From assembly GCA_016875195.1 (NCBI GenBank), contig VGRY01000015.1, positions 1-64,000 on the forward strand: 64,000 bases of DNA. Direction: 5' to 3'. Source of the stretch: Deltaproteobacteria bacterium (lineage in GTDB: Bacteria; Desulfobacterota; BSN033; UBA1163). Below, one piece after another: positions 1-64,000 of this stretch. Every line of letters begins with the position of its first letter. Within the stretch, counting starts at the first letter, position 1. The notes under the pieces were generated by a model. That model worked only from the letters and a program-made list of their open reading frames with translations. It ran no database searches and was not told the origin of the DNA. Both the position numbers and the translations under genes were made by a program.

Positions 1-662
1 GCAAATTATCATTATTGTTAGTCACTATTTTCGCCAATTCAAAGCAACTCCCCTCGAAATTAAAGGCTTTTTCAACACACAAAGCCCAAATTTTGCTAAA
101 ACCAACCAGCAAACTGCGGAAGTCGGGCTAGTGGTTAACAGTTAATCGCCCATCAAATCGGTAAGATAGGGAAGCTTAAAGAAAACTCTTTTTATTCAAA
201 TAGATCGATAAGAAAACGGATATACTGCTATATACCGTCTTTTGCCTGAATTTACCGATTTTTTGCCATCAAACTACTGCAATAGTACTGCAAGCCAAGG
301 CTAAATCACATTTCTATTGGAAGTCTCTGGAATGAAAATGAAAAAGTTCGGGTAGTCCTCATATGTTTTTGAGGGTTAACACGTCTTCCATATGGTAACC
401 TTTTCGAAGGTACATACAGTGGTAAGATATCTGCAGTTTAGGCAGAACTCCCCGTAGCGCTGTCAAGCAATTTGCAGAGAGAATTGAAAAACACGCGTGA
501 TCGTTGTCCCTATCTTTTGAATCTTTTCGAGATTTTATCTCCTGTTGAGATTCTTAGGACGCTCATTTTGAGGCTGAAAATGCAATCCTAAACCCTTTTG
601 GGGAGCTAACTTCCTGCACTTTCTTTATCATTTCAAGCTATCGCCTTGGTCCGACCAAATGC
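1..662. other. Gene-poor left edge
   Basis: No convincing intact gene is visible. The stretch is AT-richer than the rest of the window. On the minus strand around 375-600 there are short scraps in several frames that resemble the end of an Obg/DRG-type GTPase (for example a frame reading NLEKIQK near 520), so it probably holds decayed 3' sequence of the pseudogene at 663-1268. A weak bulged hairpin (CGGATATA and TATATACCG, about 218-238) is followed by a short T-rich run. Confidence 0.4.
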
Positions 663-1268
663 CTACAACTGCTCCAGAGGAGAGGCTGAATCTCCATCCT
701 CTATCTTTATCTTCATCCGGTTCAACTCTTCAAGAATCACCTCCATCTGAAAGACAGGATCATCGGCCAGGTCCAGAACAATAATAAATCCATTGGCATT
801 CCTCAGGAGGTTAGGAAATCCGGGTTCGATCCGGTCCATCTGAATGGGCGGTGTATCTACCAGCTGAATCTGGAGGTTTTAAAACCTCATCATCCCCGGG
901 ATGGGCTTCTGCGTGGTAAATGGATAATCCGCAACTTCAGAAATAGCATGAGTCAGGTGAGTAAAAAGATTCGATTTCCCCGCATTAGGAAGGCCCAGCA
1001 GTACCACTTGAGCCGCCCCCTCTTTTTTAACATTATATACCTGCTCTGCCTTGCTGACCGCAGGTCTCTTTTGTAGTTCATCTTTCAATTTAGCCATCCG
1101 GGACTTCAGTTGTCCCCGGAGTCTTTCCGTCCCTTTATTTTTAGGGATGATAGCCATCATCACTTCAAGAGCTTTGATTTTTTCTGGAATGGACCTGGCC
1201 TGCTTGAACTTGGCATCTGCTTCTAAATATTGGGGGGTGAGGTTTGCTGGCATAATCTTAACGATCAA
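663..1268 (-). pseudogene. Decayed Obg/DRG-type GTPase
   Basis: The N-terminal part is clear: the likely start is ATG at 1253 (MPANLTPQYLEAD), followed by a coiled basic region and a P-loop reading LLGLPNAGKSNLF, then the G2/switch region DYPFTTQKPIPGMM. An in-frame TAA at 879-881 interrupts it where relatives usually carry a Glu codon (GAA to TAA is one change). The same frame stays open for 71 more codons and keeps the G3 motif LVDTPPI and the sequence NANGFIIVLDL, then stops again at TAG 663-665. The G4 NKxD motif and the TGS domain are not recoverable in one frame. This is a degraded member of a family of about 330 residues that normally binds GTP and associates with ribosomes. It has no functional link to the flagellar genes that I can see. 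Confidence 0.75.
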
Positions 1269-1319
1269 CCTGCACGGGATTTTAAAAATTGATTCATATC
1301 AGGTTCGCATGATCTCGGA

Positions 1320-1414
1320 TGGAATGTTGGAATGATGGAATAATGGCGAAGAATTATTGAATTAAAAATCAGATAAAAATCAACATTCCAGTATTCCACT
1401 CTTCCACTATTCCA
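1320..1414. repeat. Imperfect inverted repeat of GGAAT-rich arms
   Basis: Arm 1320-1346 and arm 1388-1414 are 27 nt each and pair at 21 of 27 positions. Each arm is itself built of short degenerate units (TGGAAT plus one to three bases). It lies between the GTPase pseudogene and the HD-GYP gene and could form a long hairpin. It may be a dispersed intergenic repeat or a terminator for the HD-GYP gene, which ends at 1431 reading leftward. Confidence 0.55.
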
Positions 1415-1430
1415 TGAATTTCTCCTGCAG

Positions 1431-2450
1431 TTACAGCTTATAAATCTTCCCCTGAATAAAGATATCTACAATCTTCGGGTCGAACTGTTTGCCTTTGCAC
1501 TTCTCCAGTTCTCCGAGAACATCCTGAAGGGGTATCACTCCTCGATGGGGCCGGGCGCTGGTCATGGCATCAAACGCATCAGGAAGGCTGATGATCCGTG
1601 TCTCCAGGGGGATGGCCTCGCCAGCCAGACCGTCCGGATAACCGTTACCATCATAATGTTCATGGTGGTTACGGATCATCGGAAGCTTCTCTTTAAAAAA
1701 TTCCACTCCTTCTACGATCTTCACTCCGATCATCGGATGCTCCTGAATATACTTGTACTCTGCTTTGCTCAACGGTCCCTCCTTCTGAAGAATCTCGTCT
1801 TTGATGCCGATCTTACCGATATCGTGAAGGAGCGCTCCATATTCCAGATTCTCCAGCTTCTCCTCGGAGAAGCCCATCTGCCTGGCAATGGCCAGACTCA
1901 TCCGTTTCACCCGATCGGAGTGCCCGCGGGTATAGGGGTCTTTTGCATCGATCGCCTCAGCCAAAACTTTGACCGAGTCCAGGTGACTCTTTTTAAGAAA
2001 TCGATAAGCCTGTTGAAGTTTGGCCGTCCGCTCTTCCACCATTTCTTCTAAACGATTGTGATAGGCCTCAATCTCCTCTTCGAGTCGTTTGCTCTCAAGG
2101 GCCTTCTTCACGCTCATGACGATCAGGTCAAGGTCTGCTGGCTTGATGATGAAATCGTAAGCCCCGAGTCTCATCGCATTCACCGCCAGATCAATCTCCG
2201 GGTAGGCAGTCATCATGATCATCTTCATCTTGGGGTCAATGGCCTTAACCTTCTGCAAAAGTTCAATCCCGGTCATCTCTGGCATTTTCATGTCCGAGAT
2301 GATGAGAGAATATTTGCTTTTATAAAAATGGTTGAGGGCTTCCTTCCCATTATTGGCCGTGGTGCAGGAATATCCTTCCCTTCCCAACCTCCGGACTAAA
2401 ATATTGCAAATCACCTCCTCATCATCCACAACCAATATCTTCTCCTCCAT
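1431..2450 (-). CDS. Response regulator with HD-GYP c-di-GMP phosphodiesterase domain
   Basis: This is a 339-residue RpfG-type protein. Residues 4-120 form a receiver domain with the acidic pair D9-D10, phosphoacceptor D53 (ISDMKMPEM) and conserved K104. A helical linker (120-155) leads to an HD-GYP domain with HD at 209-210 (LLHDIGKIG) and the signature HHEHYDGNGYP at 262-272. Members hydrolyse c-di-GMP to pGpG or GMP, with activity set by phosphorylation. The start ATG has GGAGG four bases upstream. No partner histidine kinase lies in the window. With the PilZ protein at 5019 it places c-di-GMP signalling next to the flagellar genes. The catalytic residues look intact, so I expect an active phosphodiesterase. 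Confidence 0.93.
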   Translation of the reverse strand: MEEKILVVDDEEVICNILVRRLGREGYSCTTANNGKEALNHFYKSKYSLIISDMKMPEMTGIELLQKVKAIDPKMKMIMMTAYPEIDLAVNAMRLGAYDFIIKPADLDLIVMSVKKALESKRLEEEIEAYHNRLEEMVEERTAKLQQAYRFLKKSHLDSVKVLAEAIDAKDPYTRGHSDRVKRMSLAIARQMGFSEEKLENLEYGALLHDIGKIGIKDEILQKEGPLSKAEYKYIQEHPMIGVKIVEGVEFFKEKLPMIRNHHEHYDGNGYPDGLAGEAIPLETRIISLPDAFDAMTSARPHRGVIPLQDVLGELEKCKGKQFDPKIVDIFIQGKIYKL

Positions 2451-2779
2451 GCATCCTCCAAATTAAATCAGTGACACTTTTCTATTTTTTCTATCCACTT
2501 TTCCAGACGCCCAATGCCTTTGTTTCCCCGTTGCGTGAAACGGTGAGATTAATGTTCAACACAGATTCCTGCGAGCCGGGGCATAGATAAAAATTATTAG
2601 AATTAGGTCAGGTTGTCAAGAAAATAGGGAAAGGCCTCTTCTGACCTTGACACCTCGTCCAATTCGTAATATCTTTCTCATTATTGGCTCCTTTCTTGGT
2701 GAATTTTTTTTCTTGACGGATCAAGATCTTACCACCATTTTTGGTGCCACTCTCTTTTTTATTCAACTAAGATTAGCAC

Positions 2780-2814
2780 ACCCTCTTAGAAAGTTGAACA
2801 CTTTCTAAGAGGGT
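2780..2814. repeat. Perfect 15-bp hairpin
   Basis: ACCCTCTTAGAAAGT at 2780-2794 and its exact reverse complement at 2800-2814 enclose the loop TGAAC. No T run follows on the plus strand, so it is not a textbook terminator. The inner sequence CTTAGAAAG...CTTTCTAAG and the GGG-flanked ends resemble the ends of the element at 18325-18447, so it may be a short form of the same dispersed repeat. Confidence 0.7.
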
Positions 2815-2838
2815 TTACCTGATAGTTGCATAACCGGC

Positions 2839-3002
2839 CATGGGTAAACCGCTCTTCAAGGCTTCGAATGGCGGTTAACCGGATGTCTTAAGGGAATCGC
2901 TGGACTTCACCAAAGGTGACATCCAGTATGGGTTAGAGACGTGGGTGCCCATAGGCCTGAAGGTTCGCCCCGAAGCCCCGCTTTGAGCGGGATTCACCCA
3001 TG
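2839..3002. repeat. 164-bp element with 40-bp terminal inverted repeats, copy 1
   Basis: The left arm (2839-2880, beginning CATGGGTAAACCGCTC) pairs imperfectly with the right arm (2962-3002, ending GAGCGGGATTCACCCATG). Twenty bases of the left arm (2857-2876, CAAGGCTTCGAATGGCGGTT) recur exactly, in reverse orientation, at 4891-4910 in copy 2. The right arm also matches the left arm of copy 2 (15 of 16 over GGCTTCGRGGCGAACC). So the two are the same family in opposite orientation. There is no coding content; it looks like a MITE- or REP-type element moved by an enzyme encoded elsewhere. Confidence 0.7.
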
Positions 3003-3028
3003 TCCGTTTAACTCAATTTTTTACAACG

Positions 3029-3199
3029 TTAAGGTTTACTTTGTGATTTAATAATTCTTAGTAAATCTTCAATTTTTATATTCCCACATTTATCGCAAAG
3101 GTAAAAAAGATGAAATGTCCTCCTTCCGACGGTTAAAGCAACTCCTTGTAATCCTTTTTCTCCTCCACACATTAAACAACGTTCTGCATTTTCTTCCAT
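3029..3199 (-). CDS. Small zinc-ribbon protein of unknown function
   Basis: This 56-residue protein starts at ATG 3199, chosen because GGAG lies six bases upstream; an ATG at 3211 in the same frame lacks that. It carries two CxxC pairs (CLMC near the N-terminus and CDKC about 25 residues later), so it probably binds one zinc ion as a treble-clef or ribbon fold. The C-terminus is a short basic helix (IEDLLRIIKSQSKP). I do not recognise a named family. It stands alone, convergent with the repeat element at 2839-3002. It could be a small nucleic-acid-binding or adaptor protein. Codon pattern and ribosome-binding site support it being real. Confidence 0.55.
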   Translation of the reverse strand: MEENAERCLMCGGEKGLQGVALTVGRRTFHLFYLCDKCGNIKIEDLLRIIKSQSKP

Positions 3200-3402
3200 A
3201 GGATTCTCCATCCGGGTTTTAAAAAAATAATACCGTTCGCTGAAGTTTCGAGATAACTTTATTAATTTAAAATCGAAAAGTCAATGAGGAGGTCCTGAAT
3301 AAAATGTGAACAATTTTTATATGATCGAGAGAGAGTTTAGGAAAAGAAAAGAAATGTTTAAGCGAATTACCGCTGCCCAAAACTGACCCCAAAATTTCTG
3401 AC

Positions 3403-3430
3403 TTCAGTTTCTAACTGAAAAAGACGATAA
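3403..3430 (+). promoter_or_regulatory. Sigma-28-like promoter before TPR gene
   Basis: TTCAGTTT (3403-3410), a 12-base spacer and GACGATAA (3423-3430) fit the FliA consensus (TAAAGTTT, about 11 bases, GCCGATAA) at 6 of 8 and 7 of 8 positions. The flagellin promoter at 59243 has the same 12-base spacing. The gene starts 42 bases downstream. Confidence 0.5.
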
Positions 3431-3471
3431 CTTAGGAGTAGACTTACATCTGTCCATGTAAGGAGCCGTTA

Positions 3472-4665
3472 ATGAATATATTAGGAACTGCTGGAGCCGG
3501 AACCGTTGATGCATTGTTTTCAGCTGTCTCGCCCCAACACGACCGATATGAGGAGATGGCCAATCATGCCTTGTCTAGGGGGATTGACTTCTATCACCAG
3601 GGTAACTATGAAGGCGCGGTAAAAGAGTTCCGGCGGTCCATTGGACTTTCACCGTATTCCCCATACACGGCCAATGGTTATCGCTACCTGGTTCAGTCTT
3701 TACTGAAGTTGAACCGGACCGATGATGCCCTCAAAGCTTACCGACAGGCCATCAAGCTCGACCCCATCAACGACAGTTATCATGTTCAATTAGGCAACCT
3801 CTATTTCAGTCTGGGCAGATACGAAGAGGCAAAGGCAGAATATACTGAAGCCGTCAAGATCGATTCCACCTCAACCCTCAACCGGTATTCTTTAGGGCAA
3901 GCTTATTTGCAGACAGGGCAATACACTGAGGCGGAACAGGCCTTCAAGACGGTCAATGCCCATTCTCCGGGAGAGGCGGCATTCGCTCTCGGCCAGACCT
4001 ACCACCGGATGGGACGCTATGATGATGCGGTGACCGAGCTAAAATCCGCCGTCTCACTGAAGAAGAACCTCGGCTATGCCTATTTTGAGCTTGGCTCTGT
4101 GTATGCTGATCAAAAAGAGTTCGAACAAGCCCAGGAACAGGTTTCGATCCTTTCATCGATTGATCAAATGCTGGCACTCGAACTCGGTTCTTATATCTAT
4201 CAGCGGAAACATCCCAAAATACTCTCTGCCTACAGCACCGATTTCATTAACACGGCTGGTCCAGGGACGAGGGTGTCTGACCTTGATCCCTCACTATCGG
4301 AACCGAATGGTTCGGCCTATTTTACGATGCATTTCATTTTTAGCAAGCCTATGGATGGTTCTACCGTGGAATCCCCCGCCTACTGGAGTATCACCAAAGC
4401 CAACGGGCAAAACAGGGGTGGCGTTTACAATTGGGGCCTCCCGTTAGCAGCGACTGAAATCTATATTTCGCCTCTTCCCGTCAGTGTGGTCTACCACCCC
4501 AATTCTCAAACAGCGGATGTCATTTTCAAAATTTCTCAAAATGGGTCAGGAGACGGAACACTCGACCCTTCTCATCTTGTATTCAAGTTTAAGGGTTTGG
4601 ATATCTATGGCGAGGCAATGGATTCCGCTGCGGACGAATACAGCGGCATATCCAAGATTGTGTAG
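3472..4665 (+). CDS. TPR protein with C-terminal beta domain
   Basis: This 397-residue protein has AAGGAG eight bases before its ATG. Residues about 25-235 form at least five tetratricopeptide repeats (for example GNLYFSLGRYEEAKAEYTEAV and GQAYLQTGQYTEAEQAF), which mediate protein-protein contacts. Residues about 250-390 look like an all-beta, Ig- or adhesin-like domain (FSKPMDGSTVESPAYWSI). No signal peptide is evident, so it is probably cytoplasmic or exported by a non-Sec route. I do not know its function. A sigma-28-like promoter upstream suggests it is expressed with flagellin, so a role in late flagellar assembly or filament modification is possible. Confidence 0.8.
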   Translation: MNILGTAGAGTVDALFSAVSPQHDRYEEMANHALSRGIDFYHQGNYEGAVKEFRRSIGLSPYSPYTANGYRYLVQSLLKLNRTDDALKAYRQAIKLDPINDSYHVQLGNLYFSLGRYEEAKAEYTEAVKIDSTSTLNRYSLGQAYLQTGQYTEAEQAFKTVNAHSPGEAAFALGQTYHRMGRYDDAVTELKSAVSLKKNLGYAYFELGSVYADQKEFEQAQEQVSILSSIDQMLALELGSYIYQRKHPKILSAYSTDFINTAGPGTRVSDLDPSLSEPNGSAYFTMHFIFSKPMDGSTVESPAYWSITKANGQNRGGVYNWGLPLAATEIYISPLPVSVVYHPNSQTADVIFKISQNGSGDGTLDPSHLVFKFKGLDIYGEAMDSAADEYSGISKIV

Positions 4666-4764
4666 TCGGAGTGAATCAATCCAGTTTTGCTGACTTGAAC
4701 CTCACCTTAAGTTTCTCTTTATCCCTTTGAAGATAAACCCAGATGTTGCATCATTTCTGCTCAA

Positions 4765-4933
4765 ACGGGTAAGGGCGATCCGTTCGGAAAGGCTTCGAGG
4801 CGAACCTTTTCCCGCATCAGCACAACCGCTTCATTTCCCTGCCGAAATTCAATATGAGTGAAGTCCCCCGTTTTCCATAAAATTATAAAAAACCGCCATT
4901 CGAAGCCTTGTAGGATGGATTGCCCTTGCCCGT
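4765..4933. repeat. 169-bp element with 40-bp terminal inverted repeats, copy 2
   Basis: The left arm (4765-4806, beginning ACGGGTAAGGGCGATCC) pairs with the right arm (4891-4933, ending GGATTGCCCTTGCCCGT), including 15 of 17 at the tips and an inner GGCTTCG block. It shares an exact 20-mer with copy 1 at 2857-2876 in opposite orientation. An open frame on the minus strand (4761-4985) is a by-product of the repeat. Confidence 0.7.
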
Positions 4934-5018
4934 TTTTTATACTGGGCGGGTAGATGATGACACCCTTTCTCCCCCTATGCGTCAAGATTTCGACGTTGAA
5001 GGGTCTATTTCAGGGCTT

Positions 5019-5423
5019 TTATGAGAGCAGAGGAGAAGATTGAAGGGTAGAAAGTCCTTGAGGGAAATTGTTTAAGTGGTTAAAGCAAACCAAAAATTGA
5101 TGGAGGGAAACGCGACTTTCGTCGGGCAATTGATCAAACCTCACGCCGAGGGTTTCTCCATCGGGAGATATCCAAGCGATTCTTCCGTTCCCTTTGAGGC
5201 TATAAAAATCTTCAAAGGTTTCAAAGGATATGGCGTCTCCTTGCTGAAAGATACCCTTAAAATTATCAGGAGTGTTCGCTGTTAACTTAAATCCTCCATG
5301 GGAAATATCGTTGACCCAGCCCATCATCTTAATGTCGCGATGGAAGGCTTGAATCTCGACCTCTACTTCCAATGGCACCCTAAAATCTTCGCGTTTCTCA
5401 TTGAGTAGGCTTATTTCATCCAT
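5019..5423 (-). CDS. PilZ-domain c-di-GMP-binding protein
   Basis: This is a single-domain PilZ protein of 134 residues from ATG 5423; a TTG 18 bases further up is an alternative and neither has a clear ribosome-binding site. The RxxxR motif (KREDFRV, residues 11-16) and the D/NxSxxG motif (NDISHGG, about residues 38-44) that grip c-di-GMP are both present. PilZ proteins change conformation on binding and act on motility or polysaccharide machinery; YcgR-type ones brake the motor. This one lacks the YcgR N-terminal domain. It sits between the TPR gene and fliK, divergent from fliK. Its target cannot be told from sequence. Confidence 0.88.
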   Translation of the reverse strand: MDEISLLNEKREDFRVPLEVEVEIQAFHRDIKMMGWVNDISHGGFKLTANTPDNFKGIFQQGDAISFETFEDFYSLKGNGRIAWISPDGETLGVRFDQLPDESRVSLHQFLVCFNHLNNFPQGLSTLQSSPLLS

Positions 5424-5753
5424 CGCATATATAATAAGCAATATTCATGCCAAATAATTTTATTCCAAAAATCATCTCATCTTTCACAAAGCCGTTCTTT
5501 TAGGTCATCAAACCCAACTTCCAATGGGAGTCTTATCTCTGCATTACTACTCTTATCAGCATTCTATGAAGAGATGTGTGTGTGGAAAATAATGCTCTCT
5601 TATTTCAAAGACAAGGAAATTATTGCCGGACCGATCAGGATTAGATTTTTTAATACTGGAGTTTTACAATGTTAACTTATTAAAAATAAAAGAGAAATGA
5701 GAGTAACAAAAAATTGAAATTTTTGGCACGTCCATTGCTCTATGTAAAGACAA
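5424..5753. other. Divergent promoter region between PilZ gene and fliK
   Basis: AT-rich spacer with no gene. The only signal I can support is the sigma-54 promoter at 5724-5738. No obvious activator-binding palindrome was found. Confidence 0.5.
5724..5738 (+). promoter_or_regulatory. Sigma-54 promoter for fliK-flgD-flgE
   Basis: TGGCACGTCCATTGC matches the -24/-12 consensus. GG (5725-5726) and GC (5737-5738) have the exact canonical spacing. The predicted start point is about 5750, only four bases before the first fliK ATG. Confidence 0.85.
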
Positions 5754-7397
5754 ATGATGGAACTGCCACGTTTAACCAACCTGACGTCTACCGGAATTGA
5801 AGGAAATCCTTCTATCTTTTCTCCTGATATTTCTTCAGGAGAGTTCAATTCCATCCTCCTCAATCAAATGATCAAAGTGGAAGAAGGGGATTGTAATGAC
5901 GATGGATGCGGAGGGGCGTTCCCTACCCCTTTATTAGAAGAATCGGCCTTGCCCAACTTGGATGAGGAAGAATCTCTTCCATCCGATACTTCTGCTCCAC
6001 TTTTTGTCTTTGCTTTCATCGAACCAGCGAATGTTTCCAACCTTTTGGAAGGACAGGAGTTTCCTTTCCCTATCCGTTCGGCATCAAACATTCCATTATT
6101 GATAGATTGCGAAACCGGAAACCCCGATCCGAGAGGGGGAGACCTACGGGGAGCCCCTCCTCCTCCGGAACAAGTTAAGTATGGAAATGACCCTTTCATT
6201 CCCATCCCCCTTAATGGTCTGGAAAGAATTGTTACGGATCCTTCCGGTTCTCTTTCGTCTGATCAGCTCAACCTTCCCTTCAATGCCCCCTTTCTTTCTC
6301 GGAGCATTGAAGGAAAAATGATCGCTCCCCCCGGGTTTCAATCCGGGAGTGAACAAATATCACCAGACTTATCTCTTTTGGAAAAGGATATTTCTGGGAC
6401 CGTTCAGAGGCTTGTCGAACCTGGGGACGGCTTCCAAAAGGAAACTTTCTCTTTATTTCAATCGACAGGGAGTAAGGCAGGAAATTCTCTAATGCCCAGT
6501 CGAATAGAGAATGATGGCCAGGGAGTTCCGACGGCTTCCAGCCCCCCCCCCGTCTCTTTAGAAAAAGAGATCTCAGATCTTACATTGAAATTTGAATCGA
6601 TTGACAGATCCCAAGTCAGCGGATCACGCTCCGCCCCTGAAAACGGCCCCCATAGATGGGCAACCGGTCAGATGGAGGGTGAAGGCAAGAGAGTCTTGAC
6701 TTCGATAGATCCATCCGCGGTTTCTTTAGAAGAAAGCCAAACAGCCTCAACATTGAAATTTGAATCGATTGACAGACTTCAAGTCAGCGGGTCAAGCTCC
6801 GCCCATGAAAAAGATCCCGGTGGGTGGATTTCATTGAAACATCATTCCGCACTTTCCGAATCTTATTCTGTTCAGAATGAAGCTGTCGGGGAGTTAAAAA
6901 CGGAACTCTTTTTACCTGGGGAGACTTCAAAGGCGCAAAACAGTTCTCCTCCCCGAGTGGACTCATTTGAAATTTATCGTCAGGTTGGCCAGAAAATGGT
7001 CTGGTCTGTTCGAAATGGGGAAGAGAAGGTAAACCTCTTGCTGGATCCTCCACAGCTGGGTAACCTCCGCATGGAAATTACAAAGGAGAGGGAGATAGTA
7101 AAAGCCACTCTCTGGGCGGAAAGCCCGGTGGCCAAAGAGCTGTTGGAGACCCACCGGTCGGAACTCAGCAGAATTCTTGAGACCGGTGGTTTCAAGCTGG
7201 AGAGGTTCAATGTCTTCGTCCAGCATGGGATGAAAGATTTTTATGATGGAGGGAGGAACTCCATGTTCAACGGCGAAAAGTCATCGGACCGATTTGTAGA
7301 AAATCATGACTCTCCCGTAGAATATTCGCCGGAAAACTCAACCCCTCCTGCGATCCTAAACCTCCACGGGAATAGATCCATCGATCTTTTCGTTTAG
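5754..7397 (+). CDS. fliK: Flagellar hook-length control protein FliK
   Basis: FliK is an exported ruler that ends hook growth and switches the export gate from hook to filament substrates. This 547-residue protein has the usual long, low-complexity, Pro/Ser-rich N-terminal half and a C-terminal hook domain at about 405-500 (LLDPPQLGNLRMEI, ETGGFKLERFNV). It is the first gene of an operon with flgD and flgE, behind a sigma-54 promoter. Two oddities: a run of ten C (6542-6551) inside the frame, and a tandem 56-residue duplication (both copies contain TLKFESIDR then QVSGS, 168 bases apart at 6582 and 6750). The first ATG lies only about four bases from the predicted transcript start and has no ribosome-binding site. 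Confidence 0.92.
   Translation: MMELPRLTNLTSTGIEGNPSIFSPDISSGEFNSILLNQMIKVEEGDCNDDGCGGAFPTPLLEESALPNLDEEESLPSDTSAPLFVFAFIEPANVSNLLEGQEFPFPIRSASNIPLLIDCETGNPDPRGGDLRGAPPPPEQVKYGNDPFIPIPLNGLERIVTDPSGSLSSDQLNLPFNAPFLSRSIEGKMIAPPGFQSGSEQISPDLSLLEKDISGTVQRLVEPGDGFQKETFSLFQSTGSKAGNSLMPSRIENDGQGVPTASSPPPVSLEKEISDLTLKFESIDRSQVSGSRSAPENGPHRWATGQMEGEGKRVLTSIDPSAVSLEESQTASTLKFESIDRLQVSGSSSAHEKDPGGWISLKHHSALSESYSVQNEAVGELKTELFLPGETSKAQNSSPPRVDSFEIYRQVGQKMVWSVRNGEEKVNLLLDPPQLGNLRMEITKEREIVKATLWAESPVAKELLETHRSELSRILETGGFKLERFNVFVQHGMKDFYDGGRNSMFNGEKSSDRFVENHDSPVEYSPENSTPPAILNLHGNRSIDLFV
6542..6551 (+). repeat. C10 homopolymer inside fliK
   Basis: Ten consecutive C residues encode part of Ser-Pro-Pro-Pro. 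Gain or loss of one base would frameshift fliK before its essential C-terminal domain. Tracts of this kind mutate by slipped-strand mispairing in other bacteria. Confidence 0.85.
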
Positions 7398-7411
7398 AAA
7401 GGAGAATTTAA

Positions 7412-8074
7412 ATGCTCGCCTCCGCTTTATCGACTGTAACGGATGCGTCCTCTCAGGCCGCTCAAAAAGAAAAAAAGAAAAACACCCTCACCCAGGAGGA
7501 TTTTTTAAATCTTTTTGTGACCCAGATGAGGTATCAGAATCCTCTTGAGCCTATCGATAATAATCAGATGGCCACTCAAATGGTCCAATTCGGCAGCCTT
7601 GAGGCTTTGAACAGTATGAACAAGATCCTTGGAAATATCGCCGACTATCAGGCCTCCATGAACAACTTGCAGGGGGTTGGACTCATCGGCAAGAAGGTTG
7701 AAGCGGTCGGCAACGGTCTATCCATAGAAAACGGAAAAGTTTCGGAAGGTTATTATCAATTATCCAAATCCGGAAAGGCCACTATCCAGATCTATGACGC
7801 TCAAGGCCGACTGGTCCGCACCATCGAAGCCGGATCCAAAGACGGTTCAAAACAGAAATTGGTCTGGGATGGGAAGAACCAGCAGGGAGTGACGCAACCC
7901 AACGGAGTCTATTTCTTCCAGGTCACGGCTTTGGACGAAAAAGGTCAATCGATCCCGGTGACCTCTTCTCTGATTGACACGGTGAAGAGTGTTTCATTTG
8001 AAAATGGGATCGTTTATCTGAATCTCGGATCGAGGCGAATAACGCTTAGCGATATCTTATCTATTCAATCATAG
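7412..8074 (+). CDS. flgD: Hook cap / hook assembly scaffold FlgD
   Basis: FlgD caps the growing hook and directs FlgE subunit insertion. The 220-residue protein begins 14 bases after fliK with AAAGGAG before its ATG. Residues 28-62 hold the conserved N-terminal signature (DFLNLFVTQMRYQNPLEP, then QMATQMVQF). Residues about 105-175 form the FlnID/Ig-like region (WDGKNQQGVTQPNGVYFF). The length is normal for the family. There is no signal peptide, as expected of a substrate of the flagellar type III export gate. It shares its operon with fliK and flgE. Confidence 0.95.
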   Translation: MLASALSTVTDASSQAAQKEKKKNTLTQEDFLNLFVTQMRYQNPLEPIDNNQMATQMVQFGSLEALNSMNKILGNIADYQASMNNLQGVGLIGKKVEAVGNGLSIENGKVSEGYYQLSKSGKATIQIYDAQGRLVRTIEAGSKDGSKQKLVWDGKNQQGVTQPNGVYFFQVTALDEKGQSIPVTSSLIDTVKSVSFENGIVYLNLGSRRITLSDILSIQS

Positions 8075-8099
8075 CCACCAGAGAAAAAGGAGGTTCATC

Positions 8100-9542
8100 A
8101 TGTCGATTACATCATCTTTTTATTCCGGTCTAAGCGGTCTGGACACGCACGGCACCGCCATGAAGGTCATCGGGGACAACATCGCAAACGTCAAAACCAC
8201 AGGGTTTAAGAGCAGTACAGCCCATTTTGAGGATGTCCTGGGTGTCTCTCTCACTGGTGTGGGAGGAGGGAGTCAGACCGGCGCCGGTGCGTCGATCTCT
8301 ACAGTAGACGGCAACTTTATCCAGGGATCTCTGGAGACTACCAATGTGGCCACGGATATAGCCATCAACGGCAAGGGATTTTTCATCGTGCAAGATGCGA
8401 GCTCAGCGGAGACATTTTACACGCGGGCGGGCCACTTCATCATCGACAATCAGGGCTTCTATGTGAACGCTCAAGGTTACCAGGTGCAGGGATACCTCTA
8501 TGACAGCGCAGGGACGTCGTTGGTCGAGACCCTGGCCGATGTCCAGATCAATCAGAACAGCATGATTCCTCCGAGGGTGACGAGCACAGTCGATATGGTC
8601 CTCAATCTGGATGCGAGTGATTCTGTCCCTACCTACTCTGGAAGCGCCTGGGCAGCTTCCACAGCTTATACGGCGGGGACAAGAGTCTATCCCCCGACTC
8701 CCAATGGTTACTCCTATGAGTGTACGGTCGCCGGCACCTCCGGCGCAGCCGGACCCACCTGGCCGACGACCATTGGAGCTACGGTAGTCGATGGGACAGT
8801 GACCTGGACGGTCAGACAAGGGCCCTCCGATATTTCCAATTTTTCAACGATGGTCAATGTTTTTGATACCCTTGGCCAATCCCATCCCGTGCTGATTGCC
8901 TTCAGAAAGACCGCCGCCAATACCTGGGCCTGGCATGCGCTGATCGACGGGGGAGAAGTCATTGGCGGAACGGCCGGGAGGTATCAGCAGATCGGCACAG
9001 ATACATTGACATTTAATACAAGCGGGGCACTCACCTCACCGACGCCCGATGATCTCAATACTTCAGCGATCAACTTTACGAACGGCAGCACGATTGCGGC
9101 CAATGCCATCGATGTCGATTTTACAGGAACGACCCAGTATGGGGCGGCTTCCGCCATTCAGACCCTTGCTCAGGACGGATATACGGCTGGGACGGTTTCG
9201 GGTGTGGGCATCGATGATGAAGGGAATATCGTGGCCAATTACACGAACGGGACCCGTAGAAAGATCGCCCGACTGGCTCTGGCTGATTTCCCCAACCTCA
9301 ACGGCTTAGCCAGGAAAGGATCGACGCTTTATCAGGCCACAACGACTTCAGGTGACCCATTGTACAATAAACCGGGAGTGGGAGGCATGGGAAATATTTC
9401 TTCATCAATGTTAGAAGAGTCGAATGTTGACTTAGCCTCTGAATTCATTAAGATGATCATCATCCAGAGGGGATATCAGGCCAATACCAAAGTGATCACC
9501 ACCACCGATGAGATGTTGGCCCAGCTGATCAATATCCGTTAG
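8100..9542 (+). CDS. flgE: Flagellar hook protein FlgE with inserted domain
   Basis: FlgE polymerises into the hook. The 480-residue protein has a strong site (AAAGGAGG) and the conserved N-terminal rod/hook motif (YSGLSGL, then DNIANVKTTGFK at 26-37) and C-terminal motif (MIIIQRGYQANTKVI). Residues about 183-239 (AWAASTAYTAGTRVYPP through DGTVTWTVRQ) look like a small tryptophan-rich beta module of the kind seen in phage tail and carbohydrate-binding proteins. It is inserted in the surface-exposed D2 region and is absent from most FlgE proteins. It probably decorates the hook surface; its ligand is unknown. Confidence 0.95.
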   Translation: MSITSSFYSGLSGLDTHGTAMKVIGDNIANVKTTGFKSSTAHFEDVLGVSLTGVGGGSQTGAGASISTVDGNFIQGSLETTNVATDIAINGKGFFIVQDASSAETFYTRAGHFIIDNQGFYVNAQGYQVQGYLYDSAGTSLVETLADVQINQNSMIPPRVTSTVDMVLNLDASDSVPTYSGSAWAASTAYTAGTRVYPPTPNGYSYECTVAGTSGAAGPTWPTTIGATVVDGTVTWTVRQGPSDISNFSTMVNVFDTLGQSHPVLIAFRKTAANTWAWHALIDGGEVIGGTAGRYQQIGTDTLTFNTSGALTSPTPDDLNTSAINFTNGSTIAANAIDVDFTGTTQYGAASAIQTLAQDGYTAGTVSGVGIDDEGNIVANYTNGTRRKIARLALADFPNLNGLARKGSTLYQATTTSGDPLYNKPGVGGMGNISSSMLEESNVDLASEFIKMIIIQRGYQANTKVITTTDEMLAQLINIR

Positions 9543-9625
9543 GAGTTTGGAGTTTAAAGTTCGGAGCTCGGAGTGAAAAAATAGAAGAATGATGACTCCG
9601 AACCCCGAACTTAAAACTTCAAACT
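9543..9625. repeat. Inverted repeat after flgE
   Basis: Arms at 9543-9574 and 9595-9625 are built of degenerate GGAGTTT/CGGAGTT units and pair imperfectly over about 31 bases with a 20-base loop. The position right after the flgE stop suggests it ends the fliK-flgD-flgE transcript, but there is no T run. It could also be a dispersed repeat. Confidence 0.5.
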
Positions 9626-9752
9626 GCTTTCTGTCAAATCGTTGACAAAGGGCTTGAATATTGACGGCCGTTCCCCCCTCCCAATTCTCCCCTTCATTTT
9701 AAAAAACCAATTCTTTCAAAAGATTAGCCAACTCTGACAAATTGTTTCCGAT

Positions 9753-9767
9753 TGGCACATTCGTTGC
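9753..9767 (+). promoter_or_regulatory. Sigma-54 promoter for the fliL operon
   Basis: TGGCACATTCGTTGC has GG (9754-9755) and GC (9766-9767) at canonical spacing. The predicted start is near 9779, 28 bases before fliL. Confidence 0.85.
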
Positions 9768-9806
9768 TATTCTTCTCTCTGAAGTTTAATTCAAGGAAAA
9801 GACAGC

Positions 9807-10343
9807 ATGGCAGAAGAACGGGTTGCCGAGATAAAAGAGGACAAAGAGCCAAAAAGCAAGTCTCCAAATGCCCCCAAAAAGAAGAAGGGCCTCCTCCTCA
9901 TCATCATTGCTGGACTCTTTTTCATCATTCTATTGGCCGCTGGTTCAATCTTTTTCTTTGCCCCGTCCATCATTCCGGCGGCGATCCATCCCTTTAAGGA
10001 GGAGGTCTCAAAACAGGAGAAGAAACCCGAACCGGCAAAGCAGGGTCATATCTACAGCCTTGATTCGATGATCGTCAATCTTGCCGATGCAGAATTTTCG
10101 AGATTTTTAAAGATCAAGATCCATCTTGAAAGCGAGGAGTCAAAGCCAAACGAGGAGTATGACAAACGCTTGGCCCAGTTGAAGGATGCCATCCTGACCA
10201 TTCTCTCTAACAAAACCTACTCGGAAATTTCAGACTCGAAGGGGAAGATGAAACTGAAAGAGGAAATTGGCCTTAAAGCGAATCAGCTCTTTGAAAAATT
10301 TAAGGTGAGGACGGTCTACTTCACCGAATTCGTCATCCAGTAA
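9807..10343 (+). CDS. fliL: Flagellar basal-body protein FliL
   Basis: FliL is a single-pass inner-membrane protein around the MS ring that supports stator function. The 178-residue protein has a Lys-rich cytoplasmic tail (9-27), one membrane helix (about 29-52, LLLIIIAGLFFIILL) and a periplasmic stomatin-like domain ending in VRTVYFTEFVIQ, typical of the family. The ATG has AAGGAAAAG upstream and follows a sigma-54 promoter. It is the first gene of the long export-apparatus operon that runs to cheY and probably beyond. Confidence 0.94.
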   Translation: MAEERVAEIKEDKEPKSKSPNAPKKKKGLLLIIIAGLFFIILLAAGSIFFFAPSIIPAAIHPFKEEVSKQEKKPEPAKQGHIYSLDSMIVNLADAEFSRFLKIKIHLESEESKPNEEYDKRLAQLKDAILTILSNKTYSEISDSKGKMKLKEEIGLKANQLFEKFKVRTVYFTEFVIQ

Positions 10344-10352
10344 GATCAAAAT

Positions 10353-11333
10353 ATGGAAAAGATATTGTCCCAAGAAGAGATCGATGCCTTGCTTCATGGA
10401 ATGGAAGGAGGCGAAGTTGACACCACACCCAACCCGAAGGCGTCAAGCCGATCTGGGGTTACTGCATACGATTTCACGAACCCCGATCGGATCATCCGGG
10501 GACGGATGCCCGTTCTGGATGTCGTCAACGATTATTTTTGCAGAATGTTCAGGACCAGCCTCTCATCATCCCTGAGGAAGATCGTCGATGTGAATTCGAA
10601 GGGCATCCAGATGTTGAAGTTCGAAGATTTTATCAAGACTCTTCCCCTTCCGAGCAGTCTTCACATCTTCAAAATGGAACCTCTCCGGGGGCATGCCATC
10701 TTAGTTTTGGAATCGAAGCTTGTCTTCACCCTCGTCGATATTTTTTTCGGGGGATCAGGAAAGATGAGCTTCCGAATCGAAGGCAGGGAATTTACGGCAA
10801 TCGAATCCAGACTGATCCAGAAGGTGGTGGCCATGGTTTTTAGCGACCTGGATAAGGCATGGAGTTCCGTCCATCCCCTGAAGTTTCAATATACCCGGAG
10901 TGAGATGAATCCTAAATTTGTGAGAATCGTTCCGGGCAGTGATCTGGTTATCACTATTTCTTTCGGGGTGGAATTGGAGGATTTCCCGGGGATGATCACC
11001 CTCTGCATTCCCTACGCCATTATCGAACCGATTAAAAACAAACTCTATTCGGGATTTCAGGGCGAGCAGTTTGAAGTGGATCAACACTGGGTATCAAGGC
11101 TATTAGCGCGACTGGAGACCGCCGAGGTAGAGGTGAAGGTTGAACTGGGGAGATCGAAGGTGATGGTCCAGGATCTTCTCAGATGGAAGGAAGGAGACGT
11201 GATTTCTTTGAACCGGGAGGTCTCGGACCTTTTGGCCATACAAATCCAGGGAATTCCAAAATTCTACGGCAAACCAGGGATTTGCAGGGGCAATAAAGCG
11301 ATTCAGATCGAAGGTCGATCAAGACCCGTATAG
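10353..11333 (+). CDS. fliM: Flagellar motor switch protein FliM
   Basis: FliM forms the middle of the C ring and binds phospho-CheY to reverse rotation. The 326-residue protein opens with the CheY-binding peptide (LSQEEIDALLHG, residues 5-16). A CheC-like middle domain (about 50-235) and a C-terminal SPOA domain (about 245-315, LGRSKVMVQDLLRWKEGDVI) follow. The length is normal. It lies nine bases after fliL and is followed by fliN, the usual order. Confidence 0.97.
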   Translation: MEKILSQEEIDALLHGMEGGEVDTTPNPKASSRSGVTAYDFTNPDRIIRGRMPVLDVVNDYFCRMFRTSLSSSLRKIVDVNSKGIQMLKFEDFIKTLPLPSSLHIFKMEPLRGHAILVLESKLVFTLVDIFFGGSGKMSFRIEGREFTAIESRLIQKVVAMVFSDLDKAWSSVHPLKFQYTRSEMNPKFVRIVPGSDLVITISFGVELEDFPGMITLCIPYAIIEPIKNKLYSGFQGEQFEVDQHWVSRLLARLETAEVEVKVELGRSKVMVQDLLRWKEGDVISLNREVSDLLAIQIQGIPKFYGKPGICRGNKAIQIEGRSRPV

Positions 11334-11353
11334 ATTGAATGAGGAGGTCGTTC

Positions 11354-11698
11354 ATGGATGCAGAGCAGCGCCGTTTCACAGGCGAAAAGGGAGGACAAGA
11401 AGAGATGAGCGAGGATGCCTCGTCTCTCAGGGGGAATGGAAATCTGGACTTTATCCTCGACATCCCCCTGGAAGTCTCCGTGGAGTTGGGCCGGACCAGG
11501 ATATTGATCAGCGAGCTTCTTCAGTTAGGGCAGGGCTCTGTCGTTGAGCTCTCCAAACTGGCAGGAGAGCCTCTTGAGATCCTGGTCAATCAGAAATTGG
11601 TGGCCCGCGGAGAAGTGGTGGTCGTCAATGAAAAATTCGGCGTGAGACTGACGGATATCATCAGTCCTGCTGAAAGGGTCAAACAACTGGGAGACTGA
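11354..11698 (+). CDS. fliN: Flagellar motor switch protein FliN
   Basis: FliN forms the base of the C ring and docks the FliH-FliI export ATPase complex. I place the start at ATG 11354, preceded by GAGGAGG; the frame is open to 11339 but that start lacks a site. The 114-residue protein has a variable charged N-terminus and a C-terminal SPOA domain (about 38-105, LEVSVELGRTRILISELL and GEVVVVNEKFGVRL). It is coupled with fliM and fliO. Confidence 0.96.
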   Translation: MDAEQRRFTGEKGGQEEMSEDASSLRGNGNLDFILDIPLEVSVELGRTRILISELLQLGQGSVVELSKLAGEPLEILVNQKLVARGEVVVVNEKFGVRLTDIISPAERVKQLGD

Positions 11699-11703
11699 GG
11701 GAA

Positions 11704-12090
11704 ATGACCGAGGCCGTTTTAAAGATGATTCTTGTGCTGGGGATAATTCTACTTGCTCTCTTTTTTCTCGCCAGGTTGTTGAAGAAAAACCGGATGATGG
11801 CGGGGGGGGCATCCAATGATTCCGCAATCCGAGTGCTGGCCACCCAGTGCCTTGCTCCCCAAAAATACCTCTCTCTGGTCGAGATAGGCGGAGAGGTCCT
11901 GGCCCTCGGAATCTCAGAGGCTCACATCTCCCTTCTCACCAAGATCGAAAACAGAGAGTTCATCGAGAAGATGTTGAACCGGACTGCACACAAACAGGAA
12001 GCCTCCTTTCCTCTCCAATATTTTCCACCCTTTTTCACGAAACCGAAAGGTTTAAAAAATGGGTTATGGAGGAGAGTTTATGGGAAATAA
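11704..12090 (+). CDS. fliO: Flagellar biosynthetic protein FliO
   Basis: FliO is a small membrane protein that helps assemble the FliP-FliQ-FliR core of the export gate. The 128-residue protein has one membrane helix (about 4-25, [21 protein letters not shown]) followed by the cytoplasmic FliO domain ([30 protein letters not shown]). It starts five bases after fliN and overlaps fliP by 11 bases. A run of eight G (11802-11809) lies in its coding sequence. Confidence 0.92.
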
Positions 12091-12862
12091 CTTCCGGCCC
12101 TTCCATCTTCCCTTGATCATTGGAATAGCGGGGATCATTTTCCTATTTTTCTTCGCCTCACCGGGGTTTGCCCAGACCAAAGCCCTTTCACTTCCCTCGA
12201 TCAAGATCGGCGTCACGGACTCTAAAAATCCGGAGGAGACTTCTGTTCTCCTCCAGATCCTTTTTCTTTTGACCATCCTCTCTCTCGCTCCGGCTATTCT
12301 GATCATGATGACTTCCTTTACACGTCTGATCATCGTCTTTTCCTTTCTGAGGAATGCCATGGGAATTCCTCAGATGCCGCCGAATCAGATCCTGATCGGA
12401 TTGTCCCTCTTTCTCACCTTCTTCATCATGACTCCAGTCTGGCAGGCCGTCAAAGAGAATGCCTACACTCCCTATATGGAGAAAAAGTTTTCACAGGAGA
12501 AGGCCCTTGAAGAGGCGATCAAACCGATTCGCCAGTTCATGTTCAAACAGACCCGCGAGAAAGACCTGGCCCTATTCATGGGCTTGTCGAAAATTCCAAA
12601 ACCGAAGAATACCGATGATATCCCGACCACCGTGCTCCTTCCAGCCTTTATGATCAGCGAGCTGAAGACGGCTTTCCAGATGGGGTTTGTCCTTTTTCTT
12701 CCCTTTCTGGTCATCGATGTGGTGGTCTCGAGCATCCTGTTATCGATGGGGATGATGATGCTTCCGCCCGTGATGATCTCAATGCCTTTCAAAATCCTGC
12801 TCTTCGTCCTGGTCGACGGCTGGCATCTCATCGTGGGCTCGATGGTAAAGGGTTTTTATTGA
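12080..12862 (+). CDS. fliP: Export gate protein FliP
   Basis: FliP forms the five-fold core of the type III export gate. The start at ATG 12080 is chosen for the GGAGGAG directly upstream; the ATG at 12059 is less likely. The roughly 260-residue protein begins with a signal-peptide-like helix ending near SPGFAQ, as in most FliP proteins. Four membrane helices follow, with conserved stretches [19 protein letters not shown] and [18 protein letters not shown]. It sits in canonical fliP-fliQ-fliR order. Confidence 0.96.
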
Positions 12863-12915
12863 ATCCCCGAGCCTATGGAAGAAGTTAATAAAATTTTTCA
12901 TTCGGAGAAACGAAG

Positions 12916-13185
12916 ATGAATCCTGAACTTGTGGTTCGCATTGCAAAAGACGCAATCGAGATCGCTCTCTACCTCTCCCTGCCGATCATGGGAGTGGGGC
13001 TGGTGGTGGGATTCCTCGTCAGCCTTTTTCAGGCAGTCACCCAGATGCACGAGGTTACACTCACCTTTGTCCCGAAGATCGTTGCCGTGCTGCTCACCCT
13101 GCTCGTTCTCATGCCCTGGATGATGCAGAAGATGGTCTATTATACGGAACAATTGCTGATTCAGTTGCCCGGGTTTGCACGATGA
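12916..13185 (+). CDS. fliQ: Export gate protein FliQ
   Basis: FliQ wraps the FliP5-FliR1 core in the export gate. The 89-residue protein is two hydrophobic hairpin helices (about 15-38 and 50-72) with the conserved N-terminal MNPELVVRIAKDAIEIAL and the middle sequence FQAVTQMHEVTLTFVPKI. GGAG lies upstream of the ATG. The length is normal. Confidence 0.96.
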   Translation: MNPELVVRIAKDAIEIALYLSLPIMGVGLVVGFLVSLFQAVTQMHEVTLTFVPKIVAVLLTLLVLMPWMMQKMVYYTEQLLIQLPGFAR

Positions 13186-13200
13186 GAGGAAACGACTTCG

Positions 13201-13995
13201 ATGGTCAATGACTTTTCCCGGTGGACCGCAGATCTGTTTCAGACCTGGCTCCTCGTTCTGATGAGGGTTGCGCCGATCGTCTTTATGATGCCCCTGTTTT
13301 ATTCGCGGAACATCCCTGCCAGGGTGAAAGCCGGATTGACACTGATCATCAGCCTGGCGCTTCTGCCTACGGTCAAGGTCGAGATGGGACGATTCCCGTC
13401 CGAGCCATTGAGCTTCGGCTTCTTCGCGCTCTCCGAATTGATGATCGGATTTCTATTGGGTTTCTCAGTCCGTCTGATCTTTGCCGGCCTCCAGATTGCA
13501 GGCGAACTGGCAGGATTCCAGATGGGGTTCGGTATGGCAAAGGTCATGGACCCCCAGTCCGGCAGCGAATCGACCGTGGTCACGGGATTCTATTACATGA
13601 TTGGACTCCTTCTCTTTTTGACGGTAGACGGACATCACTGGTTTTTTAAAGCCCTCGCGCAGAGTTTTCAACTCCTTGCACCCGGGGAGTTCGAACCACG
13701 GGAGGGACTGGCACAGCTCTTCATTCGTCTATCGGGAAAGATGTTTGTGCTGGCGATTAAGATCGTGGCACCTATTCTGGCCATTATGATGCTGGTACAG
13801 ATTGCCATGGGGATCATTGCGAGGATGATTCCCCAGGTGAATGTCTTGATGACCAGTTTCCCGGTGACGATCAGTCTGGGGCTTATCTTTTTGGGGCTTT
13901 CGGTGGAGCTTTTCTGGCCCGTTCTCAAAAACCTGTTGGATGAATCGGGCAGGGGATTGGCGACCACCCTGTTGCCCCTGATGAAGGGACCATAA
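13201..13995 (+). CDS. fliR: Export gate protein FliR
   Basis: FliR provides the single sixth subunit of the FliP5-FliR1 export core. The 264-residue protein has about six membrane helices and the conserved sequence GLQIAGELAGFQMGFGMAKVMDPQ at about 97-120. AGGAAACG precedes the ATG. Its stop codon overlaps the flhB start (TAATG), which suggests translational coupling. Confidence 0.96.
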   Translation: MVNDFSRWTADLFQTWLLVLMRVAPIVFMMPLFYSRNIPARVKAGLTLIISLALLPTVKVEMGRFPSEPLSFGFFALSELMIGFLLGFSVRLIFAGLQIAGELAGFQMGFGMAKVMDPQSGSESTVVTGFYYMIGLLLFLTVDGHHWFFKALAQSFQLLAPGEFEPREGLAQLFIRLSGKMFVLAIKIVAPILAIMMLVQIAMGIIARMIPQVNVLMTSFPVTISLGLIFLGLSVELFWPVLKNLLDESGRGLATTLLPLMKGP

Positions 13996-15062
13996 TGGCA
14001 GAAGAGTCTTTCTCAGAGCGAACCGAGCAAGCCACGCCGAAAAGGCGTGAAGATGCGAGAAGAAAAGGCCAGGTGGCGAAAAGCCGGGAGATCCCTTCGA
14101 TCTTTATCCTGTTAGGAGGGGCTTCAATTCTGTTTCTTTTCGGCTCTTACCTCTATCGGCACTTTTCCGAGCTTATGGTTCGATTCTTTAAACAGACGGG
14201 AGTTAGGTCTTTTTCTCTCGAGATGGTTCAGACCCTCAATGTAGAGCTGATTCGCTCCCTCCTTCTGATTATTTCTCCGATTCTCATCACGACGTTGGTC
14301 CTATCGGTCCTCGGCCATTACGTTCAAAGCCGGACGCTTTTGGCGACAGAAGCCTTAAAATGGGACTGGTCCAAACTCAATTTCATTAAGGGGTTGAGAA
14401 AACTCTTATCCATTCAATCCTTGGCGGAATTGTTGAAATCGATCCTTAAATTGCTGATCATCGGCGGAGTTGCGTATGTCACGATTAAGAAGGAACTGCC
14501 CGGCCTTTTGCTTCTGACAGATCAGGAACCGGAGGCCATTCTGAACTATGTCCGCTCCATCTCCTGGGGCCTCCTGCTTCGAATCGGCATGGTCATGGTT
14601 GTTCTTGCGGGCCTGGATTATCTTTTCCAACGCTGGACTTATGAAAAGAATCTCCGGATGACCAAACAGGAGGTGAAGGAGGAGTTCAAACAGACCGAGG
14701 GAGATCCGATTGCCAAATCGAGAATACGAAGCCTCCAACGTCAGTTGGCCAGGAGGCGAATGATGGCAGAGGTTCCAAAAGCGGATGTGATCATCACCAA
14801 CCCCACCCATCTGGCCGTGGCCATCTTCTATCAGGTGAAGAAGATGGAAGCGCCCAAGGTATCGGCCAAGGGCTCCGGTTATATCGCGGAGAAGATCGTC
14901 GAGGTGGCAAGGAAGCATCACATTCCCGTGATCGAAAATAAACCCTTAGCCCGGATCCTCTACAAGACCGTCGAGATCGGTCAGATGATTCCGGCCAGCT
15001 TCTACCGCGCCGTGGCCGATATTCTGGCCTATGTCTACAGGATGAAGAACAGGACGTTATAA
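13995..15062 (+). CDS. flhB: Export switch protein FlhB
   Basis: FlhB sits at the export gate and switches substrate class after self-cleavage. The 355-residue protein has the family start (ERTEQATPKRREDARRKGQV), four membrane helices between about 33 and 212, and a cytoplasmic domain with the autocleavage site NPTH at 269-272. It is the canonical full-length gene; a separate C-terminal-domain-only relative lies at 22679. FliK, which triggers the switch, is encoded at 5754. Confidence 0.97.
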   Translation: MAEESFSERTEQATPKRREDARRKGQVAKSREIPSIFILLGGASILFLFGSYLYRHFSELMVRFFKQTGVRSFSLEMVQTLNVELIRSLLLIISPILITTLVLSVLGHYVQSRTLLATEALKWDWSKLNFIKGLRKLLSIQSLAELLKSILKLLIIGGVAYVTIKKELPGLLLLTDQEPEAILNYVRSISWGLLLRIGMVMVVLAGLDYLFQRWTYEKNLRMTKQEVKEEFKQTEGDPIAKSRIRSLQRQLARRRMMAEVPKADVIITNPTHLAVAIFYQVKKMEAPKVSAKGSGYIAEKIVEVARKHHIPVIENKPLARILYKTVEIGQMIPASFYRAVADILAYVYRMKNRTL

Positions 15063-15066
15063 AGAG

Positions 15067-17163
15067 ATGAGCGAAAAGACAGCCTCTTCGTTGCCCCTTC
15101 AGGTCAGCAACCACAGGATCCACCAGGCGGACCTTTATTTAGCCGGAGGGGTTGTCTCTATTCTGTTAGTGATGATCCTTCCCCTTCCTGCTCTTCTGCT
15201 GGATATTCTCCTTTCGTTGAGCATCACCTTCTCGCTGATCATTCTGTTGACCTCCCTCTACATTAAGACCCCACTTGAGTTTTCGACCTTTCCTTCGCTT
15301 CTTCTGGTGACCACCCTGTTCAGGCTTTCACTCAATATCGCCACGACCCGTCTGATCCTGCTCCATGGAAATGAAGGGACGGCCGCAGCCGGCGATGTGA
15401 TCAAATCCTTCGGCCATTTTGTTATCGGCGGAAGCTATCTGGTGGGATTTATCATCTTCATCATTCTGATCATCATCAATTTTATCGTCATCACCAAAGG
15501 AGGCAGCCGAATTGCAGAGGTGGCCGCCCGGTTCACCCTTGATGCCATGCCTGGAAAGCAGATGAGCATCGACGCAGACCTCAACGCCGGAATGATCGAC
15601 GAAAATGAGGCGCGGCGAAGAAGGGCGCTGATCGCCCGGGAAGCCGATTTTTACGGGGCCATGGACGGAGCCAGCAAATTTGTCAGAGGAGAGGCGATTG
15701 CCGGCCTGCTCATCATGATCATCAATATCGTGGGAGGGTTCATCGTCGGCGTCGTTGAGTACAACATGGCTTTTCTCTCGGCCGCTCAAACCTTCACCAT
15801 TCTGACGATCGGAGATGGATTGGTTTCACAAATTCCGGCGCTGATGATCTCGACGGCCGCAGGCATCATCGTCAGCCGCGCAGCCTCCGAGCACAACATG
15901 GGAAAGGAGCTGGGAAACCAGTTCAAGCTTCAGCCCCAGGCCATCAGCCTTTCTGCCGGCATCCTCTTCTTTTTGGGAGTGATTCCCGGTCTTCCCCATA
16001 TTCCTTTTATCGGCCTCTCTCTGGTGATCGGCCTCTTAGGCTACACCGTTTTTAAGGAACAGAAGAAGATGGAGAAAAAGCAAGCCGAAGAGGCGCAGAA
16101 GCTGGCCCCGCCGCCTTCTCCGGAGCAGGTCGAATCGTTCTTAACGTTGGACCGCCTGGAGCTGGAGGTGGGTTATGGATTGATCCCGATCGTCGATGAA
16201 GAGCAGAACGGAGATCTGTTAGAGAGGATCCGCTCCATCCGGCGCCAGTTTGCGACGGAGCTCGGACTGATCGTGCCTCCCCTTCGGGTCAGGGACAACC
16301 TCCAGATGAAACCGGGAGAGTATCGAGTCCTCATCAAAAGCAACGAGGTGGCTCGAGGGGAGATGATGCCGGGTTATGTCATGGCCCTCAGCCCGGGCGA
16401 GGTGAAGAGAACGCTGGACGGCATTCCGACCCAGGAGCCGGTCTTCAGGCTTCCGGCCTTATGGGTTCCTGAGAAGAAGAAGGATGAAGCCCAGTTTGCA
16501 GGATATACCGTGGTCGACATTTCAACCATCATCACCACCCACCTGACGGAAACTCTGCGGTCCCATGCCGACGAGCTTCTGGGCAGGCAGGATGTCCAGA
16601 AATTACTTGATCGTCTGGCTCAACAGTTTCCGAAGGCGGTCGAGGAGTTGACTCCTCAGCTCCTTCCTCTGGGGACGGTGCAGAAGGTCCTTCAAAATCT
16701 CTTGAAGGAGCGCGTCTCCATCCGGGACCTTTTGACCATTGTGGAGACCCTGGCCGATTACGGGCTTCTTACCAAAGATCCTGAGATTCTGACCGAATAT
16801 GTCCGCCAGAAGCTGGCCCGCTCTATCATCAAGCAGTATGAGACTTCGGAAGGGGTTCTGCCCCTCGTCACTCTCGATCAATATACAGAGGATCTGTTAA
16901 GGGATCGCGTTCAAAAAGGGGAATACGGGGTCAATCTTTCCCTGGACCCCGGTCTCGCGCAGAAGATGGTGATGAACATCCATCAAGCTCTCGAACGAAT
17001 GACGCACCTCAATTATCAACCCGTTATTCTTTGCTCCCCCGTGTTGAGGAGACATTTGAAACGGTTGCTCGACCGCCTTCTTCCCCAGGTTGTGGTCCTC
17101 TCCCATAGCGAATTGCCTCCTCAGACAAAGATTCAGGCGATGGGGACAGTGACCATGTCATAA
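15067..17163 (+). CDS. flhA: Export gate protein FlhA
   Basis: FlhA forms the nonameric export gate that binds chaperone-substrate complexes and uses the proton motive force. The 698-residue protein has eight predicted membrane helices in the first 310 residues, the FHIPEP signature at 148-171 (ARFTLDAMPGKQMSIDAD) and a large cytoplasmic domain of about 370 residues. It begins four bases after flhB. All expected regions are present. Confidence 0.97.
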   Translation: MSEKTASSLPLQVSNHRIHQADLYLAGGVVSILLVMILPLPALLLDILLSLSITFSLIILLTSLYIKTPLEFSTFPSLLLVTTLFRLSLNIATTRLILLHGNEGTAAAGDVIKSFGHFVIGGSYLVGFIIFIILIIINFIVITKGGSRIAEVAARFTLDAMPGKQMSIDADLNAGMIDENEARRRRALIAREADFYGAMDGASKFVRGEAIAGLLIMIINIVGGFIVGVVEYNMAFLSAAQTFTILTIGDGLVSQIPALMISTAAGIIVSRAASEHNMGKELGNQFKLQPQAISLSAGILFFLGVIPGLPHIPFIGLSLVIGLLGYTVFKEQKKMEKKQAEEAQKLAPPPSPEQVESFLTLDRLELEVGYGLIPIVDEEQNGDLLERIRSIRRQFATELGLIVPPLRVRDNLQMKPGEYRVLIKSNEVARGEMMPGYVMALSPGEVKRTLDGIPTQEPVFRLPALWVPEKKKDEAQFAGYTVVDISTIITTHLTETLRSHADELLGRQDVQKLLDRLAQQFPKAVEELTPQLLPLGTVQKVLQNLLKERVSIRDLLTIVETLADYGLLTKDPEILTEYVRQKLARSIIKQYETSEGVLPLVTLDQYTEDLLRDRVQKGEYGVNLSLDPGLAQKMVMNIHQALERMTHLNYQPVILCSPVLRRHLKRLLDRLLPQVVVLSHSELPPQTKIQAMGTVTMS

Positions 17164-17274
17164 ACGTTGAAAGGTAAAAGGACCAAGGTAATAAACAGAG
17201 CGATGCGCTGGATTAAGGGACATGGAAGAGTGGGATTGAGACAAAAAAAAAGATGAAGAGCGAGGGAGTTTTTC

Positions 17275-18315
17275 ATGCAGATCAAACAATATGTGGCAAG
17301 AGATATCCAGGAAGCATTGAAAAAGGTGAAAGAAGAGATGGGATCGGAGGCGATCATCCTATCAACGAAGAAGACCAAGGGCTCTCTTCAGGGGCCCGGG
17401 ATTTATTCGCCGTCGATGATAGAAGTGGTAGCTGCGGTTGACCGGCCTTTCCAATCTTCGTCTGGATTCTCCGGATGGAATTCAATGGCCTGGCCTGCCG
17501 GAGCCCAAAAAGGAAAAGAGCCGGGGTTGCCGGAAGAGGAGCTGTTCATCCAGAAGATCCTTTCCGCCGGCCTATTCCCGGAGTTTGTCCAGGGATTGGC
17601 CGAAGAGATCCGGTCCTTCGAAAAGAAGTCATCGACTAAAAATTTAACCGAGGCTTATCGAGGACTTCTCAACTGGAGACTGATGGAAAGCGTGGAGGTG
17701 CCTGAGCCCTCGTTTAACGCGCCCAGGATATGGTCGTTTATCGGACCGACGGGGATCGGCAAAACGACCACCCTGGTCAAACTGGCGGCCCATTTTCGTT
17801 TGAAGGTGACAGACCGGATCGCTCTGATCACGACCGATACCTATCGCATCGGAGCGGTTGAGCAGCTGAAGCAGTATGCGCAAATCTTGCGACTTCCCCT
17901 GGAAACTGCCTACCATCCGGAAGAGCTCAAGCAGATCATCGAGAGAAACAGAGACCAGGATCTCCTGCTCATCGACACCCCCGGCAGAAGTCCTCAGATT
18001 CCAAAGTCGATCGAAGAACTGAGGGATTTTCTGACTGTCCATCCGAATATCGAAAATCATCTCATTCTCAGCGCAACCACAAAGGATAGCGATCTGGAAT
18101 GGATTGTCGATCGGTTCCGACTTATCCCCATCTCCAGTTACATCTTTACCAAGATCGATGAGACCACGCACTACGTTCCTCTTTTCAACCAGTTAATCCG
18201 GTTTAAAAGGCCCCTCTCCTATTTGACCAAAGGGCAGAGCGTTCCGGAGGACATTGAACCGGCAACGAAGCCGAGGGTGGCCCATATGGTGCTTAACGCC
18301 ATCGCATGGAATTGA
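17275..18315 (+). CDS. flhF: SRP-type GTPase FlhF
   Basis: FlhF sets the site, usually polar, and number of flagella. The 346-residue protein has an N-terminal basic domain (1-85), an N-domain (about 88-145) and a GTPase domain with P-loop GPTGIGKTTT at 157-166, DTYRIGAVEQLK and DTPGRS (relatives usually have DTAGR). GAGGGAG precedes the ATG. A 112-base gap separates it from flhA. Directly after the stop lies an inverted-repeat element (18325-18447) that separates it from flhG. Together with flhG it predicts polar flagellation. Confidence 0.96.
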   Translation: MQIKQYVARDIQEALKKVKEEMGSEAIILSTKKTKGSLQGPGIYSPSMIEVVAAVDRPFQSSSGFSGWNSMAWPAGAQKGKEPGLPEEELFIQKILSAGLFPEFVQGLAEEIRSFEKKSSTKNLTEAYRGLLNWRLMESVEVPEPSFNAPRIWSFIGPTGIGKTTTLVKLAAHFRLKVTDRIALITTDTYRIGAVEQLKQYAQILRLPLETAYHPEELKQIIERNRDQDLLLIDTPGRSPQIPKSIEELRDFLTVHPNIENHLILSATTKDSDLEWIVDRFRLIPISSYIFTKIDETTHYVPLFNQLIRFKRPLSYLTKGQSVPEDIEPATKPRVAHMVLNAIAWN

Positions 18316-18324
18316 TGAGGCGAA

Positions 18325-18447
18325 CCCCGTTAGAAAGCCTTCGACTTTCCAACGGGACAGCTCACACGGGGCCTGAAATCCCGTGTTCGCTACGAAAGGA
18401 ATCTTATCTTCATCCCCGCAGCAGAGCTACGGGGCTTTCTAACGGGG
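18325..18447. repeat. 123-bp inverted-repeat element between flhF and flhG
   Basis: CCCCGTTAGAAAGCC at 18325-18339 and its exact reverse complement at 18433-18447 bound the element. Inner GC-rich segments could fold further. It sits exactly in the flhF-flhG junction, normally a few bases or an overlap. The ends resemble the hairpin at 2780-2814 (TTAGAAAG core with GGG-rich tips), suggesting a dispersed family. Confidence 0.7.
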
Positions 18448-18483
18448 TAAATTTGGATGGACCAGGCAGAAGGATTACGAACG

Positions 18484-19395
18484 ATGATGAAACAAACCGT
18501 TGAACAGAATACACCCTCGTCTTCACTTTCAAGGGCCGGAGAGGCCGGGGTTATGCTCCACTGTCCGAAGGTGATCTCCGTTACCAGCGGAAAAGGCGGG
18601 GTGGGCAAGACCAATGTCGTTGTCAACCTCGCTCTCGCCTTCACCCGGCTGGGAAAGAAGGTGATGGTGCTGGACGCAGACCTGGGATTGGCCAATATCG
18701 ACGTACTGCTGGGATTAACTCCCTTGTATACGGTCGAACATCTCTTAGGACGGGAAAAGAGTTTTTCGGAGATACTGATCGAGGGGCCGGGAGGAATGCG
18801 GATCCTGCCCGCCAGCTCAGGAGTGTTCAGCCTGGTTGATCTGAACGAGACGCAAAAACTATTCCTGCTGGATGAGATCGACTTCATGGCAGAGAGCATC
18901 GATGTCTTGCTGATCGATACTGGAGCGGGCATCTCCTCCAATGTCCTCTATTTCAATATGGCGGCTCAGGATTCGATCGTCATTGCCACTCCCGAGCCCA
19001 CCTCGATGACGGACGCCTATGCCCTGATGAAGGTTTTGTCGGCCCGGTGTCAGAAGAAAAATTTTATGATGCTCGTCAATTTCGTTTCGGATGAGGAAGA
19101 GGCAAAGGGGGTCTTTAAAAAAATCAGCAAGGCTGCCGACCATTTTCTGAAGAGCCTGTCGATCGATTACCTGGGGTTCATTCCCTTCGATGAGAAACTT
19201 CCTCTGGCGGTCAGACACCAGAGACCCGTTCTCGAAATCTATCCAAAGGCGCCTTCGAGCAGGTGTTTTGAGAATTTGGCCAGAGCCCTCTTCGAGAGAC
19301 CTTCGATATCCAACGCCACCGGCGGCATCCAGTTTTTCTGGAAGAGGCTGTTTCAATCCCAGGACCATCTGCGCCAGGAGGAAGGGATCGTTTGA
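18484..19395 (+). CDS. flhG: MinD-like ATPase FlhG (FleN/YlxH)
   Basis: FlhG limits flagellar number by acting on FlhF and on the class-II activator. I choose ATG 18484, with AGGA nine bases upstream; an in-frame ATG at 18457 abuts the inserted repeat and lacks a site. The roughly 303-residue protein has the deviant Walker A motif SGKGGVGKTNVVVNLA, Walker-like DADLGLANIDVLLG and DTGAGISS. Its last bases overlap the fliA start. The ATPase residues look intact. Confidence 0.95.
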   Translation: MMKQTVEQNTPSSSLSRAGEAGVMLHCPKVISVTSGKGGVGKTNVVVNLALAFTRLGKKVMVLDADLGLANIDVLLGLTPLYTVEHLLGREKSFSEILIEGPGGMRILPASSGVFSLVDLNETQKLFLLDEIDFMAESIDVLLIDTGAGISSNVLYFNMAAQDSIVIATPEPTSMTDAYALMKVLSARCQKKNFMMLVNFVSDEEEAKGVFKKISKAADHFLKSLSIDYLGFIPFDEKLPLAVRHQRPVLEIYPKAPSSRCFENLARALFERPSISNATGGIQFFWKRLFQSQDHLRQEEGIV

Positions 19396-20183
19396 AAGCT
19401 AAAACTTTTTACCCACAGGAGAGTTTCCCAACGGAGCATCTCGTAACGGTCCAAAAGCCGAAGGGTCAGGATCGCAACGCATTGATCCTGCAATATGGAC
19501 CTTTGATCAAGTATATCGCTCATCGGCTGGCCATGAGGCTTCCCTCTCATATCTCCATCGATGACCTGATCAGCGCCGGCGTGATCGGTCTGATGGACGC
19601 CATTACGAAATTCGATCCGGACAAAAAGGTAGAGTTTAAGACCTATGCCGAGTTCCGGATTCGCGGCGCAATGCTCGATGAATTGAGATCCATGGATTGG
19701 GTGCCCCGGTCCGTAAGACAGAAGGCCACCCAGATCGAGAAGACGATCAACCAACTAGAGATGAAGAAGGGGAGGGCAGCAGAGGACGAGGAGATCGCTT
19801 CCGAGATGGGCATTTCTCTGGATGTCTATTATGAGATGATGAAGGATCTTCAGTGCCTCTCCCCTGTGGATCGGGAGGTTATTCAGAAGAGATATCCCCG
19901 GCTCTCACTCGAAGATATCCTGGAAACCTTGCCTGACAACGAAGAAAATGATCCCTTTCATCAATACAGACTGAAGGAGTTAAAGAAAGTTTTAGCGCGG
20001 GCGATCGATGAGCTCTCTTCGAAAGAGAGGATGGTTATTTCGCTCTATTATTACGAAGAGCTGACGTTGAAAGAGATCGGAGAGACGCTCGATTTAACCG
20101 AATCGAGAATCTGTCAGATTCATACGAAAGGGGTCTTAAAGTTGAGAGCCCGGTTGAAACGCTTTATGGAAAACGAACGTTAG
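19392..20183 (+). CDS. fliA: Flagellar sigma factor FliA (sigma-28)
   Basis: FliA directs RNA polymerase to late flagellar genes and is held by FlgM. The 263-residue protein has regions 2 (HRLAMRLPSHISIDDLISAGVIGLMDAI), 3 and 4 (VISLYYYEELTLKEIGETLDLTESRICQIHTKG). It uses a TTG start overlapping the flhG stop, with GGAGG upstream. Candidate targets in this window are at 3403, 32280 (minus), 32471 and 59243. Confidence 0.97.
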   Translation: MKAKTFYPQESFPTEHLVTVQKPKGQDRNALILQYGPLIKYIAHRLAMRLPSHISIDDLISAGVIGLMDAITKFDPDKKVEFKTYAEFRIRGAMLDELRSMDWVPRSVRQKATQIEKTINQLEMKKGRAAEDEEIASEMGISLDVYYEMMKDLQCLSPVDREVIQKRYPRLSLEDILETLPDNEENDPFHQYRLKELKKVLARAIDELSSKERMVISLYYYEELTLKEIGETLDLTESRICQIHTKGVLKLRARLKRFMENER

Positions 20184-20218
20184 AAGAGGGATATGATTCC
20201 AGCCAAAGGAGAAGAAAG

Positions 20219-20602
20219 ATGCCTGATTCAAAGATGAACATTTTATTGGTAGACGATTTTTCGACGATGAGGAAGATCATCAAAAATATCCTCGGGCAGC
20301 TCGGGTACGTCAATATCCACGAGGCCGAAGACGGGGTGGCCGCTCTGGAAGTCCTGAAAAAAGAGAAGATCCACTTCGTTATCTCGGACTGGAATATGCC
20401 CCAGATGACCGGCCTGGAGCTGTTGAAAGCGGTCCGGACCAGCGAGGAATGGAAGGATTTGCCGTTTCTCATGGTCACTGCGGAAGGGCAGAAGGAGCAT
20501 ATCGTGGAGGCGGTGAAGTATCGTGTAAGCAATTATATCGTCAAACCCTTCACCGCTGAAACCATGACCGAGAAGATCAATAAGATCTTTGAAGGAAAGT
20601 AA
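20219..20602 (+). CDS. cheY: Chemotaxis response regulator CheY
   Basis: This single receiver domain of 127 residues has D12-D13, phosphoacceptor D57 (SDWNMPQM), a conserved Thr in LMVTAEG and Lys in YIVKPF. Phospho-CheY binds FliM (10353) to change rotation. The ATG follows GGAGAAGAAAG. It lies after fliA in the same operon; the matching CheA is not in the window. Confidence 0.95.
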   Translation: MPDSKMNILLVDDFSTMRKIIKNILGQLGYVNIHEAEDGVAALEVLKKEKIHFVISDWNMPQMTGLELLKAVRTSEEWKDLPFLMVTAEGQKEHIVEAVKYRVSNYIVKPFTAETMTEKINKIFEGK

Positions 20603-20606
20603 CCCC

Positions 20607-20825
20607 ATGGCTGACGAGATCGGAACCTCGGGGAAGCTCTACGGCCTCTTACCGGCGGATCATATGAAAGAATCCGGGGGGGAAGCCCCAGGCCAGGAGA
20701 ACCTCCTGCGGGGGAAGAAGAAAAGGCGTAAGGAGAAGCCTCCAGCCGAGATGGATCAAGAAGAAGAACTTCTTGATCCAACAGACGACCCAGCTTCAGG
20801 AAAGATATTAGACATTGTCATCTGA
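20607..20825 (+). CDS. Small charged protein of unknown function
   Basis: This 72-residue frame starts at ATG 20607, four bases after cheY, with AAGGAAAG upstream. The sequence is rich in Lys, Glu and Gly, with a conserved-looking start (KLYGLLPADHMKE) and end (GKILDIVI). It has no signal peptide, membrane helix or known motif, and may be largely disordered. I do not recognise it. Position inside the flagellar operon suggests a minor flagellar or chemotaxis role. Confidence 0.6.
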   Translation: MADEIGTSGKLYGLLPADHMKESGGEAPGQENLLRGKKKRRKEKPPAEMDQEEELLDPTDDPASGKILDIVI

Positions 20826-20861
20826 CCTCTCTTGACTGTTGAAAAAATGAGGAGGAGAAAA

Positions 20862-21356
20862 ATGGAAACAGGGATGGTTGGGCTCTTAAACTTAACAGGT
20901 ATAGAGATGGGGTTGATCCTTTTGGCAGGGTGCATCCTTCTTTCACTCATCATCATGATCGCCTATTTCAGAAAGGTGATGGCATTGCTCAAGGGGCCGA
21001 GACCGGTTTATAAGGATTCTGATCACATCAAAGAATGGGTTCAGGAATCGGAAGCTATCTACGAAAAGCTTTTGAAGGCCCTGGAAGAAAGGAAGGAGAT
21101 TGCGAACAGGTTGATCACACAGCTCGACACAAGAATCGAGACACTCCGTTCCATGTCGATCGGGATAGATCGGGAAACGGTTCCGATTGCCGAGGAGATT
21201 CCCGGTCATCAACGGGAAGGGGAGGTCATGATGATGGCCGAAGAAGGCAGGGATTTCTCAGAGATTTCCAAACAGACAGGGCTTTCCGTGGGAGAAATCC
21301 AGCTCATCATCAATTTAAAGAGATGCCAGGGATCTTCCCCATTCAAAATTGCATAG
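20862..21356 (+). CDS. Membrane-anchored coiled-coil/HTH protein (DUF2802-like)
   Basis: GGAGGAG selects ATG 20862. The 164-residue protein has one N-terminal membrane helix (about 13-37), a coiled-coil stretch (about 55-100) and a C-terminal helix-turn-helix-like segment (DFSEISKQTGLSVGEIQLIINL). This arrangement matches the DUF2802/DUF6115 type of small proteins often found in flagellar operons. Their function is not established. It lies after cheY and before the second FliK-like gene. Confidence 0.72.
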   Translation: METGMVGLLNLTGIEMGLILLAGCILLSLIIMIAYFRKVMALLKGPRPVYKDSDHIKEWVQESEAIYEKLLKALEERKEIANRLITQLDTRIETLRSMSIGIDRETVPIAEEIPGHQREGEVMMMAEEGRDFSEISKQTGLSVGEIQLIINLKRCQGSSPFKIA

Positions 21357-21511
21357 GAAACAAGATATCAGGCAAAAAATAGTTCTCCTCCGACGGTAAG
21401 GGTAAATACGTCTGTACTGACTTTCGGTTGCATCTTTCTTTTTTTAAATCTTTTAACCAAGTTTCTGGGTATGATCATGGTTCGACAACCCCTCGGCCAT
21501 AAGAGATTGCT

Positions 21512-22645
21512 TTGAAAAAGATCCAATTCCCTTCTCTTTCCTCCCTTGATCTGATTCGTCTCGATTCTCCCCCAGGAAAGGACCTTCCCTCTTTCCGTAT
21601 AGGCCAGGTCCTCCAGGGAAAGGTGATGGAGGTGGTCGATGATCGAAATGCGGTGATCCGCATGGAAGGACGTGATCTCTCCGTTGAGAGCCGAATCCCT
21701 TTGTGCAAGGGAATGGAAGGATTTTTCGAGGTCAAAGGGGTCGATCCACAAATTATTCTCAAACTTCTTCAACCGGAAGAGATGAGCCTTCTGGATGCTG
21801 AGAGATGGCTCAAGGCCTTTCTGATGGCGGATCTTTCGAAAGAGGATCTGTCGGAAAGATTATCACTTCTATGGAAAACAGGGACAGAAGAAATGGCTCC
21901 TGCGGTTCGGGAGACCATGGATCGTTTGCTGAGCCTGTGGAGTTCTTTTTCTCCTTCAAGGCCTTTTGCATTCGATCCGGCACAGGTCCAGGAGATGGTC
22001 AGACGCTCCGGTCTCTTTTTTGAGCAGCAGATGGGAAGGTTGATCGAGGATGGCAGTCAAAGCCGGTTTGAAGAAGCGCTGGGAAGGGATGTAAAGGGAT
22101 TGCTGGCTCAATTGAAGGTTCAGCTCGAAACCTCCTCGATGGCCCGGACCTCAGGCCCCGACCCCTCCAGACATGAAGAACTCCTGGAGGGTGTAAATCA
22201 TCTTCTTCACAAGATCGAAGGCTACCAGCTGTTACATTCTTCCTCTCCTGCCGGGACTCAGGAAAAGATATTTCTTCTTCTTCCCTTCTGGATTCATGAA
22301 CGACTTCAGCTCGTTGACCTCTATCTCTCTCTTTCCCAATCCGGATCGGGTCGTTCGGAGCCCGAAGGGATGTCTATGCTCTTTTTGCTCCATTTACCAG
22401 AGTGGGGAAGGATGAGCATCGAGGTTAGGATGAGCGGAAAAAAACTATATGGTCGATTTCTTTTCTCCTCTGATGAGGTGACTTCCTTCTTCGGCGGGGC
22501 GATCGATCAACTTCGATCGAGACTGCTTCATCTTGGATTTCACTCCGAGATGCAGGTCTCCACACAGGCTCCGGAGAAGATCGTAGAAAGTTTTCTGAAC
22601 GAGATGAAGGGAGATGACAGATCGTTATTGAATCTCGTGGTCTGA
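21512..22645 (+). CDS. Second FliK-like protein
   Basis: This 377-residue protein appears to start at TTG 21512 with AAGAGA upstream. Its N-terminal 65 residues hold a beta domain (RIGQVLQGKVMEVVDDRNAVIRM). The middle is helical and its last 110 residues resemble the FliK C-terminal domain (LHLPEWGRMSIEVRM, then SRLLHLGFHSEMQV). FliK-type domains interact with FlhB. The next gene is an FlhB-C-terminal homologue, so the pair looks like a spare ruler/switch module. Function is inferred; it could also be an export accessory factor. Confidence 0.7.
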   Translation: MKKIQFPSLSSLDLIRLDSPPGKDLPSFRIGQVLQGKVMEVVDDRNAVIRMEGRDLSVESRIPLCKGMEGFFEVKGVDPQIILKLLQPEEMSLLDAERWLKAFLMADLSKEDLSERLSLLWKTGTEEMAPAVRETMDRLLSLWSSFSPSRPFAFDPAQVQEMVRRSGLFFEQQMGRLIEDGSQSRFEEALGRDVKGLLAQLKVQLETSSMARTSGPDPSRHEELLEGVNHLLHKIEGYQLLHSSSPAGTQEKIFLLLPFWIHERLQLVDLYLSLSQSGSGRSEPEGMSMLFLLHLPEWGRMSIEVRMSGKKLYGRFLFSSDEVTSFFGGAIDQLRSRLLHLGFHSEMQVSTQAPEKIVESFLNEMKGDDRSLLNLVV

Positions 22646-22678
22646 TCATTCCGCCCTATTGAGCAAAGGAGTGGTCCT

Positions 22679-22972
22679 ATGGGACAACCGAAACCGGTTA
22701 AAAAGGCGGTTGCACTCAAGTATACTCCAAGTCGCGATCAGGCCCCGCGGGTGGCGGCCAAGGGTCAGGGTTTGCTTGCCCAGAAAATCATCGAACTGGC
22801 CAGGCATCATGGCATTCCTATACAGGAAGATCCGGCTCTGGTCCAGGTACTGGCACAACTCGATTTCCATCAAGAAATCCCTCCGGAGGCGTATCTGGTC
22901 GTGGCCGAGATTCTGGCCTTTGTCTATTCGATGAATCAGAGGTGGACTTCGCTCCAGCCACGAAAGGGGTAG
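22679..22972 (+). CDS. FlhB C-terminal-domain protein (FlhX-like)
   Basis: This 97-residue protein matches only the cytoplasmic domain of FlhB: VAAKGQGLLAQKIIELARHHGIPIQ and the C-terminal PPEAYLVVAEILAFVYSMN align with KGSGYIAEKIVEVARKHHIPV and ADILAYVYRMK of FlhB at 13995. It has no membrane helices, and the NPTH cleavage motif is replaced by a YTPSRDQAP sequence. Homologues in other bacteria can replace the cleaved FlhB C-terminus. AAAGGAG lies upstream of the ATG. It is coupled to the second FliK-like gene. Confidence 0.85.
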   Translation: MGQPKPVKKAVALKYTPSRDQAPRVAAKGQGLLAQKIIELARHHGIPIQEDPALVQVLAQLDFHQEIPPEAYLVVAEILAFVYSMNQRWTSLQPRKG

Positions 22973-23082
22973 GAAAAAAATTCCCTATGGTCCTTAATTT
23001 TAGGCATCTCTTTGCCTGCCAAAACCATAAAAACATTGGTTGAAAAATGGCAATCTATTGGAAATAGATGGGATTTGACGAT

Positions 23083-23097
23083 TGGCACATGCTTTGC
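23083..23097 (+). promoter_or_regulatory. Sigma-54 promoter for flgF-flgG operon
   Basis: TGGCACATGCTTTGC has GG (23084-23085) and GC (23096-23097) at canonical spacing. The predicted start is near 23109, 18 bases before flgF. Confidence 0.85.
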
Positions 23098-23126
23098 ATT
23101 TTTTGAAATCAACGGGGAGGGGATTG

Positions 23127-23837
23127 ATGATGAGACCATCGATAAATTTGTTCACTTCTGGAGCGATTCGTCAGGAAAGGCGATTTCAGCTGATTTCTCA
23201 GAACTTAAGCAATGTACAAACGGTGGGTTACAAAAAGGATGTTCCTGTCTTTTCAACCCTTTTGTTTGATGCCATCGAGTCCTCCGGGGGTGAAAAGCAC
23301 GATCCCTCCGTCGTTTCCTTTCAGCAGGGGTCGATTGAAAAGACCGGGAACAACCTTGATCTGGCCATTGAGGGAGAAGGGTTTTTCAAGGTGATGACGC
23401 CCAACGGGATTCGATATACTCGGGCAGGCCATTTCAAGTGCGACCGCGAGCAGAGATTGACCCAGGCAGACGGGTTTCCTGTCCTCGGGCAGAACGGAGA
23501 AATCAGGGTGAGCGGGAAAGAGATGGTCGTGGATAAGGATGGCACCATCAAACTGAATGGCGAAGAGGTGGACCGAATCGCCCTGGTCACCTTTGCCGAT
23601 CCGGTCCGGTTGAGAAAAGATGGAAACAATCTTTTCGCTCCGGAGGCTCCTGACGGGGAACAGAAGGTTGAATCGGCCTCTGTTCTTCAGGGTTACCTCG
23701 AACAGTCGAATGTCAATCCGATCGAAGAGATGGTGAGACTGATCGATTCCCTCAGGACCTATGAGTCCTGCTTGAAGGTGATTCAATCCCGGGATGAGCT
23801 GAATGGAAAAGTGGTCAATGACATGGGCAGGGTTTAG
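23127..23837 (+). CDS. flgF: Flagellar proximal rod protein FlgF
   Basis: FlgF builds part of the proximal rod. I place the start at ATG 23127, behind GGGGAGGGG; the frame extends to 23082 but that lies upstream of the predicted transcript start. The 236-residue protein shows the rod motif near the N-terminus (QERRFQLISQNLSNVQTVGYKK) and near the C-terminus (LEQSNVNPIEEMVRLID). It lies directly before flgG, as usual. Confidence 0.94.
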   Translation: MMRPSINLFTSGAIRQERRFQLISQNLSNVQTVGYKKDVPVFSTLLFDAIESSGGEKHDPSVVSFQQGSIEKTGNNLDLAIEGEGFFKVMTPNGIRYTRAGHFKCDREQRLTQADGFPVLGQNGEIRVSGKEMVVDKDGTIKLNGEEVDRIALVTFADPVRLRKDGNNLFAPEAPDGEQKVESASVLQGYLEQSNVNPIEEMVRLIDSLRTYESCLKVIQSRDELNGKVVNDMGRV

Positions 23838-23944
23838 GCATTTATAATGGCCCCCCTAAGACGTGCTTCTCAAGATCGTTTCGACGATTCGAAAGGATTT
23901 GGTTTCGATCAGTCAAGTCATTTAAACAAGGAGGTGGCAGGAAG

Positions 23945-24727
23945 ATGATACGAGGACTCTGGACGGCGGCCACGGGCATGGCCTGTCAGCAGACGAATAT
24001 CGATGTGGTGGCCAACAATCTCGCCAATGTGAATACCAGCGGATTTAAGAAGAGCCGGGCCAATTTTCAGGACCTGATGTATCAGAACATCCGAACCGCG
24101 GGAGCCTCAACGGCCGGAGGAGGGCAGATCCCTTCTGGAATCCAGGTGGGAATGGGAGCCAAGGTCGTCTCAGTGGAAAAACTTTTTCTCCAAGGGGATT
24201 ATGCCAACACTAAAAATCAACTCGATGTGGCGATTGAAGGGAAAGGTTTTTTTAAGCTTTCCAGCAACGGCAGAGAGGTTTATACCCGGTCCGGAGCCTT
24301 CAAACTAGATAAAGACGGGTATCTCTGCGACAGCCACGGAAACAGGCTCCAGCCCGAATTTACGGTTCCGGCAAGGACCGTGACGATTACGATCGATTCT
24401 GGAGGGAAGCTTGTGGCTTCAGGTTCGGACGGCAGAGAGCTCGGAAGCGTTCAGGTCCAATTATTTAACTTCCCCAACCCCGGCGGATTGAGGAGCATCG
24501 GACAGAATTTATTCATTCCCAGCGAAGCGTCCGGAGATCCAGTTCAGGGAAACCCGGGGATCGATGAATTCGGAACGCTCTCACAGGGGTTCCTGGAGAT
24601 GTCGAACGTGGACGTGGTAGAGGAGATGATCAATATGATCATGGCCCAGCGCGCCTATGAGATCGGAAGCAAGGTCATCCAAGCCAGCGATGACATGCTC
24701 CAGATTGCCAATAACCTGAAAAGATAG
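23945..24727 (+). CDS. flgG: Flagellar distal rod protein FlgG
   Basis: FlgG forms the distal rod. The 260-residue protein has AAGGAGG upstream, the N-terminal motif (ATGMACQQTNIDVVANNLAN) and C-terminal motif (NVDVVEEMINMIMAQRAYE) typical of the family, and the usual length. A 107-base gap with no clear promoter separates it from flgF. Confidence 0.97.
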   Translation: MIRGLWTAATGMACQQTNIDVVANNLANVNTSGFKKSRANFQDLMYQNIRTAGASTAGGGQIPSGIQVGMGAKVVSVEKLFLQGDYANTKNQLDVAIEGKGFFKLSSNGREVYTRSGAFKLDKDGYLCDSHGNRLQPEFTVPARTVTITIDSGGKLVASGSDGRELGSVQVQLFNFPNPGGLRSIGQNLFIPSEASGDPVQGNPGIDEFGTLSQGFLEMSNVDVVEEMINMIMAQRAYEIGSKVIQASDDMLQIANNLKR

Positions 24728-24738
24728 GAGATGAATGG

Positions 24739-25488
24739 ATGAGACGGGCCATCTTTACTTTGATCGCTCTGATTTTAGGAACATTTCTTAATTTGGGCTC
24801 CGAGGCATCGGGACAGTATTCTCTTTCCGTCGAAATCAACAGGGAAGAAAGAATTCTTGAACCGGATGAGGTCGCAAAAATTTTAGAAGCAGGTTTCCAG
24901 ACCATCTACCCCGAGAAGAAATACCGAATCGAGGTCAAAGCGATTCATGGCTATGAGAAGATAGGACTTCCCTCCGGAGCGGTCTCCTGTGATATCCTTA
25001 TCTCCGAACAGGCCCGCCGCGGAGGAAATATCTACGGTTTTCTCCTTTTTCGAGCGAATGGTCGAGAAGTAGGGAAGACTAGGGTGAATGCCCGGGTCGA
25101 TATCTATACGAATGTGATCGTGGCTGCACATTATCTGGGAAGACACCATGAGATTCAGGCAAAAGATATGCAGCAAGCAAGCCGAAGCCTCTTCCTCCTT
25201 CCTTATGACTTCCTCAGCAACATAGAGGAGGTTAAAGGAAAGAGGGTAACCATTGCTGTGAACCGAGGGGAGGTCCTGCGAGCCGGAATCGTCGAGGAAC
25301 CGCCGCTGCTTAGAAAAGGGGACCGGGTGATGCTGCTCGTGGAGAATAACCAGATCAAGGTTACTACCGCAGGGGAAGTCAAAGAAGAGGGACGGAGGGG
25401 AGACCGTATCAGACTAGTCAACCTCTCAAGCAGAAAAGAGGTTTTAGGCCGAGTGCTCAATGAACACACTGTTCAGGTTGATTTTTAA
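24739..25488 (+). CDS. flgA: P-ring assembly chaperone FlgA
   Basis: FlgA is a periplasmic chaperone for P-ring assembly from FlgI. The 249-residue protein has a Sec signal peptide (RRAIFTLIALILGTFLNLGSEASG) and a C-terminal SAF domain (about 120-245: LGRHHEIQAKDM, NRGEVLRAGIVEEPPLLRKGD). It follows flgG by 11 bases and precedes flgH and flgI, the ring genes it serves. Confidence 0.92.
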   Translation: MRRAIFTLIALILGTFLNLGSEASGQYSLSVEINREERILEPDEVAKILEAGFQTIYPEKKYRIEVKAIHGYEKIGLPSGAVSCDILISEQARRGGNIYGFLLFRANGREVGKTRVNARVDIYTNVIVAAHYLGRHHEIQAKDMQQASRSLFLLPYDFLSNIEEVKGKRVTIAVNRGEVLRAGIVEEPPLLRKGDRVMLLVENNQIKVTTAGEVKEEGRRGDRIRLVNLSSRKEVLGRVLNEHTVQVDF

Positions 25489-25598
25489 ACGGACTGGCTG
25501 CCAAAACGAACATGGGAATCCGTTCTCCAAGCCCTTTTGAACGAGGGTGTACTCAATGTCTGGGCCATATAAACAGAGAGATGAGAGGTGAAAAGAAG

Positions 25599-26318
25599 AT
25601 GAAAGTGTCTTCAATAATGATCGGGCGGAAGAAGACGGTTGGGCTTCTGATGGTGTTCCTCCTTTTAACAGGGTGTATGACGTCTCAGGCCAAACGGCCG
25701 GTTCCCATGGACCTTGAAAAAGAGGTGAAATCAGCCTATTCTCGGCCTGCGGCGGTGAGGGAAGAAGGGTCTCTCTGGTCTTCTGTCCAACCGAACAATC
25801 TTTACAGCGACGTGAAGGCCAGAAGCGTGGGGGATATCGTCACGATCAACATTGTGGAATCGTCCAGCGCATCGAAGAATGCGGAAACTAAAACAGAGAG
25901 GAACTCCGGTGTGAAGGCCAACTGGAGCGGCCTTTTCGATCTCATCACGAGCGGATGGAAAATACATAAAGTTCCCATTGGGACGAATCATGAAATCGAT
26001 CTATCAAATAATTTTGATGGAAAAGGGGAGACCACCCGCACGTCTTCCATGACCGCCTATATCACCGCGCGGGTGGTCCATGTGTTGCCGAACGGAAATT
26101 TAGTGATTCTGGGGACGAGACAGATTCAGGTCAACCATGAGAACCAGTATATCACCCTTCAGGGGATCATCCGGCCGGAAGACATCTCTTCGAGCAATGT
26201 GATCCTTTCCACCTTCGTAGCGGAGGCTGTGATTGAGTTAAATGGAACCGGAGCGGTCAGTGATAAACAGAGCCCTGGATGGCTGGCCAGGATCATCGAC
26301 TGGGTATGGCCATTTTAA
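25599..26318 (+). CDS. flgH: L-ring lipoprotein FlgH
   Basis: FlgH forms the outer-membrane L ring. I choose ATG 25599, behind GAGAGGTGAAAAGAAG; upstream in-frame starts at 25581 and 25512 are possible. The 239-residue product has a lipoprotein signal with lipobox LLTGC at about residues 22-26. The conserved region SLWSSVQPNNLYSDVKARSVGDIVTINIVE and C-terminal GIIRPEDISSSNVILSTFVAEA are clear. Its presence implies a true outer membrane. Confidence 0.95.
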   Translation: MKVSSIMIGRKKTVGLLMVFLLLTGCMTSQAKRPVPMDLEKEVKSAYSRPAAVREEGSLWSSVQPNNLYSDVKARSVGDIVTINIVESSSASKNAETKTERNSGVKANWSGLFDLITSGWKIHKVPIGTNHEIDLSNNFDGKGETTRTSSMTAYITARVVHVLPNGNLVILGTRQIQVNHENQYITLQGIIRPEDISSSNVILSTFVAEAVIELNGTGAVSDKQSPGWLARIIDWVWPF

Positions 26319-26330
26319 AAAGGTGAGACG

Positions 26331-27500
26331 ATGAAAAGATATTCGATCTTGATCCTGGGAATTTTGCTTCTTGCTTCTCCGATCGAGGCGGCCCGCTTGA
26401 AAGATATCTCCGCCTTCAAGGGAGTGAGAACGAACCACCTCTTCGGATACGGGTTGGTTGTGGGGCTCAACGGCACCGGTGACGGGTCGAGCAGTGAATT
26501 CACCATCCGTTCCATCGTCAATATGCTCGAAAGAATGGGGGTCCATATCGATCAGGAGAAACTGAACCAGGTTAAACCCAAGAACATCGCCGCCGTGATG
26601 GTGACCTCCACCCTCCCTCCCTTCGCCAGAGCCGGAAGCAGGATTGATATTACGGTGTCGTCGATCGGAGATGCGAAGAGCCTTCAGGGAGGGACATTGC
26701 TTCTGACCCCTCTCAAAGGAGTGGACCAGCAGGTCTATGCCCTGGCCCAGGGTCCCATCCTCACCGGGGGATTCGCGGCCGGAGGAGCAGCCGGCGGAGG
26801 CGTTCAGAAAAATCACCCCACCGTGGGAATGATCACAAAAGGCGCGCTCATCGAGAAAGAAGTGCCGGTGAATCTCAACGGGAAGAAAGAACTCTTCCTC
26901 ACGCTCTTTAATCCGGATTTTTCAACGATTGAAAAGACGAAAGAGGCGATCAACCTCTCTCTCAACGGTTTTTATGCCACCTGCCTCGATTCAGGGACCC
27001 TTTCCATCACCGTTCCAGATACCTATCAGGAGCGGGTAACGGAATTGATCGCATCGCTCGAGAAGGTGGAAGTCGTTCCGGATACCGTGGCCAAGATCAT
27101 CATCAATGAGAAGACGGGGACGATCGTTCTGGGAGAAAATGTCCGTATCTCAACGGTCGCTGTGGCCCATGGCAATCTCAACATTCAGGTCAAGGAAAGC
27201 TCTAATGTTTCACAGCCTTCGCCTTTTGCTCCCCCTGCGCCCAAAGGAACCGAGACAGCCGTCGTTCCCCCGGGAAGCGGGACCGTGGTTACTCCCGGAG
27301 GGGCGACTGTCGTGACGCCCGAATCGAATGTTACGGTTAAAGAGGAAGGGAAGGCGCTGCTGATCGTTTCAGGGGGAGTGAACCTTGGAGAGTTGATCCG
27401 GGCGCTCAATGCCATAGGAGCCACTCCCCGAGACCTCATCTCTATCTTGCAGAGCATCAAAGCCGCCGGAGCCCTCCAGGCGGACTTGGAGATATTTTAG
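26331..27500 (+). CDS. flgI: P-ring protein FlgI with Pro/Thr-rich insertion
   Basis: FlgI forms the periplasmic P ring. The 389-residue protein has a signal peptide (SILILGILLLASPIEA), then the conserved RLKDISAFKGVRTNHLFGYGLVVGLNGTGD. Its C-terminal end (GVNLGELIRALNAIGATPRDLISILQSIKAAGAL) is normal. Between about residues 290 and 340 lies a Pro/Val/Thr-rich insertion (SPFAPPAPKGTE to VVTPGGATVVTPE) that most FlgI lack. It may be a flexible surface loop. Confidence 0.95.
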   Translation: MKRYSILILGILLLASPIEAARLKDISAFKGVRTNHLFGYGLVVGLNGTGDGSSSEFTIRSIVNMLERMGVHIDQEKLNQVKPKNIAAVMVTSTLPPFARAGSRIDITVSSIGDAKSLQGGTLLLTPLKGVDQQVYALAQGPILTGGFAAGGAAGGGVQKNHPTVGMITKGALIEKEVPVNLNGKKELFLTLFNPDFSTIEKTKEAINLSLNGFYATCLDSGTLSITVPDTYQERVTELIASLEKVEVVPDTVAKIIINEKTGTIVLGENVRISTVAVAHGNLNIQVKESSNVSQPSPFAPPAPKGTETAVVPPGSGTVVTPGGATVVTPESNVTVKEEGKALLIVSGGVNLGELIRALNAIGATPRDLISILQSIKAAGALQADLEIF

Positions 27501-27521
27501 AGATAAAGGAGGAAGCGAAAT

Positions 27522-27854
27522 TTGCCGATAGAGATAACCAAAGAGCCATCCCCTCCATTCTCCCCGCTGGAGAGGGGGAACCATAGAAAGAATGACGAGA
27601 AGAGGCTTGAGAAGGCCTGTATGGAGTTCGAATCGATCTTAATCTATCAGATGATAAAAACGATGCGGCAGACGATTCCCCAAGCAGGGTTCATGCCCGA
27701 CAGCAAGGAGAGAAATATTTTTCAGGGCCTTTTTGATGAAGAGATTAGCAGGGCCGTTTCCAAAAGAGGCGGACTGGGTGTGGGAAAGACCCTCTATCAG
27801 CAGATGCGAAAGAACAAGGGGGAGATCCTTACAAAAGAAGGAGGCTCGAAATAG
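27522..27854 (+). CDS. flgJ: Rod-binding protein FlgJ, N-terminal type
   Basis: This 110-residue protein corresponds to the rod-capping N-terminal half of FlgJ and lacks the peptidoglycan hydrolase half, as in many deltaproteobacteria. The family motif CMEFESILIYQMIKTMRQTI and the GLFDEEISRAVSKRGGLGVGKTLYQQM end are clear. It uses a TTG start with AAAGGAGG upstream. A separate hydrolase would be needed to let the rod pass through the wall; none is seen here. Confidence 0.9.
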   Translation: MPIEITKEPSPPFSPLERGNHRKNDEKRLEKACMEFESILIYQMIKTMRQTIPQAGFMPDSKERNIFQGLFDEEISRAVSKRGGLGVGKTLYQQMRKNKGEILTKEGGSK

Positions 27855-27856
27855 CC

Positions 27857-28366
27857 ATGAAAGAGTCTAACCAGGAGATGGATCTCTTATTTCACCTCCT
27901 CGACCAGGAGGTATTGAATTATGATCAGCTGATCAAAGAGATAAAGAAGGAAGCAAAATTCCTGAGGGCAGGCGACACAGAATCCCTCATTCGATCGGTT
28001 AAAGCGATTGATGACTGCATCAAAACAATTCGAATCATTGAGGGGGAGGTCCAGAGAACGGCTGAAACAATCCTCAATGGTCTTGGAAAAGAAGGAAGGG
28101 GGCGGGCGCTTTCATGTCTCTCGTCCCTTCTGCCCCCTACTCATCAGAGTCGTCTCTCTTCCTATCAGAGGACGCTTTTACAGCTCAAGGATTGGGCCGG
28201 ACAGATCAACGATCAGAATAAGTCGTTTATCCAGGAATTCTTAGGCTATTTGGGAGACATTTTCTCTCTTCTTGTCAGTCCGGCTTATGAATCGCCAGGC
28301 TACCTTCAAACAGGCCGGAAAAGACCATCCACCCTGCTTCCTTATGCATTGAATAAAGAGGTATAG
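27857..28366 (+). CDS. flgN: FlgN-type chaperone for hook-filament junction proteins
   Basis: FlgN binds FlgK and FlgL before export. The 169-residue protein is predicted to be nearly all helical, with a start typical of the family (LLDQEVLNYDQLIKEIKKEAKFLRAGDTESL). It lies two bases after flgJ and two bases before flgK, its expected client. Sequence identity among FlgN proteins is low, so position carries much of the assignment. Confidence 0.82.
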   Translation: MKESNQEMDLLFHLLDQEVLNYDQLIKEIKKEAKFLRAGDTESLIRSVKAIDDCIKTIRIIEGEVQRTAETILNGLGKEGRGRALSCLSSLLPPTHQSRLSSYQRTLLQLKDWAGQINDQNKSFIQEFLGYLGDIFSLLVSPAYESPGYLQTGRKRPSTLLPYALNKEV

Positions 28367-28368
28367 AC

Positions 28369-29832
28369 ATGTCGGGTATCAGCAGTGTCCTGAATGTAGC
28401 GAAAGGGGCCTTGATGGCTCAGCAACAGTCGATGGCCGTGGCCGGTCACAATATCGCCAATGTGAATACCCTCGGGTATTCACGGCAGGCCGTTCTTCTG
28501 GAATCGAGCTCCTCCTTTTCAATGGCTCGAATAAAGATAGGCATGGGGGTACAGGTCAATTCGGTGGTCCAATATGTGGACCAGTTCATCGAGCGAACGA
28601 TCCGCCAAAAGGTATCGTTCCTTAACGAGTATGAATCAAAAGCCCACGTTCTTTCTTATATGGAGACGATCTTTAATGAAACTTCAGGTCAGGGTTTGAC
28701 CCAGGTGATCAATGAATTCTGGGACGCCTGGCAAGACTTGGCGAACAACCCCGGAAGGATTCCTGAGAGAACGGCCTTGTTAGAGAAAGCGGAGATTCTT
28801 AGCCGGCGGTTCAACTCCATGCGGGATGATCTGGACCAGAGTAAACAGAACATGAACCTCAACCTTGGAAAATCGATCGGGACATTGAACGGTGTGACGA
28901 AAAAAATTGCCGAATTGAATGAAAAGATCGTTCTGGCAGAGTCGTCTAAAACCCCGGCCAATGATCTTAGAGATCAAAGGGCTAATTTAGTGCAGAAGGT
29001 TTCGGAATTGGTCGGGACGGTCTACCTGGAGGATGACGATGGCTCCTATTCGGTCTTTACGACAGACGGGACCTTGCTGGTCAATAAGAACCAGAGCTGG
29101 GAATTGAGCCAATCCGGGAATAGCGTCTATTGGAATAATATCCCTTCCGATATCAGCAAAAAGCTCTCAGGAGGAGAGATCGGGGCCTGGCTCGATTTCC
29201 GGGACGAGGTCATCCCCCAGTACATCGCCAATTTGGATGAATTGGCAGGGACGATCATCTTTGAGGTAAACGATCTCCATTACAGCGGGTTTGCGTTGAA
29301 CGATGCGGTGGGGCAGAAGACCTTTTTCGTCTCAAACACCGGCGATAATTATGTCGCCCATACTCCCGGCGCCAGCTTTTCAGGAGCAGCGCGTTATATT
29401 GCCTTAAGCACGGATGTAAAAGGCATTCCAGCCAATATTGCAGTGGCCGGGATATCCGGGGGCGCGCCCGGAGACAACGAGAACGCCCTGAAGATCTTAT
29501 CCCTCCAGACGGATGCATCCATTCAGATCAGAAAGTGGACTTACAAAGACCGCGGAGAGACGATTACGAACAGCCTCCAGACCGCGACCATCGATGATTA
29601 CTACCGGACCTTCACAGGGGAGATCGGGATCCTTGGGAGGGAGTTTATTCAGAATCAAGAATTTCAACAGGCGATGATGGACCACCTCACTGAATTGAGG
29701 GACTCGGTCTCCGGCGTGAACCTGGATGAAGAGATGACCCAACTGATTCAGATCCAACGGGCTCATGATGCAGCCGCCAAGCTGGTGGCGATTGCCGACG
29801 AGATGCTGCAATCGATACTCCAGATGAGATAA
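28369..29832 (+). CDS. flgK: Hook-filament junction protein FlgK
   Basis: FlgK (HAP1) is the first junction zone between hook and filament. The 487-residue protein has the N-terminal motif (ALMAQQQSMAVAGHNIANVNTLGYSRQ) and the C-terminal D0 end (MTQLIQIQRAHDAAAKLVAIADEMLQSIL). Its length is normal. It forms a block with flgN, flgL, csrA and fliW. Confidence 0.96.
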   Translation: MSGISSVLNVAKGALMAQQQSMAVAGHNIANVNTLGYSRQAVLLESSSSFSMARIKIGMGVQVNSVVQYVDQFIERTIRQKVSFLNEYESKAHVLSYMETIFNETSGQGLTQVINEFWDAWQDLANNPGRIPERTALLEKAEILSRRFNSMRDDLDQSKQNMNLNLGKSIGTLNGVTKKIAELNEKIVLAESSKTPANDLRDQRANLVQKVSELVGTVYLEDDDGSYSVFTTDGTLLVNKNQSWELSQSGNSVYWNNIPSDISKKLSGGEIGAWLDFRDEVIPQYIANLDELAGTIIFEVNDLHYSGFALNDAVGQKTFFVSNTGDNYVAHTPGASFSGAARYIALSTDVKGIPANIAVAGISGGAPGDNENALKILSLQTDASIQIRKWTYKDRGETITNSLQTATIDDYYRTFTGEIGILGREFIQNQEFQQAMMDHLTELRDSVSGVNLDEEMTQLIQIQRAHDAAAKLVAIADEMLQSILQMR

Positions 29833-29842
29833 AGGGGAAAGA

Positions 29843-30736
29843 ATGAGAGTAGCGACGAAAACATTCTATGAGGGAGTTCAGCAGAGGATCTCCCGTCTAT
29901 CGAGCGAGCTAAATGAGATCAATAAAAAGATATCCTCCGGAAGGAATATCAACCGGCCTTCGGATGATCCTCTTGGCCTGATCGACTCACTCGGACTGAA
30001 ATCGACCCTCTCGCAGGCGGATCAGTATCTTCGAAATCTTGAGATGGGGAAGTCATGGCTCAATCTCATCGAATCAGCGATGGACCAGAGTGGTGAGTTG
30101 GTGGGCCGAGCCATCGAGATTGGAATTCAAACGGCCAACGATACACAGAGCCCTGAGACGAGAGCCCAGGCCGCAATAGAAGTTGGCCATTTGTTGGATC
30201 AAGCCATTGCCCTGGGCAACACCCAATTAGGGGGATATTACATTTTTGCGGGTTACGAAACCCTCACTCCCCCCTTTTCAAAGGTGGTTGTCGGAGGGAT
30301 CGAGACAGCCCAGTACAATGGGGATGGCAACGATTTTAATATTCAGATCGGAAAGAACGAGACCATAGCCATTGGGAAGAACGGGCAGACGGTCTTTATC
30401 AATTCGAGTCTGTTTGATATCTTGGGAACGTTGAAAAAAGCCCTTGAAGACAATGATGTGGCGACAGTACGACTCCAGTTGGACAATCTGAAAACAGCCG
30501 GAGATTATCTTCAGAACCATATGGCGGATGCAGGGGCCAAAGCGAATCGGATAGAGGGGAAAGAAAGCGCCCTGACCACTTTAAGGCTCAATCTCAAAGA
30601 CCGGCTTTCTCAGGTTGAAGATACGGACCTTGCAGAGCTCGTCACCGAATTGAGAGCCAAAGAGTTAGCTTATGAAGCGGCTCTGATGTCCGCCGTTAAA
30701 ATTACCGAATTGAGTCTCATTAACTTCCTGCGTTAA
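29843..30736 (+). CDS. flgL: Hook-filament junction protein FlgL
   Basis: FlgL (HAP3) is the second junction zone protein and resembles flagellin. The 297-residue protein has the N-terminal flagellin-like helix (INKKISSGRNINRPSDDPLG) and C-terminal helix (LAELVTELRAKELAYEAALMSAVKI). AAAGGGGAAAG precedes the ATG. It is followed by csrA. Confidence 0.95.
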   Translation: MRVATKTFYEGVQQRISRLSSELNEINKKISSGRNINRPSDDPLGLIDSLGLKSTLSQADQYLRNLEMGKSWLNLIESAMDQSGELVGRAIEIGIQTANDTQSPETRAQAAIEVGHLLDQAIALGNTQLGGYYIFAGYETLTPPFSKVVVGGIETAQYNGDGNDFNIQIGKNETIAIGKNGQTVFINSSLFDILGTLKKALEDNDVATVRLQLDNLKTAGDYLQNHMADAGAKANRIEGKESALTTLRLNLKDRLSQVEDTDLAELVTELRAKELAYEAALMSAVKITELSLINFLR

Positions 30737-30775
30737 TCTTCAGGGATAAGGACATTTTTGCCAGGGAGGGTGAAA

Positions 30776-31000
30776 ATGCTAATTTTAACGAGAAGGATTG
30801 GTGAATCGATCACCATTGGCGGGAACATTAAAGTCTATGTGATCGATATCAAAGGAAGACAGGTACGGTTGGGGATCGACGCACCTTCTGATACCCATGT
30901 CTATCGTCAGGAGGTATATGAGAAAATCGTCGAAGAGAATAGGTTATCAGCTCAAATCGAGTTAACCTCTTTCAACCAGATCACAGAGAGAAAGGAGTGA
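30776..31000 (+). CDS. csrA: Carbon storage regulator CsrA
   Basis: CsrA is an RNA-binding dimer that blocks translation at GGA motifs. I choose ATG 30776 (MLILTRRIGESITIG) with AGGGAGGG upstream; the frame extends to a TTG at 30758. The 74-residue protein has the RNA-binding residues of strand 1 (LTRR) and the VYREEIYEKI-like region (VYRQEVYEKIVEEN). It is coupled to fliW, its protein antagonist. A probable target is the fliC leader (59379). Confidence 0.97.
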   Translation: MLILTRRIGESITIGGNIKVYVIDIKGRQVRLGIDAPSDTHVYRQEVYEKIVEENRLSAQIELTSFNQITERKE

Positions 31001-31009
31001 TCTCAACAT

Positions 31010-31456
31010 TTGAAAGTATTGACTAGCCGCTTTGGGACGATTGATATTGATGAAGGGCAGATCATTCATATGCCCAATGGAATGATCGGATTTCCTGATG
31101 AAAAGAGGTATGTCCTTTTAGAGCATCGGAAGGGGTCTCCCTTCTTTTGGTTTCAATCGGTGGACAATGGATCTTTAGCCTTTGTTTTGATCGATCCTCT
31201 CACCTTTAAACCCGATTATGAAATTGAGATTGACCCGGAAGACTCGGCGGCCTTAGAATTGAGCCATGCTTCAAACGGCATCCAGACTTTAACGGTTGTA
31301 AATATTTCAAGCAACCCCCCGGCAGAAATCACGGCAAACCTCCTTGCCCCCATCGTCTTCAATGTCAGCCGACGACGAGCAAAGCAAATTGCCCTTTATC
31401 AGAGTCCCTATTCATGGAGACACCCGGTTTCCACCTGTGAAAATAAAAAACCCTGA
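31010..31456 (+). CDS. fliW: Flagellar assembly factor FliW
   Basis: FliW binds either flagellin or CsrA. When free flagellin falls, FliW releases it and inhibits CsrA, so flagellin translation rises. The 148-residue protein starts at TTG 31010 with AAAGGAG upstream and has the conserved start (TSRFGTIDIDEGQIIHMPNGMIGFP) and the middle FVLIDPLTFKPDYEIEI. It lies nine bases after csrA. The gene ends inside the terminator at 31451-31482. Confidence 0.96.
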   Translation: MKVLTSRFGTIDIDEGQIIHMPNGMIGFPDEKRYVLLEHRKGSPFFWFQSVDNGSLAFVLIDPLTFKPDYEIEIDPEDSAALELSHASNGIQTLTVVNISSNPPAEITANLLAPIVFNVSRRRAKQIALYQSPYSWRHPVSTCENKKP

Positions 31457-31482
31457 AGGCCGCATTGAGCGGAACTTCAGGG
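31451..31482. terminator. Bidirectional terminator between fliW and flgM
   Basis: CCCTGAAG (31451-31458) pairs with CTTCAGGG (31475-31482), with an inner CCGC/GCGG stem. A run of A precedes it and a T-rich stretch follows, so it can serve the convergent fliW (plus) and flgM (minus) transcripts. Confidence 0.8.
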
Positions 31483-31510
31483 CTTCATTTCGTTCGATTT
31501 GAAAATCGAT

Positions 31511-31825
31511 CTATTCGATCAGATCGAGAATGGATTCTTTGACTATCTTTTCCGCAAGGATCTCGCTGTCCACGCGATACTGGCCATCCTCGATCCTTTT
31601 TTTGAGGTCAGAGATTTTTTCTGTTCTCACTTCAGGAGTTGTTTGAAGGACCTCATAGATTTTCTGCATCTCTCTGGATCGGGCCGAAAATTCAACTCTG
31701 TCCCTGGAAACAGTCTTGGCGTCCTTTTCTCCGGATTTCTGGTTTTTCTCCGCAGGATGGGTGGAATTGGCCTGGCCGACATTCTGCAACACGTTGCTTT
31801 TCTGGTGGATGTCAGAGATTTTCAT
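31511..31825 (-). CDS. flgM: Anti-sigma-28 factor FlgM
   Basis: FlgM binds FliA until the hook is complete, then is exported. The 104-residue protein has a disordered N-terminal half and the conserved C-terminal FliA-binding half (DRVEFSARSREMQKIYEVL, then RTEKISDLKKRIEDGQYRVDSEILAEKIV). GGAG lies ten bases before the ATG. It is the second gene of a minus-strand pair behind a sigma-28 promoter, the usual negative feedback arrangement. Confidence 0.95.
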   Translation of the reverse strand: MKISDIHQKSNVLQNVGQANSTHPAEKNQKSGEKDAKTVSRDRVEFSARSREMQKIYEVLQTTPEVRTEKISDLKKRIEDGQYRVDSEILAEKIVKESILDLIE

Positions 31826-31839
31826 AATTCACTCCTTAT

Positions 31840-32259
31840 TCAAATGAGTTGTTCATTGATGAACACCTTCGCCATCTCATAAAGCTTTTTTTCCAACAGG
31901 GAGTTTTCGTTGGGGGGAAGATATTGTTTGACCCTGTCGTTGTTTTCACTTAGAACCTTGAAGGTCATCCCTTGTCCGTCACCCGAAGAGACATCGAGCG
32001 GCTGCCCGTACTCCTGGCTTAAACGTTTTAAGATAGTCTGAGCAGTGAAGTTACGGGGGGATCCGCTGGCAAGCTGGGTAACCATCTCATTGGCAATCTT
32101 GTCGATGATCAGCATCTTTTTGCTCTCCATAGATAAGGTCACTTCGTCCTTCTGATTGGCATTTTTAACGGTTTTCTCTTTTGAGATGCGGGACTTCACA
32201 GAGAGCTGCTGGCTATAAGCCCTTAAGACATGCTGGACATGGTAGTCGGTTAGGATCAT
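31840..32259 (-). CDS. FlgM-associated protein (DVU0524 family)
   Basis: I place the start at ATG 32259 (MILTDYHVQHVLRAYSQQL), which has GAGGAGG just upstream. An ATG at 32274 coincides with the predicted transcript start and is less likely. The 139-residue protein resembles the DVU0524 family found beside flgM in Desulfovibrio and relatives. It is charged and mostly helical, with no membrane segment. Its role is not known; co-transcription with flgM suggests it helps handle FlgM or FliA. Confidence 0.8.
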   Translation of the reverse strand: MILTDYHVQHVLRAYSQQLSVKSRISKEKTVKNANQKDEVTLSMESKKMLIIDKIANEMVTQLASGSPRNFTAQTILKRLSQEYGQPLDVSSGDGQGMTFKVLSENNDRVKQYLPPNENSLLEKKLYEMAKVFINEQLI

Positions 32260-32279
32260 AGCCTCCTCGTTCATCTTTC

Positions 32280-32306
32280 TTATCGTCTCCCCCTGAAAAA
32301 ACTTTA
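32280..32306 (-). promoter_or_regulatory. Sigma-28 promoter for the flgM pair
   Basis: On the minus strand TAAAGTTT (32306-32299), an 11-base spacer and GACGATAA (32287-32280) match the FliA consensus at 8 of 8 and 7 of 8 positions. Confidence 0.85.
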
Positions 32307-32431
32307 GTCTTTTTTATGTTCGGCAGGCAAAAAATTCAGCTTTAAACTTTTAATCAGGCCATTTCTGCCGATTGATTGGCATGACCAAATCTAACCTATT
32401 TAAATTATTAATGAAAATTAATTATCCGAGA

Positions 32432-32446
32432 TGGCACATGGCTTGC
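32432..32446 (+). promoter_or_regulatory. Sigma-54 promoter before the glycan island
   Basis: TGGCACATGGCTTGC has GG (32433-32434) and GC (32445-32446) at canonical spacing. The predicted start, about 32458, falls inside the hexanucleotide repeat. Confidence 0.82.
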
Positions 32447-32454
32447 TATAGCTC

Positions 32455-32482
32455 AAGTTAAAGTTAAAGTTAAAGTTAAAGT
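32455..32482 (+). repeat. Hexanucleotide repeat (AAGTTA)4
   Basis: Four perfect AAGTTA units (32455-32478) are followed by a partial fifth (AAGT). The TAAAGTTA that serves as -35 of the sigma-28 promoter at 32471 is made from this repeat, and the sigma-54 start point lies in it. Confidence 0.9.
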
Positions 32483-32497
32483 GAGTTTTTTCGATAA
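32471..32497 (+). promoter_or_regulatory. Sigma-28 promoter before the glycan island
   Basis: TAAAGTTA (32471-32478), an 11-base spacer and TTCGATAA (32490-32497) match the FliA consensus at 7 of 8 and 6 of 8. It lies downstream of the sigma-54 site, giving tandem promoters. Confidence 0.65.
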
Positions 32498-32531
32498 GAA
32501 TCATAAAGGTTTAATTTCCATAGAGAGAGCA

Positions 32532-32864
32532 ATGGATAAGGAAAGTCAGCTCCTGACCATCTCGGAAGTCAGCAAGAGCCTCAATATCTCAAAGCATACC
32601 TTGCGGTTTTGGGAAAAAGAGTTCGGCGGGATTTTGATCTCCCAAAAAACTCAAGGCGGCCAGAGGCGTTATAACTATGAGCACCTGGTTGTGATCGAAG
32701 GGATTAAGAAACTGAGAGATCAGGGCATGAGCCTGTCGGATATCAAGAGGGAGCTCCATGATACCAGCAAAGAGGAGCGCTCAAATTCAAGCCGGATAGA
32801 CCTCTTGGCACATCGGGTGGCCGAAGTGGTCAAGGTAGAAGTTTATAATTTTTTTAAGGAGTAA
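32532..32864 (+). CDS. MerR-type transcriptional regulator
   Basis: The 110-residue protein starts at ATG 32532, behind GAGAGAG; a GTG at 32481 lies upstream of the predicted sigma-28 transcript start and is rejected. An N-terminal winged helix-turn-helix (LLTISEVSKSLNISKHTLRFWEKEF, residues 6-30) and the wing (GGQRRYNYEHLVVIEGI) define the MerR family. There is no effector-binding domain, only a short helical tail (ELHDTSKEE onward). It is the first gene of the glycan island and probably controls it. Targets are not visible. Confidence 0.85.
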   Translation: MDKESQLLTISEVSKSLNISKHTLRFWEKEFGGILISQKTQGGQRRYNYEHLVVIEGIKKLRDQGMSLSDIKRELHDTSKEERSNSSRIDLLAHRVAEVVKVEVYNFFKE

Positions 32865-32878
32865 GGGGAGGATTGCTC

Positions 32879-33814
32879 ATGATTCGTGTCCTGGTGACAG
32901 GAGGGGCCGGTTACTTAGGCTCCATTTTATCTGAACATCTGCTTAAGGCTGGGTATGGCGTCACCGTGATCGATAACCTGTTGTACGGCCAACACAGCCT
33001 GTTCCATCTCTGTGCCGACAGCCATTTCGAATTCGTATTCGGGGACGTGAGAAACGAAGGATTGATGCGTCGTCTTGTGAAGGAGGCAGATGTCTTGATC
33101 CCGCTTGCCGCCATTGTGGGGGCACCGGCCTGTGATCGTGATCCTCGTCTGGCCCGGTCGATTAATTTAGAAGCGGTGCAACTTCTCAACCGCCTCCGGA
33201 GCGCCCAGCAGCTGGTCATCTATCCAACGACCAACAGCGGCTATGGCACCCAAACGGGGGACGTCTTTTGTACGGAGGAAACACCTCTGCAGCCGATCTC
33301 TCTCTACGGCCAGACCAAGATGGAAGCGGAAACAGAGCTGTTGAACAGACCCCATGGGGTCAGCCTCCGCCTGGCAACGGTCTTCGGGATGTCGCCTCGA
33401 CTCCGTCTCGATTTGCTGGTCAACCATTTTGTTTATGCTGCAGTGACAGACGGTTATATCGTCCTCTTTGAGAAGGATTTTAAACGGAACTATGTCCACA
33501 TCCGAGATGTGGCGGATTGTTTTATCTATTGCATCGAACATCCAGAGAAGATGACGGGGAGGCCCTACAACGTGGGACTCGATGCTGCCAATCTCTCCAA
33601 GGCTGAGCTGGCTATGAAGGTCAAGGAATCTGTACCCAACTTCTATATCCATTTCTCCGAGGTGGGCAACGATCCGGACAAGCGAAATTATATCGTCTCC
33701 AATGAACGATTACGCCAGGCGGGGTTTGAAGCCCGCCGCTCACTGGAAGAGGGGATCAAAGAGTTATTAAAAGGGTATCGCATGCTCGGTCGAAACCCCT
33801 TGAAGAACGTGTGA
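32879..33814 (+). CDS. NAD-dependent sugar-nucleotide epimerase/dehydratase
   Basis: This 311-residue extended SDR protein starts at ATG 32879, behind GGGGAGGA. It has the NAD-binding VTGGAGYLGS near the N-terminus and the catalytic YGQTK motif about residue 142. The active-site segment reads PTTNSGYGT, not the TDE triad of 4,6-dehydratases, so an epimerase or a related activity on GDP-heptose fits better. The C-terminal part is typical (YVHIRDVADCFIYCIEHPE). It overlaps the guanylyltransferase gene, linking it to the heptose pathway. Confidence 0.85.
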   Translation: MIRVLVTGGAGYLGSILSEHLLKAGYGVTVIDNLLYGQHSLFHLCADSHFEFVFGDVRNEGLMRRLVKEADVLIPLAAIVGAPACDRDPRLARSINLEAVQLLNRLRSAQQLVIYPTTNSGYGTQTGDVFCTEETPLQPISLYGQTKMEAETELLNRPHGVSLRLATVFGMSPRLRLDLLVNHFVYAAVTDGYIVLFEKDFKRNYVHIRDVADCFIYCIEHPEKMTGRPYNVGLDAANLSKAELAMKVKESVPNFYIHFSEVGNDPDKRNYIVSNERLRQAGFEARRSLEEGIKELLKGYRMLGRNPLKNV

Positions 33815-34539
33815 ACGAGATGAGAAACCTATCGGATGTCACGGCAGTTATTCTTGCAGGCGGTCTGGGAACTCGACTTCGTCCTGCGATCGGAGACCAG
33901 GCGAAAGTGTTGGCTGAAGTTTGCAGGCGGCCTTTTTTATCCTATCTGCTGGATCAGTTAGCTGAGGGTGGACTCCAGGAGGTCGTCTTATGCGTCGGCC
34001 ACCGAGGGGAAGATATCCGTGCAACGTTTGGCCATACCTACCGCTGCCTCCGTTTGGTCTATTCCCAGGAAACAGAGCCGTTGGGCACGGCTGGCGCCCT
34101 TCGGCTGGCTTGGCCTCTGTTTCGCTCGGATTCGGTGCTGGTCATGAACGGTGATTCCTATTGTTCCGTAAACTTGGCCGCCTTCTGGTCCTGGCACCAG
34201 GCCAAGCATGCAAATGCCACGATCCTCTTAACCGAAGTTTCCGATACGAAGCGTTACGGGAGTGTGGAGATCGATGACCAAAGTCGTGTGACACGATTTA
34301 TTGAAAAAGACAGCCTGGGCGCCCCGGGCTGGATTAATGCGGGTATCTATCTGATCCGCCGCAACCTGTTGTTGAGTATTCCGGCCCATCGACCTGTTTC
34401 TTTGGAGCGAGACATGCTTGCTGCGTGGATCGGTCGGGGACTATACGGATGCTTCCATCAAGGGCGGTTTATCGATATCGGCACACCTGAGGCCTATGCC
34501 TCGGCTCAGAGGTTTTTTGTTTCGGGGAGAGGAGCATGA
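33811..34539 (+). CDS. hddC: D-glycero-D-manno-heptose 1-phosphate guanylyltransferase (HddC-like)
   Basis: HddC transfers GMP from GTP to heptose 1-phosphate to give GDP-heptose. The 242-residue nucleotidyltransferase has the signature ILAGGLGTRLRP at residues 14-25, then Lys in AKVLAEVCRRPFL and a metal-binding NGDSY. A GTG at 33811 overlaps the previous stop; ATG 33820 is an alternative start. It belongs with gmhA, gmhB and hddA just downstream. A mannose or glucose 1-phosphate enzyme is possible by fold alone, but the neighbours argue for heptose. Confidence 0.85.
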   Translation: MNEMRNLSDVTAVILAGGLGTRLRPAIGDQAKVLAEVCRRPFLSYLLDQLAEGGLQEVVLCVGHRGEDIRATFGHTYRCLRLVYSQETEPLGTAGALRLAWPLFRSDSVLVMNGDSYCSVNLAAFWSWHQAKHANATILLTEVSDTKRYGSVEIDDQSRVTRFIEKDSLGAPGWINAGIYLIRRNLLLSIPAHRPVSLERDMLAAWIGRGLYGCFHQGRFIDIGTPEAYASAQRFFVSGRGA

Positions 34540-35732
34540 GCCAGCGACGTTTCGCAATCCTGGATCGTGACGGGACGATCAATATTGAGCGTCACTATCT
34601 CTCGGAACCCGACCGGGTCGAACTGATCCCTGGAGCCCTTCAGGGCATGCACCAGATGAGTCAGATGGGCCTCGGCCTCGTTGTGATCACCAATCAGTCG
34701 GGCATCGGGAGAGGGTACTTTGACTCCATGAGACTCGGGCTCATTCACGAGCGTCTTCGGGAATTACTGAAGGCGGAAGGCGTTGCTTTAGATGGAATCT
34801 ATGTCTGTCCCCATCTACCCGAAGACGATTGTTCATGCCGCAAACCCAAGCCTGGACTGCTCGATCTGGCCGCGAAGGAACTGGGTTTTGATCCGAAGAC
34901 CTGCTTTGTCATCGGCGATCAAGCGTGCGATATCGAACTTGGAAAGAGGGCTGGAGCGACGACCTTGCTGGTTCGCACCGGCTATGGAAACCGGTCTGCT
35001 GCTTGCGGTGCGGTTACCCCCGATTATGTCGTGGATGACCTGCTGGCCGGGGCTCAGCTCATTCAACAGTTGCTTGCTTCAGATGGGGAGAAAGCGAAGA
35101 CATGTTCGAGAGTCACTGAGCTTCGCAATCGGGTCAGGAACCACCTCCTGGAGAGCAGTGAGGTGAAGCTGCAGATGGTTGAGAGCTGCATGGATTCGAT
35201 CATCGCTGCGGCTGACCTGATTTCGGAGACGTTTCGGTCGGGTGGAAAGCTGCTTCTGTGCGGGAATGGGGGAAGTGCAGCCGATTGTCAGCATCTGGCT
35301 GCCGAATTCGTCAGCCGGCTGACGAAGGATTTTGAGCGGCCTGGACTGCCGGCCATTGCGTTGACCACGGACACCTCCTTTTTGACGGCCTTCGCCAATG
35401 ATTGCGGTTTCGAAGGCGCTTTCGAGCGTCAGGTCCATACCCTTGGAAAGGAGGGAGATCTCCTGATCGGCATCAGCACCAGCGGCAGCTCAACGAATGT
35501 CATCCGCGCGATGAAGGCGGCACGTTCGGAGCGCCTGCGCACGATTGCTTTAAAGGGGAAGGGGGGCTGTATGGATGAGATGGCGACCCTCACCATCTCG
35601 GTGCCCAGCAGCCATACACAATATATTCAGGAGGCCCATCTCGCCATCGAGCATCTATTATGTGAATTGGTCGAACTCTCTCTTTTCGGTCAAAGGGAGA
35701 GGCAGGAGGTGAAGACCCATGATCATCAGTAG
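34536..35732 (+). CDS. Fused heptose bisphosphate phosphatase / sedoheptulose 7-phosphate isomerase (GmhB-GmhA)
   Basis: This 398-residue protein joins two heptose enzymes. Residues 1-180 are a HAD phosphatase of GmhB type: DRDGT with D10 and D12, TNQSGIGRG, a zinc site C91-H93-C99-C101 and GDQACDI. Residues about 195-395 are a SIS-fold isomerase of GmhA type: GNGGSAADCQH at 243-253, TDTSFLTAFANDCGFE and STSGSS. The isomerase makes D-glycero-D-manno-heptose 7-phosphate; the phosphatase removes the 7-phosphate after HddA action. Both active sites look intact. It overlaps hddC by four bases and hddA by 14. Confidence 0.93.
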   Translation: MSQRRFAILDRDGTINIERHYLSEPDRVELIPGALQGMHQMSQMGLGLVVITNQSGIGRGYFDSMRLGLIHERLRELLKAEGVALDGIYVCPHLPEDDCSCRKPKPGLLDLAAKELGFDPKTCFVIGDQACDIELGKRAGATTLLVRTGYGNRSAACGAVTPDYVVDDLLAGAQLIQQLLASDGEKAKTCSRVTELRNRVRNHLLESSEVKLQMVESCMDSIIAAADLISETFRSGGKLLLCGNGGSAADCQHLAAEFVSRLTKDFERPGLPAIALTTDTSFLTAFANDCGFEGAFERQVHTLGKEGDLLIGISTSGSSTNVIRAMKAARSERLRTIALKGKGGCMDEMATLTISVPSSHTQYIQEAHLAIEHLLCELVELSLFGQRERQEVKTHDHQ

Positions 35733-36783
35733 AACTCCGTATCGCATTTCTTTCTTTGGCGGAGGGACGGACTATCCGGCATGGTACCGGAAACACGGAG
35801 GGGCAGTGCTCGCGACGGCGATCGACAAGTACTGCTATCTGACATGCCGCTATCTTCCGCCTTTTTTCGAGCATAAAATCCGGTTGGTTTACTCGAAAAT
35901 CGAAAGCTGCCAGACCATTGATGAGATCACCCATCCAGCGGTCCGGGAGATCTTGCGTCATTTAAACATCGACCGAGGCGTGGAGATCCATCACGATGGG
36001 GACCTTCCGGCGCGGAGCGGAATGGGGACCAGCTCTTCTTTTACGGTGGGGCTCCTCCATGCCCTCTATGCCCTCAAAGGCTATATGCCGAGCAAACAGC
36101 AGCTGGCCTCGGAAAGCATTTACATCGAGCAGGAGGTTCTCAAGGAGACGGTCGGATCCCAGGATCAGGTATCGGCTGCCTTTGGCGGCTTTAACCATAT
36201 CACCTTCTCTTCCAATGACACATTTTCTGTCCGGCCCATCACGCTCTCTCCCGAGCGGATCAGGGAGCTGAATTCCCATCTGATGCTCTTCTACACAGGA
36301 ATCAAACGGACGGCCTCCAATATCGCCGAGAGTTATGTCAACGACATGGAGGGCCGGAAAAGACAGCTTCGAATCATGAAGGATTTGATCGATGAAAGTA
36401 TTGCGATTTTGAACAATGGGGACGATATCGTCGGCTTTGGGGAACTGCTCCACGAGGCCTGGCAGGCCAAAAGGAGTCTGAGCTCCAAGGTTTCCAATTC
36501 CCATGTGGATGAGATTTACGAGGGGGCCATTTCAGCGGGGGCCATCGGAGGAAAATTGACAGGGGCCGGAGGAGGCGGATTCCTCCTGCTCTTCGTCCCT
36601 CTCCGAAGGCAGAAAGAGGTGAGGGAGAGATTGAATCAATTGATCCATGTCCCGTTTAAAATCGAATTCTCAGGAAGTCAGATCATCTTTTTCGATAACG
36701 AGGAGGATTACTCTGCGGAGGAGAGAGATCGGGCCAATCGGCCCATCCAATCTTTCCAGGAGCTGGCCCATACCCTGGTTTAG
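35719..36783 (+). CDS. hddA: D-glycero-D-manno-heptose 7-phosphate kinase (HddA-like)
   Basis: HddA phosphorylates C1 of heptose 7-phosphate. This 354-residue GHMP kinase starts with ISRTPYRISFFGGGTDYP, as in HddA and related sugar kinases, has the ATP loop DLPARSGMGTSSSF at 95-108 and the C-terminal GKLTGAGGGGFLLLF motif. It overlaps the GmhB-GmhA gene. With hddC and the fusion it completes synthesis of GDP-D-glycero-D-manno-heptose from sedoheptulose 7-phosphate. Confidence 0.93.
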   Translation: MIISRTPYRISFFGGGTDYPAWYRKHGGAVLATAIDKYCYLTCRYLPPFFEHKIRLVYSKIESCQTIDEITHPAVREILRHLNIDRGVEIHHDGDLPARSGMGTSSSFTVGLLHALYALKGYMPSKQQLASESIYIEQEVLKETVGSQDQVSAAFGGFNHITFSSNDTFSVRPITLSPERIRELNSHLMLFYTGIKRTASNIAESYVNDMEGRKRQLRIMKDLIDESIAILNNGDDIVGFGELLHEAWQAKRSLSSKVSNSHVDEIYEGAISAGAIGGKLTGAGGGGFLLLFVPLRRQKEVRERLNQLIHVPFKIEFSGSQIIFFDNEEDYSAEERDRANRPIQSFQELAHTLV

Positions 36784-36792
36784 GAGAAAGAC

Positions 36793-37731
36793 TTGGAAAA
36801 AAAAGATAAGATTTATGTCGCAGGCGAGGAGACGATGATCGGAACGGCCATCCTTCAAACGTTAGAGCGTGAAGGATATGAACACATCGTCGGAAGGCCG
36901 GGAAAAGAACCCGACCTGACTGACCCTGGCCAGGTGGATGCCTTTTTTATTCAGACCTCTCCCGAGTATGTGTTTCTGGCTGCGGGAAGATCGGGCGGCA
37001 TCGAGGCCAACCAGAAATATCCGGCTGAACTCATCTTGAACAATCTCCTGATCGAGTGCCATGTCATCCATAGCGCTTATCGCCGCGGTGTCAAAAAGCT
37101 GCTCTATTTAGCGAGTTCTTGCAGCTATCCGAAAAATTGCCTTCAACCGATGAGAGAGGAGGCATTGCTCAGCGGTCCCTTGGAGCCCACCAACGAGGCC
37201 TATGCTGTGGCCAAGATCGCAGGAATCAAACTCTGTCAATCTTACCGCAAGCAGTATGGAGCGAATTTCATTTCAGCTATTCCAGCCAATGCCTTTGGCC
37301 CAGGCGATGATTTCAACCCGGAGAGTTCCCATGTGATTCCTGCACTCATTCGGAGGATGCACCGGGCAAAAAGAGAGCGGGCTCGCTCCATTGAGGTCTG
37401 GGGGACCGGCTCTGCCCAGAGAGAGTTCGTCTTCGCAGACGACTTGGCCGAGGCCTGCCTCTTTTTGATGAACACCTATGATGGCACAGAGCCCATCAAC
37501 CTCGGCGCTGGGACAGCCCTTTCGATCAAAGACCTCGCTGAGATGATCAGGGACGTAGTCGGTTATGACGGCTCCATCATTTTTGACACCACCAAACCGG
37601 ATGGGATGCCGATCAAGCTCCTCGATTCGGGCAGGCTGATGAGCATGGGGTGGCGGCCCCGATCGAGCTTCAAGCCATCATTGGAAATCACTTACCGTTG
37701 GTTTTTGGAGAATGGAAATGGAGACCGGTAG
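36793..37731 (+). CDS. GDP-sugar epimerase/reductase (GDP-L-fucose synthase family)
   Basis: This 312-residue SDR protein is of the Fcl/WcaG type: AGGRSGGI-like VFLAAGRSGGIEAN, active-site SSCSYPKNC, catalytic EAYAVAKIAGIKLC and the C-terminal VWGTGSAQREFVFADDLAEAC. Family members act on GDP-4-keto-6-deoxy-mannose. Campylobacter homologues act on GDP-4-keto-6-deoxy-heptose, which fits the heptose genes here. The N-terminal glycine motif is altered (VAGEETMIG instead of GxxGxxG). It starts at TTG behind AGGAGAAAG and overlaps the next gene. No 4,6-dehydratase is recognisable in the window. Confidence 0.88.
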   Translation: MEKKDKIYVAGEETMIGTAILQTLEREGYEHIVGRPGKEPDLTDPGQVDAFFIQTSPEYVFLAAGRSGGIEANQKYPAELILNNLLIECHVIHSAYRRGVKKLLYLASSCSYPKNCLQPMREEALLSGPLEPTNEAYAVAKIAGIKLCQSYRKQYGANFISAIPANAFGPGDDFNPESSHVIPALIRRMHRAKRERARSIEVWGTGSAQREFVFADDLAEACLFLMNTYDGTEPINLGAGTALSIKDLAEMIRDVVGYDGSIIFDTTKPDGMPIKLLDSGRLMSMGWRPRSSFKPSLEITYRWFLENGNGDR

Positions 37732-38995
37732 AACAGGGAATCTTTCAACAGCTTCAAACACTCCGGCGGCAGCCAGCAGGAGTCCGATAAAAAGGAGGGT
37801 TTCTTTCGGGACGATCCAGATCCCCGAACTCTCCAAAAGACTCATCACAGAGATCCTGGAGACAGCACGGATCTCCAGCGGGAAATATGTGAGACTGTTC
37901 GAGGAAAGGTTTGCAGAATTGCTGGGGGTCAAGGAGGCGGTTGCCTTGAGCAGCGGCACGGACGCCGATATCCTTGCCCTCTCTGTCTTGCATGACTTTG
38001 GAGCGAAACAAGGTGACGAAGTGATCGTTCCGGCGCTTTCTTTCGTTGCCACCGGCAATGCAGTGGTCCATGCCGGTTTCAAACCGGTCTTCGTGGATAT
38101 CGACCGGAAGACGCTCAACATCGATGTCCATCAGATCGAATCGGCCATCACCGAGAAGACAAGGGCGATCATGCCGGTTCATCTGATGGGAAAACCGGCG
38201 GACATGGACGGAGTCAATGCGATTGCCAAGAGATATGGTCTGGCGGTCGTCGAGGATGCGGCAGAAGCCCATGGAGCACGATACAAGGGAAAGCCTGTAG
38301 GGACGCTCGGGGATCTTGGCGCTTTCAGCCTCTATGTGGCCCATATCATCACCACGGGAGAGGGAGGGATCGTTGTCACCGGCAATGAGGCATACGCCCA
38401 AATCCTTCGCTCTCTTCGATCTCACGGCAGGGCCTGTAAGTGCAAGGAGTGCACCCTGAACACGACGTCAGGTTTCTGTGCCAAGCGGTTCAAAAGTGAG
38501 GACGGCGGGGATATCCGTTTTGTCTTCGAGCGCCTCGGCTATTCGAGCAAGATGAATGAGCTCGAAGCAGCCATCGGCCTTGGAAATTTAGAATGTTATC
38601 GGGAAATTCTGGATAAGCGGCGCAACAACCTTCTCCACGCCCTCAAAAGATTTGAACGTTTCAGACCTTACCTTGCGACGATTCAGGAAGAACCCTGGGA
38701 GGAGATCGGCCCCCATGCCATTCCGATCGTCGTTCAAGAGGGGGCTTCTTTCACCCGGTCCGAGCTCGGCCATTATCTTGAACAGGAAGGGATCGAAACA
38801 CGGACCCTTTTCGCCTCCATGCCCACCCAGTGCGCGGGGTTTGCCTATCTCGGTCATCGGTCAGGACAATTTCCAAACGCCGAATATATCGGACGCCACG
38901 GCCTTCACATCGGCGTCCATCAGGATCTGGGCCTGGAAGAGATGGAATACGTCATGGAGAGGTTAGAAAAATTTCTGGAAGCCTATCAGAAATAA
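37712..38995 (+). CDS. DegT-fold sugar 3-dehydrase with His in place of PLP lysine and a Cys cluster (E1/RfbH-like)
   Basis: This 427-residue protein has the DegT/DnrJ/EryC1 aminotransferase fold (SSGTDADILAL, VPALSFVATGNAV, VEDAAEAHG). The Schiff-base lysine is replaced by H211 (SLYVAHIITTGEGG), as in E1 (RfbH/AscC) and ColD, which use PMP to remove the C3 hydroxyl. A loop C242-x-C244-x2-C247-x8-C256 followed by AKRF aligns with the [2Fe-2S] loop of E1, although the distal E1 cysteine is Ala184 here. So it is probably a PMP and iron-sulfur 3-dehydrase on an NDP-sugar. An E3-type reductase partner is not seen nearby. Confidence 0.82.
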   Translation: MEMETGRTGNLSTASNTPAAASRSPIKRRVSFGTIQIPELSKRLITEILETARISSGKYVRLFEERFAELLGVKEAVALSSGTDADILALSVLHDFGAKQGDEVIVPALSFVATGNAVVHAGFKPVFVDIDRKTLNIDVHQIESAITEKTRAIMPVHLMGKPADMDGVNAIAKRYGLAVVEDAAEAHGARYKGKPVGTLGDLGAFSLYVAHIITTGEGGIVVTGNEAYAQILRSLRSHGRACKCKECTLNTTSGFCAKRFKSEDGGDIRFVFERLGYSSKMNELEAAIGLGNLECYREILDKRRNNLLHALKRFERFRPYLATIQEEPWEEIGPHAIPIVVQEGASFTRSELGHYLEQEGIETRTLFASMPTQCAGFAYLGHRSGQFPNAEYIGRHGLHIGVHQDLGLEEMEYVMERLEKFLEAYQK

Positions 38996-39011
38996 TAAAG
39001 GAGATAAAGAA

Positions 39012-39533
39012 ATGTATCGAGCAGTCATTGTCACAGGCCCTGGTTTTCAAGACGAAGAGTATATCTATCCCTATTACAGACTCCTCGAGGCAGGATATTC
39101 CGTGGAGGTGGCTACGAAGGATAAAGCCGTGGTTTACGGGAAGTATGGTGTTCCCGCACGCCCCACGATCGGCACGGACGAGCTGGATGCCAGCCGTTTC
39201 GATCTCGTTATATTACCCGGAGGATTTGAAGCCCCGGATCGGCTTCGACTCCTGCCAGAGGTTTTAGAGTTTGTAAAAAAGATGGATGATCAGAAGAAAT
39301 TGATTGCAGCCATCTGTCACGGCCCGTGGATTCTTATCACGGCAGGGATTACCCGGGGCCGAAAAATGACGGCCTTTTGGAGTCTGGAGGTTGACCTTAA
39401 AAATTCCGGTGCAGATTATCAGCATAAGGCCCCGGTGGTCATCGACAGAAATTTCATCACCTCCCCCCACTATAACAACAATGGTGACTTTATGAAGGCG
39501 GTCATCGACTATATGTCAGTGAAAAGGGGATGA
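39012..39533 (+). CDS. DJ-1/PfpI family protein
   Basis: This 173-residue single-domain protein has the nucleophile elbow AAICHGPW with C102-H103 and an acidic residue at E15/E16 (GFQDEEYIYP), the family's catalytic set. Members include deglycases, glyoxalases, intracellular proteases and isonitrile hydratases, so the reaction cannot be assigned. Overlap of its stop with the HAD gene start, and its place among sugar genes, suggest action on a sugar-derived intermediate or removal of a reactive carbonyl by-product. Confidence 0.85.
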   Translation: MYRAVIVTGPGFQDEEYIYPYYRLLEAGYSVEVATKDKAVVYGKYGVPARPTIGTDELDASRFDLVILPGGFEAPDRLRLLPEVLEFVKKMDDQKKLIAAICHGPWILITAGITRGRKMTAFWSLEVDLKNSGADYQHKAPVVIDRNFITSPHYNNNGDFMKAVIDYMSVKRG

Positions 39534-40189
39534 AATTGTTGAAATACCGCGTGATCGTATTCGACTTTGACGGGGTCCTGTTGGAATCGGCCGGTATCAA
39601 GACAAAGGCCTATGCCGAACTTTACAAAGCGTATGGGCCAGAGGTGGTGGAGAGGGTCGTCCGATACGACCAACGGTATGGAGGCTTCTCACGATTCGAA
39701 AAGATCCGGTATTTCCACAAGGAGTTTTTGGGAAAGGTTCTCTCTCATGACGAAGAGATGAATCTCTGGAATCGTTTTTCAGAGCTCGTTGAGAAGGCGG
39801 TTAGACAGGCGCCCTGGGTGCCGGGTGCGGATCGATTTCTTAGTCGCTACTATCGAGATGCCCATTTCTACATTGCTTCGGGAACACCCGAGGACGAACT
39901 CTCCCGGATCATCTCAGGCCGTCAGATTGGCCACTATTTCAAGGGGGTGTACGGCGCACCCAAAAAAAAGGAGGAGATTATCGGCTCCATCCTTTTGGAG
40001 TCTGGGGTGAAATCGGGTGAGATGGTGATGATCGGCGATTCCATCACGGATTACCAAGGGGCAATGAAGGCGGGTATTGACTTCATCGGACGGGAGCACC
40101 TGGAACCGATCTTTCCCAAAGAGGTGATGACAATCAGAGATTTTAACGACTCATTGGCGATTCAAAGGGCTTTATTCTATGAGGGCTGA
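39530..40189 (+). CDS. HAD-superfamily phosphatase
   Basis: This 219-residue protein has the HAD motif I FDFDGVLLES (D12, D14), motif II ASGTPEDEL, a conserved lysine in GAPKKKEEI and motif III GDSITDYQGAMKAG. The cap domain (about 20-100) is helical, as in beta-phosphoglucomutase-like phosphatases. It overlaps the DJ-1 gene (ATGA). It probably dephosphorylates a small sugar or related phosphate within the island; the substrate is unknown. Confidence 0.86.
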   Translation: MKLLKYRVIVFDFDGVLLESAGIKTKAYAELYKAYGPEVVERVVRYDQRYGGFSRFEKIRYFHKEFLGKVLSHDEEMNLWNRFSELVEKAVRQAPWVPGADRFLSRYYRDAHFYIASGTPEDELSRIISGRQIGHYFKGVYGAPKKKEEIIGSILLESGVKSGEMVMIGDSITDYQGAMKAGIDFIGREHLEPIFPKEVMTIRDFNDSLAIQRALFYEG

Positions 40190-40191
40190 GC

Positions 40192-41151
40192 ATGGCAAAT
40201 CTTTTAGCAAAAAATAGGGAGACCGGTCCAACCGAAGAGGTCTTAGGGAGATCACCTTTTTTGGGTGTGATTTCGGATCTTAGCCAGTCTTTCCATCCCA
40301 ATACCTCCCTTTCCCTCTTTCGCCGGATGTGTCTGATCCGATATTTTGAGCTTGGAATCGTTAAGGCTGCAAGGGACGGTCTAATCACCTATCCGGTCTA
40401 TCTCTCTCTTGGACAGGAAGCCATCGGAGCTGCTTTATCAACGGTTATCCCCCATTACATGATCTTTGCCCAACATCGATGCCATGGGATCTATCTCGCC
40501 TTTGGAGGCGATCCAGTAAGACTGAGGGATGAGCTGTTAGGGCTGCCAAGCGGAACGAGCGGGGGAAGAGCAGGGTCGAACTGTATTCAATGCCACGAGG
40601 AGAATATAACCATGTTTGGCCATCATGGTCTTATTGGTGAAAACGTTCCCCTTGGCGTGGGTGCAGCCTTGGGAAGCAATCGACCGACAGCCTGCTTTTT
40701 CGGAGACGGAGCAGCCGAAGAGGATTATGTCTTTGCAGCCATGGGGTTTGCCACAACCCATAAACTGCCAGTCTTATTCGTATGTGAAGATAATAATCTT
40801 TCTATCCTGACCACGGTAGATAGACGGCGGACCTGGAGCATGACGAAGGTGGCAAAAGCCCTTGGGATGGAGGCCCTTGAAACTGCAGACGATCCATGGA
40901 CGATCATCCATCGCACACAGGAACTGACCAGGAATCTGCCTGCTTTTTTGAACATTCACACCTGCAGAGCCCATTGGCATGTAGGCGTGGGACAGGATGG
41001 GCTTCCAGAGTGGGACCGATTTGAGCTGGTCAGAGAGCAATTGGGAAGGCTGGGTCTCGCGGAGAAGGCATTGAAGACCGAAGATGAGATTCAGAAATCT
41101 GTGGGGGAGTTATGGGATTCAGAACGGTTGCGGACACGATTAGGGAGATAA
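40192..41151 (+). CDS. TPP-dependent 2-oxo-acid dehydrogenase-like E1 alpha subunit
   Basis: This 319-residue protein has the thiamine diphosphate motif GDGAAEEDYV (GDG at 171-173) ending in CEDNN at 199-202, and the E1 alpha features FAQHRCHGIYLAFGGD and HGLIGENVPLGVGAALG. Normal partners are an E1 beta subunit, present next door, and an E2 lipoyl transferase, absent. In an operon of sugar genes it may decarboxylate a 2-oxo acid and pass the acyl anion to a keto-sugar or other acceptor. The substrate is not known. It is coupled to the beta gene by a 40-base overlap. Confidence 0.87.
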   Translation: MANLLAKNRETGPTEEVLGRSPFLGVISDLSQSFHPNTSLSLFRRMCLIRYFELGIVKAARDGLITYPVYLSLGQEAIGAALSTVIPHYMIFAQHRCHGIYLAFGGDPVRLRDELLGLPSGTSGGRAGSNCIQCHEENITMFGHHGLIGENVPLGVGAALGSNRPTACFFGDGAAEEDYVFAAMGFATTHKLPVLFVCEDNNLSILTTVDRRRTWSMTKVAKALGMEALETADDPWTIIHRTQELTRNLPAFLNIHTCRAHWHVGVGQDGLPEWDRFELVREQLGRLGLAEKALKTEDEIQKSVGELWDSERLRTRLGR

Positions 41152-42059
41152 CGAGAGCCCACCTGACCGAGAATGACGGATTGCTCTTGGGCCAATCGAT
41201 CACGGCTGTAGGATGGGTGAATCACACCGTCCCGGACTGTCCGGGAATCGTCGAGCTTCCGATGAGCGATGTTGCAGGTGCTGGCATTGCCGTCGGCGCA
41301 GCACTGGTCGGCCGGAGGCCCATCTTCGTCGTCCGGTTTCAAGATTTTCTCATCCTGAACGGAAGCCCCCTCATTTTTTATGCGGCCAAGACAAAGGAGC
41401 TTCATGGAAAATCTGCTCCCATCTTTGTCAGGGCGATCGGCGCGGAGGGCATCGGACCTGTCCATTCAGGCGTTCTCCACAGCCTCTTCATGCATTTTCC
41501 GGGCTTTCGTGTGGTTTCTCCCATGACTCCCGGGGAGTATGAAGAAGTGTGGAAGGCTTTTATGGAGAACGATGATCCCATGATTGTCAGTGAGCACAGG
41601 GCCAGCTTCTCGAACAGCGAAGAGATGGGGGATCTCCTTGTGGAGGGGGCTGATATCACCCTTTACGCCATCTCTTCTCCAAGGTTTGAGGTGGCCAAGG
41701 CCGCTCAAATGCTTGAGGCTGAAGGGATAAGATGTAATGTCGTTCATCTCTTGTGGCTGAAACCGTTTGTCCTCACGGACCGGATCACTGTTCCATTGAA
41801 CCGAAGCAGGCTTGGGCTCATCATCGACGCAGGATATGAGATCGCAGGGGCCTCTCAATCGATTGCCTATACCCTGGGCCGGGCCACAGGCCACCCTGTG
41901 AATGCATTGGGTCTTTACGACCGGACCAAATGTCTGTGTCCTCCGTTACAGAATAAAGCCCCGGAGGCACAGAGGATTTTTGAGGCAGCAAAAGGCATGT
42001 TGGGAGAAAATAAAAGATGTTGGTCCATCGGTTACGGCAAGGAGGCCAGTTTAGGGTAG
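41112..42059 (+). CDS. TPP-dependent dehydrogenase-like E1 beta subunit
   Basis: This 315-residue protein is transketolase C-terminal type: LPMSDVAGAGIAVGAALVGRRPIF near residues 49-72 (family motif with the Glu that activates TPP a few residues before), then GPVHSGVLHSLFMHFPGFRVVSPMTPGEY and the C-terminal domain ending about residue 300. GGGGGAG lies before the ATG. It pairs with the alpha subunit at 40192 to form a heterotetramer. No lipoamide transferase or dihydrolipoamide dehydrogenase is nearby, so it should not be called a pyruvate dehydrogenase. Confidence 0.87.
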   Translation: MGFRTVADTIREITRAHLTENDGLLLGQSITAVGWVNHTVPDCPGIVELPMSDVAGAGIAVGAALVGRRPIFVVRFQDFLILNGSPLIFYAAKTKELHGKSAPIFVRAIGAEGIGPVHSGVLHSLFMHFPGFRVVSPMTPGEYEEVWKAFMENDDPMIVSEHRASFSNSEEMGDLLVEGADITLYAISSPRFEVAKAAQMLEAEGIRCNVVHLLWLKPFVLTDRITVPLNRSRLGLIIDAGYEIAGASQSIAYTLGRATGHPVNALGLYDRTKCLCPPLQNKAPEAQRIFEAAKGMLGENKRCWSIGYGKEASLG

Positions 42060-42182
42060 ACCCCGAGGGAGAGGTCGGAGGCTGAAAACTAAATCTTTTT
42101 GTCTCAAGGTTCAGACCCCGCCCTAAATTCAAAACAGGCTCCTTAATCCTGACCGAAGACCTTTGAGGAAGGGAAAAAAAAG

Positions 42183-43637
42183 ATGAAGAAGAAGGTTGAT
42201 CTGCTCCTGGTAAATCCCGGGAACCGGCTTGAGCAGTTTGCCAATCTGAATGAGCTGGCTACCGTGGCCCAGCCCTTAGGGATTGCGATGATTGCGGCTT
42301 TTGTGAGGCAGCATGGTTTTTCAGTGGATGTGATCGATGCAGAGGCCCAGTTCTGGACGCCCGAGCAGACGGTGAAGGAAATGGAAAACTATGCCCCCCT
42401 CCTGGTGGGCTTATCGGCGTTTACTACAAAGATGACGGCTGCGGGAAGAGTTCTCAGGCTTGCTAAAGAGAGATGGCCCCATGTGAAAACCGTGCTGGGA
42501 GGTCATCACTGCTCTGCTATCCCTGAAAAGACGCTGGAGGAAGAAACAGTCGACTTTGTGATTCAGGGGGAGGGTTTCTCCCCGACGGTCGAACTGCTTA
42601 AAAGATTAAAAGAGAAGCGGAACGATTTTAATATCCAGGGGCTCTGGTACAGGGAAAATAACCGCATCATCGGTCACGGGAGGGCGGTAGGGATAGCAAA
42701 CCTGGATGATCTGCCTTTTGCCGCCTGGGACCTTCTCCCAATGGAGAAGTATCGATGCCATCACTGGCAGGCATGGAACGACGGCCTCGATCAATCGGGT
42801 TTTGCCGTTCTCTATACCTCGTTGGGTTGCCCCTTTAGCTGCGACTACTGTTCGGTGAATGTAGTCTATGGGAAACATTCCACAAGATATCGGAGCCCCG
42901 AGCATGTGGTCAGAGAGCTGGAATTACTGGTCAATCAATACCATGTGAGACATATCGAGATCATCGACGATACCTTTACCATTAACCCCAAAAGGGTGGC
43001 TCGGCTCTGTGACGAGATCATCTCACGCGGTTTGGGTGAAAAATTAAATATGTGGTGTTTTGCCCGGACCAATACGGTCCATCCTGATCTGATGGCGAGG
43101 ATGAAAAGGGCGGGAATCAACTGGGTCTTTATGGGATTTGAATCAGGGGATGATACGGTCCTCGAAGGGGCCCATAAGAAGCAGACAGTTGATCAGATCA
43201 AAAAAGCAAATGATATCGTTCACGATGCAGGAATCTATATCGGTGGGAATTATGTTTTTGGCTTTCCGGAAGATACGAAAGAAACCATGCAGGAGACGCT
43301 CGATCTCGCTAAGGAGCTGAATACGGAATATGCCAATTTCTTTGTGATGATGGCCTATCCTGGAACGAAATATCACCAGTTGGCCCATCAGAAGGGGTAT
43401 CCCCTGCCTGAGAAATGGGGGCAGTATGGATTCTTTGCCCCGGATGCATTGCCCTTAAGGAATCAACAATTATCGGCTGAGGAGATCCTGACCTTTCGCG
43501 ACAATGCCTTCAAAGAGTATTTCAATGGCCAATCCTATCAGGAAATGGTGAAAGAGAAATTCGGCGAGAAGGCTTTGCATTTTTTAAGGGATAAAGTGTT
43601 GAGCAAGAAGATCAACAGGGTGAGGTCCACTGTCTGA
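42183..43637 (+). CDS. B12-binding-domain radical SAM protein 1
   Basis: This 484-residue protein has an N-terminal cobalamin-binding Rossmann domain (about 1-145, VDLLLVNPG through GGHHCSAIPEKTL). A radical SAM core follows, with CxxxCxxC at C216, C220 and C223 (LGCPFSCDYC). The C-terminal helical region ends with a family-type tail. Such enzymes often methylate unreactive carbons or rearrange carbon skeletons. Here the substrate may be the island's sugar or a lipid or protein. It is closely similar in layout and motifs to the gene at 45112. Confidence 0.92.
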   Translation: MKKKVDLLLVNPGNRLEQFANLNELATVAQPLGIAMIAAFVRQHGFSVDVIDAEAQFWTPEQTVKEMENYAPLLVGLSAFTTKMTAAGRVLRLAKERWPHVKTVLGGHHCSAIPEKTLEEETVDFVIQGEGFSPTVELLKRLKEKRNDFNIQGLWYRENNRIIGHGRAVGIANLDDLPFAAWDLLPMEKYRCHHWQAWNDGLDQSGFAVLYTSLGCPFSCDYCSVNVVYGKHSTRYRSPEHVVRELELLVNQYHVRHIEIIDDTFTINPKRVARLCDEIISRGLGEKLNMWCFARTNTVHPDLMARMKRAGINWVFMGFESGDDTVLEGAHKKQTVDQIKKANDIVHDAGIYIGGNYVFGFPEDTKETMQETLDLAKELNTEYANFFVMMAYPGTKYHQLAHQKGYPLPEKWGQYGFFAPDALPLRNQQLSAEEILTFRDNAFKEYFNGQSYQEMVKEKFGEKALHFLRDKVLSKKINRVRSTV

Positions 43638-44170
43638 TGGAGAAAATCAGCGAGCAGGCCCGCAGGGTGAAGACGGCGTTTGAGACGCCATGGTTTTCGA
43701 TCGAGGCCATTCCTTACGGTTATTCAAACGATCAACCGTACTACCAACTCTCATGCCTCGATTCGGTTGAGATCATGGCAATGACACCGGCTCAGAAGAT
43801 TTTACTCATCCGCCAGTATAGGCCTCCACTGGATGCGTATGTGTTGGAACTGCCATCAGGTCACGTTGACGCAGGTGAACTGCCGGAGGAGGCAATGAAA
43901 CGGGAGCTTCGAGAAGAGACAGGATTCGTATGCGAATCCATGGTCTACTTGGGAGCTTTCAAGATCGCCCCAAGCCGTATCCATAATACCCTACATATTT
44001 TTTTCGGGAGGGATGCAAGGCCAGCGGATGCAAAGTCGCCCGATGATGGAGATATCCAGACCGTCCAGGTGACAATGGATGAGTTTGAGAGATTGATCCT
44101 GGAAGGCCAGTTTATAGAGATGGCAGGGGTGGCTACCTATCTCTTATCCCGACTTCATGGATGTTTGTAA
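43637..44170 (+). CDS. NUDIX hydrolase (ADP-ribose pyrophosphatase-like)
   Basis: This 177-residue protein has a complete NUDIX box, G75-HVDAGELPEEAMKRELREETG (75-96), preceded by RQYRPPLDAYVLELPSG, the arrangement of ADP-sugar pyrophosphatases. It overlaps the preceding stop (TGATGG). It may hydrolyse a nucleotide-sugar or a by-product such as ADP-ribose. All catalytic Glu residues are present. Confidence 0.9.
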   Translation: MEKISEQARRVKTAFETPWFSIEAIPYGYSNDQPYYQLSCLDSVEIMAMTPAQKILLIRQYRPPLDAYVLELPSGHVDAGELPEEAMKRELREETGFVCESMVYLGAFKIAPSRIHNTLHIFFGRDARPADAKSPDDGDIQTVQVTMDEFERLILEGQFIEMAGVATYLLSRLHGCL

Positions 44171-44240
44171 GGAGAGACCAGGGACAACCGATGCCTGTCG
44201 AAAAAAATCGGAGGAGCCTTAACGGATTGGAGGATATGCC

Positions 44241-45032
44241 ATGAACGATGATTATCAAAAAATAATTGTGAACAAGCCGTGGGGTTATGAATATCTGATG
44301 TACCAGAACGACATGGTGGGAATATGGTATCTCCATATCAACCATCGCGCAAAGACCTCGCTCCACTGCCATCCCCGTAAGAAGACCGGCCTCATCCTTC
44401 TGTCCGGAGAAGCGACCCTCTCTTTTTTAAACGATTCGGTCAATCTGAAATCCCCGAGCAAATTGATGATTCGGGAGGGGCTCTTCCATTCGACCGAAGC
44501 GGTCTCGCCTGAAGGGGTTGCCGTGATCGAGGTCGAGACCCCCCGTGAGAAGGACAATCTGGTGAGACTGGAGGATGCTTATGGCCGAAAAGAAAAACCT
44601 TATGAAGGGGCCGAAGCGATCGTTCCGCTCAAAGAGGATTGTATCCAGTTAAGCCCGCCGAAAAAAGGCGAGAAGCGGCATTACAGCCTTCACAAATGGA
44701 CTCTCTCCGTTGAGCAGATTGAAGAGGTTTCGTATCTTCGGAATAGGGATCCCGCTGAGATCATCGTTGTCCTGGAAGGAGGCCTGGTTAGCCGCACAGG
44801 AGAGCCGATTGTGGCCCCGGGCGATGTCGTATCCATGAGTACATTGAATCGTCTTGCAGAAACCTTTTCCGCCCCTCAAGGAATTTCTCTGCTCATCATA
44901 GGACGGGGAGAAGGGGGAAGAGATCGAATCAAAGAAGCGCGGCATCGGGAAAGGAAGGAGCGAGGGAGCCCCGAGGTGAGACACCTCACAGTTTCCCCAA
45001 AGCAGTTCAGAAGAAGAGTAGGGCTGGCTTAA
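44241..45032 (+). CDS. Double-cupin protein
   Basis: This 263-residue protein begins with VNKPWGYEYLMYQNDMVGIWYLHINH, which resembles the type II mannose 6-phosphate isomerase cupin, with metal-binding-type residues in SLHCHPRKKTGLILLSGEATL. A second cupin-like half (about 150-225: EIIVVLEGGLVSRTGEPIVAPGDVV) follows and then a basic tail. It could be a sugar isomerase/epimerase or a sugar-binding protein. GGAGGATATGCC precedes the ATG. It lies between the NUDIX and second radical SAM genes. Confidence 0.78.
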   Translation: MNDDYQKIIVNKPWGYEYLMYQNDMVGIWYLHINHRAKTSLHCHPRKKTGLILLSGEATLSFLNDSVNLKSPSKLMIREGLFHSTEAVSPEGVAVIEVETPREKDNLVRLEDAYGRKEKPYEGAEAIVPLKEDCIQLSPPKKGEKRHYSLHKWTLSVEQIEEVSYLRNRDPAEIIVVLEGGLVSRTGEPIVAPGDVVSMSTLNRLAETFSAPQGISLLIIGRGEGGRDRIKEARHRERKERGSPEVRHLTVSPKQFRRRVGLA

Positions 45033-45111
45033 CTGCTTATCAGAAAGGGAAAGCCCCCCGTTCCGAGGGCAAAGGGAATCGATAGGGACGGATGGGTTAG
45101 GGGATGAAGGC

Positions 45112-46614
45112 ATGGTGAGGAGAAAACAGATCGACCTTCTATTGGTCAACCCTGGCGGTCGAAGTCAGACCTACCAGACCCTTGCCTCAGAACTGGTTGC
45201 TGTAGAACCTCCAGTCTGGGCGGGCCTGATGGCCACCTTCGCTCGCCAACAGGGGTTCGAAGTCCAGATTTTGGATGCAAATGCAGAGAACCTTGGGCTA
45301 GAGGAAACGGCAGGCCGGATTACAGAAATCAATCCGGCGCTGACAGTGGTCGTTGTTTATGGCCATAACCCCTCGGCCTCCACCCAGGTGATGCCCTCTG
45401 CCGGCGCGATTTGCACATCATTAAAACAGAGCGCTCCGGATCTTAAGATCTTGATGGTTGGAGGCCATGTGGCCGCCCTGCCCGAGCAGACGCTCAGGGA
45501 GGAGGCGGCGGATTTCGCCTGCGGAGGAGAGGGGCTCTACACGATTTTAGGCCTCCTGAAGGCCTTTCAATCAGGCCAACCCAATTATCGCACGATCCCT
45601 GACCTCTGGTATTGGGATGATGGAATGATCAAATCGACACCGTCCTCTCCGCTGGTCAAAGACCTTGACCGGGACATGCCAGGCATCGCCTGGGACCTCC
45701 TGCCCATGGAGAGATATCGCGCCCACAACTGGCACTGCTTCGGCGACCTCAAGCGGCAGCCCTATGCAGCCCTTTACACCTCACTGGGATGCCCTTACCA
45801 TTGTGCCTTCTGCTGCATTCAGGCGCCTTTCAGGAAAGGCGAGGAGGTATTGGGCTACAAGAGGAATATCAATAGTTACCGGCTCTGGAGTCCTGCATCC
45901 GTCATCAAGGAGATCGATACCCTGGTCCATCAATATGGCGTTCGGAACATCAAGATTGCGGACGAGATATTCGTTCTCAACCCGAGACACGTGGAGACGA
46001 TCTGCGATCTGATCATTGAGCGCGGTTATGACCTCAACCTCTGGGCGTATGCGCGGGTCGATACCGTAAAAAAGGGGATGTTAGAAAAACTGAAGCGGGC
46101 GGGCGTCAACTGGCTTGCCTTTGGAATCGAGTCTGCAAACAAGCGCGTGTTGGCCGATGCCAGCAAGGCCTATCAACCTGAAAAGACGCTTCATATTTTG
46201 GAAGAGGTCAGGGAGGCAGGAATCAATATCGGCGCTAATTATATCTTCGGCTTGCCTGAGGACGATCTGACGAGCATGCAGGAGACCCTGGACCAGGCCC
46301 TTGACCTCAACGCCGAGTACGCCAATTTTTATTGTGCGATGGCCTATCCCGGCTCCCGGTTGTATCAGACCGCCCTGAAAGAGGGCTGGCCGCTGCCAAG
46401 GACGTGGAGCGGCTACTCGCAGCATTCTGTTGACACACTTCCTCTACCGACCAAATATCTGTCCGGGGCTGAGGTGTTGAGATTCAGGGATGATGCGTTT
46501 CAGGCCTACTTCAACACCCCCCGGTATCTCAATATGGTCACACGGAAGTTCGGCCCTGAGACGGCGCAACACATCCGGGAGATGGCCTCCCATAGACTGT
46601 TGAGGAAAAACTGA
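45112..46614 (+). CDS. B12-binding-domain radical SAM protein 2
   Basis: This 500-residue paralogue of the protein at 42183 has the same order: B12-binding domain (about 1-155), radical SAM core with C227, C231 and C234 (LGCPYHCAFC) and a matching C-terminal tail (SAEEIL/SGAEVL RFRDDAF). An extra Cys follows (CAFCC). Shared blocks such as GANYIFGLPED and EYANFYCAMAYPG show recent common origin. Two related but diverged enzymes suggest two successive or alternative modifications. Confidence 0.91.
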   Translation: MVRRKQIDLLLVNPGGRSQTYQTLASELVAVEPPVWAGLMATFARQQGFEVQILDANAENLGLEETAGRITEINPALTVVVVYGHNPSASTQVMPSAGAICTSLKQSAPDLKILMVGGHVAALPEQTLREEAADFACGGEGLYTILGLLKAFQSGQPNYRTIPDLWYWDDGMIKSTPSSPLVKDLDRDMPGIAWDLLPMERYRAHNWHCFGDLKRQPYAALYTSLGCPYHCAFCCIQAPFRKGEEVLGYKRNINSYRLWSPASVIKEIDTLVHQYGVRNIKIADEIFVLNPRHVETICDLIIERGYDLNLWAYARVDTVKKGMLEKLKRAGVNWLAFGIESANKRVLADASKAYQPEKTLHILEEVREAGINIGANYIFGLPEDDLTSMQETLDQALDLNAEYANFYCAMAYPGSRLYQTALKEGWPLPRTWSGYSQHSVDTLPLPTKYLSGAEVLRFRDDAFQAYFNTPRYLNMVTRKFGPETAQHIREMASHRLLRKN

Positions 46615-46617
46615 AGC

Positions 46618-48750
46618 ATGGAAGCACCAATGAAGCAACCTTTTCATGATGAACATGTTGTTTTTGATTTTGATCAGGATGATTGTTCCGATGGGGTGCT
46701 GAATTCGTTTGACGAAGAAAAAGTGAAATCTCAGATAGAGCGGATTGTTTCATCCGATACACTTCAACTTGTTGAAGAGGGATACAAGGGGTTTAACATC
46801 ATCCGATGGAGGGACAGCTTCTATGCCCTGGCTCAATCCCTTGGACCACTGGATCTCCCCCAGGTAAAAGAACCCGTTCTAAGAGAATATTTGAAGAGAG
46901 GTCGGTGCTTTATCGGCAATTCCCTTGAGGGTGTGAAACGGTTTGTCGACCAGTTTCGTCTGCAACTCCTCCCCAAAATCATCGAAGAAGATATCGAAAG
47001 TCGTATTCCGCTGCTTCAGAGACTGACAGAATGGGTGCCCAATGATCCATACGCCCACAATATTTTGGGGGAAGCACTCTATGAAACGGGGCGGATTGAC
47101 GAAGCCAGAACTGAATTTCTAAGGGCCCAGGAAAGACTTGCCTCTATCGCCTCTGAAGTTCATAACAACCTCGCTGTCCTTTATTGGGAGTATGGGAATC
47201 CGATCGACGTGGAGAAAGCGCTGAAACATGCAGACCTGGCTGTCCGGTCTGACCCACAACATTCGGATGCCGTGATAAATTACTCCTTAATGAAAGAGGC
47301 CATAGGGGAGAAGAAAGAAGCGGTCCAACTTCTTGAAGACTACTTAGCGGTCTATAAGGACGAAGGGGTTCATCAAGAGTTGAAAAGAATACAGCAACAG
47401 TCTTTCCCCTACCGTTCTTCTCCTTCACGGGGTTCTTCTACCGAACCGGGCCGTGAGAAAGAGGAAAGACTTTTCCGGATAAGATGCATTTTGGTGGAAG
47501 CCATCGATTCCCTCCGGGATAAAGAGGCTGCCAAGAATTTAGGATATTTGATCAAATCATTTGGTATTGAGGATATCAGAAACCTGGTGATATCACTCCC
47601 AACCTTGAAGCACCTTGATGATTTAGTAAAAAAGTTGTCCCGATTGCAAAAAGAGAGAATCGAAAGGAGCCTGGATCCCCACCAGAAAACGGTTGCCATT
47701 TTTTTTCCAACCGGGGCCTACAGAGAGCATCTTGGGGACATTCCAGAGAGATTAAAAGAAAAAGGCTATAACGTCATCATTTTCATAGCAACAATATGCA
47801 ATGATCAATATGAAAAAAGGGACCATGTTTTTTATGGGGGGCATGACATGGTGGGACAGATGGATTTTGTCGATGTTTTTATCTGCCCCTCGCTCACCTA
47901 TGGCTTGCCGGAGAAGGCGAAAAAAGTTCTCTTCGTCCACGACATCCATGATACCCCTGTTGGGGATGAAGACGAATTCTTAAAGATTATGCTTCAATTT
48001 GACTATTTTTTCTTGCCTTCCGATCCTGTCATCAACCTGTTCAAAAGAATCCTCGCACATCCGACAGAAACAAGGCTAAAAAGGAGAGAATTATGCCTGA
48101 TCAAAGGGGGATACCTCAAACTTGATCGACTGATGGCCTTTTACGAAAAGAACAAGAAAGATTCTAAAACGATCATCTATGCTCCTACTATTCCTGTTTT
48201 CAATGATCTTGCTTCTCTCTCACAATTTAGTGAGCCCATCATTGAAACGATCATGAAAGAGTTTCCGGATTACGAGTTAATTTTCAGGCCCCATCCTCAT
48301 ACCCTCCGCACAAGCGAGGTCCATCGCATTGAAGAGAAATACAAGAATCATCCGGGGTTCATCTTCGATGATAACGCAAGTTTTTATATGGAGAATTACT
48401 CGAAGGCCGCCCTTCTGATTACCGATTTGTCCGGAACGGCTTATACATATGCTCTGGCAACATTGAAACCAGTCATTTTCTTCTCCCCCAATGAGAAGGA
48501 GATAACAAGCAGGTTTAAAGACGTTAAATATTTTGAGGATCGACACCATATAGGGATGGTGGCAGAAAATATAGGAGAAATGGTTGAAAAGGCCAAAGGG
48601 TTACTGATCCATCGGGATCCATGGAGGGCCGGGATAGAAGAATACCGGAATAGGCTCATCTACCATCTCAAAAACGCTGAAGACTATTTTATAGAAAGTT
48701 TTGAATATATCATCCAAGGGAAAAAGCATCAGGACTGGATCTATCTATAA
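46618..48750 (+). CDS. TPR protein fused to CDP-glycerol glycerophosphotransferase-like domain
   Basis: This 710-residue protein has an N-terminal helical region, TPR-like repeats (about 135-255, AHNILGEALYETGRIDEARTEF and NNLAVLYWEYGNPIDVEKAL) and a C-terminal GT-B-like domain (about 355-690). The last part shows RPHPHTLR and DLSGTAYTYALATLKPVIFF, as in teichoic-acid glycerophosphotransferases. In Gram-negative surface clusters such domains transfer glycerol phosphate or act as glycosyltransferases. The TPR part probably binds the acceptor protein. It starts three bases after the radical SAM gene. Confidence 0.75.
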   Translation: MEAPMKQPFHDEHVVFDFDQDDCSDGVLNSFDEEKVKSQIERIVSSDTLQLVEEGYKGFNIIRWRDSFYALAQSLGPLDLPQVKEPVLREYLKRGRCFIGNSLEGVKRFVDQFRLQLLPKIIEEDIESRIPLLQRLTEWVPNDPYAHNILGEALYETGRIDEARTEFLRAQERLASIASEVHNNLAVLYWEYGNPIDVEKALKHADLAVRSDPQHSDAVINYSLMKEAIGEKKEAVQLLEDYLAVYKDEGVHQELKRIQQQSFPYRSSPSRGSSTEPGREKEERLFRIRCILVEAIDSLRDKEAAKNLGYLIKSFGIEDIRNLVISLPTLKHLDDLVKKLSRLQKERIERSLDPHQKTVAIFFPTGAYREHLGDIPERLKEKGYNVIIFIATICNDQYEKRDHVFYGGHDMVGQMDFVDVFICPSLTYGLPEKAKKVLFVHDIHDTPVGDEDEFLKIMLQFDYFFLPSDPVINLFKRILAHPTETRLKRRELCLIKGGYLKLDRLMAFYEKNKKDSKTIIYAPTIPVFNDLASLSQFSEPIIETIMKEFPDYELIFRPHPHTLRTSEVHRIEEKYKNHPGFIFDDNASFYMENYSKAALLITDLSGTAYTYALATLKPVIFFSPNEKEITSRFKDVKYFEDRHHIGMVAENIGEMVEKAKGLLIHRDPWRAGIEEYRNRLIYHLKNAEDYFIESFEYIIQGKKHQDWIYL

Positions 48751-48826
48751 GGGGGATTATTGTCGGGTTTTTCAATGAGGGGGGGGTGGCCCTTTGATCA
48801 GGAGATTCGTTGGGTTGAAAGCCGAG

Positions 48827-49375
48827 ATGGAAGGAGAACAAAAGGGAATGGTGATATGGGTGACTGGCTTGTCGGGTGCAGGGAAGACCATGCTCTGCAA
48901 TGCCCTTTGGGGGTTGCTTAAAATCCATAAGCCGGAACTCGTCATCCTTGACGGGGATGCGGTTCGGGCTGCTTTTGGCAACGACCTGGGTTACCGGGAA
49001 GAAAATCGGATCACCCAGATCAAACGGCTGCAAGGCATGGCCAAGATACTCGCCGACCAGGGATTGATCGTTGTTGTTGCCGCACTCTATGCTCATCCGG
49101 AGCTCCTGGCCTGGAATCGGGAAAATCTTTTTGATTATTTTGAGGTGTATCTGGAGGTTTCTTTGGAAGCATTGCGCCTCCGCGATTCGAAGGGGCTTTA
49201 CGCGGGTGCAGCCGATGGTGAGATCAAGAACGTTGTAGGTGTTGACATCCCTTGGCATGCACCAATCGCTTCTGACCTGATCATCAATACGAACCACCCC
49301 AAAAGGCCCGAGAGACTCGCAGAACAGGTCATTGCGGCCATTCCTCGCCTTCGCAAGGTAACGGAGGCGGCATGA
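48827..49375 (+). CDS. cysC: Adenylylsulfate (APS) kinase CysC
   Basis: CysC phosphorylates APS to PAPS, the universal sulfate donor. The roughly 182-residue protein has the P-loop GLSGAGKT, then ILDGDAVRAAFGNDLGY and ALYAHPELLAWNRE (relatives usually have a SPY motif here). The start is uncertain: ATG 48827 or ATG 48848, each with GGAG-like sequence nearby, and an open TTG at 48794. A run of eight G (48779-48786) lies upstream. It overlaps sat by four bases, so the two work together. A role in making a sulfated glycan is an inference. Confidence 0.88.
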   Translation: MEGEQKGMVIWVTGLSGAGKTMLCNALWGLLKIHKPELVILDGDAVRAAFGNDLGYREENRITQIKRLQGMAKILADQGLIVVVAALYAHPELLAWNRENLFDYFEVYLEVSLEALRLRDSKGLYAGAADGEIKNVVGVDIPWHAPIASDLIINTNHPKRPERLAEQVIAAIPRLRKVTEAA

Positions 49376-50460
49376 ACGATATCCTCCTCTCTGTCAACCT
49401 CCGTCAATATTTAGAACTGGAAAAGATAGCCATCGGTGCATTTGCACCGTTATCCGGGTTCATGAACGAAGATGAATTCATGTCTGTGGTCAAGCGTATG
49501 CGGCTACCCGACAGCAGACCATTTCCGCTGCCTGTGGTGCTTGACCTGACACGAGAGCAAGCGAGAGAAGCGCACGGCGCAAGGGTTCTCACACTGGTCT
49601 TCGAAGGGATCGAAGTCGGAACAATGGTTATCGAAAGCATTTTTACTTGCGACAAGAAAGCCGTGGCAGAAGAGGTGTTTGGTACGTCCGAGACACAGCA
49701 CCCCGGGGTCGCTCACTTCTTTAAGATGGGAGATTGGTTTATAGGGGGGGGCGTACGTCTTACACAACGGGTTATTTCCGAGTTTTCGAAATATGAACTT
49801 ACCCCCGATGAGACCCGTGCCTGTTTTGCAGAAAGAGGTTGGAGAACGGTTGTAGGTTTCCAAACGAGAAATGTTCCTCATAAGGCCCATGAGTATCTGT
49901 TGCGTTTGGCACTGGAGCAGGCCGACGGTTTGTTCATCCAGCCCTTGGTCGGACGAAAAAAGCGCGGTGATTACACTCCCGTTGCGATCATGAGAGGATA
50001 TCAGACATTGATTGATCATTTTCTACCACCCCAAAGAATTCTTCTCGGGGTCTTGTCAACAGCGATGCGCTATGCTGGCCCGAGGGAGGCTATTTTCCAT
50101 GCTATCATCCGCCGCAACTATGGTTGTACCCATTTTATTGTAGGCCGTGACCATGCCGGAGTCGACCAGTACTACGGAAAATATGATGCTCACGAACTGA
50201 CACGGCAGTTTGATGGTGAGTTAGGAATACAGATCATGCGTTGCTTCGGCCCTTTTTATTGTGCCCTATGTTCCGGGATCTCGACGGAACGTACTTGTCC
50301 CCATATTGAAAGTAAACCAGAAGTGACCCGGCAAATCAATGGCACTGATATGCGTGCTATGCTTTTGAACGGCGGGATATGTAATCCCGAATTCATGCGT
50401 CCAGAGGTTCTTGACAGTCTTCGGGGTTTACCTGTTTTTATCGAGGGGGATGAAGAGTGA
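49372..50460 (+). CDS. sat: Sulfate adenylyltransferase (ATP sulfurylase)
   Basis: Sat makes APS from ATP and sulfate. The 362-residue protein is of the homo-oligomeric type, with the nucleotide motif QTRNVPHKAH (164-173), GRDHAG and a C-terminal region with four Cys-rich positions (CFGPFYCALC, CPH) as in zinc-binding members. The Sat and CysC genes overlap (ATGA). A run of eight G (49744-49751) sits inside the gene at residues about 124-127. In sulfate reducers Sat serves respiration, but the neighbours here suggest PAPS supply. Confidence 0.92.
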   Translation: MNDILLSVNLRQYLELEKIAIGAFAPLSGFMNEDEFMSVVKRMRLPDSRPFPLPVVLDLTREQAREAHGARVLTLVFEGIEVGTMVIESIFTCDKKAVAEEVFGTSETQHPGVAHFFKMGDWFIGGGVRLTQRVISEFSKYELTPDETRACFAERGWRTVVGFQTRNVPHKAHEYLLRLALEQADGLFIQPLVGRKKRGDYTPVAIMRGYQTLIDHFLPPQRILLGVLSTAMRYAGPREAIFHAIIRRNYGCTHFIVGRDHAGVDQYYGKYDAHELTRQFDGELGIQIMRCFGPFYCALCSGISTERTCPHIESKPEVTRQINGTDMRAMLLNGGICNPEFMRPEVLDSLRGLPVFIEGDEE

Positions 50461-51899
50461 ACCGGGTAAAAATCGTCGCCACCATTGGACCATCGACAAA
50501 CCATTCAAACCTTCTCCGGTCCCTCCAGGAGTCTGGGATGGACGTTGCCCGGGTGAATGGTTCTCACGGGGATCTCAACTGGCATGAGAAGGCGATTGCC
50601 CTCCTGCGTAAAGTCGTCCCCGACATCCCAGTCCTGTTCGACATTCCGGGGCGGAAGATTCGCATAGGGAGACTCGATCGTGATTGGGTAGTTGCTCCCC
50701 TTCAACAGGTTACTTTGACAACTGAAGATGGCGTTCATGAGCAAGATAAAGTACCCGTGACCTATTGTAACCTTCACAGAGATCTTGCTCCAGGCGATAC
50801 GATCCTCGTTGATGACACCCTTTTGCGTTTGACCGTCGTAGATATTGTTGGACGGGATATTCGGTGTCAGGCTAAAACTGCGGGTCAATTTCGAAGTGGG
50901 AAAGGGATCCATATCCCCCAAGTGGAATTACACAACGAATTCCTATCCAACCGAGATCGTCAGTTGATTGACTTTGCTACCCATAGCGGAGTTGATTTCA
51001 TCGGCTTGAGTTTTGTGGGAAATGCCAGCCAGATTGGGGATGTGAGGGCATTGGTTGGGGAAAAAGGCCCTCAAATTATTTCAAAAATAGAGACTCAAGA
51101 GGCTATTGATCACCTGGACGAACTCGTCAAGGTTTCAGACGGATTAATGATCGACCGGGGAGATTTATCAATGGAGACAAGTATAGAAAGTGTTGCACTG
51201 CTTCAAAAGCAGGTTCTCAGTGAGGCACAAAGGGCGGATTGTCCTGTCATTGTTGCTACGGAAATGCTTCAGTCGATGGTCAATCGCCCCATACCCACGA
51301 AAGCCGAGGTAAACGATATTACCTGTGCTGTTCTGGATGGCGCCTCTGCGTTGATGCTTTCGGAGGAGACCGCCGCAGGGAGATTTCCTGTTGAGGCAGT
51401 ATCACTTATGCGCCAGGTGGCGAACACAGCCTCGGAGCATCTCCAAGCATTATTTGACCAGGGGAAATCTCAGGACACTGAAAGTGTCCCACAGGCCATC
51501 GGGGATGCAATCTCCCTGATATGCCGGCGTCTCAAGGTGACGAAGATCGTTGCTATAACGATATCCGGATATGCCGCGAGCGTGATTGCTTCAAAGATGC
51601 CGCGGCAACCGATCCTGGCTGTCAGCAATGATGCCGATGCAGCTCGAAGATTCAATCTCTTACGGGGGGTTAAGGGCATACATGTCAATATTCCTTTCTC
51701 CCGAACCAATATGAACCATATTCCCTGCTGCCTGGAAGCACTGTGGAAGCGGGGGGATCTGGTTGAAAAAGATCTTGTTCTTGTTACTGCCGTCAGTTAT
51801 CCAAAATCCGGCAATCGGATGAATTTTATCGAAACGCACCGTGTTTCAGACTTAAGGGAAAGTTTAGGGTGGGATTCCGCGCCCAGTTTTTGTACTTGA
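50457..51899 (+). CDS. Divergent pyruvate kinase-like protein
   Basis: This 480-residue protein has pyruvate kinase domains in order: VATIGPST, N34-G-S-H (family NFSH), the catalytic-lysine motif SKIE (209-212), ATEMLQSM and DGASALMLSEETAAG. Several motifs are unusual: FDIPGRKIRIG replaces LDTKGPEIRTG, and MIDRGDLS (231-238) replaces MVARGDLG. So it may be catalytically altered or have a different substrate. It starts at GTG overlapping the sat stop. The Sat-CysC-PK order suggests ATP or pyruvate supply, or a specialised reaction, for the island. Confidence 0.82.
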   Translation: MNRVKIVATIGPSTNHSNLLRSLQESGMDVARVNGSHGDLNWHEKAIALLRKVVPDIPVLFDIPGRKIRIGRLDRDWVVAPLQQVTLTTEDGVHEQDKVPVTYCNLHRDLAPGDTILVDDTLLRLTVVDIVGRDIRCQAKTAGQFRSGKGIHIPQVELHNEFLSNRDRQLIDFATHSGVDFIGLSFVGNASQIGDVRALVGEKGPQIISKIETQEAIDHLDELVKVSDGLMIDRGDLSMETSIESVALLQKQVLSEAQRADCPVIVATEMLQSMVNRPIPTKAEVNDITCAVLDGASALMLSEETAAGRFPVEAVSLMRQVANTASEHLQALFDQGKSQDTESVPQAIGDAISLICRRLKVTKIVAITISGYAASVIASKMPRQPILAVSNDADAARRFNLLRGVKGIHVNIPFSRTNMNHIPCCLEALWKRGDLVEKDLVLVTAVSYPKSGNRMNFIETHRVSDLRESLGWDSAPSFCT

Positions 51900-51907
51900 A
51901 CAGGATA

Positions 51908-54900
51908 ATGAAGATGCCGAACGAGCCAAATCCTCCCATAGAGGATTTATTTACTTCAGGTGCCTATACGACCGTGGCCATGGAAGGAGGGCCTGACCAG
52001 TGGCAGACGTATGCCGCCATGGGTTTCATCGGAAAATGCCGGGAAGCCATCGAAGGCTTGAGCCGTTTTAACCATTCCGAGGCACGTTTCCATCTGGGGG
52101 CTGCCCATTGGATCGACGGCAACGAAGCAGAAGCTATTCAGATTCTGAAAGAGATTCATACTCCTCATGCCCAAAATCTCCTTACTCTTATTCGGAAGCC
52201 CCAAATCCATGTCCTCGCCCAGCTACCCTGGACTCGTCAAGCGCCCCATGACCTGTTGACCGCCGCTATCCATGACAACAAATTTAAAATTGAGAATATC
52301 AGTTTTCACCCTGATGATTTGAAGAACGAGCCCTATGCCGATATTCATAAATATTACGATCCCCAAAGGCCTCCTGATTTTTATATCTGCCAAATGGTCG
52401 AATGGCATTCTATTGCCCCCAATCTTCAACAGATGTCCTGTCCCCTTTTTGGAGCTACAGCCGATTATGATGTCCATATTCAGACGGTCTATCCCTGGCT
52501 TCGGGTGTTTGATGAACTCCTGGTGGCCGCACAAAAGGAATGGAGAGAGGTTCGGGGGTTGACCCGTATTCCAGTAGCTACCTTTCCAAAACTCTACGGC
52601 ATTGCCGATTCACTGCCACCCATTGTCACCGGTCCGAGGGAAATCGATCTTTTTCTGTCTGGGACGGTCACCCATCCCTACCATCCCGAAAAGGCGAGAC
52701 TCCTTGATGAAATTCTTCAAATGCCAGACCTGAAGGTTCGATTCATTAATGGATTTATTGGTCCCAAGGCCTATCAGACATTGCTGGGGCACTCAAAGGT
52801 TTCCTTTACCTATGTGCGACACCCCGATGGTATGGTGACCCGGGGCCTTGAGGCGCTCAGCATGGGATGTGCTGTGGTGGTACAAAGAGGCAGTGTGTTA
52901 AACCTTTATGTGGGAGAGAAGGAGGGAGTTCTCCCCTATGATTTCAGAACCAAAGGTCTCGCTCCAGCCATTCGCCGGATCTTGGAGGACTGGCCGGAAT
53001 TTGAAAGACGCGCACGGAAGGGTGCAGAAGTCATTCGTCGGGAATTCGCACTTTCACGAGTTGCCTCCCAATATCTCCGTTTTCTAACGTTTCTCGCTGC
53101 TAAGCCCCGTGGAAAACGTCAAATTCAACCCATGGAAAGATTGGACCAAAAAAGATCCATCTTGCAGAAGGGCTGGCTACCTGCCGGCCTTGATACGCTT
53201 AAAAAGATGAGGAAAAGCAACCTTGGGCGGTGGGAGGCAAAACTTGAGAAGGAGTCTGATTCGAAACTTCTCATTAATATCGCCAGAGAATTGATGCTTG
53301 AATATGCACAGAAGCATTCTGATGAAACCAATTTATCCGAGAATAAAATTTTTATTAAGCACATTCTCGACTTTTATCGCAATGGCCTATTGATCTTTCC
53401 CCGCTCCCTTGTCCTTCGGTTTAATCTGATCCGGACAGTCTTTCATTTCGGCCAAGACACTGATATCGAAGAGGGCCTTCAAATAGCTGGAGAGACGCTC
53501 AACATGCCGGAGTCGGGCTGGGAGATCGATGTGATGGACGATGTCTTTCCATGGGACTTTTCCAGTACCTTCTTCAACTACCGGCAATACTTCGACCTGG
53601 TTACAAAACATCTGATGCAAGGGATGCCGGTTCATGAAGATCTTGTTCGATTGATCCTGGCCTCCCTCCACTATTACGTGGGGCGTTATTTAGAAGACCT
53701 GGGCCATCTGAAAGCGGCGCAAACGCTCGACCCAGAGTTTCCATTCTATAAGTATTACTATGCGCAACAATTGGTGAAACGCGGGGAGGCAGGGGATGAT
53801 CAGGAAGGGGGCGATCTCCTGACGCAGTTGGCTGAAGAATCCATTCTCTTTGCCGAGGCCTTTGAACTCCTGGAACAGCTTCAGGGACAACAGCGTTTTA
53901 CTACTTCAAATTTCTACACCCTTGCACACAAAGTAGGTCAGGCTCAGAAAAGCGGTTTTATTATGGAAAAATGGCGTTTTGAGACCCTACGGCCAACCGC
54001 CCGATTATCAAGTCTGGGCCTCCCAACAGAGCCTCCTTCACAAGTTCAATCCGGCCTGCATCATGATTTAAGTAAGCCAGTTGTTCCAACCAAGAACTAT
54101 TTAGTCTCCGCATTAGTCTCTTCTTACAATGCAGAGCGTTTCATGCGGGGTTTATTAGAAAATTTGGAGTCTCAAAGCAATGCCGACAAACTGGAGATTG
54201 TTATTATCGACAGCAACTCATCCCAGAACGATGGAGCTATCGTCAGGGAATTTCAAAAGCACTATGATAATATCGTGTATGTAAGAACAGAAAAAAGAGA
54301 GAACTATTTTGATTCCCTAAATCGGGCTATCCAGTTATCGCATGGCAAATACCTCACCATTGCCGATACAGACAATCGCCTCCGGTTGGATGCCCTTGAA
54401 CAAATGGGTAAAGTGTTAGAAAGAAGACCAGAAATTGCCCTGGTCTATGGGGATGTGGCCGTGACAAAAAAAGAGAACGAAGAGTTTGGTTCCCCTGACA
54501 TCACGGGTTACTTCCGATGGCCTGAATTCAACCGGCGGCTTCTTTTCCAGGCCTGTTACATCGGACCTCAGCCCATGTGGCGGAAGAACCTTCATGAACA
54601 TTACGGATATTTTGACTCACATTTCTATCCGGTGGCCAACTATGAATTCTGGCTAAAAATTGCACAAACTGAGAAATTTTTTCACATTCCGGAGGTATTA
54701 GGCCTTTATCTACTTTCACCCAACGGCCATGCACAGAAGGATCCGGCTCTTACCCATAGTGAATCGGAACGGGCACGCAAAAAGCATTGGCCTCCAGTCT
54801 GGGGCGAGCGTCCATCTCCCCGGGATGGTTTTTTCATACCGATTCGTCTCCTCCCTTCAACGTGGGCCTCGGAATCACAAAGCCTGTTCGAGTGGAGAAT

Positions 54901-55552
54901 CATATCCTCCTACGATTTAGTCGAGATCAAATTGATGGAGTCCCTCGTGAAAAATGCGATGTTTAGGCAGGATTGGATAGTTGCAGAGACGGTTTTGCGA
55001 ACCTCCATGGAACGTTTTCCTTTCTTCCTCGGCGCTTATCTCACACTGGACGAATTGCTCATGACGCAGGGAAGAATCCGCGAGGCTGAAGAAATTCTTG
55101 AGGCGGCCTTAAAGATGAACCCTTTCACGCTTGAACTGTTAAAACGTTTAGGAATGAATCGTTATGCTCAGGACCATCCTGTTGAAGCTGGGAAAACATT
55201 CAGCCAAGCCCTTGCACTATCTCCCCACGACCCCGACGTGCTGGTCAGCCTGGGAAAAATCTATCTGGAGTCAGGCCGGTATGAGGAGGCCATTCGATAT
55301 TTTGAAAGCACCTTACAGAAGAATCCAAAGGATGTGGATGCCTGTATCGGTCTGACCCTTGCAGCAAAACGGATAAACGATCAGACTACTTTCATCAAGG
55401 CTTACCAAAAGGCCCGCACTCTGGATCCTCACCACCCGATGGTGGTCCAGCTGGCTGCTTATTTCAATCAGAAGAAGAGTACATTCCCAGGTGGGAAAGT
55501 AAAGGTAAGGAATCACGTGGGTCCATCAACCCTTATCAAGGAGAAAAGATAA
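51908..55552 (+). CDS. Large bifunctional glycosyltransferase with TPR repeats
   Basis: This protein of about 1214 residues starts at ATG 51908. Residues about 1-390 are a GT-B domain of CgeB type (YPWLRVFDELLVAA, DLFLSGTV, VTRGLEALSMGCAVV). Residues 400-700 are helical. Residues about 728-960 are a GT2 domain with VSSYNAERFMRGLL and a metal motif in ADTDN. Residues about 1015-1214 are TPR repeats (YLESGRYEEAIRYFEST). Domain order fits a processive or two-sugar transferase that docks on its protein acceptor, presumably flagellin. It overlaps the next gene by one base. Confidence 0.85.
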   Translation: MKMPNEPNPPIEDLFTSGAYTTVAMEGGPDQWQTYAAMGFIGKCREAIEGLSRFNHSEARFHLGAAHWIDGNEAEAIQILKEIHTPHAQNLLTLIRKPQIHVLAQLPWTRQAPHDLLTAAIHDNKFKIENISFHPDDLKNEPYADIHKYYDPQRPPDFYICQMVEWHSIAPNLQQMSCPLFGATADYDVHIQTVYPWLRVFDELLVAAQKEWREVRGLTRIPVATFPKLYGIADSLPPIVTGPREIDLFLSGTVTHPYHPEKARLLDEILQMPDLKVRFINGFIGPKAYQTLLGHSKVSFTYVRHPDGMVTRGLEALSMGCAVVVQRGSVLNLYVGEKEGVLPYDFRTKGLAPAIRRILEDWPEFERRARKGAEVIRREFALSRVASQYLRFLTFLAAKPRGKRQIQPMERLDQKRSILQKGWLPAGLDTLKKMRKSNLGRWEAKLEKESDSKLLINIARELMLEYAQKHSDETNLSENKIFIKHILDFYRNGLLIFPRSLVLRFNLIRTVFHFGQDTDIEEGLQIAGETLNMPESGWEIDVMDDVFPWDFSSTFFNYRQYFDLVTKHLMQGMPVHEDLVRLILASLHYYVGRYLEDLGHLKAAQTLDPEFPFYKYYYAQQLVKRGEAGDDQEGGDLLTQLAEESILFAEAFELLEQLQGQQRFTTSNFYTLAHKVGQAQKSGFIMEKWRFETLRPTARLSSLGLPTEPPSQVQSGLHHDLSKPVVPTKNYLVSALVSSYNAERFMRGLLENLESQSNADKLEIVIIDSNSSQNDGAIVREFQKHYDNIVYVRTEKRENYFDSLNRAIQLSHGKYLTIADTDNRLRLDALEQMGKVLERRPEIALVYGDVAVTKKENEEFGSPDITGYFRWPEFNRRLLFQACYIGPQPMWRKNLHEHYGYFDSHFYPVANYEFWLKIAQTEKFFHIPEVLGLYLLSPNGHAQKDPALTHSESERARKKHWPPVWGERPSPRDGFFIPIRLLPSTWASESQSLFEWRIISSYDLVEIKLMESLVKNAMFRQDWIVAETVLRTSMERFPFFLGAYLTLDELLMTQGRIREAEEILEAALKMNPFTLELLKRLGMNRYAQDHPVEAGKTFSQALALSPHDPDVLVSLGKIYLESGRYEEAIRYFESTLQKNPKDVDACIGLTLAAKRINDQTTFIKAYQKARTLDPHHPMVVQLAAYFNQKKSTFPGGKVKVRNHVGPSTLIKEKR

Positions 55553-57432
55553 TGTCTTCGGATAACTATCTCATCTCTGCGCTTGTTCCTACCTACAATT
55601 CGGAGCGGTTCATGCGAGGGCTCTTAGAGGACCTGGAAGCTCAAACCATTGCCAGCCAATTGGAGATCGTCATTGTCGATAGTAACTCTCCGCAAAAGGA
55701 GGGGGAGATCGTTAAGGAATTTCAGAAACGGTACAACAACATCGTCTACCTGAGAACCGACGAATGGGAGAATTCCCACAAGGCAACCAATCGTGCTATT
55801 CAGTTGGCCCATGGCAAATACCTCACCTTGGCTTGCACAGATGATCGCCATAAGCGGGATGCTTTTGAACGGATGGTCTCTGTGTTGGAGGCCAGACCAG
55901 ATATTGGCCTGGTCTATGCCAATAGCTTTATTACGGTAGAGGAGAATGAGACCTTTTCCAAACATACCCTTGCGGGAAGATATCGTTGGGCGGACTTTGA
56001 TCCATTGAAGTTACTCTATGGCTGTTTCATTGGTCCACAGCCCATGTGGCGGAAAAAACTTCATCAGACATATGGCGGTTTTGATGAGAATCTCAAATCT
56101 GCCGGAGATTGGGATTTATGGCTCCATTTTGCAGAAGGGGAAACTTTTTTACATATAGATGAATTCTTGGGTCTGTATCTCTACTCGCCGACGAGCAGCG
56201 AGCACAGGGATCCTGAACTTTCGAAAAGAGAGGCTCAAGCTGTTCGGAACCGTTACATTCATCGAGAGCCTGAATTGAAAAAGAGACAAGAGAAGGCCCA
56301 GATCAATCTGCCTGCCACCTCCGGTCTCCTGGCCCTCGTTGTAAAAGATGAAAAAACGAAGAAGGAGGAACTGGAGCAATGCGTTGAGCGGCTTAGAGGT
56401 TTTAACACCGATAAGGACGGCCTATCTGTAAAAGTTGTCAAAGCCCATTTGGATGTCCCTGAAAATGACCTTAACGTTACGGTCTCTCCAAAGACTCCGT
56501 TGGCTTTGAAAGCGTTAAGTCAGGGGGTTAACTGGGAAGCCCGCTATGTCCTGTTGCTCTCACCCCATACTCTCATCATCCCATCCAGTTTGAGCAGACT
56601 CTTGGCTGTCGCAGAGTCGGATCCCTCCATTGCTGTGGTCGGCCCAACATCCAATGAAGGGCCGATCATGCAACGGGTCGAGAAGAAGTATGACGAACTC
56701 CAGCACGGACTCGAACTATATGCCAAAGGACGAGAAACCGAGTATGGCAATGGATGGGGAGACGTTCCCTATTTAGGGAACTCCTGTTTATTGTTTAAAA
56801 GCGAAGTGATCAGTCAGATCGGTGGAATAAACGATCGGTTGTCCCTCACGGAAGCATTGTGGAATCTGTATCTCCGGCTCAGGGAAAAAGGCTTCAAATT
56901 GGCTTGCGCCTTAGGTGCCTATGTCCATCAAGCCGAAATCAGGGAAGATAAGGGCCTCGGTTTCAATGATATAGCGGATGGTGAAAGGCTCTTCGATTTG
57001 GGTGACACAGATGGGGCAAAGAGGATTTTTGGGAAGATCCATTTGGCCGATCCGAATCGCATAGAAGCGCTCAACAACCTTGGTGTGATCGCTTATCAAC
57101 AGGAGGCCATTGACGATGCGATCTCCTATTTTACCCGTGTGCTGAAGATCAATCCTGACTATTTCGAATCCGTCGAGAACCTGGGGAATTGTATGGTGAC
57201 CCAAAAAGCATACCGAGAGGCGATCCATTGGTTCAAGAAGGCGTTAGAGCTGAAGCCCGATGACGTGACTATCTTGAATTCCCTCGCCAATTGTTACATC
57301 CAAATCGAGGATTTCACCGGGGCCGAGGAGGTTTATTCAAAATCGTATCATCTCAACTCCGGACAGGTCCATGTGGGAGAGATACTGGTTGAATTGGGGC
57401 GGTTGAAGGTCGAAAGGAGGATCACTCCATGA
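55552..57432 (+). CDS. Glycosyltransferase (two GT2-like domains) with TPR repeats
   Basis: This 626-residue protein has an N-terminal GT2 domain (1-240: ALVPTYNSERFMRGLLEDLE, VDSNSPQKE, and a TDD at 96-98 in the metal-binding site) closely similar to the GT2 part of the preceding protein. A second, degenerate GT2-like region (about 260-460) follows, and then TPR repeats (about 475-610, ALNNLGVIAYQQEAIDDAISYFTRVL). It overlaps its neighbours. It probably extends the same glycan. Confidence 0.85.
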   Translation: MSSDNYLISALVPTYNSERFMRGLLEDLEAQTIASQLEIVIVDSNSPQKEGEIVKEFQKRYNNIVYLRTDEWENSHKATNRAIQLAHGKYLTLACTDDRHKRDAFERMVSVLEARPDIGLVYANSFITVEENETFSKHTLAGRYRWADFDPLKLLYGCFIGPQPMWRKKLHQTYGGFDENLKSAGDWDLWLHFAEGETFLHIDEFLGLYLYSPTSSEHRDPELSKREAQAVRNRYIHREPELKKRQEKAQINLPATSGLLALVVKDEKTKKEELEQCVERLRGFNTDKDGLSVKVVKAHLDVPENDLNVTVSPKTPLALKALSQGVNWEARYVLLLSPHTLIIPSSLSRLLAVAESDPSIAVVGPTSNEGPIMQRVEKKYDELQHGLELYAKGRETEYGNGWGDVPYLGNSCLLFKSEVISQIGGINDRLSLTEALWNLYLRLREKGFKLACALGAYVHQAEIREDKGLGFNDIADGERLFDLGDTDGAKRIFGKIHLADPNRIEALNNLGVIAYQQEAIDDAISYFTRVLKINPDYFESVENLGNCMVTQKAYREAIHWFKKALELKPDDVTILNSLANCYIQIEDFTGAEEVYSKSYHLNSGQVHVGEILVELGRLKVERRITP

Positions 57433-59237
57433 AGAACAAAAAAAGGCGAATCAGGGGATATCCCTTCCCGTTGGGCGGTCACTCACGATCCTCCGGCTCA
57501 AGACTATCACTCTGCATGATTGTTAAGAACGAAGCTGAAAACCTGGGCCCCTGCATCCAGGCCGTGAAGCCAGTGGTCGATGAGATCATCGTGGTGGATA
57601 CGGGATCAACCGATGGCACCAGAGAGGTTGCAAGACGATTAGGGGCTAAGGTGTATGATTTTCCTTGGCGCGATGATTTTAGCGCAGCACGAAATGAATC
57701 GATCAAACATGCCACAGGAGATTATATCCTATGGCTCGATGCAGACGACCGGGTCGACGAGTCAGAGGTTCAAAAAATTAAACTTCTTAAGAGGATGCTG
57801 TCCTTAGAAAAGCGTCAAGCCTATTACTTCGTCGTCAACAGTCCCTCCCCGGTGGATGGGGAAACCTCCTTCCTTCAGATGAGGGTGTTTCCAAATATTC
57901 CAGGCGCAGTCTTCGAAGGAAGGATCCATGAGCATATCTTTCAAGCCCTTGCCCGTCAGGGGATCAAATTCGTCAATACGGATATTGCGATCAGGCATAC
58001 GGGCTATCATGACGCCGCGGTCGTATACAGGAAATCAGAAAGGAACCTGAGGATCATCGAGGAAGAATTGAAATCAGATCCGGGGAATCTTTTACTCCAT
58101 TACAATGCCGCCCGGACCCTTGCCGGGATCAACCGGCAGGCCGAGGCCATCATTCACATGAAAAGGATTATGGAAAATGAAAAGATTAAGGAGGAGGATG
58201 CCCAATTCTTTCTGGTGACCGGTCTGCTCCTTGGGAAATATTATGCAGAGCTGAGATCTTATGACGAGGCCATTTCTGTTTTTAAAGGGCTGTCGAGAGA
58301 TTTTGAGGGGAATGGACTGCTCCATTTCTGTTTCGGGCAGATCCTTTTTTCTGCGGGAGATTGCAGGAGATCACTCGAAGAATTGGAGAAATCCCTCCAC
58401 TCACCTTTGGAGGTCAGCCTGTTTCCAATCGATATTAAACACCTCCAATATTACCGCTATTATACCCTTGGCCAGTGCTATTTGGAAACGGGACAGAAGG
58501 AGCTTGCAAAAGAGATGTTCTTAAAATCACTTGACCTCCATCGAGACCATTACAAGAGTCTGGAGGCTCTTGGCCTGATGAGTCTGAGAAATCAACAGTA
58601 TAAAGAAGCCATAGGTTATTATAAGAGAGTCGTTCAAGAAGGCAGGGAGTCCGATCAAATTTATACCAACCTTGGGCTTGCCTCCTATAAACTCGGCTTG
58701 TCAGACGAAGCGGAAAAAGCTTTGCTCAAGGCCTTGGAGATGAATCCCAAAAGGATCGAGGCCCTCACCAACCTCGGGCATCTTTATCAAAAAAGGAAGG
58801 AGCACCTCAAAGCCATGAATTCTTTTGTAGAAGCGTTGGATCTTAATCCGAGCCTGAAAGATGCAAGATTGGCCCTGAGCGATATCTATTTTCATCTTTA
58901 TGACCTTGAACATTTGGTTCAACAATGCGATGCCCTGTTGAATCAATTAGACCTCCCGCGCGATATGACTCTTAATAGTTTTGAGGATTTAAGCTCGTTG
59001 TACTTATCGATTGGAGAGGCCCTTTCGCTCAATGGACAGGAGGACCTCTCACTCATGGCCTTTCACCTCTCTTTTCTCATATCCCCATCGGAAGGGGTCT
59101 TAGAAAAAATCGTCTCAAAAGCCACTGATTTGAAGACGCTCGGGGATGCTTTAGGAGAAATCGAAGAAGCCCTGGAATTTCATGGACAAAGGAGCCAAAT
59201 CATAAGCCCTTCCCCGTCTGCCCAGGACAGTCAGTAA
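57429..59237 (+). CDS. GT2 glycosyltransferase with TPR repeats
   Basis: This 602-residue protein opens with a GT2 domain (25-200: LSLCMIVKNEAENLGPCI, VVDTGSTDGT, metal motif LDADD at 103-107), then a long TPR region (about 210-560). This is the layout of SunS- and flagellin-type protein glycosyltransferases, where the TPR part holds the acceptor. It is the last gene before the flagellin promoter. It is the best candidate for the enzyme that puts the first sugar on flagellin Ser or Thr. Confidence 0.88.
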   Translation: MKNKKRRIRGYPFPLGGHSRSSGSRLSLCMIVKNEAENLGPCIQAVKPVVDEIIVVDTGSTDGTREVARRLGAKVYDFPWRDDFSAARNESIKHATGDYILWLDADDRVDESEVQKIKLLKRMLSLEKRQAYYFVVNSPSPVDGETSFLQMRVFPNIPGAVFEGRIHEHIFQALARQGIKFVNTDIAIRHTGYHDAAVVYRKSERNLRIIEEELKSDPGNLLLHYNAARTLAGINRQAEAIIHMKRIMENEKIKEEDAQFFLVTGLLLGKYYAELRSYDEAISVFKGLSRDFEGNGLLHFCFGQILFSAGDCRRSLEELEKSLHSPLEVSLFPIDIKHLQYYRYYTLGQCYLETGQKELAKEMFLKSLDLHRDHYKSLEALGLMSLRNQQYKEAIGYYKRVVQEGRESDQIYTNLGLASYKLGLSDEAEKALLKALEMNPKRIEALTNLGHLYQKRKEHLKAMNSFVEALDLNPSLKDARLALSDIYFHLYDLEHLVQQCDALLNQLDLPRDMTLNSFEDLSSLYLSIGEALSLNGQEDLSLMAFHLSFLISPSEGVLEKIVSKATDLKTLGDALGEIEEALEFHGQRSQIISPSPSAQDSQ

Positions 59238-59242
59238 AAGAT

Positions 59243-59270
59243 TTAAGTTTTTCGCTCCGTCAGTCGATAA
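59243..59270 (+). promoter_or_regulatory. Sigma-28 promoter for fliC
   Basis: TTAAGTTT (59243-59250), a 12-base spacer and GTCGATAA (59263-59270) match the FliA consensus at 7 of 8 each. The leader to the fliC ATG is about 145 bases. Confidence 0.85.
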
Positions 59271-59378
59271 ATAAAGTGACAAAGGCCCGGGCTTAATCTC
59301 AGACGAAAGGAGGGGAGGGTTCACAAAAGGCAGTAAGTGGTTGAGAAAAAAGTAGGTAATAAAATCTTTTCATTTGAC

Positions 59379-59415
59379 GGGCATGGAAGCCCAAGAACTC
59401 AAAATTCAAGGAGGA
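59379..59415 (+). promoter_or_regulatory. Probable CsrA-binding hairpin and second GGA site in fliC leader
   Basis: GGGC-ATGGAA-GCCC (59379-59392) puts GGA in the loop of a short stem, the preferred CsrA target. A second GGA pair (AAGGAGGA, 59408-59415) is the ribosome-binding site of fliC. csrA and fliW lie in the window, so this fits FliW-CsrA control of flagellin translation as in Bacillus and Campylobacter. Confidence 0.7.
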
Positions 59416-59422
59416 AAAGACT

Positions 59423-60259
59423 ATGGCACTAAGAATTAATACCAATATTGCTGCTTTGAATGCGCATCGTCAGCTGTCTGACACCGATGCGAGATTGGCC
59501 GTCTCCATGGAGAGGCTCTCATCCGGTTATCGAATCAACAAAGCCAAGGATGATGTGGCCGGTCTCTCCATTGCCAACAAGTTCAGGCTGGAAGTAAGAG
59601 GGTTGAGAATGTCCCAGCAGAACGTCGCCCAGGCCACTGCTCTGTTGCAGTTGGGTGAAGGAGGAGCCCAGAAAATTGAGACCGTTATCGAACGTCTAAA
59701 AGAGCTGGCGACCACTGCCGCATCCGACAATACCGATAGTGACGGCCGGACCCGGCTCAACGCCGAAGCCTCGAAACTCTTAGAGGAAATCGATCGGATC
59801 GCCCAGGATACCAAATACGGTTCAACACAGTTGCTAACGGGTTCTGTGACGATGACCTTCCAGATCGGATCGGCGAACACGGCCGCTCAGGACCAGATTT
59901 CGGTCAACCTGACCCAGGGTCTTGAGACCAACGATTTGGCACTGAACAATCTCTCTCTGAGCAGCCTGGCGAGCGCCCAGGCAGCCCTGACGTCCATTGA
60001 TAATTCCTTGTCTTCGGTCAACGCGGTCATGGGAGATATCGGTGCGGCCCAGAGCCGGCTCGAGTTCGCCTCAGCCAACTTGTCCATCACCGTGGAGAAT
60101 CTATCCGCTTCGGAATCGACCATTCGCGATGTGGATATGGCCTTTGAAATGATCTCGTTTACAAAGAGCCAGATCCTAATGCAGGCAGGCACGGCCATGC
60201 TTGCCCAGGCCAATATGGCCCCACAGAACATCCTCGCTCTTATCGGTGGCGGCGGTTAA
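59423..60259 (+). CDS. fliC: Flagellin FliC
   Basis: This 278-residue flagellin has the conserved D0/D1 helices at both ends (ALRINTNIAALNAHRQLSDTD, and the C-terminal QILMQAGTAMLAQANMAPQNIL). It lacks large D2/D3 domains, so it is a short filament protein with a small exposed loop (about 140-175). AAGGAGGAAAAG precedes the ATG. Ser/Thr-rich exposed segments are the expected sites for the neighbouring glycosylation island. It is the only flagellin in the window. Confidence 0.97.
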   Translation: MALRINTNIAALNAHRQLSDTDARLAVSMERLSSGYRINKAKDDVAGLSIANKFRLEVRGLRMSQQNVAQATALLQLGEGGAQKIETVIERLKELATTAASDNTDSDGRTRLNAEASKLLEEIDRIAQDTKYGSTQLLTGSVTMTFQIGSANTAAQDQISVNLTQGLETNDLALNNLSLSSLASAQAALTSIDNSLSSVNAVMGDIGAAQSRLEFASANLSITVENLSASESTIRDVDMAFEMISFTKSQILMQAGTAMLAQANMAPQNILALIGGGG

Positions 60260-60270
60260 TCGAAACTGAA

Positions 60271-60317
60271 GAGAGAGGGAGGAGCGGATAATCCCTCTCT
60301 CCCTCTCTCCTATTTTT
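60271..60317 (+). terminator. Rho-independent terminator after fliC
   Basis: GAGAGAGGGA (60271-60280) pairs with TCCCTCTCTC (60292-60301), loop 11 bases. A T-rich run (TATTTTT) follows after a short CT-rich stretch. It can also pair with the second CCCTCTCTC. Confidence 0.65.
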
Positions 60318-60342
60318 CCTATACAGCAAAGGAAGGGTTGAA

Positions 60343-60720
60343 ATGGAAATCACCGAAGCCAAAAAAATGATAATGATAACCCCTCCTGCAGTCCGAGAGC
60401 CAGCCCCAAAGCCATCGAAGAAGACAGAGCCGCCTTCGGATGAACGGGTGAACGATGATGAGAAGATAACAGAATTTGTTGAAAGGATCGCCGCTGGAAA
60501 AGACAAGGCGGTCCAGGATTTGGTAGAGAACCTGAATCAGTTCATGAAATCGATGCGGTTCAGTCTTCGATTTATCCCGAACATGGAATCAGGGAGGGCT
60601 GTCATCAAGGTATTGAACGGGGATGGAAAGGTTATCCGGCAAATACCTCCAGAGGCCATGATTGCCCTTTCATCACGATTTGGTGCAGATATCGGCCTTT
60701 TGGTGAATATCAAATTGTAA
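60343..60720 (+). CDS. flaG: FlaG protein
   Basis: This 125-residue protein has a disordered Pro/Lys-rich N-terminal part and the FlaG domain at about 55-125 (LVENLNQFMKSMRFSLRFIPNMESGRAVIKVLNGDGKVIRQIPPEAMIALSSR is the family pattern, seen from L57). FlaG proteins lie beside flagellin and affect filament length. GGAAGGG lies upstream of the ATG. It precedes fliD as usual. Confidence 0.92.
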   Translation: MEITEAKKMIMITPPAVREPAPKPSKKTEPPSDERVNDDEKITEFVERIAAGKDKAVQDLVENLNQFMKSMRFSLRFIPNMESGRAVIKVLNGDGKVIRQIPPEAMIALSSRFGADIGLLVNIKL

Positions 60721-60801
60721 AGATCTCCACTGTGTGAAAATCGTTTGCAAACCCAAAGAGAGTTTTTAAATGGAATAGATTTATACGATGAACACTTAGA
60801 C

Positions 60802-60834
60802 CCTTCGCTCCCCTCAAGACAAGGGGAGCGAAGG
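60802..60834 (+). terminator. Strong hairpin between flaG and fliD
   Basis: CCTTCGCTCCCCT (60802-60814) is complementary at all 13 positions to 60822-60834, with a 7-base loop. It is not followed by a T run. It may be a terminator, a transcript-stabilising stem or an attenuator for fliD. Confidence 0.6.
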
Positions 60835-60883
60835 TTGAGACAAGTTATCTCCTACTCGATCTGGTCTTTTTAGAGGAGCATCA

Positions 60884-63271
60884 ATGGCTGGAACCAGCAT
60901 GGTCAGCGGTCTTTCGAGCGGTCTGGACTGGAAGAAAATCATAGATGAGTTGAGAAAAGTCGAGCATAAGAGGATAGACCTGATTGAAGGTCGAAAAAAG
61001 GTCTATCAGGACAGACTCAGCGCCTGGCAGAGCATCAACACCAAGCTGCTCTCCTTAAAGACGGCATCTGGCACTCTCAATCAGACGAGCTTCTTTAACC
61101 TCTATACGACGTCCCTTGCATCAAATACGACCACCGAGGCCGAGGATGTCCTGTCTGCGACTGCAAGTACCGATGCCTCTCCGGGAACCTATAAGATTAT
61201 TGTCACATCTCTGGCCAGCGCCCAGAAGCTCTCTTCCACCAGTTATGCCAGCCAGACCACGTCACTCAGCCTTTCCGGTGATATCATCGTCGGCGGCAGG
61301 ACGGTCAAGATTTCAACAACGGATAGCCTCTCAAGTATTCGTGACAAGATCAATGCCGTGAACACTGGCACGAGCGCCTCACAAGTCACGGCATCCATTG
61401 TCAACTATGGGACGAGCGGTTACCGGCTGATTTTGACGAGCGATGAAGAAGGCTCTGCGGGGATGAGCCTCTTAAATGGAGGGGCTACTGATCTTCTCGG
61501 GTCCCTTGGGTTTGTAGACGCCTCTGCCAAGACGGCCAAAAATACGGTCACGGGCGGCAACAAAAGCGATGCCTTCTCTGCCGCGGATAAGGCAGTGGGA
61601 GGATCCGATCTACTGAACCTCACCAGTCCTCAGAGCGGCGAAGTTACAATTATCATCAATGGCATAAGCAGAACACTTACGACCACCAATACGATCAATC
61701 TGGCTACTAATTCTTTAAATACCATCAGGGATGCCATCAATAACGCCTTCAGCGACGCGGGGTTCACATCTAACCCGGCCTCAGTGGTGAGCGAAACAGT
61801 CGATGGGACGACAAAATACAGGCTTCTCATTGAGGGAAACACCATTACCTATACCGATTCAAACAACGTCCTGGAGACCCTTGGCATTCTAAAAAGAGCA
61901 GGCGTCTCAGATGAGAAGGGAGTGACCGGCGATGTCGCCAATACATCAAGCGGCTCGGCCATCACCTCCTCCACACTTATTAAAAATATCGATGGGTATA
62001 ATGATTATGTTTCAGGGGATACGATCACATTGGGTGGAACCAGCACGACCGGCGCCGCGGTCAGCAATGTGTTCACCATCACCGATGCCACCACGGTCGG
62101 AGATCTCCTGACCGAGATTCAGACGAGATATGGGGAGGTAACAGCCTCTATTACGGCAGACGGGAAGATCCGTGTCGTCGATAATGAAATCTTGGATACG
62201 GATCTGAACGTGACCTTGACGCCCAGCAGATCCAGTCTCAAATTTGACACGGATGCGGGTGGCAGTTTCGGGGCCATCTCTACGATTCGGTCCCGGCAGA
62301 TCCAGGCTGGCGCCAATGCCAATCTCTCCGTGGATGGAGTGACCCTGACACCCTCTACCAATAAGCCGGACGATATCATCACCGGAGTCACCCTCAACCT
62401 GAAAAAAGCGGCCAGCAATACCACGGTTACCCTCACCGTGGGAAGAGATTATGAGGCAGTCAAAACAAAAATTGAAGAGTTTGTGACGGCTTATAATGAT
62501 ACGATGGATGCCATCAATGCCCAATTAGCCTATAATGAGGATACACAGAAAACCGGAGGCCCCCTTTTCGGAGACAGCACCCTACGGACGATCAAATCGA
62601 ATCTCATCAAACTCGTATTGAATAAAGTTTCAGGGGTTTCAGGAAATTTTTCAACCCTCGGGATGGTCGGCATCAGCATGGGGACGGATAGCAAGCTGAC
62701 CATCGATGATGACGACCTCCAGGACTATCTTGAGAGCAACTTTGACGACATCAAAAAGTTGTTCGCCGCCGACTGGTCATCCACCAACAGCAATTTGAGT
62801 TATATCTATCATACCATCGATACGCAGGCAGGCACTTACAACGTTCAGATCACCGGTGTCAGTCCTGTGGGAGGCTATTTTGTGTCACTCGGGGATGCTA
62901 CTGGAAGCAGTGAATATTTGACGGGGATCTCCGGAAATGCCAAAGGCCTTGTGGCTCGTTACTCGGGAACAGCCACAGGGGGAGTGGGCAGTCTTTCGCT
63001 CACCTATGGGGTCGCCGAACTCCTGGATCGTTCCCTCTATTATATAACGGATTCCGTAAGCGGGACGATCACCAATAAAGAGGAGACCATCCAAGACACG
63101 ATTGAGAACTTGGAGGATGATATTACTACAATGGAAGGACGTCTCGACAAGAAATTGGCAGAACTGGAACGCCAGTTTATTGTCATGGAAACAGCACTGA
63201 GCAGACTGCAGAGTCAGACCGGATGGCTCACAGGGCAGATCAATGCCACTTATCGAGGTTGGTGGCGATAA
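60884..63271 (+). CDS. fliD: Filament cap protein FliD (extended)
   Basis: FliD caps the filament tip and inserts flagellin. The 795-residue protein has the family N-terminus (SGLSSGLDWKKIIDELRKVEHKRID) and C-terminal coiled coil (TTMEGRLDKKLAELERQFIVMETALSRLQSQTGWL). It is clearly longer than typical FliD (about 450-680). The extra length is Ser/Thr-rich repetitive beta sequence in the middle (about 200-480), which would be exposed at the tip. GAGGAGCATCA precedes the ATG. Confidence 0.94.
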   Translation: MAGTSMVSGLSSGLDWKKIIDELRKVEHKRIDLIEGRKKVYQDRLSAWQSINTKLLSLKTASGTLNQTSFFNLYTTSLASNTTTEAEDVLSATASTDASPGTYKIIVTSLASAQKLSSTSYASQTTSLSLSGDIIVGGRTVKISTTDSLSSIRDKINAVNTGTSASQVTASIVNYGTSGYRLILTSDEEGSAGMSLLNGGATDLLGSLGFVDASAKTAKNTVTGGNKSDAFSAADKAVGGSDLLNLTSPQSGEVTIIINGISRTLTTTNTINLATNSLNTIRDAINNAFSDAGFTSNPASVVSETVDGTTKYRLLIEGNTITYTDSNNVLETLGILKRAGVSDEKGVTGDVANTSSGSAITSSTLIKNIDGYNDYVSGDTITLGGTSTTGAAVSNVFTITDATTVGDLLTEIQTRYGEVTASITADGKIRVVDNEILDTDLNVTLTPSRSSLKFDTDAGGSFGAISTIRSRQIQAGANANLSVDGVTLTPSTNKPDDIITGVTLNLKKAASNTTVTLTVGRDYEAVKTKIEEFVTAYNDTMDAINAQLAYNEDTQKTGGPLFGDSTLRTIKSNLIKLVLNKVSGVSGNFSTLGMVGISMGTDSKLTIDDDDLQDYLESNFDDIKKLFAADWSSTNSNLSYIYHTIDTQAGTYNVQITGVSPVGGYFVSLGDATGSSEYLTGISGNAKGLVARYSGTATGGVGSLSLTYGVAELLDRSLYYITDSVSGTITNKEETIQDTIENLEDDITTMEGRLDKKLAELERQFIVMETALSRLQSQTGWLTGQINATYRGWWR

Positions 63272-63298
63272 TAAAAATAATGAAGGAGGTTTGAGGGA

Positions 63299-63730
63299 AT
63301 GTACGGGACCCGTTATCAAGTTTATCAGCAGACAGATATTCTGACTGCAGACCCGAAAAGGTTAGTCATGATTTGTTATGAAGAAGCGATCCGCAATTTA
63401 AATATAGCCAAGGCCAAGTACTTATCCAAAGAGTATGAAGCGAAGGGGAAAGCCCTTCAAAAGTCTTTAAACATCATTAGCGAATTGAGGGAAACCCTTG
63501 ACTTCGAAAGGGGGGGCGAGATCGCCAAACACCTGGATAGGCTTTATGGCTTCATGACGCGCCACATTATAGAGGCCGATCAAAGGCGGAATGTGACAGG
63601 CTTTTCTCAGGCCGCCGCAATGATCGAGGAATTGAAATCTGCATGGGAGCAAGCATTTTATGCTCAGCCGGACAACTCACATGAATATCTTTCCCAAAAA
63701 AGAGAGGGGTCTTATCCCTTATCCTTATGA
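63299..63730 (+). CDS. fliS: Flagellin export chaperone FliS
   Basis: FliS binds the flagellin C-terminus and guides it to FlhA. The 143-residue protein has the family start (YQVYQQTDILTADPKRLVMICYEEAIRNL) and helices (AKGKALQKSLNIISELRETLDFERGGEIAKHLDRLYGFM). AAGGAGG lies before the ATG. Its 3' end overlaps a second frame that starts at 63681, which continues beyond the window. Confidence 0.96.
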   Translation: MYGTRYQVYQQTDILTADPKRLVMICYEEAIRNLNIAKAKYLSKEYEAKGKALQKSLNIISELRETLDFERGGEIAKHLDRLYGFMTRHIIEADQRRNVTGFSQAAAMIEELKSAWEQAFYAQPDNSHEYLSQKREGSYPLSL

Positions 63731-63737
63731 AGGCATT

Positions 63738-64000
63738 ATGCCCTTGAGCGGAATGAAAGCGAAAGAATCTCCATTCGATCCAACCCGTCATCCTGAGCCC
63801 ATAGGGTATCTGGAGAGCAAATTACATACTCTGAGAGAATTTTTAGCGATCACGGAATCCCTGAAGACAAAGCTCGATCACCAGGATATGTCCGTAGTCA
63901 TCCGGCTGCTGGATCAGCGCCAGAATTTGATCCACATCATTGACCAGATGGAAAAGGAGGTTCAAGAGATCAGGCCAGGGAATCTTCTCAATAATCAGCA
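63738..64000 (+). CDS. FliT-like chaperone, truncated by window end
   Basis: This open frame has no stop before the window edge. The start is probably ATG 63738 (GAAGG upstream); the frame is open back to ATG 63681 inside fliS. The visible 87 residues contain helices of the FliT/FlgN chaperone kind: YLESKLHTLREFLAITESLKTKL and a later RQNLIHIIDQMEKEVQEI. A FliT-type chaperone for FliD is the usual gene after fliS. Low sequence conservation makes this provisional. Confidence 0.65.
   Translation, partial: MPLSGMKAKESPFDPTRHPEPIGYLESKLHTLREFLAITESLKTKLDHQDMSVVIRLLDQRQNLIHIIDQMEKEVQEIRPGNLLNNQ

What the first reader, a model, noticed from the sequence alone, without database searches (positions are those of the whole stretch)
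21512..22972. Second FliK-like gene paired with an FlhB C-terminal-only gene
A ruler-like protein and an FlhB-switch-domain protein without the NPTH cleavage site lie together, far from the main fliK and flhB. They may form a backup or modified specificity switch. A partner lacking autocleavage implies a different timing mechanism.
Basis: partly seen in the sequence, partly recalled or inferred. Interest (0 to 1): 0.5.

Follow-up and report, generated by a model that had tools for sequence, protein, structure and literature searches.

The report
Second flagellar export-switch gene pair
Next to its normal flagellum genes this bacterium carries a pair of relatives of the two proteins that tell the flagellum export machine when to stop building the hook; in the genomes sampled the two mostly occur together, but what the pair does is untested.

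Summary
ORF 21512-22645 (377 aa) ends in a FliK-type switch domain; ORF 22679-22972 (97 aa) is the FlhB cytoplasmic domain alone, without the NPTH cut site. Ordinary fliK (5754) and flhB (13995) lie in the same flagellar cluster.

Stand-alone FlhB C-domains (FlhX) are known, and one paper mentions an 'flhX-fliK' locus. Not found in print by my searches: (1) FlhX separates cleanly from FlhB C-domains in a tree; (2) in 64 of 80 FlhX loci the ORF directly upstream is this FliK type; (3) in a phylum sample FliK2 was found in 52 of 58 FlhX genomes (55 with three weak cases) and in 3 of 28 with FlhB only; (4) FliK2 does not look like a ruler: it has a folded N-terminal small beta-barrel, a helical middle and the switch domain with a conserved C-terminal pentapeptide.

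Most likely the pair is an accessory export-specificity module: FlhX a replaceable, already 'cut' FlhB C-domain that keeps the substrate pocket, FliK2 its switch partner. Binding and timing are inferred. 'Backup or modified switch' is partly supported; 'ruler', and 'no autocleavage means different timing', are not.

The parts
21512..22645 (+). fliK2: FliK-type switch protein with N-terminal small beta-barrel, 377 aa, TTG start
   Evidence: ORF; PF02120 31.4 bits; profile of its C-domain family matches Salmonella FliK C domain 2rrl, E 4.2e-7; AlphaFold model
21575..21787 (+). stretch of fliK2 (residues 22-92) that holds the N-terminal small beta-barrel domain (profile match residues about 28-86)
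   Evidence: iterated profile; weak S1/OB-type matches in PDB; pLDDT 81-92 for residues 31-80; no Pfam family for this member
22373..22573 (+). Flg_hook (T3S4 switch) domain of FliK2, residues 288-354
   Evidence: fold matches PscP switch domain 5cuk Z 6.2 and FliK C domain 2rrl Z 4.8, both middling
22628..22642 (+). C-terminal pentapeptide of FliK2 (LNLVV)
   Evidence: pattern met by 59 of 64 FliK2 against 24 of 1905 other ORF ends; the pattern was read off the same family
22679..22972 (+). flhX: stand-alone FlhB cytoplasmic C-domain, 97 aa, no NPTH site
20832..21356 (+). upstream gene of the DUF6115 type (possible SwrB relative), frequent neighbour of fliK2
   Evidence: 26.8 bits to PF19610 (cut-off 27); upstream in 26 of 80 FlhX loci; PF19610 also rings in Bacillus subtilis
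13995..15062 (+). flhB, full length with NPTH (context)
   Evidence: TIGR00328 422 bits; NPTH
5754..7397 (+). fliK, ordinary hook-length control gene, 547 aa (context)
   Evidence: PF02120 59.6 bits
23083..23098 (+). exact sigma-54 type -24/-12 site between flhX and flgF (context)
   Evidence: four exact matches in the window (5724, 9753, 23083, 32432); with one mismatch allowed 5 found, 1.3 expected, 1 of 100 shuffles reached 5

Best explanation
The pair is an accessory module of the flagellar export-specificity switch. FlhX is a free-standing, already 'cut' copy of the FlhB C-domain: it keeps the pocket that in FlhB docks early (rod and hook) subunits but has no membrane part and no self-cleavage site. 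FliK2 is its partner: a FliK-type switch domain with a conserved C-terminal pentapeptide, carried on a folded N-terminal barrel and a helical middle, so probably not a tape measure. Proposed mechanism: FlhX can occupy the place of the FlhB C-domain at the export gate (before it is made, or after FliK has removed it), and FliK2 binds FlhX through its switch domain to load, hold or eject it, so that the substrate class can be set without a new round of FlhB synthesis and cleavage. Shown here: family identity, separation from FlhB in a tree, joint occurrence, retained pocket residues, absent cut site, FliK2 domain make-up. Inferred: that the two bind, that FlhX reaches the gate, and the timing.
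For: Adjacency: FliK2 in the ORF directly upstream in 64 of 80 FlhX loci (gaps -12 to 232 nt; 63 at E 1e-3 or better, L093 at 7.6e-3); no other ORF of those loci matches the profile at E 0.01; 3 more loci (L056, L061, L062) have the FliK2 N-domain in the overlapping upstream ORF. Joint occurrence among 86 of 148 sampled phylum genomes with an FlhB-type hit: two or more Flg_hook proteins in 44 of 58 FlhX genomes against 2 of 28 without; with FliK2 profiles and a check of each N-domain-only case 52 of 58 against 3 of 28, p 6e-13. Tree: 81 FlhX and 32 FlhB C-domains lie on two sides of one branch, 99/99, 98% of 200 bootstrap trees. Residues matching the FlhB pocket A286, P287, A341, L344 are kept in 94, 100, 100 and 96% of 81 FlhX (register agrees with the fold alignment of model 143..203 to 270..331 of 3b0z_B; pocket from passages of PMC9307174 and PMC13344023). 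FliK2 N-barrel and ordered body. C-terminal pentapeptide; in Salmonella the last five residues of FliK are proposed to engage the cut FlhB domain, whose ejection flips the switch (PMC13344023: abstract, section 14 and passages).
Against: No interface was predicted with confidence: in both fused-chain models the FliK2 end and linker are at pLDDT 55 or lower and the FlhX part is middling. The joint occurrence is not independent of descent: on an FlhB tree only 4 well-supported independent pairs exist; FliK2 goes the same way in 2.6 to 2.7 of them and never the opposite way, which cannot reach significance. 28 of 86 genomes lack FlhX, 25 of them both. By the C-domain profile FlhX stands without an adjacent FliK2 in 16 of 80 loci (12 if N-domain and weak cases are counted). 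Three FliK2 calls (G049, G110, G136) rest on a weak N-domain with hardly any C-domain, one (G159) proved doubtful and was dropped, and the N-domain profile also hit S1-like proteins (G050, G056) at E 7e-4 to 3e-3. FlhX differs from FlhB in the stretch around FlhB's PLAR, so its binding may differ.
Confidence: 0.45

Rival explanations
1. FlhX alone is a plain spare part for the FlhB C-domain, used when FlhB's own C-domain is damaged or missing; FliK2 is a neighbour with an unrelated or redundant FliK role.
For: Published title on H. pylori HP1575 as a 'spare part' (citation). FlhX is found without an adjacent FliK2 in some lineages, e.g. L038, L043, L107.
Against: Of 16 sampled FlhX genomes where FliK2 is not adjacent, 10 hold one elsewhere (13 with weak cases); the genomes of L038 and L107 do too (L170, L171). 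FlhX has its own signature residues and branch, unlike an interchangeable spare.
Confidence: 0.2
2. The module acts early, on gate activation or the rod-to-hook stage, together with the upstream DUF6115 (SwrB-like) protein, not on the hook-to-filament switch.
For: DUF6115 gene upstream of fliK2 in 26 of 80 loci, and still beside fliK2 where flhX is elsewhere (L173, L174). SwrB activates FliP-dependent early secretion (PMC4526659 passages). The first of 13 query genes downstream of flhX is flgF in 29 of 80 loci; a paper notes that actinobacterial classes without FlgFG also lack FlhX (PMC10746217 passage).
Against: In Paenibacillus and Syntrophomonas loci nearly none of the 13 flagellar query genes lies within the 6 kb held on either side of the pair. 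That the DUF6115 gene is SwrB is inferred. flgF has its own sigma-54 type site.
Confidence: 0.2
3. FliK2-FlhX is a cytosolic adaptor: FlhX's pocket and FliK2's barrel hold or sort early subunits before they reach the gate, with no role in switching.
For: Pocket residues retained, FlhX is only the cytoplasmic domain, FliK2 is folded and weakly S1/OB-like at its N-terminus.
Against: FliK2 keeps the switch domain and pentapeptide, which a simple adaptor would not need.
Confidence: 0.1
4. The pair belongs to a second flagellar or injectisome system.
For: Two FliK-type and two FlhB-type genes in one genome.
Against: Only one full-length FlhB was found in this genome (assembly 87% complete), and the pair sits inside a flagellar cluster. 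Genomes G142 and G182 show what two full-length FlhB look like.
Confidence: 0.03

Closest known systems
FlhX / FlhB2 (HP1575 of Helicobacter pylori) and TIGR00789 flhB_rel
   Same: Stand-alone FlhB C-domain in a genome that also has full-length FlhB.
   Different: Window member scores below the TIGR00789 cut-off (106.5 against 117.35 bits), as did every match in the 148 phylum genomes. Here it comes with a FliK-type partner. The H. pylori sequence was not compared.
'flhX-fliK' locus of Nitratiruptor (PMC9321776, passages seen)
   Same: The same two kinds of gene named as one locus outside the main flagellar cluster.
   Different: Named in passing; the passages seen say nothing of domain make-up, partner function or joint occurrence. 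Sequence not compared.
FliK, flagellar hook-length control protein (PF02120)
   Same: Same C-terminal switch domain and a similar C-terminal pentapeptide (IDLFV in this window's fliK, LNLVV in fliK2).
   Different: FliK2 has an N-terminal barrel and an ordered body; the ordinary FliK proteins looked at have a more polar, less hydrophobic part before the C-domain.
FlhB/SctU C-domain (cut form, 3b1s, 3b0z)
   Same: FlhX matches the separate cut chain (E 1.3e-21; Z 10.0) and keeps the subunit pocket residues.
   Different: Separate gene, separate branch of the tree, no membrane domain, no cut site, other residues at the FlhB positions of M284 and of the PLAR stretch (residue names recalled).

Membership tests
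FlhB HrpN YscU SpaS family (PF01312) | match above Pfam's gathering score | tested here: met
   79.6 bits against 24.4, C-terminal part of the profile only
FlhB proper (TIGR00328 equivalog) | whole-length match above the equivalog cut-off, with membrane domain and NPTH site | tested here: not met
   80 of 349.25 bits, covers profile 264-346 only; no NPTH in the translation
TIGR00789 flhB_rel | score above the curated cut-off of 117.35 bits | tested here: not met
   106.5 bits; a near relative, not filed as a member
FlhX-type stand-alone FlhB C-domains | groups apart from FlhB C-domains in a tree | tested here: met
   one branch, 99/99, 81 against 32 rows (24 of the 32 from genomes in the FlhX set); 79 columns only, bootstrap not settled, unrooted
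FlhX-type stand-alone FlhB C-domains | can replace the FlhB C-domain in export | not testable with these tools
   needs genetics
FliK (PF02120 Flg_hook) | switch domain above gathering score | tested here: met
   31.4 against 29.8 bits
FliK ruler | long, polar, extended N-terminal ruler part | tested here: not met
   model shows barrel and helices at block pLDDT 64-93 for residues 31-240; composition differs from 19 ordinary FliK chosen by hand
FliK ruler | secreted during hook growth | not testable with these tools
   needs an export assay
DUF6115 (PF19610) / SwrB, for the upstream gene | score above gathering cut-off | tested here: inconclusive
   26.8 against 27 bits, 27.2 with neighbours in the frame; SwrB itself not compared

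The most novel reading that the evidence does not exclude
FliK2-FlhX is an exchangeable switch cartridge: a non-secreted FliK-like protein whose C-terminal pentapeptide docks on the edge strand of FlhX, where FlhB's own cut strand would lie, and delivers a pre-cut FlhB C-domain to the export gate, resetting or holding early export after FliK has ejected the original domain. It would make the 'irreversible' flagellar export switch reversible in the several phyla that carry the pair.
Probability: 0.15. Interest if true: 0.75.

Novelty: new variant of a known kind. Interest (0 to 1): 0.45.

Why it matters
How the flagellum switches export class is a long-standing question; a 2026 paper argues that FliK ejects the cut FlhB domain (PMC13344023; abstract, section 14 and passages seen). 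Several phyla carry a second, free-standing copy of that domain, mostly with a FliK-like partner. Knowing what the pair does would test the ejection model and show whether the switch can be reset. As far as I recall the pair is absent from E. coli and Salmonella, where most of the work was done.

Tried and rejected
Natural fusion of FliK2 and FlhX: long open frames at some FlhX hits (L005, L019, L023, L051, L075) read as another frame running through, not as FliK2 fused to FlhX; no fusion was seen. Second flagellar system: only one full-length FlhB in the genome. Interface prediction from fused chains: no confident contact; a one-residue bridge at the FliK2 end and a low-confidence strand at residues 123-127 were noticed, and several uncut FlhB/SctU chains align from model residue 377 on, but that did not recur with the second model and the short linker forces the parts together. 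Alignments discarded: A4, A9, because the aligner laid FliK2 ends onto FlhX, and A8 for a smaller error of that kind; some alignment rows repeat one contig under two locus names (L033/L006, L036/L011, L059/L017). Descent-aware test of joint occurrence: too few supported pairs (still counted G159, one search does not). N-domain-only cases were fetched and checked: G159 dropped; G050 (second hit) and G056 look like S1 proteins; G049, G110 and G136 kept as weak only. Alphaproteobacterial FlhX (L090, L099) has no detected FliK2 beside it and may be another subgroup. The helical middle matched only helical bundles, Z up to 7.2, uninformative. Literature: Wand et al. 2006 is not held; ten searches were made, and 'not found in print' rests on these alone. 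Recalled, from no call: the names ylqG/ylqH for the Bacillus pair, FlhB residue names M284 and PLAR, and the Salmonella FlhB order used first to place the pocket (later agreed).

Full report
What is there. The window holds a large flagellar cluster: fliK at 5754, flgD, flgE, fliL, fliM, fliP, fliR, flhB (13995), flhA, flhF, a MinD/ParA-type gene in the place of flhG, fliA, a response regulator, a DUF6115-like gene (20832), fliK2 (21512), flhX (22679), flgF, flgG, flgA. FliK2 has the Flg_hook domain at residues 288-354, just above Pfam's cut-off; FlhX covers profile positions 258-335 of the FlhB family and nothing else. The best solved match of the FlhX profile is the separate cut chain of Aquifex FlhB, 3b1s_B, E 1.3e-21. 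Exact sigma-54 type sites lie before fliK (5724), before fliL (9753), between flhX and flgF (23083) and at 32432, so fliK2-flhX look like the tail of the operon that holds flhB and flhA, while the main fliK starts another; this is inference from sites only.

FlhX elsewhere. None of the 80 has NPxH. Of 34 full-length FlhB segments two repeats were dropped; all 32 left have N-P at the cut site, 22 of them NPTH (rows were trimmed at an N-P motif). In a tree the 81 FlhX and 32 FlhB C-domains lie on two sides of one branch (99/99; 98% of 200 bootstrap trees). 24 of the 32 FlhB rows come from genomes in the FlhX set. The tree has 79 columns only, many open forks, an unsettled bootstrap and two long FlhB rows. 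FlhX keeps the residues that match the FlhB pocket A286/P287/A341/L344 in 94, 100, 100 and 96% but has D where FlhB has M before the AP pair (80%), D at position 51 (99%), and D/A, V, E in place of P, A, R of the FlhB PLAR stretch.

The partner. With a profile grown from the C-terminal part of FliK2, 64 of 80 FlhX loci have a match in the ORF ending directly upstream (gaps -12 to 232 nt; 63 at E 1e-3 or better); at E 0.01 no other ORF of the 80 loci matches, and the only further hit is this window's own fliK. Of the 16 others, L048 is at a contig end; L056, L061 and L062 have an overlapping upstream ORF with the FliK2 N-domain; L088 is cut at a contig end with a weak Flg_hook (E 0.0028); L105 has an ABC transporter gene upstream; ten show no FliK2 there (L038, L043, L052, L057, L066, L075, L079, L090, L099, L107). 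For three of the ten (L038, L079, L107) the genome holds a FliK2 elsewhere (L170, L164, L171); G079 and G070 (L099, L090) showed none with the N-domain among the loci fetched; the other five genomes were not searched.

Joint occurrence. In a sample of 148 genomes of the window's phylum, 86 have a TIGR00789 hit; by open-frame length and, for G008, G036, G042 and G048, by sequence, 58 have FlhX (56 of them with full-length FlhB found too) and 28 have FlhB only. Two or more Flg_hook proteins: 44 of 58 against 2 of 28. A FliK2 C-domain profile, run on 44 of the 86 genomes, added G091, G141 and G170, giving 47. The FliK2 N-domain profile was run on 52 of the 58 and on all 28: it matched 47 of 52 and 4 of 28 at E 0.01. 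I fetched the N-domain-only cases: G023, G029, G088, G122 and G181 hold up, making 52 of 58; G049, G110 and G136 (269-aa ORFs, N-domain in place, hardly any C-domain, no pentapeptide) are weak, making 55; G159 is doubtful and was dropped; G010 (FlhX at a contig end) and G147 have none. Among the 28, G087, G129 and G186 have it (G186 only in a 105-aa ORF, G087 without a recognisable C-domain); the G056 hit looks like an S1 protein. 52 of 58 against 3 of 28 gives p 6e-13. FliK2 lies beside FlhX in 42 of the 52 (40, plus G023 and G088). In G038, G100 and G181 (and the weak G049, G110, G136) it lies about 6-8 kb downstream of flhB on the same strand, as in this window. The sample is not independent of descent: on an FlhB tree of 84 genomes FlhX changes 11 times and FliK2 12, but only 4 independent pairs lie on supported branches; FliK2 follows in 2.6 of them and opposes in none. 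That agrees with coupling and does not prove it.

FliK2 is not an ordinary FliK. An iterated profile of its N-terminal domain matched 57 of the 64 adjacent FliK2 (four of the seven misses, L083, L089, L096 and L112, are cut at a contig end) and unlinked or diverged ones. Other hits in the loci were few: one short ORF that looks like IF-1 by eye (L061), and, in the whole-genome search, S1-like proteins at E 7e-4 to 3e-3. Among the loci fetched for ordinary FliK (L143-L161, L175-L190) only L189 was hit, and that one is itself beside an FlhX; some of these loci cut long FliK short, so the 28 FlhX-free genomes, of which 26 have at least one FliK and 3 or 4 an N-domain hit, are the better control. 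The domain weakly resembles S1/OB barrels: the best PDB profile sums are Rrp5 and S1 (1e-7 to 1e-4, no single stretch passing on its own), IF-1 at 0.05; model residues 20-95 match S1, NusA and Tex barrels at Z about 5.5-6, which is middling. AlphaFold gives pLDDT 81-92 for residues 31-80, 64-93 for the helical middle up to 240, and 61-91 for the C-domain. The part before the C-domain is more hydrophobic and less polar in 55 FliK2 than in 19 ordinary FliK picked by hand. 59 of 64 FliK2 fit a C-terminal pentapeptide pattern, against 24 of 1905 other ORF ends; of 44 FliK-type ORFs in the later loci, mostly ordinary FliK, 27 fit, so the ending is a FliK trait and not special to FliK2 (pattern chosen after seeing the family).

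Mechanism. Recent Salmonella work holds that FliK ejects the cut FlhB domain, that loss of this domain blocks early secretion, and proposes that the last five FliK residues engage it (PMC13344023: abstract, section 14, passages). Against that background a free FlhB C-domain that keeps the subunit pocket and mostly occurs with a FliK-type switch protein is best read as an accessory switch module. Whether it is a backup, a reset or an early-stage regulator cannot be settled from sequence. The neighbouring DUF6115 gene (upstream in 26 of 80 loci; beside FliK2 in L173 and L174, where FlhX is not) points to a possible SwrB-like third member; PF19610 rings in Bacillus subtilis, but I did not see which gene.

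What is known. FlhX is listed among flagellar export proteins in two surveys, one of which names an 'flhX-fliK' locus (PMC10746217, PMC9321776; passages). The H. pylori 'spare part' paper was seen only as a citation. So the pair as such is not new; the make-up of its FliK member, its difference from the ruler and the joint occurrence were not found in the ten searches made.

Noticed in passing
window 5724-5739, 9753-9768, 23083-23098, 32432-32447: Four exact sigma-54 type sites (TGGCAC-N5-TTGCW) on the + strand, before fliK, fliL, flgF and a MerR-type gene; suggests sigma-54 control of the cluster.
   Followed up: partly
window 20832-21356: Gene near DUF6115/DUF2802 with a hydrophobic N-terminal stretch, after fliA and a response regulator and before fliK2; may be a SwrB counterpart outside Bacillota.
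   Followed up: partly
L120, L124, L125, L031, L126: FlhB proteins whose cut site reads NPTR, NPTK or NPVR instead of NPTH (5 of 32 FlhB rows; 5 more have another third residue before H).
   Followed up: no
L090 and L099: Alphaproteobacterial FlhX genes with flhB and flgF-like genes on the other strand and no FliK2 beside them; possibly a separate FlhX subgroup.
   Followed up: no
G046:C12, G134:C1, G179:C24: Adjacent FliK2 ORFs of about 740-754 aa with two or three N-domain matches each, i.e. repeated barrels.
   Followed up: no
window 23082-23130: The listed flgF ORF starts at TTG 23082, which overlaps the sigma-54 type site; the in-frame ATG codons at 23127 and 23130 after GGGGAGGGG are likelier starts.
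   Followed up: no
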